A DNA stretch of 64,000 bases, from assembly GCA_900074885.1 (NCBI GenBank), contig FJUW01000017.1, positions 131,933 through 195,932 of the forward strand. Direction: 5' to 3'. Below are positions 1 through 64,000 of this stretch, one piece after another; the stretch's first letter is position 1, and every line of letters starts with the position of its first letter. The position numbers and the translations under genes are program-made. The stretch is from Rhynchosporium graminicola. Its lineage: Eukaryota; Ascomycota; Leotiomycetes; Helotiales; Ploettnerulaceae. The notes beneath the pieces were generated by a model. It was not told the origin of the DNA, did no database searches, and worked only from the letters and a program-made list of their open reading frames with translations.

Positions 1-1218
1 ATAGGGCAACTGAGAGTTTCGGGCGGTGGTTTACGACTCACAAGGCGAAGGGTCCTGCCAAAGGGCAACTGGAGCCGCCGGCACAGATATATATATTCAC
101 TGGGACAAGGAGCGCAGTCCCTGTTGATTGTTTTCCATACCTCGGTTTTTGCAAAACTCTATTTTGTATACATATACCTCGAAAATCATGCAGACTATAT
201 AGTCTCACGTTCAACAATTTCACGTTCCTCGTGTATTTTGAAGAGCACAAAGCCAACTCTCTTCTAGGGTAGGAAGAGACAAGACCTCACTATTCGCAAG
301 ACTTGAGAAATAATTATTAACGAGTACTGTAGCCCTGGCTTTGACTATGACCCTCCGCGTTTGCTCGTACGAGGCCGATTCGTGAGCAAGGTCATCTCCG
401 CTGAAGCAAATTTATCACGTCAAAATATCACTTGCTAAGTCATCAAATATTGAGATGACATTTGAAGATTTACGTTGGTAATTCCCATTTTATACCTTCG
501 CAACTTCAGATCTTGAATATAGGCGGCTCAATTTGCCCCAAATTTGATGATTTTACAAACAATGCGTGGCTTCGCGGAGAATGAATTGTTTGGCCTCGAC
601 CTGCGTCACAAATTAGCACGGTTTCTCAGCTTTCTGAGGTATGTATACAAAATAGAGCTTGGAGCATTCGTGGCATCGAGGAACAACCATCACAGATTCC
701 AGGTCAATCGTCAATCAGATGCGTGGTAGTGGCGCCTGGTGATCCCGTTTGAGCATATCTCTAAAACCTTAAATTTACCTTTAAGGTAAGTACTGTAAGC
801 TTAGATAGGTAATGGGTACTCCATCACTTCCCATGTCGCTATTGCGGCCGTCTGCAACCCGGCCTGCTTTGCGATAAAACTAATACGTTACGGTAGAAAC
901 TATTGCAGTACATCGAGTGCGTGCAGCCATGGCATTGCAATGATAGCATACTGCTGCAAAGATAATCGTGTCTCGCTTGTTTGTTGTTAATTTTAAACAA
1001 GAGCTAAATAGCCAATCTCGCACGTGATTCCAAGGATTTCCCCCGCGTTTTGGAGATGCTGGCCGCGGGTCTTTCTCAACCTCGGCAAGCCGGCAACTAC
1101 TATTTTGAAAGCATCGTAAAGCTCAGATCTCTAACACGATGCCCGATATTAATCACTACGATGACCCCCTATCCTGGGCCTTAGATATCTTGCGATTACC
1201 TCCTTGAATCAGCTCAAA
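1..1218. other. Non-coding stretch before the racemase gene
   Basis: I see no coding signal here. The open frames are short, lack family resemblance and are not joined by credible splice sites. The last part is presumably the promoter of the racemase gene that starts at 1219. Confidence 0.5.
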
Positions 1219-2501
1219 ATGACAGGACCGCCAGCTTTGACTGGCATTCGCGTGCTGGAATTCGGAGGGCTTGCTCCTGGTATGGACATTCTTCCATGCT
1301 GTACTCATAAATTCACGTACTTACAAAGAATATAGGACCCTTCGCTGGTCTCCTCCTCGCAGACAACGGCGCCTCTGTCCTGCGAATCGACCGAGCCATC
1401 CCAAACCTCACCCATTCCACCTCTTCCTCTAAGCTTCCCCCACCAACTAACGACCTCCTCGCCCGGCACAAGTCCTCTATAGCTGTCGACCTCAAATCGC
1501 CCAGCGGGATAGACTTCATTAAAGGCCTCATCCCACACACAGACATCGTAATCGATCCCTTCCGCCCTGGCATTCTCGAGAAACTAGGCCTCGGGCCCGA
1601 TGTCCTGCAGAGTATCAACCCGAGGATAATAATCGGACGCATGACTGGATTCCGCAGGGATGGGAAGTATAAAGACATGGCTGGCCACGATATAAATTAC
1701 ATAGCCGTATCTGGAGCATTAGCTCTACTAGGCAGGAAAGGCGAGAAGCCTATTGCGCCCGGAAATATTCTTGGGGATTTCGCCGGCGGTGGAGCGATTT
1801 TGTTCCAGGGTATCTTGTTGGCTTTGATGGCTAGAGAGAAGAACGGGGATGGCCAGGTTGTGGAGGCGAACATGGTGGACGGAGCGAGCTACCTGGCCAC
1901 TTTCCCGAGGATGATGTTGAAGACTCCGATGTGGGATCAGCCGAGGGGAGAGAATTTATTGGATACGGGATGTCCGTGGTATGACACCTATGAGACGCAA
2001 GATGGGAAATACATGTCTGTTGGCGCTTTAGAGCCTCAATTTTTTGCCGAACTTTTGAAAGGCTTGGGATTGACCGGGAAGGGGATTGAGAAGTCGAGAT
2101 TCGACAAGAAGACTTGGCCAAAATTGAAAGCGACTTTCGAGATTCTGTTCAAGGGGAAGACGAGGTCGGAGTGGGAGAAAGTCTTTGATAAGACGGATGC
2201 GTGCTGTACGCCTGTGCTGGAGTATGGGGAGCTGGAGACAGATTCTAGCAGAGAGGGCGATCAAAGACCAGCTGTTACGCTCCGTGGAACTCCCAGCTTA
2301 GCTGTTTCGGAAGGCTCAGCGTCAAGAGATGCATCGACTGGGCAAGGCTTGGGAATTGAAGGAGGTAGCTATTCGGGAACAGCGTTGTACGCTGGTGAAG
2401 GCGGTGAAGACATTTTGAGCAACTGGCTGGGTTGGAAACGTGGAAGGGACTTTGAGGTGGAGAACGGAGGGTTGGTAAGGAAAGCAAGTTCAAGGTTATG
2501 A
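1219..2501 (+). CDS. Alpha-methylacyl-CoA racemase (CoA-transferase family III, CaiB/BaiF)
   Basis: Two exons, 1219-1279 and 1336-2501, give 408 residues. The intron 1280-1335 begins GTATGG and ends TATAG and restores the frame through GGA-CCC, so the N-terminus reads LTGIRVLEFGGLAPGPFAGL, the usual start of this family. The central GHDINYIAVSGAL holds the expected catalytic His, and NILGDFAGGG holds the catalytic Asp. The family epimerises 2-methyl-branched acyl-CoA esters so that beta-oxidation can proceed. The protein ends in Ser-Arg-Leu, a PTS1-type tripeptide, so peroxisomal location is likely. Length matches the family (about 380-400 residues). A formyl-CoA-transferase-like role in the same fold cannot be excluded, but the GHDINY motif favours racemase. 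Confidence 0.93.
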
Positions 2502-2682
2502 ATGAACTATTACAGTATTTGTATTTTCTCTTGACCCATCATCTTGTCCGACAAACTCACGATTCGATTGCTCACTCATCACTTAAACTTCTAGGAAAAC
2601 GCCGCTCGCCGTGCCCAAATTTACGTACAGTGCTCCAAAATGACGCCCAAGAGAGTGACTGAGAACATCCTTGCCAATTTCC

Positions 2683-3091
2683 TCAGAGCATGAAGATGCT
2701 CCCATCCATCCACATCCCTTCATCCTCGAAGCTTCTGCGTTGATATTCGCGTGTTGATGAAGCGGCTGGACTGCTCAATGTCTTGTTGGCCGTCTGAAGA
2801 AGCGATGCAATGAACTTGGTTCTAAGGAATTCAGTCAGTGCCTGAGAGTCGAGATGAAAGATTAGCAAAACATCTTACCTATACACTCCACCCATCGGCA
2901 AAGCCCAGATTTCTCGATGGACTTGGCGGTGGATTTGGAGGCGGCGAAGGCGAATCACCTCTCGACATGTTGTTTGTGGATTCACTATGGACAGGAGTGA
3001 ACCTCGCGTAATTTTGGGAACCTCTCAACTGAGAGACGGTGGATGAAGATCTGGTAGCGTCGAATCCAATGCCACTTGTTGCAACGGCCAT
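2683..3091 (-). CDS. Small hypothetical protein, 121 residues
   Basis: Two exons on the minus strand, 3091-2885 and 2841-2683. The intron starts GTATAGGTAAG and ends CTCTCAG, and the phase-0 join runs GFADGWS into ALTEFLRTKFIAS. Using the second possible donor (GTAAG at 2878) would leave an in-frame TAG, so the first is chosen. The N-terminal half is rich in Ser and Pro (a run of SPPPNPPPSPS). The C-terminal half is a likely amphipathic helix followed by an acidic, tryptophan-containing end (EDEGMWMDGS). There is no signal peptide or membrane segment. I do not recognise the family. The clean splice and the composition of the C-terminus suggest a real, conserved small fungal protein. Confidence 0.65.
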
Positions 3092-5215
3092 TTCGATCTT
3101 TGAAGGCAGACCGCAACAAGGAAGTGTGCTGAGTGGAATGTTGTCTTGTTTTTTTTTTGGAATTGGAATTGGTAGGTTGAAATTCTGCGAGCTAGCTTCA
3201 ACGAGCGAAAGAAGCAAAGCTTAGAGCGAAAGGAGGAGCCACTCGGAGAATAGATCAGTAGCACAAGGGATAAGGCAAAACCCGAGGAATCGGTCGAGCC
3301 GACTGTTGGTTTTTGCTAAGGCTGAAACTAAGAGATTGTTGGTAGATTATGATGAAGAAGCGATTGTGATGGAAGAAGCTTAATGTTTCGGAACAAAAAC
3401 CCAGCAGCACCTCCCATTAACACCTCGTCCTTCTTATACCCCAATACTCGGGATTCATGGGTCCACAATGTATTCATGTCACATAGTACGTTGTAATTTT
3501 CTAGTTCCATTCTTCTGCTACCTACCTTCCCTTAGTACATTCCGAATTCTCGGCGAGGCGAGGTACCGTTCCTGTTCCGTCTCACAATATATTGCCTTGG
3601 CTTGAAACCCGTCTTCCTCGGCGGCTCTGCTCTACTGTCGGTGTGCTCAGACCTGGATATCTCAAGTACTGACCTAGTTGTCTATCTACCCCCACTCAAA
3701 AATAGATATGAAAATATAGTATGTGCTGTTCTTCCCCGCATAACCTTGTCTCCCCGCATATGTCCTCGGCGAATGGAGTATACGCTGTACTCACGAACAA
3801 GGTAGTAAAAGATCGATTGACCGCCTTTTCGCAGGGGTCTATCTAATCGAAGAGATCGTATCATAGAATATTCACACAGATAGAGTATTCCAGGACTCGA
3901 TTGGCTTTTGCCCCTGGAGCCTCGTTTTCGCTTAACACGAGTGGATCTCTCCGGGCACAACAAAACGAATTAACTACCTAGTCTCACCAAGCAAGCCTCG
4001 ATGTAACGATATGACTCGAGGGCGACGAAGGACTTTCTTTTCCCTCTGTTCTCAGTGTTCTGTTGAACAAGAATCAATAACAGGTATAGCACAATCTATT
4101 CTTTGCTTCGGTCGGTGCAAAAACCGCAAGACTACACCGGCAGGAATCGGCTACGCGCCTCCCCCGTTCCACAGAACGTGCCACAAGCCGCGCTCTAGGA
4201 TTGTTTACCCGGGTTGCCGGTTTGCTGGCAACGAGAGGTCTGTAGGACGTGAGCGTTCTGCATTCCGGGGATGGGGGACGCTGTATAGTGGTGAGGCGGG
4301 GTTGGTGGTCTCTTGTGCTTTGTTGTGTTTTCGTGGGTTGTGCGGTGGGTTGTGCTTCGTGTTATGCTGGATTGGGGTTGGTGTCGAAGGAAGTCGAAGG
4401 CGAAGAAGCGGTGGAGGAACTCTGCAGTAAGAATTGATTGCCGTCCGTAGATTGATGAAGGGATGTGACGCGATGTGATGCCGGCCTAGGCGAAAAAGGC
4501 CCGCGGAGAGATGCAGAGACGAGGTGCGAGGTAGACCGCCGTGACACAAGATCTCTGTGTCCGATCTCTGAACTAGGGTCACTGGTGTGAGCTGTCAGGG
4601 TTTTTTTGAGGCAGGTAGGTAATCCGGTCCACGTATCGGAGATCGGTGGCCATTTGCACGGGGTATTGAAGCCTTGTGGAGGGGAAGGAGTGAAGACGAG
4701 TGATGTAAAAGAAGCGGAAGGAGAAGACGATAATGACGAGACAAAAGGAGCTCGCTATCTATAATACGTTACCTGATTCCTAGTCGATATGTCTTGTGTG
4801 CTCGATCAAAGTGAGAAGTCGAGCTAAAAAGGCAGGTAAAGAATTTCTTGCATTACAAAGTATCTAGCATGTCTGTCTGAAGTGGTTGTGGGAATGTAGG
4901 TAGCAGCCGAGAAACGAACGCGCTGGAGAACAACGGGGTCCGACCACACAAGCTTTCCTTTGCCTCTTATTGCCCATTCGCTTTATAATCCCAGTCAACA
5001 ACGCTGTGTTAGGTCTCACTATCTTGCTGTATGTCGAATTCATTATGCTGAGGTTCGTCATTATCCTCCCCGTTAAGCGCCAGAAGAGGTTGGCTTCATA
5101 ATGTGCTCATAACAAAATCTGGGAAGCTAGAGTGTTGCACGCTAGTTGGGGACTCCACCCGGTTTGTGCTCGATCCCATCTGAGTACACAGATCTGTACC
5201 ATGTCAGATTGTAGT
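3092..5215. other. Intergenic stretch without a recognisable gene
   Basis: Overlapping open frames on both strands at 4011-4582 have low-complexity Arg/Ser/Pro-rich translations and no start or splice context. I read them as chance frames. The stretch holds the upstream region of the small gene ending at 3091 and the 3' flank of VPS1. Confidence 0.45.
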
Positions 5216-7569
5216 CTATTGGACTTGGCTGACAATCTCGCTGGCACGTGATAGCGACTCAACCATTTGTTGGCACTCCTTCCTCCTGCGGACAGTGTAG
5301 TCGCTCTCCTTGAGGAGCTCATCGAGTGTGTCGGTTCGGTACATGTTCTCGAGGAGTTCTCTCTGCATCTCATCCTTTGTGAACCTGTGAACGGTTAGCG
5401 GTGCATATGAAGTGTACTCGGGCAACTCACTGAACTAGGTTAAGCATGATTGCCTTAGGCACCATGTCGATCATTGTTCTTCGCACGATGTTGTAGTAAG
5501 AGTTAATGAGAAGTTCTGTGCCTGTTAGCATACTTGATCGCGAGGCACGGTTTCTGAAGACTGACTGATGACCTCGACTTCGATTCCTTCCCGCTCAGAA
5601 AGAGTTCCAGATGCCTTGAGAGTTGGAGGCGGGGCTTCCATTGCCGCCATCTTCTTCTTGTTCTTTGAAGCGAAGAAACTTCCAAAAAATCCCCCGTTGG
5701 CATCATCTCCGCCCATACCGAGCGTTGGGCTGGTGGTACGGACTGGAGTTGCTGATTGCAGCATTGGCTTGCCAGTTTTAGGGTCGACTTGAATGGGCTT
5801 TGCTGAGCTGTGCTTCTCATTTACGATTGCCATAGCCTGTTTATGGTTAGCATACTTCATGTGTTAAAGAGTTATTTTGACATACCCGGTGTCCGTTCAA
5901 AAAGTCTGGGTGACCAGTGTTAATGTAGCATGATTCCATCGCTACCAAATCTCTTACCAACTTATTCGTTGGGTCCATAACCTTCTTGAAGAAGGAAATT
6001 ACAACTTGATGGAATTTCTCCTTCAATCCTGGGTACCTTCTGAAAAGTTGCTTGCTAAGTAATTGGGTGAGGATGCGAACAAGCTCGTCATATACCAAAG
6101 AAACACATTTCAGACTCGGCTCTTCTAAACGCTTGATTTGTTGCTTGACAATAAGTTCAAACGCAGTGGTGCCGACGAAGAGTGCTGGTGAAGATCCAGA
6201 AGAATTGTATAGAATGGTTCTGATGTCGATATCTTTCACTTGATCGAAAGGATCTACGGCCTTTACACCGTTGGCATATAGCTCGTGGAACACGAAACTA
6301 ATTCTGGCACCACCAGAAAGCTCTACACTCGAAAGTTCCGTATTGTTACCCTCCAAGACAGTTCTCCATTCATTCGAAAATTCGGTGATAATATTGAGTA
6401 CGATGTTGGCGCTGTTTCCTAACATAGAATCACCCAAGCCCTGAAGTTCGGTTGAGTATTTAAGCAAAGAGGCTGAGATGCGTGCCTTGATATCTGGGAG
6501 AGTTTGCTTGATATGCATCATCAAGATGAGGTTGAGCTTCCGAGCAAGATATGGAGTACCGCAATAGGAGCTCTTATTCCTATATGCCTTATGGTTCTCG
6601 AAGAAGTTCTTCTCGTTCTCCAATGCAGCTGCGATTGCCTTCTTGTTGTCGATATCCCTCTGTCCTCTGTTGACCACTGGTACGTATCCTAGTCTCAAGG
6701 GAATGATGCGTCCAGCCAGAATATCCACGACATCTGTTCCGACATCCATCAAATCCACCTTTGTGAGGACACCGATTGTCCTTTGACCTTCGGGGTCAAC
6801 CTCTCGCGCAAGCATAAGGCCGTCAGAGTTGGCCAAATCGGTATTCGCTCCAGTAACAGCAAGGATGATGGCATTCGGTTTGCTGATCTGCTTCAATACC
6901 ATCTCCTTGATCTGTCTCTCGATATCTCTCGGCTGATCGCCAACCGGCACTTTCGTAAGACCGGGCAAATCGACAAGGGTAAGTGTGAGGACATTAGGGG
7001 AGTATATTCGCAGGTTAATCGGGGCAGGCGAGATGCCACCATTGCGACCAGTTTTCGCCTCTGTTTCCTTCACAATCTCATCTCGGATCTTGTTGAAATC
7101 GAAGAACTTCTGCCCAGGTATATGCAGAAACTCGCCCCATTCATCAACGTTGGCTTCCTTGTCGCCCCCAGCAAGAAGGTCCTCACTCTTGACCCCATTT
7201 GCCTGCTCTGCAGGCTGGCGATTGATGAGTTGAAGGACCAGCGGCCGCCGGGTTACGATACCAGTTCCTCTAGGTAAGCTATGCATCTGGGTTAGCATTG
7301 TTCGGATCTCGAGGGGATATGTGGCAGCTTACAAGTCTCGTCCTACTATGTTCTCCAGCACCGAACTCTTTCCACTCGACTGACTGCCCACAACTACTAT
7401 CTGCGGCAGATCGATAGGGTTCTGTACGCCGACGGTCGTGAAAACATCTTGAAGCTTGTTCACCAATCTGCAGGACGGGTTAGCACTCGGGCGCAAAACA
7501 AGGGGACAATAGGGATCCTGACGTGATAAGACCGGGGTCGGAGATACCGCCCTGCGCGGCCACAGCCAT
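5216..7569 (-). CDS. VPS1: Dynamin-like GTPase Vps1 (vacuolar protein sorting)
   Basis: Six exons on the minus strand: 7569-7523, 7467-7333, 7278-5886, 5836-5566, 5515-5431 and 5384-5216. They give 699 residues, the usual length. The GTPase domain comes first: G1 is GSQSSGKSS, followed by [14 protein letters not shown]3 is DLPGLTKV and G4 is TKVDLMD. The dynamin middle region follows. Residues 503-590 form a variable Ser/Thr/Lys-rich insert, and the GTPase effector domain ([17 protein letters not shown] onward) is at the C-terminus. There is no PH or proline-rich domain, which separates Vps1 from classical dynamin. The protein drives membrane scission for Golgi-to-vacuole traffic and in peroxisome division. 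In exon 5 the acceptor at 5516 (giving [11 protein letters not shown]) is preferred over one six bases upstream. Confidence 0.97.
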
Positions 7570-8453
7570 CTTGAATTAGGATATAGGTATTACTTGGGAC
7601 CTGTGCAATATTTGAGCTTCGGAAAGGTTTGATTTAGTTGCGGAAAAGTATTATATGGGTGTTGTGGACAACTGGCTCGTGAAGTTTCTTGATTGTTGAC
7701 GCTCCAGTAGCATACGCAACTTTGGTTCAGGGATGTGGCTTGACTGGTCTGTGTGCTGTGCACCGCCACAGATCTTCGAAATAATGTTTTGTGTATGTGA
7801 ATAAACCTTACAGTGTAGTATAATCAGAGAATTTACCAGTGACTTTCTAACTCTGTAAGTACAAGCTCTATAATTTTAAGGGCGAAGGGATCTCGGGACA
7901 TATGGTGTTATAAGTGAGAACCAAGAAAGGGGTTGGGTCCTGCGTGGGAGTGCAGCAACTTTTGACACCTCATGACCACATATATTCAGAGATACACTCA
8001 ATGTGCCAATCATCAGGTGCCTGACTAACACCAGCTAATGTCTTGTATGTAGGCAACAACTTACCAAAGGTTACGGCTCCGAGACGTTTTACAGTTTGGG
8101 GCTTACGACTCGGAACGCGTTAACGTTCAGGCTTCAGCACAAGACTTGAGCACGTGAGCAAACGGAGTCGATCGGAGTCTGACCCAATCTGTCCCGAAAA
8201 GACCATTAACAGGAGACTTGCTCGTATGAAATCCTAGACCATCTCAAGAGCAAAGTCTTGTGATTCTGAGTGGACATTGGGTTGCAGCTGCACCTTCTAC
8301 AATTAGCGGCAATAACACCACAAGCGACCAAAACAATAACATTCGAATCCCGACGGCCTCCTCAGATATTCAAGCTTCAATCACGCAACAGAACCCCGAA
8401 GTTTGCTTTTCACTCTCATACTACTATCTTATTCAGACAGCCACCCATCCGAA
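7570..8453. other. Shared upstream region of VPS1 and ribokinase
   Basis: The two flanking genes diverge from this 0.9-kb stretch, so it must hold both promoters. I see no ORF worth calling. The part just before 8454 is AC-rich on the plus strand, as is common in fungal 5' leaders. Confidence 0.5.
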
Positions 8454-9622
8454 ATGTCTTCCAAAGTCATAACCGTAATAGGCTCCCTCAACACGGATCT
8501 GGTAAGCGTAACGGCTCGAGTGCCATCTGGTGGGGAGACCTTGACTGGTACATCGTTCCACACGGGTCCTGGTGGCAAGGGGGCGAATCAAGCCGTGGCT
8601 GCTGCTCGATTATGTCGAGCGAACCCTAAAGTAAGCTCAGGCTTGGCCAGCAAGAGTCAGGATGAGAACATTGTAGTGAAGATGGTGGGTGCTGTGGGAG
8701 ACGATGAGTTTGGACCAAAGATTATTGAGGGTATGAGGGAAGATGGTATTGATGTCGATGGCATTGAGGTGGTAAAGAACCAGCCTACTGGTGTGGCTGT
8801 GATCATCGTCGAGGTATGTTCCCAACTTTGCCGCTTTACACACATGACGATCCATCCCTCATCTGTCCAAGGATGGAAATATGCGTAGACGCATATGCAG
8901 ACTCAAAAATTACTCCCTCCCACCCAAATCTAGGTCTCTATGCAAACAAGTGCTAACAGCCCTACAAGTCCACCACAGGCGAGAACCGCATCCTCCTCAA
9001 TCCTGGCGCAAACTCAACCCTTGCTCCACAATCCTTCACAAACCTAACCTCCCTCTCACAAGCCGGTCTCCTTATTCTCCAGCTTGAAATCCCAATTCCC
9101 ACCATCCTTCAAATAATCACTACAGCCTCGCAAACTACTCCACCAACACCCATCCTCCTTAACCCCGCCCCGGCTGTCCCATTACCAGACTCAATCTACC
9201 CATCTATCACACATCTCATCCTGAATGAGAGTGAAGCCGCTCTTTTCACCGGTCGACCCGCAGAGTCCGTTGAGGCCGAAGGCTTTGATTGGTCTGTGGT
9301 CACAGCGGAATTCATCGCAAAAGGAGTGAATAACATAGTTGTGACGCTGGGAGCAAAGGGCGCGTTTTGGGCTTCTTTGGGATCAGGAAATAGAAGCACT
9401 AAAAGTGGTTCCGTACCCGCTGTCAAGGTTGAAAAGGTTGTGGATACGACGGCGGCGGGCGATACTTTTGTTGGTGCTTATGCAGTCGCTGTGGTGCGTG
9501 CTAGGGACAGAGGAGAAGGGGTAGATTTGGAAGAGGTGGTGAAGTGGGCTTGTCGAGCCAGTGCGAGAACAGTTCAGAAGGAGGGTGCGCAAGCGAGTAT
9601 TCCGTGGGCTGATGAGGTTTAG
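8454..9622 (+). CDS. RBK1: Ribokinase (PfkB family)
   Basis: Two exons, 8454-8813 and 8969-9622, give 337 residues. The intron starts GTATGTT and ends CTACAAG, joining IIVE to STTGENRI in phase 0. The PfkB signatures are clear: VIGSLNTDLV at the N-terminus, GGKGANQAVAAARL (substrate and lid region), GAVGDDEFG, the NPAPA and LNESEA motifs, and the ATP/anion-hole motif DTTAAGDTFVGAY with the catalytic Asp. The enzyme phosphorylates D-ribose at O5 and feeds the pentose phosphate pathway and nucleotide synthesis. The start at 8454 fits the normal N-terminus. The in-frame extension upstream has no family similarity. Confidence 0.95.
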
Positions 9623-10294
9623 ATCCTAGTTCCGAGGGTTTGGGGTTATACTACGCCCAAGGTGAATCAAATTCTTGACCGGCTAATCGAGACCTGTTTC
9701 CTAGACAAAAGTTGCTAGACAATTATATGACCTATAAGTATCTCCCTATGGAATATTTCATATTCAGGATCCAGAACCGTTAAAGTATCATAAAGTGTTA
9801 CTAGGTAGTTTTCTAAAGTCATAAGAATACTTAATGACTTGACAAAGTAAGTAATACTTTCTTGAAGACGTATCTGCTCCGCTAAGTAAGATTTCCTTGG
9901 CCCCAAACAAGAACTACTGAGAAGACTTTAGAGTAGTACACGTCGAAAGTCTCTTCAACCGAAAATTTCACCATATCGCGACCGTATACAGTAGATAGCG
10001 TCTTCCCCTACATGATGGCGATAGTCAGCGACATTAAGAAGTCCTGAGGCAAACCAACGACAGCAAGGCAACGGACTTATAAGCTGTTCCATGCATTCCA
10101 TGACAAGAACCTCTAAACCTCCAATTAGCCGCAAATCTTACCTCGCTCATATTCGGAAGCTCGTAGGACGAGGTACCGAGGTGTAAGGACTAACCTGCCG
10201 TTCATCGCTACAAAATTTTGTTCACGGACGCTTATATCAACATCCTTCTTCTCCGGTCGTAGCGAAGTAGACTCCTGCACAGATCTTTCTCCTC
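9623..10294. other. Intergenic stretch, nothing recognised
   Basis: This 0.7-kb stretch lies between the ribokinase stop and the F-box remnant. Frames are short, and I see no RNA gene or repeat. Confidence 0.4.
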
Positions 10295-11074
10295 TCACTG
10301 CGTTAAGATCGAATCGAGCTTGGAACCTGCTCCATCAAGTATCTGCTTGAACGAAGCACAAATGGACCCCCGACCAAAATCAGCCTTCACTCTATTCCAG
10401 GGACTTATCCAGGGACTCAAAAATCGAATTTTGAACTTATGATCATCGTAATCTCGGCCCTCCCCAATATCCATCCACCGGGTCACAAATAGCGCATTGC
10501 CAGCTTTACCATAGCTCTGGAAGCCGACACGAAACTCGATGTAAAAATGATCGCAGCATATACTTCCCTGTTTGTTTTCGTGGGTTTCGATTTCCGTTGC
10601 TCGTGGAAATTCGATACCGAGTGCAGAAAAATCTTCTCTCTTGGGTCTGATTCAGAATGAGGACAGATCTCGACGTCGTCATTCCACGGCAGAGGGATAA
10701 CTCTCGTCGAGGGTACCAGAAATATTTGTTGCGAAATGATACTTCTCCGCGCTAGAAGTACAATGAACTTTGACGCAGGCTGAACATACCACATCCATTG
10801 GTAGATCTCTTTCCAAGCAACAGAGTAGCTCAAGTATAGCTACTTTTACTGCGTTTCTGAAAGGCTTCAGACATCGCTCCTTCAGAAGGGAGTAGTAGAA
10901 TTTGCTTCTCAGGCTTAGGCTCGCTGCCGATGACGCCAGCATATTGTCGACTATTTGGAGTATAAGCTCAGGTGGAAGTCTCCTGAAAGGCGTATCTAGA
11001 AATACCTCATCGGGGCCCAGATCGACAGCGTTGGCAGTGATTTCCTTTCTGATCTTGTGCATTCTGAGATTCAA
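10295..11074 (-). pseudogene. Decayed F-box-family gene
   Basis: The N-terminal piece (11074-10679) has an F-box-like segment, RRLPPELILQIVDNMLASSA, at about residue 31. The reading frame then breaks. A middle piece (WNDDVEICPH, near 10680-10640) is in another frame. A C-terminal piece ending at 10295 (NALFVTRWMDIGEGRD and later FGRGSICASF) returns to the first frame. The order N-terminal F-box, ICPH, VTRWMD, GSICASF matches a large ascomycete F-box family as I recall it, but the cysteine-rich centre is missing. At least one TGA, one TGA downstream and a deletion separate the parts. An intron-based rescue was considered, but no good donor-acceptor pair joins them. F-box proteins normally recruit substrates to SCF ubiquitin ligases. 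Confidence 0.6.
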
Positions 11075-11884
11075 GGGAGTTCAAGGAATGGGGGAAGCTT
11101 AGGAATCTGTGTGATGCTGGCTGGTCCTATGATCCTTAAGATCAGAGACGCTTTTTTGAGATAGAGAATTTGGAGGTGAAGAAGAGGTAAAAGAAGTAAA
11201 AGTATAGAGGAGATATAAATTACATAATGAATTGCAGAAGAGTGTGGCCACTGATGTGCTAAGTCTGTTACCTAGCTGCTGGTGCTGGTAGGAATATATA
11301 TCTGATAGCCAACCTAGCGTACTTGCAGCCACGGATGATTGGGTGCACTCTCCAGGAGCGCCAATTACTGTTCATTAGGGTACCATGGACATTTCTTCTC
11401 TTCTTGAGGCTCCATTCGGGATAATTTCTCGATCCTCCGGCTTTCCTGATGCCCTAAGATCCTGTATCCCGATATACTGCAAGTATCTGCTTAGTCTCGG
11501 CGCAGGTTCTTTTCATAGAATCAGTTACAGTCTTATCACCTCATCGTTGCGTATAATGATCGTTCAAATTGTATGAAAAATCTCTAAACATATTGAGGAT
11601 TGGGTACAGCATCCCGTGAGTAGTCCCTACAGATTTCATTTCAATCCATGGCATCTTGAACGACGAATGAGGGTATTTGCTATCGAATCTCACCAGCAGG
11701 AACCCATCCTCGAGGCCAGACTGAAGTGAAATGCGCCAAGATAGCAGTCTCAAAGGCGGCAAATCGAAGTTGCCATGAAGCTCCTACAAAGATGCATTCT
11801 AAATCCCATTTGTTCTCAGAAATTCAAGCCCCAGACTACCTGCACTAACAATCAATGTAGCCGCACCAGCTGGTCACTTCCTCC
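11075..11884. other. Intergenic stretch with an unassigned minus-strand frame
   Basis: A 73-residue minus-strand frame at 11541-11762 (containing LEDGFLLVRFDSKYP) has sensible composition but no start context and no recognisable family. It could be a remnant of another gene. Nothing else is supported. Confidence 0.3.
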
Positions 11885-12279
11885 CTACACATTTCCGTCT
11901 AGCCCTACGACCGTAGTATCGGCATGGCTAAAGGTCCTCAACGCAGTCCTTGTGATCTTCAATACCGACATGCAATTTGGATCTGGGCAAGCGACCAGCC
12001 CATCGGACGAGATCCAATCATGCTCATGGGTTTTACGTTGTTTCGCCGCGAGAAGTGGTAAAACCGCAGCTTTTGTAGTCAGAAGACACAGCGTGATGGG
12101 AGACAAGATAATCACATACAGAGACTGTAGAAACTAATACCTTGTCCGGGAGGGAGATAAAGCATCTCGCCTTGGAGAGTGAAGTAGTCGCCTTCTTTTG
12201 CGCCACAAAGAATTCTCTCGCCTGGCGGACAGACAACTTCTACTTTCAGGTCGTAGAGTTCGAAAGAGTCATCCGACAT
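11885..12279 (-). CDS. TIGR04076-type uncharacterised protein
   Basis: Two exons on the minus strand, 12279-12120 and 12069-11885, give 114 residues. The donor is GTATGTG and the acceptor ACAAAAG. The join (phase 1) reads ISFYSLSAVLPLLAAKQRK. The N-terminus LYDLKVEVVCPPGERILCGA with EGDYF, and the later VACPDPNC and KITRT segments, fit the TIGR04076 family of small proteins found in bacteria and fungi. The family has no known function. The several paired cysteines (CPP, LCG, ACPDPNC) suggest metal or redox chemistry, which is an inference. No signal peptide is seen, so it is probably cytosolic. The ATG at 12279 is preferred to an upstream frame start because the family begins near the LYDLKV segment. 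Confidence 0.8.
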
Positions 12280-12713
12280 TTTGGGATTATTGTGACGGAA
12301 ATTTGAATTGAGAATGAGGTAGTCCAAAGACTTCAAGTATTGAATTTCTTATCGGGATGCACTGCTAGCTGATACATCGCGAAAACGGCCCGAAAATGTC
12401 AGACATAACGTCTGAAATACGGGCAGGGGTACACTTGACGACCGGAGTATTGGGCTAACTTAATGCCTGGTCACTTTCCTGTATCTCTTGGTGTTGTCTA
12501 GAGCTTTTTATTACAGACTACTAGACTAGAAATTCTTTATTTTATGACGAGTCAAAGCATGCTTAGGGGGGCACGATATACATAAGTTGTCTCAGATCTG
12601 CTTATGGAGTTTTAATCAATACAAATCTTACAAGACTGGGTAATTTGATCACCAATGAGGTAGGAAGGAGATCGACTGAAATCTTAAATCATCAGGTCCT
12701 TCCATGATTTTCA

Positions 12714-12828
12714 TACTCGCTTTCTACGTGGGTCTGAATCTGATAGGGCTTACATCAAGGGTTGATTCCAACCAAATACCCCCGTAAATCCACTGAGGAC
12801 AGGTTCAGACCCACGGAGAAAGCGAGTA
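12714..12828. repeat. Inverted repeat, 25-base arms
   Basis: The left arm is 12714-12738 (TACTCGCTTTCTACGTGGGT then CTGAA). The right arm, 12804-12828, is its reverse complement with one mismatch. The arms are separated by 65 bases and similarity continues weakly inward. It could form a long hairpin or be a very short mobile element. Confidence 0.75.
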
Positions 12829-13030
12829 TTGTAACAATCAGGTGCTACAACCTACGTAACTCACTCACTTCTCAATGTTTGAATTTCAAGATATTGAAAT
12901 CGTTGAAGTACTGTGATTTTTCTTTTCAAGTATGGCGAGTCGCAGAATCAGCTCCGGGACCTCATTCTCGCTTTACCAGTCACGATATTATCTAGCCTCG
13001 TTCACAAATTTCAGATACCACAAACCTGGT

Positions 13031-14973
13031 TCATTGTCTATATTCCGCTCCGCAATCGCCCATGTCCGAAAACACGTCCGTTGCTTTACACTTATCCAAG
13101 ACTTTCTGAATCGTTTCTTGGTATTCCCCATCGAGTTTGAATTTAAACACTTCTAAATTCTCATCCACATGTTGACTGATGCCCATCCTAGCTCCGATGA
13201 TCACAGCACCAACATATTCATGGTCAAGGACCCATCTAATGGCTGTTGTCGATATCGAGGTATTATGCTTTTTGCCAATAACGGACAATGTTGTGAGAAG
13301 TTCTTGGAACAATTCCCAGCCTCCCCAGATCTCAATCATCTCGAAATACTTTCTGTGACTCGGAGTCATGTTCTTATCGAAAAGATTTGGCGCGGGCACA
13401 TTCAGCCATTTCTCGGCAAGAAATCCGCCACACTGTAGTGAGGTCAATATTTTGACGAAAAAAAGTGCGAGACAGAACTTACGAGGGATCCATATGTCAA
13501 GAGCTTTACGTTGTGCTTCCTACAGCTAGCCGCCATCTTGAAAATTGGCCGAAGATCAATCAGAGAAAACTGCAGCAAATTCAGCACTTTCGGAGGCAAC
13601 ATTGTCAAGTCCTTGCTTGCCTACCTGAACTTGATTTGAGACTACTTTGACACCTGCTTCTACCAGCTCATCCATCCTCTGCGTGTCAAAATTACACAAT
13701 CCTAGATTCTGGACTCTAGGATGATCTGCGATCAACTTCGCTGCTTGGATATATTGAAGATCGTTGTACTTGGAAGTCAGTTCATCAGCTCGCGACATTG
13801 CGTCTCATGGATTACTAACATCCTGCCAATGAAATTGGACGAGCTCAATCCTATCAGCCTCGACGTTCGCGGCCCGCTGGTTCACATTAGAGTCGATAAA
13901 CTCCGGAGTAACCACCACCGATCCAAATACACATATTTTTGTTGCGCAGGCAATCTCATTGCCGTCAGGTTGTGCGGAACGAAATTGTCCCTGAGCTAAT
14001 ATCAGTACCCTTTCTGGTGACTATGCTGCTTCAGGAAAGACTCACAAAGGTTACTTCTGCATCACCGTAGTGGTCGGCCATGTCTAAGAGCTTGCTTAAC
14101 ACCCATTTGAGCTGTATTCTGGGACGATATCTTACCATAGGCAGTGAAGCCAGCATCGACATGTTTTCTGAAATCCGTGTTGATCTGCGCTCTGGACGCT
14201 GTACCCCAAGCTGGACTAGAAAATTGCCACAAACCTGCGAAAATCCTAGGAACCTCTAAGCTGCCCAGGTGCACAGTCTCAGAGATATGGTTCCTTGGTA
14301 CCAATGGTTGTGATATGACCTGCTTCTTCTGCGGCAGGGCAATCTCACCACCATCGAACTCTGCCAGCCTGTTCATACCTCTTGCAAAAGCAAATCTCAA
14401 TTGTTCCTTTGCTTGCAATGATGACCATGATCGCAATGTTTCTTTGAGGCTCTTGATGATATCTTGCTCGGACGCAGCCATGGCTCTCACCCCGGACACG
14501 GTAAGCAGCTCTTTCTGAACTGCTGTGACAGCTTGTACAATATCTCCATCGATAGATGCAAGGAAATTTAAAAGTTGATCGTCAGGCACAATTTTTTTGC
14601 TGAAATTAGACGTGAACTCTTGAAGTACATCCGTCAAAGTACGAATGCTCTCAAATCCAAACCCACAGCCCATGAGACAACGAACCCTGCTTTGTGTCTC
14701 AAAAAACGATTCAGTTGGTACCAGGCTAGTGCTTGACTTCGAAAATAATTTAGATGGAGCTGATAGTAGTGGCTTTGTTTCCGAAAGATATTTTGCTGCG
14801 AGATCGTGGAAATGCAATGTCAAGTTCTGTTCGAATCCGAGAAGTCCTCGAACGATACTTCGCAAAGCATCCGGAGGTAAATTGGCTATGACGGTATCAG
14901 TCATCATGTTAACGTGCGCCGCTTTTGCCTTTCCGTTCGAAACATGGTCGGCTACGGGATTTAGGACTGCCAT
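13031..14973 (-). CDS. Aldo/keto reductase with an N-terminal extension
   Basis: Six exons on the minus strand: 14973-14136, 14083-14046, 13990-13820, 13768-13625, 13569-13483 and 13432-13031. All phases agree, giving 559 residues. Residues 1 to about 226 form an extra helical domain (LPPDALRSIVRGLLGFEQ near the start) of unknown role. From about 227 (VHLGSLEVPRIFAGLWQFSS) the AKR barrel follows. The catalytic Asp and Tyr lie in YDMADHYGDAE, the Lys in CATKICVF and the His in VQFHWQD. RVQNLGLCNFDTQRM and VVSNQVQFSLID are family motifs, and the C-terminus has AIRWVLDHEYVGAVIIGARM, the NADP-binding region. It is probably a cytosolic NADPH-dependent carbonyl reductase. The substrate cannot be read from sequence. 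Confidence 0.92.
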
Positions 14974-15500
14974 CTCGGGCTGGCAGTAGTTGTATCGTGA
15001 GTCGGGGTTGTGACAGCTTTAACAATACTACGCATGCAGCATGAGCAAGTTTGGTGTTGATCGTTTCGGCGCACATTCACAAAGGAAAAAGCTACAATGA
15101 TATAATCAGCTTCAAGTGATGCACAATGCTGATGTTTCGTTTCTGGTAATTCAACACGATCTTAGACGACATGATGACCACCATTCATGCAGAATCAAAG
15201 CCTAGCGTCGAGCAAGCAAAAACCCCCCACTTTCAGTCAGACCTTTGAGATCCATAATTGCTCCTACAATCAGAACTCTTATCATACTCAAGCACTCATC
15301 TCTCTTGACAGGGCGGAAAATGAACCTTCCGGGTATAGTTTGCTCGACTAACCTCACTACTTGAGGATGAGGCTAGTGTCGATAAGCTGGAGGCCAGTCA
15401 GCACTTCCGTTTTAGAATTGTATCACCATCGACGTGAAGGTCGCGAAGTGATAATATAAAACTGTCGAGTATCTTCCTATCTACTGATTCTGCGCCTAGG
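14974..15500. other. Intergenic stretch, divergent upstream region
   Basis: This lies between the start of the aldo/keto reductase (minus) and the dead permease (plus). No ORF or repeat is seen. It presumably holds the reductase promoter. Confidence 0.4.
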
Positions 15501-17403
15501 ATGAATTGTTCTGGTGAAAGATCGTTCGTGCAAGATCCAGGGCTCGTTCCACGGGATTCGTCTTCTCGAGACTTGGAGGAGGGAACCCATGAGAAAGAGC
15601 AGCTCGAACGTAACATGGGAGCTCGACACATCAACATGATTGCTATAGACGGAATGATCGTTCGTTTATTTGAAAGTCACATATTAATTATACGACTTGC
15701 TAAATCCAGGTGAGGGCACAGGTTTTTTCTTGAGCTCTGGAAAGACGATCGCCAAAGCCGGGCCAGTCGGTGCGCTTCTTGCCCATTTCTTTATGGGATT
15801 TATAACTGCCGGTGTCTCTTATGCGACTGGAGAAACCACAGCATTCATGCTGGCGGATTCGTTCGTCATGCTACTGCTTTTATCGAGCCAGCACTGGGTG
15901 CGGCTACTGGATGGGACTTCTGGTACACGATGGCCATATGTGTTCCTGCTGAATTGAGCGCTGCCGCTACCTTGATCCAGTTTTGGAATACTTCTGTCAC
16001 TCCGGCTGTCTAGATCACTATAGTTCTAAATGTGATCGCATGTTTGAATTTCTGTGGAGCTCGATTATATGGAGAGGCAAGATCAAACTCTCCTACATAG
16101 TATCGCAGTTCGCTTACAAGACCTACAAGTCATCAGAAGTCGTCTTTGCGCCTATGCAGATTGCTCTGATCCTTGGTCTCATTCTTGCAGAACTGGCTGT
16201 CGATCTCGGGGGTGGACCGCCTGGTGACAGGATAGAGTTTAGATACTGGCGCAATCAAGGTGCTTCTAACAGCTACTTGGTCGACGGAAGTACTGGCAAA
16301 TTTCCTGGCATTCTGGCATTCTGGTCTTCTCTAATCAGTGCAGCATTTAGCTACGGAAACGTTCAAGTTGTTGCGCTTTCTGGAACCGAGTTTCAGAACC
16401 CTCGCGGGAATATCCCGCAAGCTACGAAGAGTAACTTCTACCGAGTTTCCTTCTTCTAAGTGCTCAGCATCTTTTTCGTGGGCTTGCTTGTGTAAGTCCA
16501 TCATGTAGCATCCGAACATAATACTAATCAGTAGTAGGCCCTACAACTTAGACAAGCTTCAGACCTCATCAGGAACTGCTCAGCAATCCCCTTTTGTAAT
16601 TGCTTTCCAAGAAGCAGGTATCAGAGCATTGCCATCAATCATCAGTGCCGTCGTTACGACTTCAGATATTAATAGTGGCTCAGCCTGTATTTTCGTCGCC
16701 TCGCGAACACTATACGGGCTGAGTGCCGATGGACACGCGCCCAAGATATTCCTTCAGTACCACCGATGGGGAAATCCATTCTAGACTGTGGCATTCAGTT
16801 TGCTTCCGTGTCCTCTAGTCCTACCTGCCGTCAGCAATAATTCCTCAGTTGTTTTCGGGTGGTTCCTCAATATCACAACTTTCGCTGGTTTGATCGATTG
16901 GGTCGTGATCCAAGTCACTTACCTCAAGTTCGTTTATGCGTTGAGAAACCAGGGGATCTCTCGTGATGGTAATCATGATGCCCATTATCTGTTGCCGTAA
17001 ATATGACTGACTGTGCTTGCAGAATTGCCATACAAAAGTCCCTTCCAACCTTACACAGCATGAAAAACTCTCTTGCTAGTCTTCCTCGTCGTACTATTCT
17101 CTGGATTCAACGTCTTCTTCCCAGGCAACTATTCCGCATCTAGTTTTTGAATTTGCTCATTGAATATCGCAAATTTTGCTGGTATGTTCTCTCCTCACTT
17201 TACCCTGCCTGTGCTGTGGCTCATCTTTGCCAGTGCTGTATATTGTTTTCAAAATTCTTTTAAAGTCAAAAATCGTACCCATGGAAGTGATCAAATTTGT
17301 ACAGAGCTAGAGGCCAATCAGGGAATGGAAGGAAGCTGAGGCTTGGGAAGCTGAGAAGTCGCAATTTAATCTGGGGAAGAAGATCTGGAACAAGGTCTTT
17401 TGA
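15501..17403 (+). pseudogene. Dead DIP5-like amino-acid permease
   Basis: Fragments in changing frames follow the order of a full-length fungal amino-acid permease. An N-terminal GARHINMIAI lies near 15620. FFLSSGKTIAKAGPVGALLA follows a normal intron that ends near 15711. Later pieces are FRYWRN, SAAFSYGNVQVVALSGTE, SACIFVASRTLYGLSADGHA, SVVFGWFLNITTFAGLIDWV and a C-terminal GKKIWNK. Lesions include a frameshift near 15868, a TAG at 16011 where a Trp is expected, a TAA at 16457, a TAG at 16782 in a WGNPF context and a TGA near 17061. The intact family imports acidic and other amino acids across the plasma membrane through about 12 membrane helices. This copy cannot make a full protein. Confidence 0.88.
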
Positions 17404-20268
17404 GGCGAGCTTAGATGGAGTTGGATGAATCCGAAGTTTTACAAGCCATACGAAACACGAAATACTTGTTTGGGTCGATTGTTGAGCTGTTTACTTATCC
17501 AACCGTATCCTCTTGTTCATTGACAAGTATATCGCAGACCCACCTTTTTATTTACCACGCCCCTATTTTCGCTCGCTTGGAGAAAGAAGCGCCAAGACCA
17601 TAGAGTGGTTCGTCCATTTCTATGAAGCATTTCGACTTCAGTCGAGTTCATAAGTGATCTAAAATTTGATTTCTCTATCATTATGAAAAGTTCGAAGTCG
17701 AAAAATTGGTTTTGTCAAAAAATAGTCACGTATCCACAATTCCGGAAAGGAAGAGCCGCTATGTGGAGGTGTGACTCATAAGTCCACTTCGCTTCTTTGT
17801 GACTCATTGTTCCTTCTGGAATTACGATACATGTATTCAAATAAGCAGAGCTCTTATAGTGAGAGTAAGAAAGCATACAAGCAATTTGGCGCAGAGGAAG
17901 CGCGCGGGGCTCATAACCCTGAGGTCCCAAGATCGAAACTTGGAATTGCTAGAAAGTTTAGCTTTTTCCTGCTTATTTAGGATCTTTTGCCAGCCTCCTT
18001 GCCTTTTCGACAGGTTCCGAATTCCAGAAAATTTAATACAGCATCGCTGACTCCTATTCCCATTTGTAATTCGTATCTCGATTTCAGTGTGACTTTTTTG
18101 GACTCTCCTTTTTCTTGCGAAATTTCGGGCTTACTTTTGCAGATGACTAGCCTCGATCCATTTTTTCTCGCTAAACTCATAAGTATGTTTACGTTGAGAA
18201 GTCCTTGATAGTAAAGATGTTCCGGCCGGCAATGCGAATGCCGGCTATTCGTCCCTGCTGAACTGATTAGGTGACTGGTATGATGGGGCTGAAAAAAGGC
18301 TGAGAGGCGCAAAGTATTCAAGGAAAGGCTCTAAGCAAGCTTTCAATTGACCGTGAGAAGCATTTCGCTCTGTCAGCGGTATATTCAGTTTACTTTTTTT
18401 CGAGCCTCTTTATCCAATCCCAAATTACCCGTCAAGTACCTGCAGCTACTTTCTATCACTGAGCAACGCTGGCTACGAAACTTTATACAAAGGGAAAGTG
18501 ACCAGCTTTCCAGCTTGGGTGACAGCTCCTAGAGGTTGTAGCTACGTATTCTTAGCACCGAGGTACACACGGGCTGTCGTACAGTAATATAATTCTTCTA
18601 AGTCAAGTTAACTGAAGTTCTCCAGAGCTTACTACTTCCAAGTTATTGTGATTCTGGGAACATTTTTCCTCTTTAGATACACAGCTGACAAGCGACGTAC
18701 GTAAAACCGATCTGAGCAATTAGAACACGATTCAAAACATTTTCGCATGGCAAAACATCAAAATACTATTCAAGAAATAGTATAGAGGTATCTCTCGTGG
18801 CCATAGTAGTTCTTCTTACAGTCAAAGAGGCACATTTTGTGCCGCAATTCGCGAAAAGGTGATGTTAAGTCAGGACACTTGGCATTGACTTCAAATGTAA
18901 AAGGCAACTGCGATCCAAAGATCATTGAGTAAGCTCATATGATTCAAACTCAAATAAAAACAGGATCTATTAACGGAACCTTACTGAGAGGGCAGCATAC
19001 AATTGATGATTTGCAGGTCTAAATCTTTGCCTTCTTCAACAATAAAATCACAAAACCACAAGCTCGAGCAAAAGCCTATCCATATTGCAACATCAAAACA
19101 AATCCTAAGCCGAAGTGTGATCTCCTTATCTAAGAATATCACTAACTAACGACCTGTGTTAAAAACATTTCTAAGAATGTCTGATCGTGCGAGCTATCCC
19201 AAAGCACCACCGTTTGGCTACTGGGCATGCTCCAATTTCGGCAATAGTCAAGACTAGCACAATTTAGAACAATCACCGATCCTCTCTCCCAAAATCTTTC
19301 CCACCAATATTCAAAACTTACATTGACCATCGCTTCTTCAATCACAAAACGGCAATTAGAGCTAACATATCTTGGTGTAAGTAGATGACGTACAACCAAG
19401 CATGGCTTACCGACTGGCATAAGTATCGCCACATAAAGTGTGGTAGTTGCCTGATTGATACACGAGAAGGATGCTAATGATAAACACATCTAGATATATT
19501 GATCAAATGAGATTTGTTTATGATGGTTAGCTGCTAATAGATCTCGCTAAACCAGACTTCAGAACTGGAGTATTTGTATACGATACCAGGGACTTTCTGC
19601 CTTTTCGTGCGAGTGATTTAGCCTGGAACAAAAAACTTGAAATGGAATTCGCCATCTTGGATCATCCTTTGAATCGTGTTGTGCGGATCTTACATTCGAA
19701 ATACCATATGTACGAGGCAATAATGACTATTATACAAGCAGAACTATCAGTCGGAATACCGAAGAATTCTACCACCACCAGGAAGACTTCCTTCATGTTA
19801 TGTTTGTTAATTGATTTTATTCTTGATCAAAAATGCAATAGCCGAAACTTTAGCTACTCCTCGAATGGTACTGTGCTGGGGATATAGATAATGGAGTTCA
19901 ACGTTGCAGTCAGGAGTAACACTGCTTATTTTATATAACGTACTTTGAACAGCTGTTTTTCTTTGATTTTTTCCGGAATTTGATAGCCAATTGCCAAAAA
20001 TCACGTTTGTTGATATCTCTAATAATCACGTACGAGGATGCACAAAGTTGAGAGGATGTAGGAAGTGAGGACGTGCACGTCATACATGTTAGTGAGCCAG
20101 TAAATCATCCCAGATATAAATGACTGTCCACTGTACGCATCTCTAAGACCCTGTTGCTTCATATTGTATGTAAAAAGTAGTGACTTTCCGCTTCACAGCA
20201 CATGAAATCCCCCCCATCCACCAATTGTATCCGATGACAGTGGTCGCTTCTTCACCACGGGCTTTCTA
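17404..20268. other. AT-rich stretch with one tRNA, otherwise no gene
   Basis: Apart from the initiator tRNA at 17880-17951 I find no gene. The stretch is AT-rich with many short frames. A 115-residue minus-strand frame at 19142-19489 (containing YWWERFWERGSV) is not assignable. The composition fits decayed, possibly RIP-mutated, repeat DNA. Confidence 0.4.
17880..17951 (+). tRNA. Initiator tRNA-Met (CAT anticodon)
   Basis: This is a 72-base tRNA without an intron. The acceptor stem AGCAATT (17880-17886) pairs perfectly with AATTGCT (17944-17950), followed by the discriminator A. The anticodon CAT is at 17912-17914 in GGGCTCATAACCC, giving the three G:C pairs typical of initiators. The T-loop reads GATCGAAAC (A54 in place of T54) and the first pair is A1:U72. 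Both are eukaryotic initiator hallmarks. A-box (TGGCGCAGAGG) and B-box (GATCGAAAC) promoters are internal. A T5 run at 17963-17967 serves as the RNA polymerase III terminator. Confidence 0.95.
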
Positions 20269-20949
20269 CTACTTCCATGCATGAGCAACTAGAAGGGAGT
20301 CTGGATGGGCTTCGCCACCAGCATTTTTCTTCCATCCTTCTTCAGCATCCAGGTCACTAGGGACGACTTCGCTACGAGCTTTCTTCTCCTTCCATTCATG
20401 AGCCTCTAGATAGAAGTCTGGTTGGGCTTCGCCACCAGCATTCTTCTTCCATCCCTCTTCAGCATCCAGGTCGCCTGGGACGACTTCGCTACGAGCTTTC
20501 TTCTCCTTCCATTCATGAGCCTCTAGATAGAAGTCTGGTTGGGCTTCGCCACCAGCATTCTTCTTCCACTCCTCTTCAGCATCCAGGTCACCTGGGACGA
20601 CTTCGCTACGAGCTTTCTTCTCCTTCCATTCATAAGCAGCTAGAATGGAGTCTGGATGGGCTTCGCCATCGACGTTCTTCCCCTTCCCTTCAATAGAGGC
20701 CACATCGGCACCTGGAACGACTTCGCTACGAACTTTCACGTCACCAGGTTTCCTATTGATATCAGATGTTTGTTAGACAGAATGACGCCAAACGTTCGAA
20801 AGAATCTTTCATGTTCTTTCTTCTAATTTTGATTTCGTAATTCAGGAACGGAACGATGAGATGAGAGACAAAACTTACTCCGAGACATATTCCAAGGGAG
20901 CAGCTGTAACAGCTCCGAACAAGACAGTGAACACAAGTGCGTACTTCAT
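20269..20949 (-). CDS. Secreted tandem-repeat protein, candidate ribosomal-peptide precursor
   Basis: Two exons on the minus strand, 20949-20879 and 20752-20269, give 184 residues. The signal peptide (residues 1-16, MKYALVFTVLFGAVTA) is followed by four tandem units at 32-71, 72-110, 111-149 and 150-184. Each of the middle units is 39 residues, starts RSEVVPGDLDAEE, contains WKKNAGGEAQPDFYLEAHEW and ends KEKKA. Basic clusters (WKK and KEKKAR) recur once per unit and could be processing sites, although no canonical KR is present. The Tyr-containing PDFYLEAHEW segment is the most plausible core. The nearest gene, at 23675, is UstYa-like, which fits a dikaritin-type precursor. The alternative is a Kex2-processed repeat protein (KEP) without modification. 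The protein lacks the WC...GQPC core of alpha-type pheromones. Confidence 0.8.
20310..20665. repeat. 117-base in-frame tandem repeat
   Basis: These are direct repeats inside the secreted repeat protein. For example, GCCACCAGCATT recurs at about 20,314, 20,431 and 20,548, a period of 117 bases (39 codons). The copies are almost identical at the DNA level, so they are recently duplicated or homogenised. The outer units are the most diverged. Confidence 0.85.
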
Positions 20950-23674
20950 TGTGATAGTTGATGTGTATCGCGGAGGGTGAAATTTAAGTGAGGTGAAGAC
21001 CAATCTGGTAATATCTCAACACTTTGTAAGTGAGTAAGCTGAGGCTGATATTTCTAGACTTCATCAAATTACGGAGGAATATGATGAGTTTTATAGATCG
21101 GAGAGTAGATGAAGCACAAAAGTACGTGCCCGATGTCAGTTCCCACTCTTAGGTTTTCATTTTGTACAGCATCTGTATGTAGCGAAGGTTTCAGTCAGTC
21201 CTCTCTCGCCATTCCTGCCAGTGATGATGCATAATCCAATCGAACTTCCTCTTTGGGAACCCTAGATCTGTTACCTCCGATTAGCCAACATTGCATTTGA
21301 ATCGGTTCTGAACAGCTCTGTCGATGTAAACCATACTCTCGATCTATGGGTGACAACAGTGGCGAATGCCCTCAATAGGTGGCGATTAAATTCACTTTCC
21401 AACCTGCTTGAGAAACTCTCATATCGGGCAGCTGTTCTTTTCGCAATTGGTTTCACTTTCGGGTAAATGCCAGCTCATACTTCAGTGTCATCTTTCAACT
21501 CGATTTAGACTTTACGGTCGATTTTGGACGGAATAACGTATCTTTATACTGTGTGTACTATGCGGCGCAGGGTTTCGGGCAAGAGAACTTAGCCTCAATT
21601 TGGTTGATGTTACTTTCGCGCGGCGGTGTATAAGTAAATGGAAGGTTACACTTTCGTAGTGAAAGAAAGCTCCGTAAAAGATAAGATAAATCAAAGCGTG
21701 TCGCTCTGTACCTACCCCTCACTTGCCGTAATCGTGCAGTAAACTCCTACCAGCCCTCCCTCAATTACAGTAGATGGCTCGATGGTAAGGTATTAAAGTA
21801 AAGTATATGTCGCCCCACTAGTCCTGCCACTAAGCCTTTCTGAAAACGCCCGGTGGCACGTACAGAACTTCATATCAAGCATACCAGTCAGGGAAGTGGC
21901 TATTAGATAGGGCCTTTCAGGTGGGGAAGCTATGACTTGCGCTGCACGCCGGGACAACGGTCAAGTGTTGTCACTGGCCATTTCACTAGAAGGACTCATC
22001 CCTTGTAATTGCCTCATCCTGATCCTGAGTGGTACTCTGTACTCCAGACGTTTCTATCAAGTGTAACCTTCTGTTTTAGGACTCGAAACTTGCCGAGTGT
22101 GAGAAAGACATTTGGTAGATATGCGGTCACGCGATCAGGCTATGCATACTTTGCAGATAAGAAGCTTCAAGTCATGCAGATTTAACGTGTACGAAGTACT
22201 GTGCGGTGTGACTAGAATATTCCACAACGCCCTGGGTTGGCAACCAATAACCCAACCCGATTTCTTCTTTCTCTTTTATCCGCTGCGCTGCCATCAGTGT
22301 TGCATTTTCGGGCCGGGACTAGCTTTAAAGTACTACTCTACAAACTATTCTGTATCTCTATCCGAGGGGAAGATCGCAAAAATATTACAGAATAATACTG
22401 AGGTATCGCTTCACAGTCGTATACCCATTTGATGATTTTTACATCGTTGATAACTTGGTCTAGCCCGAGAAGAATTGCTTGAGATTCGAAGCCCCTTTCT
22501 ATAGAATTTAGTCTTTCTATTTGCTACTATTGAGTGACTTGACGAGTACATAGACTAATGCATCTCAGATGGCAGCGCAGCGGATAAAAAGTACAGTCAG
22601 GGTTGTCTAGCACGGACAGAAAAAGTAAGATTTTTCTACCATGTACTTAGTACAGGGGGGAAAAAATGTACAATTCTAGGCCGTGCACTTTAGAAGCTTC
22701 ATGACTGCTTTACCCAGTAAACTATGTAGTATTGCTTTATTATTGGGTAGCTCCCTATGTAATGACTCCCTCCCTGTTGTAGAAACTTGTAGAATAACGC
22801 ACAGATTCTACTTTGCACTTAACCTACCCCTTGTACCATGTACTTCCGTACGACGTAGAGTTATCATCGATGGTGTGAAGGAGGTGAAAGCTTAACAAGA
22901 TCAACATACTACAGTATGTTAGCGAGGTACTTCCGTGGTACTGTAAGATACTATTTCCTCCCCGGTAAAGAGGTTGCCGAGGATAAAAATGGGCTGAAGC
23001 CCTGTTTCCTCTGCGTTGAGTGGCTAAAAGCCCTAGTAGAGCCTCGAGCACGAGCCAAAATATGATCTTTTATAATAGCAAGGGTGGCTATAGATGTTTC
23101 GAGAGGTGTTCAAAGCCCTGCTTACAGTAAAAAAAAGCTACCTTATTGGATACACCCCCCTGGAAGCTACCCACACGAGGCACCATTTCCATCCTCGGGA
23201 ACCTCTATAACGGGGGGGGGATAGTGCGGTACTAACCCCCTCGGTTTAAACGTTAAAAGCTGAGCTGTGGTATGGGTAAAGGATTTAACGTTTAATCTAG
23301 GAGGGGAGAGAGAGGGGGGGATATCTTCGACGATTTTCGAGTAAGTGAAAGCTTGATAAGACTGTCATGCTGTATCGGTGTAAAGTGGTAATGAGGGGTA
23401 GATAACGAATTATAGCGTAGTAAAGTATCCTTTGATACTCGTGAGGCACGATGCGAGGGTATACCCGACATTCGATACATCCTACACATCGAGATCTGAT
23501 ATTTTGGCGATGGCGGAATGAAGCATGTTAAGACGTGGTACCCGAAATCTTGAAGATCACATCATCCCCTTCCCACCTCGTTCATATGTACGGCAAACGG
23601 CCTTTTTAACAAAACGGGATTGAAAATATCTTGAGCAGCTTCTCTCAACTTCACCTCGTTTTGTTTTTTGGAAT
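20950..23674. other. 2.7-kb divergent region with repeat elements
   Basis: This is the region between the repeat-protein gene (minus) and the UstYa-like gene (plus). It should hold both promoters. It also contains a 22-base inverted repeat pair (22274/22568) and G-rich runs near 23210-23320. No coding frame is credible. Confidence 0.45.
22274..22589. repeat. Short inverted-repeat element (MITE-like)
   Basis: The 22-base arms 22274-22295 (TTTTATCCGCTGCGCTGCCA then TC) and 22568-22589 are perfect reverse complements. Similarity continues weakly inward (TGCATT on both sides). The enclosed 272 bases hold no ORF of note. It looks like a miniature inverted-repeat element in the promoter region of the UstYa-like gene. 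Confidence 0.6.
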
Positions 23675-25045
23675 ATGGCCAGTGCTAACTCTTCATTTTC
23701 TCCTCTGGAGGAAGAAGACCGTTCCAGTTCCTCCACACTCTTAGGCGACGACGAAGAAAAAGACGAGACTGAATACGAATACAACCCTAAGCTACCTCAC
23801 AAGTTCTCTAAAACATTCAACAAAACCTACCAATTTCTCATTGCTTTCTTGGTGCTTCTACCCTGGGCTTTGCTTCCTTTTATCTACAAGATAGGAGAAT
23901 ATCAAGGAGCCAAAGTGCTGCCCAAATTACCAACTCATGGTACGTATTACTGCCCAGGACTGGGTCTTCTCTTGCTAATCCCATCTTCTGCGATTAGGTA
24001 TAACAGATAGTGCCGTAAAGTATCAGCTCAAGATTCTTGACGACGAATTCTACACTACCGAGCCGGAGAATCTGAAATACAAAGGCGTGCCTAGGAAAGA
24101 GTTAGACGATGCATGGAATGCACTGATCGAGAGTGAGTGATATTCTATGGAGCAAAAAGAACCAATACCGATGTTAGAAGACTAGTGGCTAATAATGATC
24201 AGATTTAAACATACGAGTTCATCCCGCCGAGGCCAAAGCCGCTGGCTGGGAGTCCGTAGAACTTGCAGACGGCTCCGGCGATATGTTCGCATTACCAGCA
24301 GTCTTCCATAACCTCCACTGCCTTGTCAGTCAACTTTTTTGCTTTTTATTTTAAAGACGTCACGTTGTGTGGTGTTATGGATAGCTAATCAATGATATCG
24401 CAGTACGCAATCCGCCGCGCCATGTTTCCAAACGTATACATCGATGACAAAGACGCCATTCCACCAGGACCTAATCAAATCAACATACACACTGACCACT
24501 GTATCGACACGTGAGTCACCTCTCGCAGTTCATGAAATAGAAAACATAGGAAAAATATGACGAAACTGATCAAACACTTTACCAGTATCCGGCAAGCCCT
24601 GATGTGCCACGGCGATATGTCGCTTTACTATTTCTACGTAAGTAACTCCACCAACCACTCTACCTCTTTCTGAACTCACCCTCAAACCTTCCATAGTCAG
24701 GCCTGCGCTGACCCATCCAACATCTAGTGGCCCACAAGTGAAGGCCGTAGTACACATGCATACCCCCGACACGTAGGGCACAAAGAACACATGTGTGTCG
24801 ACTGGGACAATCTGCAGTCCGAAGCTCACAAGCGGCACTTCTCTATCTCAGGAAAAAAGAAGCTGCTAGTGAATCCTATCTACCCGGATGCGTCTCTGAA
24901 ACATGTGGATCCCTCGTGGCGGATGAATTATAGCGTCTATGATGGGATGAACATAAAAGGCCCGCAACTTTATGAGGGTCTGGAGGATCTCGAAGAGTTG
25001 AAGCGGTTGAAGAATCTTCCGGCTTCGGGTGGTGTGCAAAAGTAG
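23675..25045 (+). CDS. UstYa-family oxidase-like protein (formerly DUF3328)
   Basis: Six exons, 23675-23939, 23998-24132, 24203-24324, 24404-24510, 24586-24637 and 24728-25045, give 332 residues with all phases consistent. An N-terminal acidic cytosolic tail is followed by one membrane helix at about residues 48-70 (FLIAFLVLLPWALLPFIY). The two family-defining motifs are present: HNLHC (169-173) and HTDHC (203-207). They are followed by RQALMCHGD and by a conserved tail with GHKEHMCVDW. UstYa proteins act in the secretory pathway and catalyse oxidative cyclisation of ribosomally made peptides (ustiloxin, phomopsin, asperipin); others modify polyketides or NRPS products. The nearest upstream gene encodes a secreted repeat protein, a plausible substrate. 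The protein is longer than typical UstYa, mainly at both ends. Confidence 0.92.
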
Positions 25046-26926
25046 TCTTGCGTTGTGGGTTTCTCATCGCAAACGTGGTTGGAGATCGTTTTCTGTCGAG
25101 AAGTTACAGAGATGTTGGGTGAGTTCATCACCAAGATACCCCGATATATGACTTGGAACTTCTTGATCCTGCCTTTGGGCTTGATGAACTTGAGAAAGAT
25201 AGCAGAGAGCTCCAAATTTCGATAGAACGCACACGTGCCTGGTCCAGGCCCAAATAGCCTTTCCATAGATGTTACTCAAAATGCGCCGCGTGCGAAAATA
25301 CTTATGCGGAACTGATTATGTAGAATCGATTATGCGAAAACGATAACATGAGAAATATGCAACCTCGTTTTATATGCCCAATATAAATGCATAGCAATAT
25401 TACCAACTCGAGTCTGTGCCATGCAGTTTACGAAGAGGAAAAAGCTAGTCTCATACAAACGCTGTGCAATTTCAACGGTCGACTATTTACACATCATGTT
25501 ATGAGAAATGACACCCCCAAAACGAGAAGAGCGTGAGCAAAATTGGCAAAAAGCAACGTTCGTAATCTTCAGTTTGCAGCCGTGAGCTCACACGACACAC
25601 AGCAGCTTCAAATCTTGCATTCCGGGACCCCACCTTTGCAAGCCTTTGTAAGGGAGAATCATCACCAAAAGAGTGCAGAGACGCCTACCAATTATATTTG
25701 GAAAAAGGCCATACACGATCTGTCCCAGGTTGACCAGAGTCTGCATTCCGCTAATGCGATTTAGATTGATCTCCTCTTCGTTCGGCGAAGCAAAATGAGA
25801 GACTTTCGCGAGAAAATCGAACGCACGTGATATCAAGACTGAGCAGATATCAGAGAAGTAATATGGGAAGAACTTGAAACAACGAGGGATGATAATATAG
25901 TCACAAAACATTATATCGAGAGAGCTAGAAGGACATTTAAATCCTTGAAAATTCAAAAAAATCATATTAGTAGACCACCTGATGTGAAGTTTACACAACC
26001 GAGCGTAATTACGGTAGTTTGAGACCTAAGCTAATATACACACAATGAAAACCACGACTTGTAGGTTCAACTAAACTTATTCTCATAATAGCATTAGGCT
26101 TTACATATCTCTTTGATATCGATAGTATTAGATCTATGATAGTTCCATCTTTTCTTAGAAGATTGACTTCTTGGAGAGACCAATTCCCTAAACCAAAAAA
26201 TAAAACCCGACTTCGTGCCAAATCGGCTTCTCGAAAAAATCGACCTCTTCTAGAACCCAAATCCCATCCGATCATGCTCTTACACGACTCTCAATCTAGT
26301 TGTCAATACCGTCATAGAAAGCGTCTTCTCTGTCTTGTCAGCTTTCCCTTCCCTTTCCCTTTCCTCTCTAATACTTTCATCTTATCAGTTCTAGCCTTCC
26401 GTGTAGCTGAAAGAGTACCACTATTCATAGAACAGCTCAAAAACCTCATTGATAGTGACCTTTCAAGACAATTTCTTTCTAGGATGAGGGTCTCAAATCA
26501 CCGCCGATGCATCATGCGTATCGAAGGATTTTCAACAGTTGAATCTATACTACAACGACATCGAGTATTATAACACTTCGTCAACGGTCCTTGATTAAAA
26601 AAGAGTTCATTTTTAGCTTGAAATCCGATTTTGGTCTTGACGATAATTTGCTTCGTCACACGTGACATCCACGTGAAAGCAACGCCAACTCCAGATCCTG
26701 GGTAATATTAAAAAATTCAAAATCCGATGTAGGTAGTATGCGACGAAATTATCTTTCCAAACTGGCTGGTATTAGAGAGATCGCCCGTTTTCGATCAAGA
26801 CACCTAAATGCTCAACACGCTCGCAGACAGACCAGTGCGCCAATAAAAGGACCAAAAAATGCAAGCGAGTCCTCTAGTCGTACATCCAGATTTCAAACTC
26901 CTCCCAGACCTAACTATCTCCGTTCC
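25046..26926. other. Intergenic stretch without a supported gene
   Basis: A 145-residue plus-strand frame (26136-26573) and a 112-residue frame (26738-27076, overlapping the next gene) have unremarkable composition. Neither has a family match or splice context. I treat both as chance frames. Confidence 0.4.
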
Positions 26927-29519
26927 CTACTCGATACATCCACAATCCTCTTTCCTCCCATTAATCCTCCATCCCACCTCCAGCGCCGGGCACCCCCACG
27001 CAATCTCAGCACTACTACACTGCAACAAAACACCCCACAACCGCTCGATCGTCAAACCCAAATAAGGCTTAGCTAAACTATCAGGACTGCCATACACAGC
27101 GCCTTTCTTCCACCTCCCCTTTCCCCCTTCCCCGGTCAGCATAACAGGCATCTTCTCGCGTTTATGCGCCCACGCATTTTCCAAATTCTTGTCAACGAGT
27201 CCGTCGTATAACATCTGCCACACATCTTGCTTCGTGGCTCGAATACGAGCGGCTGAAGCTGCGAAGTTGTTGCCGTAGGTTAGGAGAACGGATTCGCATG
27301 CTGTGGTGCCCGGGCGAGCGGCGCTGAACATCGAGGGGACGAGATGGAAGGAGTCTTCCCAGCCGTGGGAATCGGTACATTGGCCGCAATAGCAGGATTC
27401 GGATTCTCCTAGATTTAAGAATCCGGTCTTGGGTACTGCGTCGGGAAGAGGAAAGCCCATGATGACAAAGTAGTCTGCGAGACGGTTCCTATATAACTGG
27501 ACAGTGGAGTTGGAGATTGTGGGGGTGGCAGTGGAGAGGAAGACTGTTTGGACGGTCATGGTTGACCAGCTGGAGAGGATGTGGTGGAGGAATGTCGCTG
27601 TGACGCCGCCTGTGTTATCCAAGATTTGGATGGAGAAGTCGCCTTGGAATTCTCCTTTGATCTTTTTTGCCGCTTCTTCTGTCATTTCGATGCTAGAGTC
27701 TTTGCTGTAGACGATTATACGTGGGTTGTAAAATTTGATGAAGTTGTGGCTGGTAAACATCGCGATTAAGTAGGAGAGCGAAGCGATTGAATCGCCTTCC
27801 GAGTGTGCGATTACGACATCGATGGAGCGGAATCGAGGGGATCCATACACCGTGTCGAGGGTTGGTGTGGTAGGTCCGAGCCAGGTTTTGGTGTCACGGC
27901 TGTAGGCCAGTGTGTCTACCCAAAATATCATGTTGCAACTTATGATAATTCCGAAAACCACTGTGGTTGTGATGATGAAGACGATGAGCTGCCATGGCTC
28001 GGGACGAAGAGGCATTTGTCTTCGTCGGAACAGCCTGGTACAGAAATTCATGAGGCGAGGCGGGTAGTATGCGATGTGCTTTGGACCGACACAAACAATG
28101 TAGATGAGCGTGAAGGGGATGACTTGCGTCCAATCAACGAAATTCTTCTCCTGACCGAAGACACCAACGATGATGATCCAAAAGCCGGCTTGGAGCGTGC
28201 TAGCAATAGCATCTGTAGCCTTCTCGGTTGGTTCCTCCAAGGCACCACCCACATGTACATCGGATATAAATGGATGCGCGCTGTTCATCGAGGCGATGAA
28301 AAGGAGATGCATGAGAACACCGGGTGCAAGATTTAAGAGCTTATATTCCAGGCCCCAGGATGTGAATGCATAGTGAGCTGCAACATAATTTTCGTGCTTG
28401 GTGGCAGCTACCCAGGATATGATGATGGGAGCAATTCCCTGCAGCAAGTAGTAATGGAGAGGTGTATCTAATCTGAACGAAGTACCAGTTCCTTTCGATT
28501 CAAATTGGGGACCGATCTTTAAAATGACTTTAGAGAGACTGAATAGGGCGAACCCTACAAAGGCGAAAACCGTACTTCTTTGGTTGAGCCTGTAGTCGAA
28601 TGCTATTGGTGGTATAGAGAATGCAAAGACAAAAATGACCTTGTGAGCTCTTTTGAGTGATGCACTTTGATCTCGGGGTAGAAGACAGAAGAGATATGCT
28701 AGACGGAACAAGAAGCTGTCGAATACATATGTTGTGATCTGAACATACGTTAGTATTCATACAATACCATTTCATTGAGAACCTACAGGCAGCATAACTA
28801 GGATTGGTAAATTCGGACAATTTTGTAAGGCAAAAGCTCCGCAAAGAGCTGCCAGACCCGCAACTGACGAAGCGAGCAGTGTCCTAGCAATGAAGAAGGT
28901 GGTCGCAAACATTGAATAGCCTGCGGCCACATCTTTCAAGTTCGTCGCTTTCGCCGCTCTCAGATTGAAATTTTTCAAATGTCTCACAACAACGAAGAAG
29001 GCAACCATGCTCCACGCTACCAGTTGTATGCTTAGCACGAGGAAGAATGCTGCTTTGGGTCAGAATCATGAGTAGATCTTTCAAGCCAGTATAGGACAAT
29101 GAATCCGGTTCTGGGGCTGATGCACTCACGATATGCTTCAAAAACGTTAGCATGTGTACATCTATGCATAAACGACTCCCCATAAAACACACAGGATGGG
29201 GAGAAAACAACTCACGAAAACTCCCCCTCAAAAGCCTCCTCCCGAGCAGCGTACTCATAGTCATGAGAACCACCCAAATAGTCCCTTTCGTACTCCTACT
29301 CAAGCCCCTCTGTGGCCCTTGGTCTGACTCGCCATTCTCGCTCTCACTCTCGCTTTCATTCTCATACTCATCTTCAATTCCTTTCTCAGGTTGATCTTCG
29401 TTGTCGCCCCTTGCACTTGCTCGCCCACTAACGCTCTCAAAAGACCGCCGATCATTCAGCAAGATCTCCACTTCTTCCTTGCCCTCCTGCGATTGAGGAC
29501 GCCAACCTGCGTCCTGCAT
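26927..29519 (-). CDS. Polytopic membrane protein fused to a DUF3431 domain
   Basis: Three exons on the minus strand, 29519-29216, 29052-28787 and 28738-26927, give 793 residues. The N-terminus is acidic and disordered (a run of E/S/N repeats). About eight to ten membrane helices follow to roughly residue 450 (for example FIARTLLASSVAGLAALCG and LLQGIAPIIISWVAA). The C-terminal part matches DUF3431: DVVIAHSEGD, IVYSKD, LDNTGGVTATFLHHIL, a Cys-rich CYCGQC segment and TIERLWGVLLQC. DUF3431 is a fungal domain often likened to glycosyltransferases, function unproven. The middle junction (residue 102) is the least certain. The long first intron might hide a mini-exon. The combination suggests a membrane-anchored enzyme facing the secretory lumen or cell surface. 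Confidence 0.78.
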
Positions 29520-32123
29520 CTCTTCAGATTAAAATCGCAGTCGTGAATTCTGTCGTGAGAGATCGAACGACACGTGCACCAGACCGCTCTAGAAACTGGA
29601 CGTGGCCCTTGCCAGCACTGAGCTCCAATCCCACGCCAAATCTCAGGTCGCTTTCAATCCCACTGCTCTCACTATCTCATCACGTGCAGCAAGTCGTATC
29701 TCCTCAATCCGAATATCGATGAGCAACGCAACAGGTCCGAATCGAGCAATCAATGAAGATATATCGCGTGTTTGTCTTCAAGCCTCACCCTCAGGATTTG
29801 TGTTCGAGCCCAAGGCCCACTCTCCCGCCGCACTCGTAATCCCCACCAAAGCAGACTAGTCCATCCCTAGCAAAGCATGTCCCGACCCCGAAATTCGGCA
29901 GGGGCTCTTTCCTGTTTCAGCCACGACTCGCTTCGGCTCATTCAGGCTGTTTGGTAGGCTCGGGTAATAAAGGACCTCGGGACGGGAGTTGAGACCAGCT
30001 CCAGCCGTCGGGTGCGACGCGATCGGAATATGTCACTTTTGAGCTTGGTGCAAGTCGGTGCAAGGAGAGGTGTGCGCGTGTATTTATTTATTTATTTATT
30101 TACTCGGATACAAGACCGAAAAACGGGTTGGAAATATGATATTGGTAATCGAAGACAATGCGTTGAGTTGAGTTGGGAAGTTTGCGATCAGTTTGTTCTG
30201 AGATAGTTTCAGAAATGAAATGTATCCTAGGTAGCTAGCTAATTAAAGCTCAGCCACCTCAACTCAACATTGACATTTTAATGAAACCGTAGGATGCCTC
30301 GAGCACGCAAATTGTTGAACGATGTGAAGATTATACTTTCAAGGTCTTTCCTTTCCGTTCCATACTTGCATAGCGCCACTTCAAAGGACGAGGTCAACGC
30401 TCACTGTCATGTCACGTCGGAAGCCTCGTAGAGCTGGGATACCGAGGCTGGGGTCAAAGGTAGTTCGCTCCTGGTGAAATGACAGCTTGGTTGGAATTCA
30501 AAGTCGTGAACATTCTACGGAGGTAGAGAACATTCGAAACCATTACTTCAATAGAGACCCAACTTCCTCCGTCAAAGCTATGGGGCGCAGCTTTGCCGAG
30601 TACTTGTGGTCCTGATCTAACAATTGCTCGACAGTCCTGAGTTCATTCTAGGACTGTAATTGAATTATCTTGATATATTAATAAATAGTCTGTCTGTTCA
30701 CTTTCTGTTGCACTCAGCAGCGGCGACTGAGCACAAATGAAGGCGGCCCAACTATATCGTTCGAAACAATTCCCTGACTTTTTCGCTCGACCTAAGGTTT
30801 GAAGGAAACTCATGAAACTCTCAACTCCCACAACGTGTTGAAGCCCCCTCTGCAGCCTGAACGTTTGCTCAGCGGGATATCAATTGGATGTATCTACAAT
30901 TTGTGTACGAAGTCCGGACGTCTAAAAGCACGGTCGATCTTTGTAGGGGAAACAAGTGACTGGGGCCTCATCGCGCTATAGGGATTAAGGGGACTTTGTT
31001 CTTAGCTGCGTACAAGTGCCGAGGAGCCTCCGTATCATAATCTTAGATTGACAATTAAGGTTGGCCGATTGTTTCTTTTGCATGCTTTTTCTCCGGAATA
31101 TAATGTTTTTACAAAATATGAAGCTGATAGATAAGAATCAGTATTGCTTTTTTGTATGCGCTACACATGACGCGAAATGACAGAAACGCAGAGGGCCAAA
31201 ATATCAGGCTATTTACGCAAGCGTACTACAGCATGTACTATAGGAAATATCTGGTTATCTGCTATCTCCTATTCAAATCTTTTTAGAGCAATGAGCTAGT
31301 CTCTTAATCCTCGAGTATAACATCTCTGTCCCGTGATACTATGCTCCTCGATTTCCTGACTCCTAGTGCTCGTTGATAAAGGTGTTGTGCCTCACTTTCC
31401 ATTATTGTATCTCTGTTTCAAATTTTGATATGCTAGTATGCTACGGTGTAGGGCGGCGTAATCTCTTGCCTATTAGATATATGCAAAAAGTTTGGAAATG
31501 TGGATCATGGGAGAGAATGGGCCACGGAAATCCCATTCGAACGTGCTTCAAGTTTCGACAAGCGCAATCAAATTTCAAGAATAACCAATACATAATTCTA
31601 CGTCTTGAAGTCCGTCTTGCCTTCACCGAACATATGTCAACTCTCCACAGTGGCAAACAAACAAGACAAGCAGGTACTATATCAACCTTAAATTTACCCA
31701 CGAAGCCAATCACCCCAACCAAAAATCGCCAATAATACACGTTTGAAATTTTTAAGATTTGAGAAATGCCGTGATCATTATTCATCCAGAAATCGAGATA
31801 AAATACTCCATCTCTAGATCTACCTGCTAACTCAATATTCTTACATTATTTCCAGCTTCTGCCAGAATGATGAGAAAACGCCACCGAAAATGCTTTTGTT
31901 GTACATGACCTCCGAGTATCGCATTCTATTCCTTCATCGCCATCCCATCCCACCAGATCATTCCAAACCAGAACAGAAGATCACAAAAAAACGCCAGTCA
32001 GATGCTCCCCCTGTAGCTACATTGGCTTTGATCTCCACCCCTTGCATCGTTCCTCATAATCACTCCTCTCCTCGTTATCGTGATGATGTTAGATAACCAA
32101 ACCCATGACTCCACTTCAAAGCC
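29520..32123. other. Intergenic stretch with a TATT microsatellite
   Basis: This 2.6-kb stretch has no supported gene. A (TATT)n tract lies at about 30078-30101. Several short frames lack any context. Two housekeeping-like genes on the minus strand flank it, so it holds the promoter of the DUF3431 gene and the 3' flank of CYK3. Confidence 0.45.
30078..30101. repeat. TATT microsatellite
   Basis: This is about six units of TATT (TATTTATTTATTTATTTATT and more). It is a simple repeat with no clear role. Confidence 0.85.
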
Positions 32124-35100
32124 TCAAATACAAGTCCACTCTGCGAAAACGCACCACCTAGCACTCCTATCCGCCAACACCAGTCCTCTCCAAACTCCCC
32201 TTTCGCCAACCTTAATGATAGTCTCCCATGTCCCTCCATCGCCCTTCTCGGGATTTAAACTCGTACTCTGACATTTCTCCTCTTTCCGCATCAGCCTCAG
32301 CACCTTCCCGCCAGGACTCTGGATAGCTAGTTTGGCAGGTTTCTTCGATCCGTAGGTGCTTGGATTAGATCCAGAAGCTGAGGAACTGTTGAGTGACATA
32401 GCTGAGCTGGGTCGGATGAACGGGATTGGTGATGTTCCGCCTGGATTTGGGGATGCGGCGCTTAAAGAAGATGGATGTTGACGGATAGCGAAGACGAATG
32501 TGTTATTCAAAGCGAGACGTTGACATTGCGGCTGTGCAACGTACAGATCGTGTCGTTGAGCGTGGGGAGTCGGATGACGAGTGACAAATTCGTAAGGTGG
32601 ATTATCGCCTGTATGGACGATGGGAAGGGCGAAGGCGATGGGATGAGGAATGTCTTTGATTGAGTGCATTAGACCTCTTTTTCCGGCGTAAATCTTCAAG
32701 ACGCCTTGTCCTTCGTCTCCGGGCAGTAAAGCTTTGACAGTGTAACGCTTCTGTCCTCCAATCCATTCAGCCTGTGCCAGAGCGCGCTTCCTTACTACGT
32801 CTCCACTTTCGAAGAAATCACCATCGGCATCTCGTTCGAATGCTCTAGCTTCAACTTCTGCAACGCATTCGACGTCCGCTGGAACGATGAAATTGACGTG
32901 AACCTGCTCAAGATCCTCTATCCGCACAAGACTCGTGTCATATTCAGTCATTTCGAGATCATTCTTGAAGTATGGCGGGCAGGCACAAGGGAGTGCTAAC
33001 AATATCTCGTAAGCAATCGGAGGGCAAAGATGTTGTTGGTGGTGCTGCTCTGGGATATGTGTCCAGCAGATTTCCGAAGGTCGTGTCAAGAACCACCAAC
33101 TTTCTGCCATCTGCCCACTGCCACTAGAAAATAGAGCACGGCGAGGATGTGAAGGAGCTGCAAGTGAACAGTCCATGATCCTCCACTCTCCATCCACGAT
33201 GACAGTATTCCACCAATGATTTGCGCGAGGCATGATTGCTAGCTCAGGGACTTCTCCTGGTGTCTTAAGATATCCTCTAACAACTTCGGCGTGAATACCA
33301 ACTGCAGCGCACATTTCCATGACGAGAATGGCAACTTCTTTAGCGCATCCTCGCTTGCTTTGTATGACTCTCCTCGAATCAGGCTCACTTTCAAAGTCTT
33401 CCTCCCAGATAATCTTCTCGCTGGCCCAAGTGAATATTGCTCGTAGACGCTGGACATCGCTTCGATACGGTCGGCAAATGAAACCGGTTGCTAAGCTGAC
33501 TGGATTGGTCATCGGCGGAAGACCATTGATGAACCTGGCATTCTTGTCGACTAGGCTGAGGTTGACAGTCTGGAAGTTTGTTGGCTCTAGGACTGGATTT
33601 CCATCTGCTCCCTCGTCGCCGTCACACTGTTCGTATAATTCTTCGACTGGGCTAATCGCTGGATGATCCATCATCTGGCATCGCTCTTTACGCTCGACGC
33701 GCTCAATCCGACTGAGCGAATTGGATCGATTGATGTCCCGTCTGACTTGAATCCAATCTATACCGGCATTCCCTCCGCCCAAACCCATTTCATTCGCAGC
33801 GTTGCTATCGCTTCGGCCATGTTGATTATTGTAGCTACCCGCAATTGATGTTACACCGTTAGACATTTTGCTCGGTACTGCAGGCCTGGGAGATTCTCCA
33901 ACGGCAATACTGCTCCTGGCGCTGGCTGCCCCAGTCTTTGCAGATTCAATAATCTTCTTGAAGAAACCGCTTTTCTTGGGTCTCGGAGCAACAAGGCCGC
34001 CGAGCATACTTTCCGAATCGGTAGTCGAGCTATGCCAACCGGCCTGTGACTGGGCTCTGGGTGGTCCCGAAGCATGACTGCTGTGATAAGAGATTCCAGT
34101 GACAGGTGTTTCCGGCCTACTGCTGAAGTCTACCTCGCTTCCACCCGTGAACTTGTCTTTCCTGGATCCAAAAGCACTGTGAGCCCGAGCTCGGCCTCCA
34201 GCTTGCAAAGCCTCCTTCTTCCTTGCAAAACTCCCTGCGCTCGTGGATGAGAAGCCTCCCGCTGAAGTGCCGCTCATCAAACTCCGATCAGTTGCATTGG
34301 TACTAGAACTTCCATTTGTCGTTGTACTACGATTTCCGGAGGAAGCTGAAGTAGAGTTCGTCTTTGTCGTAAATGTTCGCTCGAGCATTGAACGCCCCAC
34401 ATCATAAGCAGATTTTCGATGCCGTAACTTTTGAGGTTGACTCGATGCAACGCTTCCGGACATGGAAGATTTAGGTCGAGCATGAACATTCACTTTCGGC
34501 GGAACATCGGGTCGAATATCGTGTTCCTCCCTCGGGTGAGGGCTACTTGAGTGCATCTTATTCAAGCGAGTTTCCATCCTTTGTACATAGTTACTTAGCT
34601 GAGGTGGCGGCTTATCTACTCCTTGTCGAGAATTTGAAGATCCCATGAACAGCTCCGCGCCATCGTCATAACCAGCAGGTCCGGAAATTCCCATGGCCGT
34701 ATCAGCACGCACAGGAGCAGTCCTTCTCGCTTTCACATAAGTTTGGTCAAATGCTTCCGGAGACCAAGGATCTAAAGGAAGCTCGGGTGATTTTGTCTCA
34801 CGAGACATGCCCATATCAGCCAATGATGACATTACATCGTCCATAGCACTTCGGAGAGGAGACGGTGTCAATCCCGTCTCTCTGGGTGAAGGGGGACATG
34901 GAGATCCGCCACGTGGAGTGTGGTATTCGTTCGGCTGTTGATTAAATGAGTTGCTGGAACCATGAGGAGTATATGTGACTCGGTGGGGTGGTGGTGGGGG
35001 AGGAGGCGAGGATCCAACTTCAAATTGTGGCTTAGGAGATGCCGCGCGAGAGTAAGGTCGGTACTGAAATGACGGTGCAGGAGATGGAGCCCGGGAACTG

Positions 35101-35845
35101 TATCCGTAACTCATAGGAGGAGCTGGTGAAGGTCCCCGACTTGTTCCATATCCATCGTGCATTGGCGGGGCAGGAGAGGGCACTCGAGATCCGTAGCCAT
35201 GATGCATTGGGGGTGCGGGCGATGTTGCACGATACTGGTACCCATTTGGCATTGGCGGTGCTGGAGAAGGTGCTCGAGATTCATATCCGCCACGGGCGCG
35301 AGGCGATGGGACGTTGGATATATTATCGTGTACTCCCGGGTTTGGAGACGGCCCTCGAGATCTTGCTTGTGCCTCCATCTCAGCCTTTCTTTCGAGCTCC
35401 CTCTTTTGTGCCTCTGCTCTCTTCAAAGCTGCAGTATCCGGCTGGGCGTAGGACTGGAACGGCTTCCTGGCACTCTTCGGCTTCGGCTTGGCAGCTGTCG
35501 GATTATTGAAAGGGTTCGTGCTGGGTGACCGTTCTGGCATGGGACTCGAGGCTCTGACAGTCGGGCGGAAGTTGTCTGGCAGTACTTCGACAAAGTTCGA
35601 GGGGAATTGTCCCAGCATTCGTTTGTCCCGGAATAGTCTTCCCATCCACCAGGATCCATCCCCCGCATTCAGACATTCTATCAAGTCTCCTTCGATAAAG
35701 CCCAAATCGCGTTTGGTCTGGATTTGTCAGCGCATGAACCTCTAGAACCTCTGCTTCTCCTATCTCGACCTACCTCTGCTGTATAGGAGAACACAGCTCT
35801 GACCCAACAAGGGAAGTGTGTCGGAAGTCTTTGTGGTTCGGGCAT
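32124..35845 (-). CDS. CYK3: Cytokinesis protein Cyk3 (SH3 and transglutaminase-like)
   Basis: Two exons on the minus strand, 35845-35774 and 35717-32124, give 1221 residues. The SH3 domain spans about 8-75 (WVRAVFSYTAE joined by the intron to TKRDLGFIEGD, then GSWWMGRL and GQFPSNFVEV). A long disordered part follows. It includes tandem units around residues 165-250 of the form RxPSPAPPMxxGY, which are likely SH3 or WW ligands. A transglutaminase-like domain lies at roughly 760-930, with a catalytic-type triad visible as Cys in KRGCAKEV, His in ANHWWNTV and Asp in WRIMDCS. Cyk3 acts at the division site and promotes septum formation with the actomyosin ring. Start is chosen at 35845 because exon 1 completes the SH3 fold. 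Confidence 0.95.
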
Positions 35846-36589
35846 GATTTCCTAGTTGTGCGCTCAAACGGCGCAGTTGATTTAGGAACAACAAAACATA
35901 GGCACGACGCGCTTTTTCGTAGTCGTGGAAATGAATAATCCGAGTCAGGTATGAAGATGTCGCGATATGGCAAGAGTATAGCAATATCCAAGATATACGA
36001 CTCGCAAGGTGCTCTAGTCGCCGTACTCGTAATGAGCCTTGAGCCTGTTGGACTTCAAGTCAAGAAAGATACAATGTCAACAGAGCACCGCTGCGTGGAC
36101 CAATCAAAACGGGTAGGGACGGTCGCCCACAGCGACGCATACCCCTGCAAGTGGCCCAAGCTCCAAGCTCTAAGCGCTTTTGTCGTCGTTCCTGCCGAAT
36201 CGAAGCAACCTAAGGGACCTGCAGCAAGACCATGCGACTTCTTGACTTGGAGATGCACCGCTGAGGAAATCTGAGGATCTGGAATCTACACATCATCCAG
36301 TTTCTGAAGCTATTCACACATCCTAATTTCAAGTTTCTTCCTTTCTGCTCCCCAAAATACCCCAACATCCCAGCCGTCGATATAACCACGGACCCCGGTG
36401 TTGACTTGCCAACATCCGCCAGAATAATACAGCAAACAGATCCCCATAATTGCCAGCCAATCTTCCTAATATCTTTCCTAGTATTTCTCCTAGTATCCCT
36501 CCACATTGCGCAACTAACTGCAACTCCTTCTCGTCAGACTGCCCTCGCATATCAAGATTCAGCCGCTCTTGCTTGGTAAATTCGGCAAG
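35846..36589. other. Divergent region between CYK3 and the kinase
   Basis: This 0.74-kb stretch holds the promoters of CYK3 (minus) and of the kinase (plus). Just before the kinase ATG it is rich in C and T on the plus strand, the usual fungal leader composition. Two septation-linked genes sharing one promoter region could be co-regulated (inference). Confidence 0.5.
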
Positions 36590-38582
36590 ATGTCTGCGGA
36601 AGGAGCGATGTCAAATCAGTACTCGGTGCTTGAAGAGCTTGGGTCAGGCAGCTTTGGCACTGTGTACAAAGCAATTGATCGCACAACCGGAGAAGTGGTC
36701 GCAATCAAGCATGTATGTGCATCTCCAAGATTCGTTCGATGGTTAGTCTATTGACACTTTCCAGATTGATCTCGAATCCAGCGAAGACGATATCCTAGAG
36801 ATCCAGCAAGAGATCTCCGTTCTCAGCACATGCGCATCCCCGTTCGTAACTCAATACAAAGCGAGCTTCCTCCGGGGGCACAAGCTATGGATTGTCATGG
36901 AGTACCTAGGAGGTGGATCCTGCCTTGATTTGGTATGTCGCCAAAGCACTTCGGAATAGAATAACTATGGACTTTACTTATGACAATAGCTCAAACCTGG
37001 GTCTTTCAACGAAGCGCATATTGCAATCATTTGCCGCGAACTTTTACTTGGTCTCGAATACCTGCACCAGGAAGGAAAGATACACAGAGACATCAAGGCT
37101 GCGAATGTGTTGCTGTCGACGAAGGGAAAGGTCAAATTGGCAGACTTTGGAGTTGCTGCGCAACTTACAAACATAAAGTCGCAACGTAATACATTTGTTG
37201 GAACGCCATTCTGGATGGCACCGGAGGTCATACAGCAGGCTGGATATGACTTCAAGGCGGATATCTGGTCCTTGGGTATCACGGCAATGGAACTGGTCAA
37301 TGGCGAACCTCCAAACGCATCGATACACCCAATGAAAGTCCTTTTCCATATTCCGAAAGCACCAGCGCCCAGGCTAGAGGGATCTAACTACAGCAGAGAC
37401 TTCAAGGACTTCGTCGCGCAGTGTCTAGTGAAAGATTGCGATAGACGGCCATCGGCGAAGGACTTACTCAAGCACAAGTTTATCAGGAACGCTGGAAAGG
37501 TCGAAGCACTACAAGAATTGGTTGAGAGGAAGCAGGAATGGGATGGAGGTCGCACTCGTCCTTCCCATCCAAGGTTTTATGAAGAAACACTGTAAGTGCG
37601 ATCCTCCATGACCTCGGGAAAGTTTACTGACACATCCAGGAACACCATGGCCCCTAAGAATGAGCCAGATGAGTGGGTTTTCGATACAGTCAAAGCAGCA
37701 ACTATAGCACCACGGAAAAATACCACAAAGAGACGCAAACTCTCTGTCATCCATGCCAATGGGCAGGGTGTTCAGAATGGAGCCGAGGAAGCCATGAAGA
37801 GGCTTGATCTGAAAGACTCGCCTCTTGAATACTCCTCACCGCCTCCCGTCACAATGAAGAAAGGTACAGTTCGCAAACAGCCATCAGTCATTCAACTAAT
37901 ATCACCTACCAAACAACGTCAAGCAAGCAGCCAGAAACGGCCTCTTCAACCGGACATGAATTTCGGCAACACGGGATCCACTGTACGACTTTTCCGTCGA
38001 GTCTCGGACAACTCCACGCTTGCCCAGGTGGACTCAGACGTCTCTGCCCCGACATCAACCCGAGATGAGAATAGGCCACCTATGACGGAGACAGTTACCA
38101 AAGAATCCGTATTGGGCCGACGAATATTCAACAAAGTCGTCGACCCCTCCTTCCAAGAACTTCATGCCCAGACAGGAAACCAGGCAAAGCGAGAAGCACT
38201 ATCCCGTCTAGCGGACGCTTGGAGTGCATTAGACGCAGTCGATCCAGAAGGGGAGTATCAGCTTCTTAAAGCCATGATCGAGCGTGTACAAAACGACCCT
38301 AAGCTTTCCTCTTTACTTCCCTCGCCCACCAAAGCCGCCAGCAGAGACGGAACACCTCAGGGAACACCGCAGAAATCACCGACTAAGCTTGTCCTAGCAC
38401 AAAACAATCCACACCTCAAGTCGCATCGGAGAAGACAAACAAGTAGCATGCACCCTGAGCCCGACAAACTGAACAATTTACCCGGCCAAGCCGTCCCAGG
38501 AATGGAACATACGAAACAACTCGCTGATGTGCTTTACGGGCGCTGGACTGATGGACTTCGAAATCGATGGCCTGCTGTATAG
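36590..38582 (+). CDS. GCK-III (STE20-like) protein kinase, Sid1/MST-1 type
   Basis: Four exons, 36590-36712, 36765-36932, 36990-37591 and 37640-38582, give 611 residues. The N-terminal kinase domain (about 12-265) has the glycine loop [25 protein letters not shown] (the ATP Lys), [37 protein letters not shown] and the [13 protein letters not shown] activation segment. The C-terminal part is disordered and Ser/Thr/Pro-rich, with TP sites ([13 protein letters not shown]). A short helical region ending at the C-terminus may be the dimer or regulatory segment. Family members act in the septation initiation or polarity (Mor) pathways. Which one (Sid1/SepL, MST-1 or Nak1/POD-6) cannot be settled without a tree. 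It shares a promoter region with CYK3. Confidence 0.94.
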
Positions 38583-41500
38583 AGACGATACCAAGTTGAT
38601 CTGAGTGAATGACACTTTTCCAAATTTCAGCATGTTCTCGGGGCACATATTTCATTTGGCACATGCATACCATCGTTGCGGGAGGCCGTCTTTATTAAAA
38701 ATTCAGGTCGAAATTCTTGTCTCCATAATAAAATCTGCATAAAGACCGAAAAGCATACATAAGCAATGCATAGGGACATTGTTTCGATTAGGCCGGAAGG
38801 AGGAACGAAGAGTAATGGGGGAGCAGATCTGGGATCAACTGTACCAATCTGATTACAAGATCTCGAAATGTCTGCTTGAGTTTGATTTGAGCTGGGGGAA
38901 GGTTGATGATGAATGATAATGTCTTTCTTTCTCAAATACTTGTTGGTTTGCTTTCTTAGCGGTTTTTTTTTTCTTTCTGTTTCTATGGTCTGATTTCAAC
39001 GGTTGAATGGAGCGCAGTGGTCGGAGGAGCGGGCGCGGCTGGCATTTTGTAAAACTGTTTCTTTCCGTTTCTTTGTAGGTATAAAGTCGTTGGTAGATAA
39101 CTAGGTAGGATGGAATGAAATACTGGTACCGCAATGATAATCATTCTCATCGCATCTCTCGCTACGTGTGCGATGTCACCAAGCCCTTCACATCTACACA
39201 GTTATACAGTGGGAATTCTAAACTTCAAAGAAATGTTGCATTTCCCTCTCTCGCCCCCACTTCTCTCTTTCGCTGCAATAGATGATATATACATACTTCC
39301 GGCTTCAGTTTACCATTTTAATTACCTCTGAAGACAACTTTTATTCTTGCACCCAATGAAAAAATCATTCAGACATCCGGATCATGCTCCGGCGAAACCG
39401 ATGGTCCGAGTCTCACGGGCCCAGATGACGCGAAGGTCAGAGGCTACCATGTACATCTGGTTTGGTGTAGACTGCCAGGAGCGGCTCGTCACCTACCGTT
39501 GATTAACTTTGCGGAGTTGCTACCTAGGCGACAAGATCTCTCTTGCTGTCGTCGTATCCGAAACTCGCTTCATTCTCGTTCGCGATGATCACTGACAGGA
39601 TGTGATGGTGTGTATTTGAAGATTGATGACTGACCTCGAGGCCTATATACGACTGTGTTCGTCTGTGCTGTAGGACTGACTGCGTTAATTCCCTTGAGTA
39701 TGTAGAACTACGTATCACTCACCCTGTATCTTTCTTCCATGTGTCCTGCCTAGACGTATTACTCGCCAGATTTGGTCCTTCCAGAGAAATGACAAGTTTT
39801 CTGCTGACCATAGTCAAAGTAGCTCAATTGGTACAGGGAATATTGTAGGTACGCAGGCTTCTGGTCCCCAGCTTATCGTATCTTGTCTTGTGTCGACCGA
39901 GCATTATCCCGACAAAAAGGCTCTCGCCACCACCGTCTTTCCATAAACGAGCAAGGCCATAGATGTGCCTGTGTATGGGGCAAACAGGAGGGATTTGTCT
40001 GATCAGGTCGTAGAGGCTTAGGAGATGGTACTGAGATGAAGAGAAACGGCCAAAGAGCACCATCTCTCGCAAATTCGCAAGTTATCCGAGATAGAAGTAT
40101 CTGCCGATGGTACTCTCAGATTTTTCTTTTCCCTCGAGGACGAGAGAACGCAGAAGATAATGTGGTCGTGTCTGCCCTTGGAAGAGTGCTCACGTATCGA
40201 AAGGACTAGGGGACTTCATGAGAGGTCTATGAGGAGGCCGTATGGGAGAGAAGAAAGCTCGAGGAGGATGATCTAAAGAGAAGGATTTGAAGAGAGTCTG
40301 CAGCAAGGCTTTCAACAACGAAGATATAAAGCCCCTTTACACCTTCACTTTTACACCTAAGGAGAGAAGGAATCGAGGAGAAGGAATTCGATAGTAGAAG
40401 TCGAGAAAGGGGCTTGAAGAGAGGCAGCCGAGGAGGAAGTCGAGAAGAAGCGACTAAGAAGCAACCAAGAAGCTAATACGACAAAGATAATACCTGTAGA
40501 AAGTTTTCAATCAAGATATCCTACACCTGTAGTCAACGATAATTCCGCACTGTTGTGTCCAAGAGATACCTCGATCCCTGAGCTGTTATATAGATGATCC
40601 TGTGTCTTGGAAGAATATGATCGTAACCTGGGGCTTTGTCAGAATCCACACAGTGCGATGAGAATCTGCGCCCGATGATCCAGTATTGATGGAAGGAGGC
40701 GGTCTGGACTCCGGCGAGTCTCTCTTGTTGAAGAGGTAGGAGGAAGCGAACGAAGGGGAAGCACAGCGACAATAGAGACTGGTTGAAGAAGAGTAGCTTC
40801 GCAGCAGTCTACGATCGAAGATCCCACAAATGTTGTGTTCTGAAGCAGAATTAGAAGTGCTGGAAGCTTGCGTTGTTGCTGGCGGCGGTCAGATATTCAC
40901 ATTCGAGCGCGGGCACAGAGAACTGGCAGAACGGAGATCGCGCACTCGTTGGGAAGGGCGGCAAGTCGAGTTTTTGAAGAGGTAGATTCTGCTACAAGAC
41001 AAGAGTTATAGAGAAGTGGTTAAGCAACTGTAGATTCTGGGCATCGGTCTCCGATGGAATGCGGAGGTCGATCCAAGACTGGGTGTTTGTTACTGATAAT
41101 CTGACGGAAAGAGTTGCAGGTAGTGGAAAGATCACTGTAGAATACACGATTGATAGATATGCGACCGGCAAAGATGTCTCGAAGGGAAAATGGAGGTACC
41201 GGGAGTAGTGAGTTGCGACTATGAAGAGGAGAAAAGAGGGAGGGAAGAAAAGAGGCGAGAGGAAGAGGGAGTCCATGGGGCCTTAGACCAACTTGCTATG
41301 AGGTCACGAAGCATGTCATCCGACGAGAAGAGATGGCAAGCCAGATTCTGGCAAGGAATTAGGTCCAAGATAATGAATAAGAATTGATTGGTTTATGAAT
41401 TTATTATAAGCTATTGATTTCTGGATATGCTATGTACAAGACAGTATGGTTTGTGCCTTCCTACAAGTTACAAGCGCACAGAGAGATGGGTGTAAGAGCA

Positions 41501-41879
41501 ATCGTAAGGGGGGCAAGGAGAAGAGAAGAGGAAGGAGCGATCAACTTACAACCCGAAACAAGTGAAACCCAGAGACGTAAGGAAATATGAAATGAATACA
41601 AAACGACTATTCTCTCTACGACCCAGGACAAAACCCAAAAACAGAGCAAAGATGAAATAAAGACGTGTACAACTCAGGACAACAAACCCAAAAACAGAAC
41701 GAAAGATGATATGAGAGCAACCGACAATCAATCCTCTTCACGATCCAGGACAAGGCCAAGTGCGCAATGAGAACGAGTGTCGGTGGAGCGAACTCCTACA
41801 AAGTGGAAAGCAGAGGACGTTTGGTGTGCTAGGACAGTGGCTGCCAGAGTATGTCGTTCGCCGCCATGCTCCCGAGAAA
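38583..41879. other. Gene-poor stretch with purine-rich DNA
   Basis: This 3.3-kb stretch has no supported gene. From about 40,180 to 40,480 the plus strand is strongly purine-rich (GAAG and GAGAAG runs), as it is again near 41,220-41,270. The purine bias produces charged Lys/Glu/Arg frames that should not be mistaken for proteins. Confidence 0.4.
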
Positions 41880-42275
41880 CAAAGGAGAGCCTGCGGTGCT
41901 AAAGTTGCCAATGCTAGGAACAGGGACCGCTATGGATTTGTTACTTCGCCCTCGCATGCCACGGCAAATCAAAAAATCAAAAACTCCAGCCAACTCCGAA
42001 ACAAATGAAAGCGCAGAAGGCAAAAAAATCAAATCGCAGAACTCCGAACAAAAGAGAGCCGGCGGCGCTAAAGTTGCCAATGCTAGGAACAGGGACCGCT
42101 ATGGATTTGTTACTTCGCCCTCGCATACCGCGGCAAAGCAAATACAAATCGCAGAACTCCGAACAAAAGAGAGCCGGCGGCGCTAAAGTTGCCAATGCTA
42201 GGAACAGGGACCGCTATGGATTTGTTACTTCGCCCTCGCATACCGCGGCAAAGCAAATACAAATCGCACACACAA
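41880..42275. repeat. Tandem repeat, 115-base unit, three copies
   Basis: A block containing TAAAGTTGCCAATGCTAGGA, then an AACAGGGACCGCTATGGATT segment and CTTCGCCCTCGCAT, occurs at about 41,900, 42,069 and 42,184. The last two copies are spaced 115 bases and nearly identical. The first is 169 bases upstream, separated by an A-rich spacer, and more diverged. The last copy ends about 30 bases beyond the stop codon of the 106-residue protein on the minus strand. Confidence 0.85.
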
Positions 42276-42294
42276 CAAAATCATCTAGAGGTGG

Positions 42295-42667
42295 CTAGGA
42301 CCAGCGGCAGTGAGGTGGGAGAGGATCGAGCCTCTCGTAGTCACGCCAGAACTTCCCTCCTCTTTCATATTCGCGGGCGAAATGCCGGGCGAATGTCTCA
42401 GAGCCCTCCTTTGGGTTGAGATTGGTCACTTTCGTGACCTCCGCGAAGTGCCGGCGCTGTGATCAGAAGTCAGTAGCTGAAAAATCATGAGAAGAGATTC
42501 ACACTTACAAAGGCAGCTTCGGTGCGGATTCGTCGACTCGAACCAGCAGGGAGACTAGGCTGGGTTGTCGCGGTTGTCGGGAGAGGAGCAAGGTGACTAG
42601 GCTTCTCTTGATCTTCGTAGGCTGGGAAAAGGCAGCACAGTTGGCGGAGGAACTTTACAATACCCAT
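42295..42667 (-). CDS. Orphan small protein, 106 residues
   Basis: Two exons on the minus strand, 42667-42509 and 42456-42295. The intron begins GTAAGTG and ends GATCACAG, and the phase-0 join runs TEAAF into RRHFAEV. The N-terminus is MGIVKFLRQLCCLFPAYEDQ. A Gly at position 2 and a CC pair at 11-12 raise the possibility of myristoylation and palmitoylation. A Pro/Thr/Ser-rich linker follows. The C-terminus is charged and aromatic (ARHFAREYERGGKFWRDYER) and ends PPHCRWS. The well-formed splice and the coherent C-terminal half support a real gene, but I recognise no family. Confidence 0.62.
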
Positions 42668-44768
42668 TGTGAAGATGTGGTAGTAAGTTGGATGAGTTGT
42701 TGGTAGAGTGTGTATGTGAATGGTGAGATGTGTGTGAAGAAGAGTTTGATAATGGTGAAGTAAGCTCTGTAAACAGTAAAGTACTTGAAAAGACGATGTC
42801 TGGGGAGAAAAGCAAGAGAGAGATCTCGCGGGGAGGGAAGAGAATAAATAGTTGCACAAGTCAGCTAAATCTTTAGCACAATTGACTTGTGCAAGCGAGC
42901 AAGCAAAAAAATACTCTGTAGACTCTTTTATGAAATCTAGGTGGCTGGACGATCGACGAGCGTTCCTTGTCAGGCTTTCATACTTTCATCCTAACTTCGC
43001 TATAGTTTCTTGCCGCTAGCATCTAGTTCTACAACTACTTCGGCTATTCACAAGAACCTCAATTGAGGCTCCCTACTAGCTTTTTCTTGGCAACGATCTT
43101 CACCAACTATAGAGCACTTTCAAGTCTATTGACACGGATTCTTATCAACGTTGAAGTGAAGCAGTTGCAAAAAATTCTCAGTCATTCGCAACGATCCTCG
43201 TCCTCTTAGTAGCTTCGTTACATCGCGCACTTTGCGGCCTCTATCACGTCTGCTATCCGCGCTTCATAATCACCCTTTGCTTTCTGTTACGTTCATCTTT
43301 ACAATTATTTCGAACATCATCATTCGACTTAAGGGTTTTCACACTTGTTTTGCACACTTCTTTTTCGCACTTAATTTTCGCACTGTACTGCGGCAGGTAC
43401 GTGTACCCTCTCCACTAGATTATTCGCTAGTTGTGCAGATACTGAAATTTTCTTGACATCTCATTGCTATTCGGGAGTTAATCACTCGGTTGAGTCTAGG
43501 AAAGCTGTACGAAAAAAACTTCGACACTAGCGCTAAGATTTGCGCTCACGAGGACAATCTAGCAGGCCTCTTGTGGGAGACGTGATGGATGGAACCAAAT
43601 TAATTCATGAAGGCCTCCTTGATCAACGATTCACTCATAGAGTTCTCCTTCTACTCAATTCTATCATGATCCCAACGTCTGCAAACCCACTCCCACTCGC
43701 CAGAGGTAGACCACTACCTCGGATTCCGCACATTATAACTAATATAACAGAGCGGTGTCACAACATCACTCCAACCAATAACCTACTACTATGTTTCTAT
43801 CATATGTCACTCTCACTGTAGCCTCTCTTGGTCCAGCGTTAACAGTCGTTGAGCCTCCGGAGGTTCGCTCCGTACCTTCGTAGTGTGTGGCACGGGCCAT
43901 GTCGCGCCGAACTGTCTAGCCTGCCTGGTCTTTTGGTACCAGTACCGACCGGCGCTAGGAGGGCGAGTACCAAGTAGCCGAAAGTCTCCTGTTACATGGC
44001 TTTAGCACGAAAATAAGCTGGATTGTTGGGATTGTATCCATTGAGCTTTGCTATTCATGCTTTCAGCACTGGTCTTGGAGAGGAAAAGTCAATCAGTGAG
44101 ACCTCCAACTTACCTAAACGGTGTCAGAATTGAGCAGGTCTTTGAGGATGATGGCTGCGGAGCACAATGTCACAATTGCAATCACTTTTCACAATCACCT
44201 TGTATGTAGATGTTTCCTACATCCAAAAACATGCCAAGACTAGAAGCCGAAGCGAAGTAAACATACCTACCCACCTTGAGTACTGCCGTCAAAGCGCAAA
44301 AATAACCGAGATGCCCTCCGAATCTGCTTCACAATCTGACCCCACTTCGTCTTCTCCACCTAGAAAGGAACAACGCAGAATTTCGGATCGATGTTAGATT
44401 CCGCCCAATCGGCATGAAATCGTGTTTAAGGTCTCATACATGTGTATTTCGCGATGTATAATATTCGCCAAGATTCCTCCTTGGACCTTTGTCATGCTTC
44501 CCCCCCCTGCCCTGCAAGCGAGTAGCACTGTACTTTCGTATAATGAACACCTGGAGGACTTCTCATGTTTTCCCTCCGAGCCTCATGCATATACTAGATG
44601 TTACCCGGTAAGCTACTGGTTAATCATTTGTGTGTGGTTGTTTTTTGCACCACGCATGGCGAAGACATATAATCTTCAGGTATGCTTAGAAGCCGAGGAA
44701 ACCTCACCGGTAAGTGTCGAGCACCCTGCAGGCATTGGTATATAGTTTGAAAAAATCTTCCCGCGGTC
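42668..44768. other. Intergenic stretch, nothing recognised
   Basis: This 2.1-kb stretch lies between the orphan small gene and the 5S rRNA gene. The frames are short, and no splice-joined protein could be built. Confidence 0.4.
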
Positions 44769-44887
44769 ACATACGACCATAGACTGGTGAGAACTGGGCA
44801 TCCCGTCCGCTCTGCCATACACAAGCACCAGATCGGCAGATTAGTAGTTGGGTGGGTGACCACCAGCGAATACCTGCTGTTGTATGT
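44769..44887 (+). rRNA. 5S ribosomal RNA
   Basis: This is a 119-base gene. The 5' end ACATACGAC pairs with the 3' end TGTTGTATGT (helix I, with G:U pairs). GAACTGGGCATCCCGTCCGC near the middle and TAGTAGTTGGGTGGGTGACC followed by ACCAGCGAATACC are the conserved 5S segments (loop C and the internal promoter region). A run of five T (44887-44891) ends transcription by RNA polymerase III. Dispersed single 5S genes are usual in filamentous ascomycetes. Some arm bases differ from the common form, so it might be a divergent copy. Confidence 0.92.
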
Positions 44888-45906
44888 TTTTGCCAATTTT
44901 CTTGTCTATTCCTTTGCCGAATGATTGACCACTTTTGATTCTCGGATCCATAAGACTCTGGTTTCGTTCTGAAATTTGTATTTAGTGTCATGCCTTACAC
45001 TCTTTTCGGTCTCTCGATAAAAGCGGATGCGTATGTCTGCCGCCCATTCTTCTTTACCCAGGTATGTATGGCTGGTTCTAGAAGCCTGCACATCTTTTCG
45101 ACGTATCGCTCATCAACTTCTCTTCCTCCTGGAGTTTGGATAACTTCATGAAGGTAGGAATGTCTACTTCGGGTAATGGAGTGCTATGGAAAGGAAGGTA
45201 TCTAGCATAATATTTCGAATTTTTTGGCTCAGCCTTGATGAGACAGCTTGCTGTGTTGGAAATACACTTGACAAGCTTGGCATGATGGTAAATCGAGCAA
45301 CATGTCAGCTAATCAAAGCAGTTCTTCTACGTTACCTACCTAACTCCGGCTCAACTCTAGGTAGCATCCCAATTTCAAGGGGTTACACCAGTGCACCGCT
45401 GAGTTGGAATCCAATCTCAGAACAGTCAAGTAAGTCTTCAATGAAGATATAATCTATAGTGACGAAATTGCTCTAGTACTTTATTCTGCTTATTCTTTAG
45501 ATGTCGCAAAATTCTTATCGAAAAATTGAACATCGCTCCTCCGGGCATTATTAGGTCAGCTTCAGAGACGTAATGTAATATTTTTCACTTCTACCCATCC
45601 CTCCAAGCGGGTTTACGTGCCTTTGTCGATCTTTGATACCCTTGTCCTCAAATTATGTGGAGTGTTTGTTCTCGGTTCCACGCTCAATAACTTCCTTTGT
45701 TTGTTCGAAGCTCTTTTTGAGTTGTTTATCGCTAATCAATGAGAACAATGGATTGTTCTTCTAAAGCAACACTTCGAGCCTACGTTGTTCTGTGTTTGAC
45801 GCAAGCTAACAATGCCATTCATACTTTTATAGAAGAAGTAGAGAGTTCCGCCAGTTTAAGTTCGCTCAAAAATGCTCTATGCAGTTCTGACGATCTCTCA
45901 TCAGCC
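44888..45906. other. Upstream region of the LPMO gene
   Basis: No gene is seen. An in-frame ATG at 45739 would extend the LPMO by 56 residues. That extension has no signal-peptide character, so I regard it as 5' leader. Confidence 0.45.
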
Positions 45907-47127
45907 ATGCAGTTCCTCATTGCAACAATCATCTTCTTCTCTCTCATCTTCGGACACATCGAGGTTGAAAGCCCGGGTCCATTCCGAGGAAGATCCAACC
46001 CTAACACAAAGTCTGTGGACTACGACGGCACAAATCCTCTCACAGGAGCTGGTCAGTTTCCTTGTAAAGGCTACCACATCGCCGCCATGGCCGATCCGAC
46101 CGGTGAAGGCAAGCCGACAGCACTCTGGAGACAAGGTGCACCAGCTGCCATCAAGTTGACCAAGGGCGGACTTCATTCCGGAGGATCCTGCCAGGCATCT
46201 CTGAGTTACGACGGAAAGATATTCACAGTCATCTACAGCATGCAAGGAAATTGCCCTACATCTGACATGGCCTTCACAGTTCCAGCTGATGCGCCTGTAG
46301 GGCCTGTCATTGGATCATGGAGTTGGTTCAACAAGAGCGGAAACAGAGAAATGTACCAAAACTGTTTTTCTGCGATCATCGAGGCCGCAACCGGGACAGT
46401 ACCTCCTGCGATTCCATTCTCACAGCGACCTCCGATGCTTGTGGCAAATCTTGGTGGCACTTGCAAGACTGCTGACATGGTCGATGTTCGATTTCCAAAT
46501 CCAGGGCCCGATGTCACCGGAACAGGTGACGACAATTCCTTAATCGGAGACTGCGGCGCAGCGGCACCAGTTACTCCAGTTGCCCCATCACCAAGACCAG
46601 CTGACCACGAAGCTCCTGAAGGTCTCGAGCCTTTTGAAACTCCTGCAAAGTCTGAGCTGGTTCCGTTCACAAGCAAACCGACTCGATCGGTTCCACCCCT
46701 CGCCTCGCAATTATCAGTCTCATTCTCGTTCTCTTCTATCCCAATTCCTGTCGATGATCAGGTGCCCGGCAACCTACCTGCTCCTACTCGTTCTCCTACT
46801 TCTGCAGTCATCGTTCCTGTGGTCCCCACTCCTTCACCCACTTCTACTTCCGCGGTCGCCGTCCCAGTTGTCCCAGGAAAGTCTACTCCGGTACCTTCTT
46901 CGGCAGCACCGAAGCCCACTGGAGGAGCTCCTTCGGGAGGGATATCCACTGATGGATCCTGTGGTGGAACCAAGGGTAAGACGTGTGCATCACCCAACTG
47001 CTGCTCTCAAAGAGGATGGTGTGGAACTTCCGCTGGCCACTGCGGCACTGGGTGTCAAGCACAGTTCGGTGTTTGCTTAGGTGGTAGGGCGAAATTTCGA
47101 CGACACACAAGTGAAGTCTCCCGCTAA
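45907..47127 (+). CDS. AA11-type lytic polysaccharide monooxygenase with CBM18
   Basis: A single exon gives 406 residues. The signal peptide MQFLIATIIFFSLIFG (1-16) leaves His17 as the new N-terminus (HIEVESPGPF), as the copper histidine brace requires. The second His is H90 in GGLHSGGSCQASLS. SWSWFNKSGNREMYQNC is an AA11 hallmark. A long Pro/Ser/Thr-rich linker (about 240-345) follows. Residues 350-390 form a CBM18 (hevein-like) chitin-binding module with eight cysteines (CASPNCCSQRGWCG). AA11 enzymes cleave chitin oxidatively. A secreted enzyme for remodelling its own wall, or for attacking chitin from other fungi or insects, is likely. Start 45907 is chosen because it places His at the mature N-terminus. 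Confidence 0.95.
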   Translation: MQFLIATIIFFSLIFGHIEVESPGPFRGRSNPNTKSVDYDGTNPLTGAGQFPCKGYHIAAMADPTGEGKPTALWRQGAPAAIKLTKGGLHSGGSCQASLSYDGKIFTVIYSMQGNCPTSDMAFTVPADAPVGPVIGSWSWFNKSGNREMYQNCFSAIIEAATGTVPPAIPFSQRPPMLVANLGGTCKTADMVDVRFPNPGPDVTGTGDDNSLIGDCGAAAPVTPVAPSPRPADHEAPEGLEPFETPAKSELVPFTSKPTRSVPPLASQLSVSFSFSSIPIPVDDQVPGNLPAPTRSPTSAVIVPVVPTPSPTSTSAVAVPVVPGKSTPVPSSAAPKPTGGAPSGGISTDGSCGGTKGKTCASPNCCSQRGWCGTSAGHCGTGCQAQFGVCLGGRAKFRRHTSEVSR

Positions 47128-47905
47128 GCTTTTTGCTTATACTCTACCATGAATGACGAACTAACCTGCGATCGGTGATTGATTGATCTATTGTTCTTGT
47201 GCGCGTTTCTTGCCATCTACTATTCACAACAGTATCGCAAGCACGTGGGAGGATGTCTGTTTTCTTTCACGAAACTGCAAAAGCCCAAAAATATCCGAAA
47301 AATCAAGACTTATCTTGAATTAACAATATAAAAAATTCCCCAACCAAACAGTATTAAACTTGATCCGTTGAACGTGATCTAGAAATTCTTCTCGAGTATA
47401 ACTAAATCATCCTGATCGTAAAGACGTGTTCCTGACGAAATGAATTGCCTGCCTGCTGCCGCAATTTCACGAATTCAATTCCGGCGACGTCTAGAAGAAA
47501 TATGCTAACATTGTCCAATAGTTTTCTATGTCCAAAAATAGTGTCGTTTCGGGCGAAGCTGATTTACCTTCTTTCATTGAAGGTTATCACTTGAAATGTG
47601 GTAAACCTGCAGTATCCACGTAGTTTTGTGAAGTAGGTGCAAAAGCAAGCTTTGCTTGCCTCAATACCTTTTACTTCACACTCCTAGTCTCAAACAGCCG
47701 TTGGTTGTCATTGAATGAGCGGTAGTCTTGCATAAGTAGTCATACGTTGGTTGAAGAATGCGAAATATATGTGTTTGATTGCTAATAGTGAGCCTAATCG
47801 AATCAGTCCTCTTGAGCCCTAAGGTAGCCAACCCACTATGTCTAGATAGCCTTCAAAAATCTCAAAAAAGAAAAAACACTGCGCGTCCTTGCATCCGACC
47901 AAATC
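47128..47905. other. Intergenic stretch between convergent genes
   Basis: The LPMO (plus) and the small secreted protein (minus) end toward each other here. It contains no ORF or repeat that I can support. Confidence 0.4.
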
Positions 47906-48675
47906 CTATCTAACCAGTAGCCCGAAAAACGGAAACACTTCCACCTCCACACCCGTAGTAATCAGACCCGCATCCAAACGATCCACCATCCTCGAGTAGC
48001 AAGCACTCTGTCAGTTCCAGCATCTCCGTATCATCGAGAGTTAAAAAATACTCACAGGCCAAGTGTACTGGCCCCCAATTGGGCAGCTATGTCAAAATAT
48101 CGCATCAGTATCGAACTCGTGATCCACACATGCGCTCAAATTCTGACTGATGAAACTTACTTTAGCTGAGTATAGATTTTGTCAAATTGCGACTCGATGT
48201 GTGAACCCAGAGTACAGTTGCCATTGAAATTCCCGCAATAAAACTCCGCGTTACATCCGCCGGCTGTTCGCTGCGTGTAACTGCAATGGTAAGCACCATT
48301 GGTGAACCTATTTATCACTTGCAAGTGCGCGTCTGGATGAACGAAGTGTTAGCGAAATGCCGCTCTGAACGTTGCCAAGTTTTCTGAAGCAGGAAACTGG
48401 CGATGTACATGAGGGAAAAAAATATCCTCACGTACTGTGTGCGACTGAAGTTGAGATAGCCTGTGTATTTTATGCACTGACTGCGCTTGCCGAGTAGACT
48501 GCGAGTTTCGATGGCATTTGCGTGGGAGTTGGCGTCATGTTCGAAGACTTGAACTCCTTCGGGTATATCGGCACGGGGAATGAAGTTCGGGAGTACGGTC
48601 GGAGCGTCTGTAGGTATAGCTGTAGTAGGCATGGCAAAGAGAGCAAATCCCAGGGCGGCAAGAAATCTGTACCAT
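47906..48675 (-). CDS. Secreted cysteine-containing protein with an out-of-frame start
   Basis: Four exons on the minus strand from 48632: 48632-48436, 48307-48161, 48086-48056 and 48007-47906. They give 158 residues with all phases consistent. A propeptide-like part ends in LLGKR (residue 50), a Kex2-type site. A mature part with seven Cys follows (C53 in SQC, then YHC, GGC, FYC, GNC, LNC and AC). It includes ERTAGG-like and NGNCTLGSHIE segments and ends in a hydrophobic FPFFGLLVR. Upstream of the Met at 48632 the same frame encodes a hydrophobic FLAALGFALFAMPTTA signal-peptide-like stretch. The only nearby ATG with good context (48675) is one base out of frame. It may be a frameshifted gene, a sequencing error, or an unrecognised first exon. 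Confidence 0.68.
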
Positions 48676-50531
48676 GGTGACAGAAAGATATTCAGGTTCT
48701 TGGTTGAGAAATTTACGGTAGTGCTGGTTTATAATTTTTCTGGTTCTGAAAGTGGCGATGAGCCTCCTTATTTAATATTCTATGCATGACGGTTTCAGTT
48801 TCCATATCATAGGCTGGAAAGCACCCGCTTTCAGCTTATCAAAAGAGTCTTCCTGCCTGCGGCCAGGTGGGAAATATTTGCTTCATAGCCCAGGGCTTTA
48901 CTCAAATAATTCGCATGATATACCCCACTGTCCAAGATACCAAGACACAACACTAGCGCCGTTCAACTAGCATCTGATTATTCTTTTGATACTTCGCCTG
49001 ATTCCTTGTACACCGTTTCGGAATCGCTCAGATCTATCAACGGTTGCTAATATATCCATAATAAGCAGATCACTCACGATGGTCTTTAAAGGGTAAAACA
49101 AACATAAGCCCCGAATTGGCGCCAAGTGAGAATATCAGATGTCGCAGAAAGTCTCTATACAAAGTGCGCCAAAACTGTAGCGGGCGTGCAAAAAAGATGG
49201 AAAATGGATCCACAGGCTCACGAATAAGGACATGCCTAGTCATCTAGTCCTGAGGTGACTGCAGATAGCCTATGAGGAAATCTTGAGATTCGAGTCACCC
49301 CCTGTAAGTAGCGACACAGGCACCAAGAGCTCGGTTAAGCTGACTGCCTGACTGCTTGTTGACTTTCCGTGACAACCAAACCAAAGAAATCAAAACATAA
49401 AAATGTCCTTTCTTCTTCTCTGTGTCGATGTAGATTTCTCTACGCCGAGATTCCAATTTAAAGAATTTCGTTGACTTATCTCGCGATAAGCAGATAATGA
49501 AGTATGATTCAGTTTACACGGAAGACGTTGTTTACTCAGCACAGGGGCTCGCTTAACCTGCATGTCATCCATCATCTTTTGGTGGTGGCCTAGATACAAA
49601 TTTTAGCAACGGACCCCATGGAATCCCTAAGTCCCCGAAAAACTTGACTATGACCCACGAAAGTTTCTGAAGGGGCCAAAGTCTTTGGCGATGGGATATC
49701 TCCCTATTGATTGAAAAAGTCTTCGGCGCAGAACCACGTCGTTGTGAAATGCAACATTCCGAGTCCTGAAATAATCCAAGTCCGCGGAAAGGTGTTTTGC
49801 CAATACTGCAACGAAAAGTAAATAATGTTATCGTCCTTTTCGAACTGCTTGATTGCGACTTGTAGTATGACTCTCAATTATATGGGCTATTGGGCACAAT
49901 CCAATTCGGCCGCTGATGAATAGTGGCAAGCAGGGATAATAAGTCCACAGCTGTCGATTTGCGTCGCTATCATACCTACACGAGCCTATGGATTGAACTC
50001 GGCCGATCACCATTATTACCTGGAAATTTGCAGCACTTGGTATCTTGCAAGAATTAATATACTTTCGAAAAATTCAAAGGGATTCTCGAAACGATCCAAT
50101 ACGCATTGACGAAAGAGATAAGTAGCGCACTATACAAAACAGCGGTCACACCTTATCGTGGGTCTATTATGATAGAGACGCTGTTTAATTTGACGATCTT
50201 TAATTTGAGGACAGGTTGGCAGAGTACTTAGTGCTGAAGAAGAATCCGTTCTCCTACAACATGACCACACTCAGAACGACTCTATCTCTCGGGATTCTTG
50301 GGACAGGCAGCCATGTCAGAGAATTATGCTTTAATCATGAATTCGTTGCTATTGTAAACTCCCCTCCCTCTCTAATCCGGAAAACCCCATCTTGATCAGC
50401 GATAATACCAAGTTTGCGTCTCCAGATACACCAGCAAGCAAGCATGAAGTCAGTTCCACGAGTCTTATACATGTGTTGACACTGCACAATGACATTACGC
50501 AGTCTATCAGCTGGCCATAGAGTAGTAACAA
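48676..50531. other. Intergenic stretch, nothing recognised
   Basis: This 1.9-kb, AT-rich stretch has frames no longer than about 70 residues on both strands and no splice-joined model or RNA gene. Confidence 0.4.
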
Positions 50532-51769
50532 TCAGATCCTAACACCCTGATCCATGGCGTTAACCGCATCTTGGTAGGTCTGCAACTTGGCACTCCAGGC
50601 GCTCGCAAAGTTCTTAACCAAAACATCCTGCATATCCTGGGAAGTAATTGTGCTCATGCTTCGTGATCCCATTTGGTGCCTGATGAGTTCCTGCATATCC
50701 CTGATATCTTGTACCTGCTTCTCCTCCTCCATCGATGCTGGAAGCGGAGTCCAGGGGGGGCAGTTCTCGTCGAGCTTGAGACTCTTCGCCATGGCCCAAT
50801 TTGGAGAACCGTGTGGGGGCTTGAGTAGAATTTCATTTCGGGAACTTTGATGTGTACTTTTGATTGCATCCTTATCATTCCAGCCAAGTAACTTCCTGAA
50901 GTTTTCGGGGGTGTCCTTACCGGTGACCACGAGACGGCGGATCGGATACCTGCCAACCCGTTAGATAATGACAGCGACATGAAATGTTGCTATATCGGAT
51001 GACGACTTGTCCACATTTGGAAATCTGACAGAGATAACAGCAAATGACGAGGAGGGTGGTCAACATACCTGAGACCACCAGAGCCGAGCTTGAGACCGAT
51101 TTCAACAGCTAATTCCTTCGCTTCCGGCGCATTCGGTGCAACAATAGTCCAGTAGTCGATAGCTGAAATTCGGCAGATGATCTTATGCTCCTTCCAGTCT
51201 GCTTTCTGGCAAGCTTTGGAGCAGTACTCAATGTTCTCACAACCACCACACCGCAATAATTTGGCGTTTTCGGCTGGGTTATTCTCGCATTTGCCGCATT
51301 TGGGTCCAGTCATCTTCTTCAGCTGCTTCACGACTGTTTCCCAAACATCCAAGGCAATTTTGCTGCTTGCCTCATCCCCGACTCTGATGTGACAGAGCTC
51401 CTTGCGCACTGCGGCAAGCTTGAGACGATCCTCTAAGGCCGTCGCGAAATTAACATCGTCTGTTCCCCAGCTCCATGGTGCGAATCGATCGTCTCGAGCA
51501 CTCTCCTTCATGGATGTGAATAATTTAAGCAGAATAGGGAGCACAATATCAGCGCGCTCTGCCACAGACTCGCATGATAGAATTTGAGCGGCCCCTTCGC
51601 TACTGATCGAATAGCGACTTCCCGGATTAACGATGTGAAGGATATCTCCTGGAGGCTCCAATGTTACGTGGCGGACTGCGAAGTGCCAGTGATTGTCCAC
51701 GAGTCCGGACGGGGTCTTCACTGCTCGGGGCAGAGCGTTGAACGCTTGGACGAGCTCTGGGAGTGACAT
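50532..51769 (-). CDS. MYND-type zinc-finger protein
   Basis: Two exons on the minus strand, 51769-51069 and 50949-50532, give 372 residues. The intron opens GTATGTT and closes TTGGCAG, joining LGSGGLR to YPIRRLV. A MYND zinc finger occupies about 158-199: C158, C161, C174, C177, C183, C187, H195 and C199, in the classical spacing. The N-terminal 150 residues are a helical region without a named fold. The C-terminal part has no recognisable domain and contains no SET domain. MYND fingers bind proline-rich partners, so a scaffold or regulatory role is likely. The substrate or partner is unknown. Confidence 0.9.
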
Positions 51770-53505
51770 TTTTTGTGTTGATGGTGCTGTCCGCGGATGG
51801 TCAGGAGCTGGGTGATATCTCCTCGCCGGAGATAATTAAGCGATTTTGAGGAAGACAGAGAGGAGTAAAAAGGAAGAGATAACAATCAGGGAAAGAAAGA
51901 GCAAACGGGTGAAGCTACAGAAAAGATGGAGCAGCCCCACTGTCCCGGGCCCTTACATGAGGTGCCTTGCTACCTTCCTTATCACTCATGTATATGTCTT
52001 TCTTGGAACGAGTTCTTGCAAGCAGGCCTTATCTCATTTGTTTGCTTTAAGCACGTTACCAAAATTGCCTACACTGCCTCGTAAAACTAAGGGCGACCCT
52101 GGCCCCTATCAGCACGTGATATGAAACACGTGAGCGTAATTCTTTGTCACAAGACTAAGCCGTTTTCAGCTTACGGAGACTGGACTGAAGGAGTTAATTG
52201 TTGAAGAGCGCCGATTTGTTACAAAGTCAGGGACATTTCTCGAGACATGTATGCAGTACTACTTGTAAGTCGTGTGCCTTTTCCTAGACTCATATTGAAC
52301 AGCAACCTTGGAAGATGAGTTAATTACCAATGTCCGCAATGGCATCGCTGGAGATATAAACTGATATTCTCCTCAGTACCAAGCTCCACGAAGTTACTGG
52401 ACTGTTCAGTCCCACTCGTAAGGCCGCCTGTACCAAGAAGGTTTTCAAGGTTTCAAGCCTCAGGTCCCATCTGGATTTGATCCTGTTGTACTTAACATCC
52501 TACGCACGTAGCACATTTGAGCATACTTGTACTGTCTGCTCTGATATATAAATTTAAGCACATAAACCTCTGAAGGGTAGATCGACGATGATATAATCCG
52601 GAAAGTGACAATCAGCGGACAGCTGTTGTATGTCTTCTCGTCTATTTCTCTTTGTAAGCACCCTTATCGTAACACTATTCTCTCGAATTTAAACTATAGG
52701 CCACTGACTTGAATACTTCTTATAAGTGGTTTAGAGCCTGTCAGACTTGTTACACTGACCATAAGTTGATCCTTTATAGAGTTTAGAAGATTCTCGAGTC
52801 TATAAAGAACGTTCAGGAACGAAATTAAGTGGTTAAACCCCCTTGAATGAATTACTGCCCAGAAAGATCCATAATTACATTCGGACCGGGGGGAGGGGAT
52901 AGTATCAACTTTCGCCCATTGGGTCGAAGGGGAACTCATTGGAGCTTACTTAGACTTGCTGATCGAGGAACTGTTTTATCGTGGCTTTGCGCACGGCTTT
53001 CTGTCAAACTCGTCGCAATTTTGTCCACCTTAGGCCTCGGAAATATGAATCAGACAGTTCATTTGCGAAGGCTTTCAAGTTAGCTCCTTTTCGGCATTGT
53101 AACAAGGCGGCTCTGCTTGTCGGTGTTACAGATCCTTGACGTTAGCATCCTGTATTCCTAACTCGGACAGTTCCAAAAAGTCAAACAGTCCCCCACATGT
53201 GAAACTTTCATCTAACTAAGCCTTGTCGATGCCTTCATCGACATTAGTTAGTGCATTCGCTAGTTGCTTCTAGAATACTGCACTACCCCGCAACCTCGGT
53301 CATTATGGATGAGATCCTGACTGTTTTACTTTCACCTGATGGAGCTTCAATGTAGAACGCGAAATTGTTTCGCACAGCTGAGTCGATAGATCTTATACTT
53401 AAGATTATACATAAGAAGAGAACACCCCGATGCAGAGCTCTCTGTCTTGCTCTCTGCCTTGTACCGCCTATTTTACTTTAAGATTCTGGTTTCGTATTCT
53501 CCATT
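51770..53505. other. Intergenic stretch, divergent promoters
   Basis: This 1.7-kb stretch has no supported gene. It lies between the MYND gene (minus) and the P450 (plus) and should hold both promoters. Confidence 0.4.
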
Positions 53506-55260
53506 ATGGTTTCTTCATTCACAAAGAAGACCGTTGCGGTGAGCTCTGTCGCAACTGCCTTGATCGTGTTCCAAGCTCCGCATCTACTCCCTGAGAGACT
53601 GTCTCGAGCTGTTGTTCGATTTCTGATTTACGACGGAGTACTTGCTATTTTCTACACATTATTCATTTACCCATTCCTCGTCGATCCGCTGCGACATCTC
53701 CCTGGTCCCAAAGTAAGATCCTCATTCAACTTCGGGCGTTGAGCTTGCCCCCTCGTGTTAATGTATGTCTCTAGAGCTACAACTTTCTCTATGGAAATGG
53801 TCTAGCCTCGTTTTCGAAACCTCCTGGTCAGGAAATTCTCAACTGGGTCAACGATCCCAAAATCAAAACGCCTGAAGGGATAATTCGCTTCCGTGGCTTC
53901 TTCAACAGATCAACTCTCGTTCCCACCTCCGTCGAAGCACTCAAGAGTGTTCTTTCGGATCACACCTACGACTTCATCAAGCCCAAAGAAGTATCCAGTT
54001 TTTTAACCCTGATCATTGGTGATGGATTAATTCTGACGGAAGGTGATATTCACAAATTCCAGCGGAAAAACACGTTACCTGCCTTTCAGCTAAAGAGCTT
54101 AAAAGAGCTATATCCCGTGTTCTGGAGCAAAACCAGAGGATTGGTGGAGGGCATCGAGGCGGACATCGATCATCTTACCAACAAGGAAACAAATAAGGAG
54201 CCGGTCATCGAATTCGGGGAATGGGCTACACGAGTCACTTTAGACATCATTGGTCTTGCGGGCATGGGTAGAGACTTCAGTGCAGTCAAGAACGCCGATG
54301 ATGAATTGGTACAGGCATATACCATCTTGTTAGATCCGACGATTGAGAAGGCGATTTATTTTGCAACGAATATCTTAGGGCCGCAGAGTCTGGTGCAAAA
54401 GCTGCCATGGAAACAAAACGCCGACCTGAAGCGGGTAACTGGGCAGTTGAAGAGTTATTGCTTGAAGAACGTGAGAGAAAAGAGAGAGGAGTTCAAGAAG
54501 ACTGGGAAACTTGGAAAGGATATTCTGAGTTTACTGATCGAATCGAACAATTTCAACGATCAGGAGTTGGTTGACCAAATGTTGACATTTTTGGCTGCAG
54601 GGTGAGCTCTGATGTTCTTTTGTCTGCTTAGGTCGCTGGTTGACATGAAATTATAGACACGAGACAACTTCTAGCGCAATGACCTGGGCTGTTTGGCTAT
54701 TGGCAACTCATCCTGATTGGCAGCATCAGCTCCGCGAAGAAGTCCGCGGTGCCCTCCCATCAGTACATTCTGACGAGATGCCCACCGTGGCACAGATTGA
54801 AGACCTGCCTATCCTCAACGCTGTCGTCAATGAAACTCTCCGTCTCTACCCTACAGTTCCAATGACAGTTCGAAAATCCATCCGCGATACCCACATTGGA
54901 AACGTTCCTATCCCAGATGGAACACGAGTCTTGCTCGTTCCTTGGGCCATCAATCGATCTACGCATCTCTGGGGAGAAGACTCCGAGGTGTTCAAGCCTG
55001 AGAGATGGCTAGCTGAGGGATGTGCGAATACGGGCGGGGCGAAGAGCAATTATGCTCAAATTACCTTTCTTCATGGACCGAGAAGTTGCATCGGGATGGG
55101 ATTCTCCAAGGCGGAGTTCAAGTGTTTATTGGCGGGTATGGTGGGAGCCTTTGACTTGAAGATGGCTGATCCGAATGAGAAAGTTTGGCCTGCTGGTGTC
55201 ATTACCACGAAGCCTGCGCATGGTATGCATTTGCATATCAAGAAATTGCAGGGTTGGTAG
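53506..55260 (+). CDS. Cytochrome P450 monooxygenase
   Basis: Three exons, 53506-53712, 53775-54601 and 54657-55260, give 545 residues. The N-terminal membrane anchor (about 12-65) is followed by the Pro-rich hinge LRHLPGPK, which ends exactly at the first intron. The I-helix motif AGHETTS spans the second intron. ETLRLYPTVP (K-helix), VLLVPWAIN and FKPERW follow. The heme-binding loop is FLHGPRSCIG with Cys489 as the thiolate ligand. It is probably a microsomal enzyme using NADPH-P450 reductase. The family number and substrate are not readable by eye. No polyketide, NRPS or terpene gene lies nearby, so a role in detoxification or fatty-acid and xenobiotic oxidation is as likely as secondary metabolism. 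Confidence 0.95.
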
Positions 55261-57329
55261 CATGTATAGCTCGCAGGTGGTACTATTTGTCTCCTGTTGT
55301 ATATTTATCTCTGAACTTGTTCTATGAGGCATGTGAAAAACTACGAAACACATAAAGCTTGCAATTTGACAGTGCCCGTCTTTCCTTTCCATCTGTCGTC
55401 TAACTGCTTTGGCGTCGGTGCGCTCCTCTCTGACTTTTATTGTCACTCTGTCTTCCATTGAATCATTCTCGAGTGCCGTGCATAGGTCTGCAGAACAGGA
55501 CTATATCAAGAAGGCAGGAGAAGGGGACAAGGGACGGAAGGGGAAAGTGGTGACTTGAGCTTCTCAATAATTGACCCACGTTGGAGTTCCGAGTTCCTCG
55601 TTGGCAGTATAGTGAGAGCTCTATTGAGATCCAAATTGTTTTGAAGTTTTCAAGAATATTGGTCGAGTAATATTTCACAAAGTCGCGAAGCAATGATAAG
55701 ACTTTACTTGAGCAAATTTCCGAATGTCATGAATCGTTGGTTGATTCCTTAAGTCTGCGAAAGTTATGGCATTGCCGCATTCCTTGGACCCTCGTAGCTT
55801 CGCTTCGCTGGCCAGAAAGGGTCAGGCTCGCATAGAATTATTGACAAACATATGCTAGAGAAATGGCAGCCTAATTCATGCAACTTTTCCAATCAAGGGG
55901 AACTGCAGCGTCTGGGTGGGCGACAGGTGGAGGTGCGTGTATCGATCAAATACCAGGAAGACGTCTGCATCTTATGGGAAACGTTACCACGGAAAATGGA
56001 ACGTCTTACGTTTGTCGGGTTGATGATATAAATAAACATTATTGGCAAGACCATTACCCAAAGATATTCCGATCCCTATGACTGTTTGGCCGTGATGAAT
56101 CACAATGAAGAACGATGCCAAGTTGAACCCATTCCCAACCTCCGAGGAGATAACGAGCCTCCAGAATGAGGGATCAGAAGCTCCGGAGCAAGAAAGACAA
56201 AAAATCATGAATCTTCAGCCATGGCTTAGCGAAGAAGTCAACAAATCGAAATATAATTGGCTGTCATATAGTACCGCAATGCCAAGAGAACAGTCTGTGT
56301 AACAGGGCTTAGCTTAGAGCGTCGATTTCTTTTCAGCTGAGGAGGTCAATCAAAGTTGTATTCCTTCGTTTCCCAGAACGGGTATGGTGCTGTGATACTT
56401 GACGACTTGTGGCTTGACAAGTCTAGGGTTCCCCGCTCGGTGGAACGGGCGTTTCCCCCACACTTTGTGTCTTTCTGAACTAAAAATATTTCGCTGGCAG
56501 TTGTTGTGCTACGCCCTATTTATACCTGTGTGCATGTATGCAGGATAACTCTTTTTGCAATCGGGCGTTGCAATGGCCCGATTAGTAGGTACTGTAAGCG
56601 AGGATGGAGTCTGTGAGGTTGTGGGTAGTGTAGCTGTGGACGTTTCATTAGTAGAGCTTCCAACGGCCGGGGTGATTTAGACATGAATGACCCCTCAACA
56701 TGCCACACCAGTCTATTCAGCAAGCTACTATGGCTTAGTCTTGCACAAGTGATATGCCTTCCTGGCAGATACCTTCTACTGAGCTGAAGTGCAAGATGCT
56801 CTTCATATCATCAATGGACTGTTGTATTAAAGGCTTTAGAGGTGAATAGAAATTGCCTTGTCCACGTTCCATTCCATCCATAAGATTATCAGCTGGGGCT
56901 GTAAAGACTATGCTCCTGACCATTGCCAGCTCTTCATGATAGATGGCTGGGCCTTTGTCAATTTTGATCTAAGCAAGCTAGATGCTCCTGCATGCACGAT
57001 CCTGAAAGAAGTAATACCGGCCCAAGTTTCCTCCCACTTTATCAGCTCATCCCCCTCCAAGGCGGAATCTTGAAACGAAAGAGGGAGTACCCGAGATTAG
57101 TCTGGCTTGGGTTTAACAAAAGTAACAAGTGGCTGGATTTCAACAATGTCATTTGCTGCTGGACAGGAAGAGGCTTGAGATACTATGGCCGTACTACCAT
57201 GATCGAGGAATTTTGAGTCTTGCGATATGAGCTGAAGGAGGGGAGAAGGTCACACGGCGTCGACGTAGAAGCGCGGAGGAAAATAATGGTCGGGTAGTTG
57301 ATCTTCCATTGACTATCAACAGCTACAAG
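55261..57329. other. Intergenic stretch with unassigned frames
   Basis: Frames at 55878-56302 and 56858-57216 (plus) have fair composition (for example a Glu/Gln-rich segment near 56150). They lack a common splice path and a family. They may be remnants. The tail is the promoter of the small secreted gene. Confidence 0.4.
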
Positions 57330-57339
57330 TATATATATG
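57330..57339 (+). promoter_or_regulatory. Probable TATA box of the eight-Cys secreted protein
   Basis: TATATATATG lies 120 bases before the ATG at 57450. It is followed by an A/C-rich leader with CAACA-type repeats, typical of strongly expressed fungal genes. Confidence 0.55.
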
Positions 57340-57449
57340 GCTTCTGATCTCCTCGAAGAAGCATCTTCAGAGTCAACACTTCAATAAGTCAATAAATCAA
57401 CAAAATCAAAAACCCAAGATCAAGACCTGTACTTTGGCATTCAATCAAC

Positions 57450-58033
57450 ATGAAGTTTCAACTTGCGATCCTCGCCCTCCTTCCCCTCTCCTACGCTCTT
57501 CCATCACCCGATGAAGCTGTGAAGACCGTCGACGGCAAAGTACTCGGTCGTGATGAGATCGCCGGCCGTGCAGCCTCACCCGCTGAAATCTTCAAGCGTG
57601 CTTGCGATTACAGCAGTGATTGTACCAGCCTGAAAGGAGCTTCGCCTGGTAAATACGTAAGCTATCAAATCTTGCTCTATTCCATCTTTCTATTTTGCAA
57701 GACTGACATGATTTGAAATAGTGCGGATTCTGTAAACAAGTCAGAGCCCCAGCCCTTGTGAACAACATCTACCAGTAAGTTATCTTCACTCGCTAGCTAG
57801 AGATCTCGGAATCCTAGCCTTTTGGGACTCTTTGCTTAATATATAATTAGAGTCAATGGCGGAACTGGCGATCGCAGCTGTTGCGACTATGGTCCGAATT
57901 CCGGGTGCAAGAATCACTACGCGACTACAACTGGAGGGTAAGTGTTTGATCTCCCCCTGTCACTGATTCGGCAATTAATCATGAGAATTACAGTGCCAAT
58001 CGTAACTGCGGCAATAATGACCGTGGATGGTAG
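57450..58033 (+). CDS. Small secreted cysteine-rich protein with Kex2 propeptide
   Basis: Four exons, 57450-57656, 57722-57774, 57851-57937 and 57994-58033, give 128 residues. The layout is a signal peptide (1-16, MKFQLAILALLPLSYA), a propeptide ending FKR at 48-50, and a mature 78-residue part starting ACDYSSDC. The mature part has eight cysteines (C52, C58, then CGFC, CC and two single Cys) and Gly/Asn-rich loops near the C-terminus (ANRNCGNNDRGW). This architecture fits a secreted disulfide-bonded peptide such as an antimicrobial or effector candidate. I do not recognise the family. Three introns in so short a gene, all in phase, support the model. An apparent TATA box at 57330 fits good expression. 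Confidence 0.85.
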
Positions 58034-58669
58034 GGGAAGTGTCAAACTCGAAGTTGGCATTGGAGGGCCATATGGATGTGGAGCCGAGATCTGATGTGAT
58101 GATTGAGTTGGTACCGTAGGAACAAGTCCTGTGCTTAACAATTATTCAATTTCTATCATCTCCCCTATACCACACCTCTTGCTTGATCTTGAGACAAAGC
58201 TGTGGTTTACCCATCAATCGTCATGATTTTCACTAGAATCCACTTGAAGTCATCTGTTGCCATAGTGGTGATACCGGGAATACATTTCCAGATAAGAACT
58301 TGCTTGAAATATTATAACGTGCCATACTTCTTTTTACGCCCCGGGATAGAAAGGATAAAATTGAAGTTTTCAAGCAAGATCGTATGATATGACATCAGAT
58401 GTAAAACTTATTTTCTTCATCCACAACCCAAATCCAAGAACTTTGCTTCGGTTCTGTGGTATAGACAGACTGAACAGGCATGGCCGTTGTGGGAATAGAA
58501 ACACTCATAGAAATGGGAGTGGGGAACACCTTGCAACCCGTTCGTCGACAGTAGGATTGACTAAGCGATGCCTTGAGTCTAGATGATGGTCCCGTCGACG
58601 GTATCTATGAGCACATACTTGAATGCGGACCCATGTATATGACTCTACCCTAGCCTTCGTTGCGAAGTC
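58034..58669. other. Intergenic stretch, nothing recognised
   Basis: This 0.6-kb stretch lies between the secreted-protein gene and the 3' end of the PAQR gene. Only short frames are present. Confidence 0.4.
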
Positions 58670-59784
58670 TCAGTCCGGGCATTGGCCTTGCTTCACAGTG
58701 TAGAATTGATCCACGGCTTTGAAAAAGGCAGAAAAGTGGACTGTGAGACCAATTGCCATCCCTACATGGAATAACTGATGCGAATGACCCCAAATATCAA
58801 ATTGGCCAGGTTTCCACGACTCAGTGACTCGCAGCTATATATGGCGAACGGAAGTCAGCGACAATGGTCTTAGGAATGGATCTAGAGTCTGTCAAGCTTA
58901 GAGGAGAGACTTACGGCATAGATGGTCACAGAACACAAATATACGAATATCGTCCAGGAATACAAGGAGGCACCGTACTCTACATTGGCACGATTCCAGC
59001 CAACCTGAAAGATCTTGATAATGATTGGAAAGAATGCTGAAGAGGCCATGACGGAAAATACGAGACCGCGGAGAGCTTGCATCTTCGGTGCCCGGAATGT
59101 CTTAGAAAACAAGGCAAGCAGGGCGGCAACGAATTGGGCAACGAGATCAACCTTGTTAGAGTTAGCACAATCAATTTATTGAGAGTATACGCCAAATTCT
59201 GCGTGAGTAACTCAACATACACCAATCCAAGTGAATTTGGTGCTAGCTGAAGCACATGGATATGTGTACCAAAGTCCAGGCGCGAAGCAGCCAGCAGTGA
59301 CTATCAGAATTCCAAGGAAGTCAAGCTTGAGACAGAACAAATGTGTGGATTGCGAATGGTTCGACAGGACATGGTAGGTGGTTGAAAGTAAATAACAGAT
59401 AATCCCACCCAAGAAAAACAGAAAAAACACAATGCTGTCGTCTGCACTCATTGATGGATAATGTTCCTTGGCGTACCTACTCCACCAGGTTCCCAAGACA
59501 ATCATCCATACTGCTGCCATGAGATGAGTGTAGATGTTGCCAGCTTCGTTGTGGATGTATCCCATACTCTTGATACACTCCCAATACGAGTTCGTCTCGG
59601 GTCTCCAGCCAGTCCAGATATTCTCATTGTCTTTCGCCCATTCTGGGAGCTCATCGAACAAAAGAAGAGCTTTGGACTTTGCCTTTTGTAAGAGGGGGGC
59701 ATCGTCCTCAGCTGCTGTACTTGACCGCTCAGCGCGCTCACTTCGCACTGCCAAGGAATTTCGTTCTCTCATCGTAGATTGCAT
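58670..59784 (-). CDS. PAQR / hemolysin-III family membrane protein (Izh-like)
   Basis: Three exons on the minus strand, 59784-59221, 59151-58915 and 58834-58670, give 321 residues. A charged N-terminus precedes WTGWRPETNSYWECIKSMGY and IHNEAGNIYTHL, the conserved family entry. Seven membrane helices follow, with the first metal-binding His in LLSTTYHVLSNHS, KLDFLGILIV (the conserved Asp), and the last pair in FDIWGHSHQLFHVG. The fungal homologues (Izh proteins of yeast) act in zinc and sterol homeostasis and respond to an adiponectin-like ligand. The family is also linked to ceramidase activity. The exon-1 donor GTATGT at 59220 keeps the frame open; the GTGTAT two bases earlier would create a stop. 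Confidence 0.94.
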
Positions 59785-60738
59785 GGATACACACAGCGGG
59801 TCGCAGGAAGGCAGATCTCCGTCTTTCCAATTGACTGTGGTCTAGGAGATTTCTTAAAAGATATTTCAGTTGACAAGGCTTCCGGATTTTCGAGTTCTTG
59901 GGTTAGAACTGGGTGAAGCGGATGCTCAATAATTAGAAAGAAATGGCGCGGGCTACATTCAGGTCCACATCAACTGTATTTGAAAGTTATCAAACATTCG
60001 GAATTGAAAAGTCAAGCATGAATATGGCCTGTAAGCGAAGCCAAAGCAAACGTGACAGCGGCGGTGGCTTTGAAAGGGGGTGTATCTCAATGACGCTAAC
60101 AAATACACGAAACCCACGCTAAGATAGATAAGGTTGTTTACCTCAGAGGAAATGTCAGGGGTAAGTAGATGCTACGCAATGGTAGAATGACAGTCACAGG
60201 ACGGTTCCGGGTTTGAATCGTGTAAGAAATGAGGAATTACTAGGAAATGGGTCTCTAAAGATTCTTAGATAAGAGCCTCCTTGTGCCTACCTAATTGAAT
60301 ACTCAGAGCGAAAACTCTTCGTAAGTAGGTAGTTTAAGACTCGGTATCGGCACTAGCCTATAATAGCCACCTGCAGTTCCCTCACTTTAAGCGAGCGAGC
60401 CCTCATTAAACTTCAACATACTTACAGTACGCTCTCGCATTTTCAAGGAGTCGATATTCGCCCGATTTGATGAGAATACCTAACCGGGTGGCATTGCAAT
60501 TTTCCACACTTAGGCAAGTCGAAGTAGGGTGATTAAAGAAGTTTTATCCCTGCCTCGCATTTGCCATTCAGTACCGTACTAGCTCCTGAATCGTTCCTAG
60601 AGACGAACATTCTTACTACGAACCGCTAGAGACCCGTCCCCTGGTGATTCCTTCCTATTTGTACGGCAATCCAATTGAAGCGTCAGAAGACTTTGAGCCG
60701 ATTGTTCGTTTGCTCTGCTCTTTCCTTTAAGGTATTAC
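59785..60738. other. Upstream region of the PAQR gene
   Basis: No supported gene. This 0.95-kb stretch is AT-rich and holds the PAQR promoter. Confidence 0.4.
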
Positions 60739-61351
60739 CTAGGCTGCGGCATGGGTTCTGGGGGGTTTTTTTTCTTCGAAAAACCCACCCATAGGGCACC
60801 TTAGGTAGGTTTTTTAAGGTATCCATCCCATGGAGTGCTGTAAACACCTTTTCACACCTTTTGTGGGGCCATCCGAACGCCCTGTAGGTGGCCCTGAGGC
60901 AAATGTCCAGGGAGTAACTTTAGCGCACTGCACCCTGAAGCACTCCCTGGAGTAATAGCGTCTTAGAGAATCTACTCTTCTTATTGGCTACAATCGCTGT
61001 CTCGGCTAATCTGATGTTTACAGCACTCCATGGGATACAGAACACATAGGTGGGTTTATCCTCTAGAGGAAAACCCATAGATACTTCATAGGTGTCCATG
61101 GGTTTTCTGGTCTTTTTAACTCGTATAACTTTCATATATTTCGTTGTAATAGGGATCTATACTATAAATAATGAAAATATATGTAAGATATATGAGTTAT
61201 GAAGACTAAAAAACCTATAGGTTTTTGCCACCCCCATGACCTATAGATTGGGTATCTATAGGTTAGATGGAAAATTTTCCATAAAATCATAGGGCGTATA
61301 GGTGGGTTTATTTCGGGCTTCCCGCCTGTGGTGGCTCATGCCGCAGCCTAG
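60739..61351. mobile_element. TA-flanked inverted-repeat element (MITE-like)
   Basis: The ends carry a perfect 15-base inverted repeat: CTAGGCTGCGGCATG at 60739-60753 and its reverse complement at 61337-61351. Both ends sit next to TA, as for Tc1/mariner-type insertions. Inside, 60825-60845 and 61016-61036 form a second perfect 21-base inverted repeat (ATCCCATGGAGTGCTGTAAA plus C). The rest holds short A/T- and G-rich repeated words (CTATAGG, CCCAC). No transposase is visible, so it would be non-autonomous. The subterminal repeat may be the transposase-binding part. Confidence 0.7.
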
Positions 61352-61860
61352 TATTTATGTCAAGGAAACGAGGCGATATGAATTCGTCGTTGGCGAATAA
61401 TAGATCCTACTAGTATAAATGATTGTCGCAACTCAACTCCAATGTCATAAATGCATCTTATGATATTGAATGAACTATCAATTCAAAGTCCCGTAAGCTT
61501 TTGATAACTTTACTATAAGTTGTGATCTTAGATGATGGATTTACAACGAAATATCGGCTCAAAAAGCCAGAGGTTGTGGAACTATAGCTCCGACTATCAT
61601 GAGGCAAGCCGATGATCACAACTGGATTGAAAAAAGCTTGCAAAATCGAACTGCCTGGAGGAGCTACGGAGGACAATCGTTGCTTCAATATTCTAGCTGA
61701 ATAGCAAATATGATTCCACCTACCGCGACGAAATCCTGAGTATCGATATGCTTTCATGACTCCAAGTCCCTTTTCTCAAGCTTGATCCTGCCGTCTCGAA
61801 CGTCACAAACCATCGGACGTAATTTCTCCAGACAAAAATCCTTATCACTCGATGAGTAGA
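61352..61860. other. Stretch after the mobile element
   Basis: A 99-residue minus-strand frame at 61458-61757 is not recognised and has no start context. It could be the 3' part of the next, poorly preserved gene. Confidence 0.3.
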
Positions 61861-62396
61861 CTAAGCGCCACGGGAAGAGTCCCAAGGCGATTTGATACCA
61901 AGGTGCTCCCTTGAATATTCCATCCAGCGATCTACAAACCGATTGCTGGCGGATCGCCAAGCCTCCACAATCATGCTTCTATCAACCCCACTTTCCACTT
62001 CAACTAAACGCCTATACGCATGTTCAATGACCTCTTCCGTCTGAAAAGATGGATTCCCAATATGCTGGCAGCTGAAATCGAGGACGAGGTTCGATCGTGA
62101 AGCTGCTTTAGTTTCAAGCAGCTCGCGAACGAAATTGTGGCGTTGCCTATTGAATGCGGTCCTTGCGACTACCCAGAGAATTATCGGAAATATTTGGACC
62201 CCATGGACGACGACGATGATAATGAATATATTGCCAACGAATGTGTATATGTCTCGAGGTGTACTCAGGTCGTGGACATCGTGAATGAATCCGGGAACCC
62301 ACATCGTCTGCCCAGTTAGCAAATGGTCACCCTAGTAGGACAGGACAACATACGGCATTCAGTCGATTGATTTTGTAGATGAGAATGGAATGAAAG
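61861..62396 (-). CDS. Partial hypothetical membrane protein
   Basis: The main exon (minus, 62308-61861) starts TMWVPGFIHDVHDLSTPRDI and carries one strong membrane helix (YTFVGNIFIIIVVVHGVQIF with PIILWVVA). A charged helical tail follows. The sequence just upstream has a good intron, GTATGTT to GCTAACTGGGCAG, with a lariat signal. The preceding exon (near 62396-62355) reads FYPFHDFHSILIYKINRLNA in the matching phase. That exon has no ATG and meets a TAA just upstream. The gene is therefore truncated or broken at its 5' end, or has a further exon I cannot place. Family unknown. The CDS boundaries are tentative. Confidence 0.42.
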
Positions 62397-64000
62397 TCAT
62401 GGAAAGGATAGAAGATTTAATTTATGCTTTAACTTGGGTGGGCTGACTATTCTAGCTGGCTAACTAGCTTATCACACTTGGAGCACGATCTCGGTAAAGA
62501 GATGCTCGGAATCTGCAGGTAGCCGAATCTGGCGCCTACCTGGTAACTACTACGTCGAAGTACACAACGCATGTTCTTTGTTTTTTTTGCAAAGATGGCC
62601 ATGATACTGTCTGTTCTCTCTTGATGATACATTAATTCGATTCACATTGAAAGGACTTTCAATTCTTGCATGTCATATATTTGGTTTAGCAAGACACTGA
62701 TTCAATCTCGCACACCAGCAAACCCACTTGTCCACCGCCTCCAAGGACTAGATGACATTCTGAGTTCATAGCATCATGGTGGGGCTCATGGGCAACAATG
62801 AGATGTTGAACCGGGCTCTTGCAATGGTAAGGGCAGTCTTGAAGGAAGAAAATGGGGTTTTACAACGACTAAGAGTGTGAATACTCGGCCTGTTCCTGCT
62901 GGAGTAGACAGGTGATATAGTTGCTGTCGTAAAGGGTGCAGAGATGATTGTTGTACGTGCAGCTGCTGGAGATGGTAGAATTCAAAAAGGGTCTTCTTGT
63001 CATAAGGTCATTGGGCTGGGATATATCAATTATTTCATGAATGACGAGTAGATCGCTTGCGAAAGAAGGATCTCGATCAGCGAAAATTAGATTGTGCTAA
63101 TCATAACGCTCTACATTTGTGTATCAAGGCTAGGCTATATCGTCACTCGTGAAACTACAAACTGTCTGCTGAAGCGTGAAAGAGGAGGGCACGTTGTAAT
63201 TAGTGCCGTGATGTAGCATTGTAAGGTTTCCATTACGTGGAATTTGATTAGATGATAATGACCCTGGCGAGATGCTCACAATCAGCCTCACCATTCTTGC
63301 TTTTTCTCACTCTGATGTTTCTTTCTTTCGAACTGATATTATTTTGCTTAGTCTGTAGAGTCAGAATGCTGAATGAAGCTGACGTATATGATATCGCTTT
63401 TCAACCTGGCTCCCTACTCTTCTACCATGATGCTTAAGAAGACTCGACGCCAGGCTATATCGAATCCGGCGTACTATACATCTGAAACTTGACAGTGAAG
63501 TTATCGCTCAACTTGTCTAGTTCCTGAAGTCATCAAATAGTCCCATGGCTTTCGATAGTACTCCAAAGAGTATTATATAATGTTCTTGTGATATTTGATA
63601 TGAGTCACTAAAACACGTCCCGCCTTCTGATCTGGCCGAGAATGAGTTTGTCTGGATTAAAATATTTGAGCCTGCTGGCAAAAGACGACCATGAAAAAGC
63701 TAACCCAAAAGTGTAGACACTAATTCTTGAGAGTAAGTAAACTCAAGCCCTTCATCAATCGAGATAGCATTTCACGCTTGACCTAGGCGGCTACAAGAAA
63801 CCTAAGCAAGCGTCCCAGCGGTGTTTGTTACACCCGTCTCATCGTAGCGTAGCAGGAAAGTTACCCGACAAACATCAACGTGTCACATCTCGAACACCGT
63901 CTTCGAGGTTAGCCGTTAATCATCTTGGTACTTTCAAGCCCTTTCACTTGCATTGACATTTTTCACATTTAACTGATTTGCATCCTGACTCCTGATCGAT
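62397..64000. other. Right end of the window, nothing recognised
   Basis: Short frames only. I see no RNA gene, tandem repeat or spliced model in the last 1.6 kb. Confidence 0.4.

What the first reader, a model, noticed from the sequence alone, without database searches (positions are those of the whole stretch)
20269..25045. Candidate ribosomal-peptide (dikaritin-type) locus: repeat precursor next to a UstYa-family gene
A secreted 184-residue protein with four 39-residue repeats lies beside a UstYa-family gene with both HxxHC motifs, and the two diverge from one 2.7-kb region. In known fungal pathways (ustiloxin, phomopsin, asperipin) exactly this pair, a secreted repeat precursor and UstYa-type oxidases, makes cyclic peptides. 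The repeats hold one aromatic segment (PDFYLEAHEW, with Tyr and Trp) and basic clusters per unit. Canonical KR sites are absent, so the cleavage rule would be unusual. No tyrosinase, methyltransferase or transporter was seen nearby, so the pathway would be minimal or split.
Basis: partly seen in the sequence, partly recalled or inferred. Interest (0 to 1): 0.85.

Follow-up and report, generated by a model that had tools for sequence, protein, structure and literature searches.

The report
Two-gene fungal ribosomal-peptide cassette
In the barley scald fungus, a gene for a secreted-looking protein made of repeated short peptides sits next to a gene for a peptide-modifying oxidase, and related fungi carry similar genes, so the pair probably makes small modified peptides ending in tryptophan.

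Summary
An intact 184-aa repeat protein with a signal-like start (20269-20949, minus) and an intact 332-aa UstYa-family protein with both HxxHC motifs (23675-25045, plus) diverge across 2,725 bp. The genome is Rhynchosporium commune (graminicola) UK7. The precursor has homologs in two Cadophora and one Leptodophora. In one of these three, Cadophora sp. MPI-SDFR-AT-0126, the precursor and the UstYa ortholog are listed on contigs of identical length (1,398,625 b), so almost certainly one scaffold. In four precursors the 16 cores that precede the KE[KR]K[AT]R linker or the protein end (6 distinct hexapeptides) all read [LV]-x-[AG]-[HYN]-x-W. In three of the four, Arg occurs only at unit borders. 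The UniRef name 'Mating factor alpha' does not fit: a separate alpha-factor gene exists. Three other UstYa loci of this genome (15 of 17 examined, 8 partly) also sit beside repeat proteins. Corrections: about 0.8 kb of the gap is dispersed repeats, an amino-acid permease gene lies 3.3 kb away, and the deposited 145-aa protein lacks one unit, probably a mis-called intron. This is a new member of the known KEP/UstYa (dikaritin-like) kind. Product, cross-link and expression are untested.

The parts
20879..20949 (-). repeat precursor, exon 1: signal-peptide-like exon (MKYALVFTVLFGAVTAAP...)
   Evidence: gene model, GT..AG intron 20753-20878; hydropathy peak at residue 4
20269..20752 (-). repeat precursor, exon 2: four repeat units and stop
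   Evidence: tandem repeat period 117
20608..20727 (-). unit 1 (residues 33-72), degenerate first half, core LAAYEW then KEKKAR
20491..20607 (-). unit 2 (residues 73-111), DLDAEEEW-KK and LEAHEW-KEKKAR
20374..20490 (-). unit 3 (residues 112-150); differs from unit 2 by 1 synonymous and 1 non-synonymous codon of 39
20272..20373 (-). unit 4 (residues 151-184), ends LVAHAWK-stop
20475..20591 (-). 117-nt GT..AG stretch, exactly one unit long, whose omission gives the deposited 145-aa protein RCO7_07889
20950..23674 (.). 2,725-bp intergenic region between the divergent genes
22274..22589 (.). MITE-like dispersed repeat with 33-nt inverted ends (91%); at least 9 other copies scored
22641..22842 (.). 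second dispersed repeat, about 200 bp; at least 24 other copies scored
22945..23225 (.). third dispersed repeat, up to 281 bp; at least 6 other copies scored
23675..23939 (+). UstYa-family gene, exon 1 (acidic N-terminus and hydrophobic segment, residues 55-73)
23998..24132 (+). UstYa-family gene, exon 2
24203..24324 (+). UstYa-family gene, exon 3; first HxxHC motif (HNLHC) at 24307-24321
24404..24510 (+). UstYa-family gene, exon 4; second HxxHC motif (HTDHC) at 24488-24502
24586..24637 (+). UstYa-family gene, exon 5
24728..25045 (+). UstYa-family gene, exon 6 and stop

Best explanation
The two genes form a small ribosomal-peptide cassette. The repeat protein enters the secretory pathway (inferred from its N-terminus), is cut in the Golgi by a kexin-type protease after the Arg that closes each unit (K-K-[AT]-R) and possibly at KK, and basic residues are trimmed. 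This releases several copies of short peptides whose conserved end is [LV]-x-[AG]-[HYN]-x-Trp. The UstYa-family oxidase, probably membrane-anchored in the same compartment, oxidises these cores, most simply by joining the invariant Trp (or the Tyr/His two residues before it) to a nearby side chain such as the Leu/Val five residues before Trp. Inferred: secretion, cleavage, oxidation, cross-link, function.
For: Pfam UstYa E 1.2e-35, both HxxHC motifs. Precursor homologs P0002, P0016 (Cadophora) and P0017 (Leptodophora) with the same signal-like start, units and linker; P0002 in turn finds only this gene in the genome. P0016 and UstYa ortholog P0007, same isolate, both listed on a contig of 1,398,625 b. 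In the four precursors the 16 cores before the KE-linker or the protein end (6 distinct hexapeptides) all have W, [LV] at W-5, [AG] at W-3 and [YHN] at W-2; the last core ends at W or WK then stop in 4 of 4; Arg lies only at unit borders in 3 of 4 precursors. Three other UstYa loci of the genome (15 of 17 examined, 8 only in part) have signal-bearing repeat proteins within about 2 kb; of these only C18 meets the KEP definition in full, since C53 has no dibasic site and C106 only two units. In the literature 22% of 7878 KEPs have a UstYa-family gene nearby, with the maximum at the adjacent position (PMC7329392; abstract and section 7 read).
Against: No expression, cleavage or product data. Shared contig length is seen in 1 of 3 homolog-bearing isolates only: for C. 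gregata the precursor P0002 and the UstYa P0004 come from different strain records with different contig lengths, and no UstYa hit is listed on the contig length of Leptodophora P0017. The deposited Cadophora UstYa P0007 lacks the second HxxHC motif, from a gene-model error or real decay. UstYa orthologs exist in Leptodontidium, Drepanopeziza and Diplocarpon/Marssonina, but no precursor homolog was found there, though short intron-bearing genes are often not annotated. KK and KKAR are not the best kexin sites: Arg at P1 with Lys/Arg at P2 is the prototype (PMC8528282, passages). The second core type of R. commune (DLDAEEGW) breaks the pattern. UstYa-family enzymes also serve non-RiPP pathways (PMC12048977, passages). 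The distance between the two genes in Cadophora is unknown. The dispersed repeats weaken the shared-promoter argument.
Confidence: 0.74

Rival explanations
1. The repeat protein is processed into linear, unmodified secreted peptides (signal or effector-like), and the UstYa enzyme serves another substrate.
For: Most KEPs have no UstYa gene nearby (78% of 7878, PMC7329392). Trp content is about the same in KEPs with and without such neighbours (20.5% and 24.5%). Several UstYa orthologs have no detected precursor homolog.
Against: Adjacency here, contigs of the same length in one Cadophora, and three further UstYa-repeat protein pairs in the same genome. By my arithmetic one repeat gene falls within 3 kb of one of about 18 UstYa loci in 55.3 Mb by chance in roughly 0.2-0.3% of cases.
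Confidence: 0.17
2. The repeat protein is never cut up: it is a secreted structural or wall-associated repeat protein.
For: No KR sites; charged repetitive sequence; no released peptide shown.
Against: Arg only at unit borders in 3 of 4 precursors, a conserved K-K-[AT]-R linker (KRKAR in part of C. gregata), and the last core ending exactly at the stop codon in both Cadophora proteins are precursor features.
Confidence: 0.06
3. It is the alpha-factor mating pheromone precursor, as the UniRef name of RCO7_07889 says.
For: Name given by a source; repeat precursor with a signal-like start and Trp.
Against: No Cys and no GQ/PG pair inside the Trp-ended cores (sequence). A separate gene with eight CGHPGQPC copies is at C60:332719-333201, matching the RCGHPGQPCG repeat reported for Ploettnerulaceae, Drepanopezizaceae and Mollisiaceae (PMC10569646, passages; that Rhynchosporium belongs to the first is recalled). 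Alpha-factor genes almost never neighbour UstYa genes (PMC7329392 section 8).
Confidence: 0.02

Closest known systems
Kex2-processed repeat proteins (KEPs) accompanied by a DUF3328/UstYa gene (Umemura 2020, PMC7329392)
   Same: Signal-bearing repeat precursor with at least three repeats separated by dibasic (KK) sites, UstYa gene as direct neighbour.
   Different: No KR or RR; a conserved Arg after KK-[AT]; cores end in Trp, not built round Tyr. Whether this gene is in the survey's Table S2 was not checked (supplements not available).
Asperipin-2a pathway (single UstYa gene)
   Same: A single UstYa-family gene next to a repeat precursor (PMC7329392 section 7; PMC12048977 passages).
   Different: Asperipin is linked through internal Tyr side chains (PMC9233826, passages); here Trp is the invariant aromatic residue. 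The flanking aldo/keto reductase and amino-acid permease genes here are of unknown relevance.
Victorin
   Same: C-terminal aromatic residue and an internal Leu: victorin is closed between a C-terminal Phe and an internal Leu (PMC9233826, passages).
   Different: Trp in place of Phe; victorin is chlorinated and heavily tailored; no tailoring genes recognised here; product unknown.
C18 locus of the same genome (tyrosinase, two UstYa genes, precursor with DIALGDYYE units)
   Same: Signal-like exon, intron, repeat exon, neighbouring UstYa genes.
   Different: Tyr-Tyr units, KR/RR/KK sites and tyrosinase matches about 5 kb from the precursor: the fuller dikaritin arrangement.

Membership tests
Kex2-processed repeat protein (definition in PMC7329392 Methods) | signal peptide | tested here: inconclusive
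   Hydrophobic N-terminus ending TAA-P, own exon; SignalP not available
Kex2-processed repeat protein (definition in PMC7329392 Methods) | at least 3 tandem repeats of at least 8 aa, none over 100 aa | tested here: met
   Four units of 40, 39, 39, 34 aa
Kex2-processed repeat protein (definition in PMC7329392 Methods) | Kex2 sites (KR, KK, RK or RR) between repeats | tested here: met
   Six KK sites, no KR or RR; the survey's definition accepts KK
Dikaritin (UstYa-type RiPP; definitions in PMC12048977 passages) | UstYa/DUF3328 protein with two HxxHC motifs | tested here: met
Dikaritin (UstYa-type RiPP; definitions in PMC12048977 passages) | repeat precursor linked to the UstYa gene | tested here: met
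Dikaritin (UstYa-type RiPP; definitions in PMC12048977 passages) | tyrosinase, methyltransferase, several UstYa proteins, transporter or peptidase in the cluster (older definition; functional clusters lacking some are known) | tested here: inconclusive
   Nearest tyrosinase match on the contig about 309 kb away; one UstYa gene only on C71; an amino-acid permease 3.3 kb away; no methyltransferase or peptidase among 26 window open frames put to Pfam, which is not the whole window
Dikaritin (UstYa-type RiPP; definitions in PMC12048977 passages) | side-chain cross-linked cyclic product | not testable with these tools
   needs mass spectrometry or NMR
Alpha-factor pheromone precursor (description in PMC10569646 passages) | mature 9-14-residue repeat, mostly with GQ or PG turn, preceded by STE13 XA/XP and followed by KR, RR or KK; family repeat RCGHPGQPCG | tested here: not met
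   No Cys and no CGHPGQPC-type repeat here; that repeat lies at C60, eight copies. Pfam MF_alpha matches nothing in this genome, so that model is uninformative here

The most novel reading that the evidence does not exclude
A Helotialean class of UstYa-modified ribosomal peptides in which Trp, not Tyr, is the constant cross-linking residue: cores [LV]-x-[AG]-[HYN]-x-W, cut at K-K-[AT]-R by an Arg-directed kexin step, and finished by a single oxidase with no tyrosinase. That would be a fungal counterpart to the Trp-linked peptides of plant BURP-domain copper enzymes (the Trp link there is recalled).
Probability: 0.3. Interest if true: 0.66.

Novelty: new member of a known kind. Interest (0 to 1): 0.45.

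Why it matters
If the cassette works as inferred, a major barley pathogen and related fungi make an undescribed family of small secreted peptides from two genes. That is a simple system for asking what a lone UstYa-type oxidase does, and whether it can use Trp. It also shows how precursor genes of this kind can be mis-annotated in public data: here probably one unit removed as an intron, and the name of a mating pheromone.

Tried and rejected
Alpha-factor identity was considered because of the UniRef name and rejected.

A copy-number polymorphism between isolates was considered for the 145-aa protein RCO7_07889 and rejected. Its contig has the same length as this one (642370), and omission of a 117-nt GT..AG stretch of this very sequence gives that protein. 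A real alternative intron is not excluded.

A UstYa tree against characterised enzymes was not made: no reference sequences were at hand, and the paralogs in the genome were read only exon by exon. NCBIfam gave no match for the UstYa protein or P0016 and only far sub-cut-off ones for P0002. The Pfam hits of the repeat proteins are below cut-off and look like chance. The bacterial promoter scan is meaningless in a fungus and is not used.

Detector hits not counted as precursors, by eye: L003, L047, L048 and three other window frames plus the opposite strand of the window repeat; L042 at 353 and 8651, L053, the other frames of L042, L046 and L033, and an 8-residue minisatellite in L055 open in three frames. 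The C106 pair was found only at the laxer setting.

Literature: the listings seen were 25 of 387 papers, 4 of 4, 20 of 36, 15 of 158 (with RCO7_07889 and its two neighbouring tags: 0 occurrences in those listed), 15 of 5,769, 8 of 24, 10 of 47 and 8 of 35. None of the listed titles is about this locus. The R. commune genome paper PMC5118889 has 0 occurrences of RiPP or ustiloxin in its main text (12 of 35 passages seen). Supplements were not readable.
Full report
What is there. The window lies in a 55.3-Mb fungal genome on contig C71 of 642,370 bases. The deposited protein RCO7_07889 of Rhynchosporium graminicola (R. commune) is recorded on a contig of the same length, so I take this as the UK7 reference assembly (55.59 Mb in PMC5118889, passages; that the RCO7 tags are UK7's is recalled). 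The repeat gene runs on the minus strand: exon 1 20949-20879, a 126-nt intron, exon 2 20752-20269; 184 aa. It has four units of 40, 39, 39 and 34 residues. Lag-39 identity is 0.97, against at most 0.45 in 1000 shuffles. The UstYa-family gene has six exons between 23675 and 25045, with GT..AG introns, and gives 332 aa without a broken frame, identical to WAI453_002468 of the same species. Pfam UstYa matches with E 1.2e-35. The motifs HNLHC (169) and HTDHC (203) are present, and the strongest hydrophobic segment is at residues 55-73.

Is the pair more than chance? The repeat protein and its WKEKKAR-coding motif match nowhere else in the genome, and the best-scoring UstYa paralog is 35% identical over residues 110-257. 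The genome has 17 other UstYa loci by my grouping of the 31 matches; that search works exon by exon and did not list the window's own gene, so the number is a lower bound. If one repeat gene fell at random, it would lie within 3 kb of one of about 18 loci in roughly 0.2-0.3% of cases (my arithmetic). I looked for repeat precursors round 15 of the 17 other loci, 7 with wide flanks and 8 only in part. Three had one within about 2 kb: C18:415192-415557 with four DIALGDYYE-type units and KR, KK and RR sites; C53:61197-61430 with RLSY units joined by single Arg and an EAAPEPAPEP spacer, no dibasic site, ending RLSY-stop; C106:10682-10918 with only two AEDPGAMMQWGGFD units, found at the laxer setting. 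Only C18 meets the KEP definition in full. Each has a signal-peptide-like exon just before the repeat exon (by eye), as here. The C18 locus also has tyrosinase matches at 409189-410020. As a positive control the detector also found the alpha-factor gene (L033). Random DNA of this genome was not run as a background.

Relatives. A search of 5.8 billion proteins with the repeat protein gave two hits, RCO7_07889 and a Cadophora gregata protein P0002 (E 1.9e-3). P0002 in turn finds only this gene in the genome and leads to P0016 (Cadophora sp. MPI-SDFR-AT-0126) and P0017 (Leptodophora). All share the MKY signal-like start and the units. The UstYa protein has orthologs at 62-69% in Cadophora, Leptodontidium and Drepanopeziza, with more distant ones beyond. 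P0016 and the UstYa ortholog P0007 come from the same isolate and both are listed on a contig of 1,398,625 bases. Two scaffolds of one assembly with that same length would be a strange accident, so I take them as one scaffold; the distance between the genes is unknown. For the other two precursors no such match was seen: C. gregata P0002 (2,690,854) and UstYa P0004 (1,940,444) are from different strain records, and no UstYa hit lists P0017's contig length. P0007 as deposited lacks the second HxxHC motif. Of the 13 UstYa proteins found (P0003, the window's own, to P0015), 8 have both motifs, 2 the first only and 3 neither. The gaps in the alignment look like gene models that skip or misread exons there, but I could not check their DNA.

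Anatomy of the precursor. Lining up the Trp residues of the four precursors gives 19 segments. Three are the R. commune DLDAEE[EG]W type followed by KK. The other 16, picked by what follows them (KE, a single Lys and stop, or stop), comprise 6 distinct hexapeptides; all have Leu or Val five residues before Trp, Ala or Gly three before, and Tyr, His or Asn two before. The last core ends at W (2 of 4) or WK (2 of 4). In the R. commune, Cadophora sp. and Leptodophora precursors every Arg lies at a unit border: 4 of 4, 4 of 4 and 3 of 3. In C. gregata 3 of 8 do not: two are inside KERKAR and one is in the leader. This points to cutting after the border Arg, even though KR is absent from the R. commune protein. 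Kexins are described as having an invariant Arg at P1 and preferring Lys/Arg at P2 (PMC8528282, passages), so a KKAR site is unusual; KK alone is accepted in the KEP definition (PMC7329392 Methods).

What it is not. UniRef calls RCO7_07889 'Mating factor alpha'. The protein has no Cys, and the genome has another gene with eight CGHPGQPC copies at C60:332719-333201, plus one lone match on C103; this is the repeat reported for related families (PMC10569646, passages). Pfam MF_alpha finds nothing in the genome, not even that gene, so the Pfam model is no test here.

The deposited protein has 145 aa; omitting a 117-nt GT..AG stretch, exactly one unit, from this sequence gives it letter for letter, so the published protein probably has one unit spliced away by the gene finder. 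The 2.7-kb divergent region holds three dispersed repeats of about 316, 200 and 280 bp, the first with 33-nt inverted ends, with at least 9, 24 and 6 other scored copies (40 of 98 candidates scored), so its length says little about shared control. The nearest genes are an amino-acid permease (15688-16997), an aldo/keto reductase (13034-13519), and on the other side a gene with a weak DUF3431 match (26930-28756, below cut-off). A P450 lies about 28 kb away (53775-55257). I saw no sign that these belong to the cassette, but only 26 window open frames were put to Pfam.

How it most likely works and how sure I am. The layout is that of Kex2-processed repeat proteins with a UstYa neighbour: in a survey of 1461 fungal strains, 22% of 7878 KEPs had such a neighbour, with the maximum at the adjacent position (PMC7329392 abstract and section 7). 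By analogy with ustiloxin, asperipin and victorin (PMC9233826 passages), the precursor is cut in the Golgi and the UstYa enzyme oxidises the cores. Trp is the only aromatic residue in every core, and in the 16 cores Leu/Val is always five residues before it; victorin, closed between a C-terminal Phe and an internal Leu, is the nearest pattern I met. I give 0.74 to 'precursor plus its oxidase' and about 0.3 to a Trp-centred cross-link. Nothing here shows expression, cleavage or a product, and UstYa enzymes also serve other pathways (PMC12048977 passages).

Novelty. It is a new member of a known kind, with unusual sites and Trp-ended cores. No title in the parts of eight literature listings that I saw concerns this locus, but the survey's supplementary table, where it might be listed, could not be read.

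Noticed in passing
G000:C18:409189-415557 (L006, L056): A fuller dikaritin-like cluster in the same genome: tyrosinase matches, two UstYa matches and a precursor with DIALGDYYE-type units and KR/RR/KK sites.
   Followed up: partly
G000:C53:56005-63538 (L045, L046): Four UstYa matches round a precursor with RLSY units joined by single Arg and EAAPEPAPEP spacers, ending RLSY-stop.
   Followed up: partly
G000:C106:8655-10918 (L041, L042): UstYa gene 1.7 kb from a secreted-looking protein with two AEDPGAMMQWGGFD units.
   Followed up: partly
G000:C60:332719-333201 and C103:216939-216962: Alpha-factor gene with eight CGHPGQPC copies that Pfam MF_alpha misses, and one lone matching site on C103.
   Followed up: no
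window 22274-22589, 22641-22842, 22945-23225: Three dispersed repeats in a row between the two genes, the first MITE-like; at least 9, 24 and 6 other copies, most at 72-89% identity.
   Followed up: partly
window 20475-20591: The repeat units carry GT and AG at positions that let a gene finder, or the cell, splice out exactly one unit in frame.
   Followed up: partly
window 42019-42268: 115-bp tandem repeat, 2.2 copies, 97% matches.
   Followed up: no
window 48318-48728: Open frame with a hydrophobic stretch followed later by KR, possibly a small secreted protein; no Pfam match at E 0.001.
   Followed up: no
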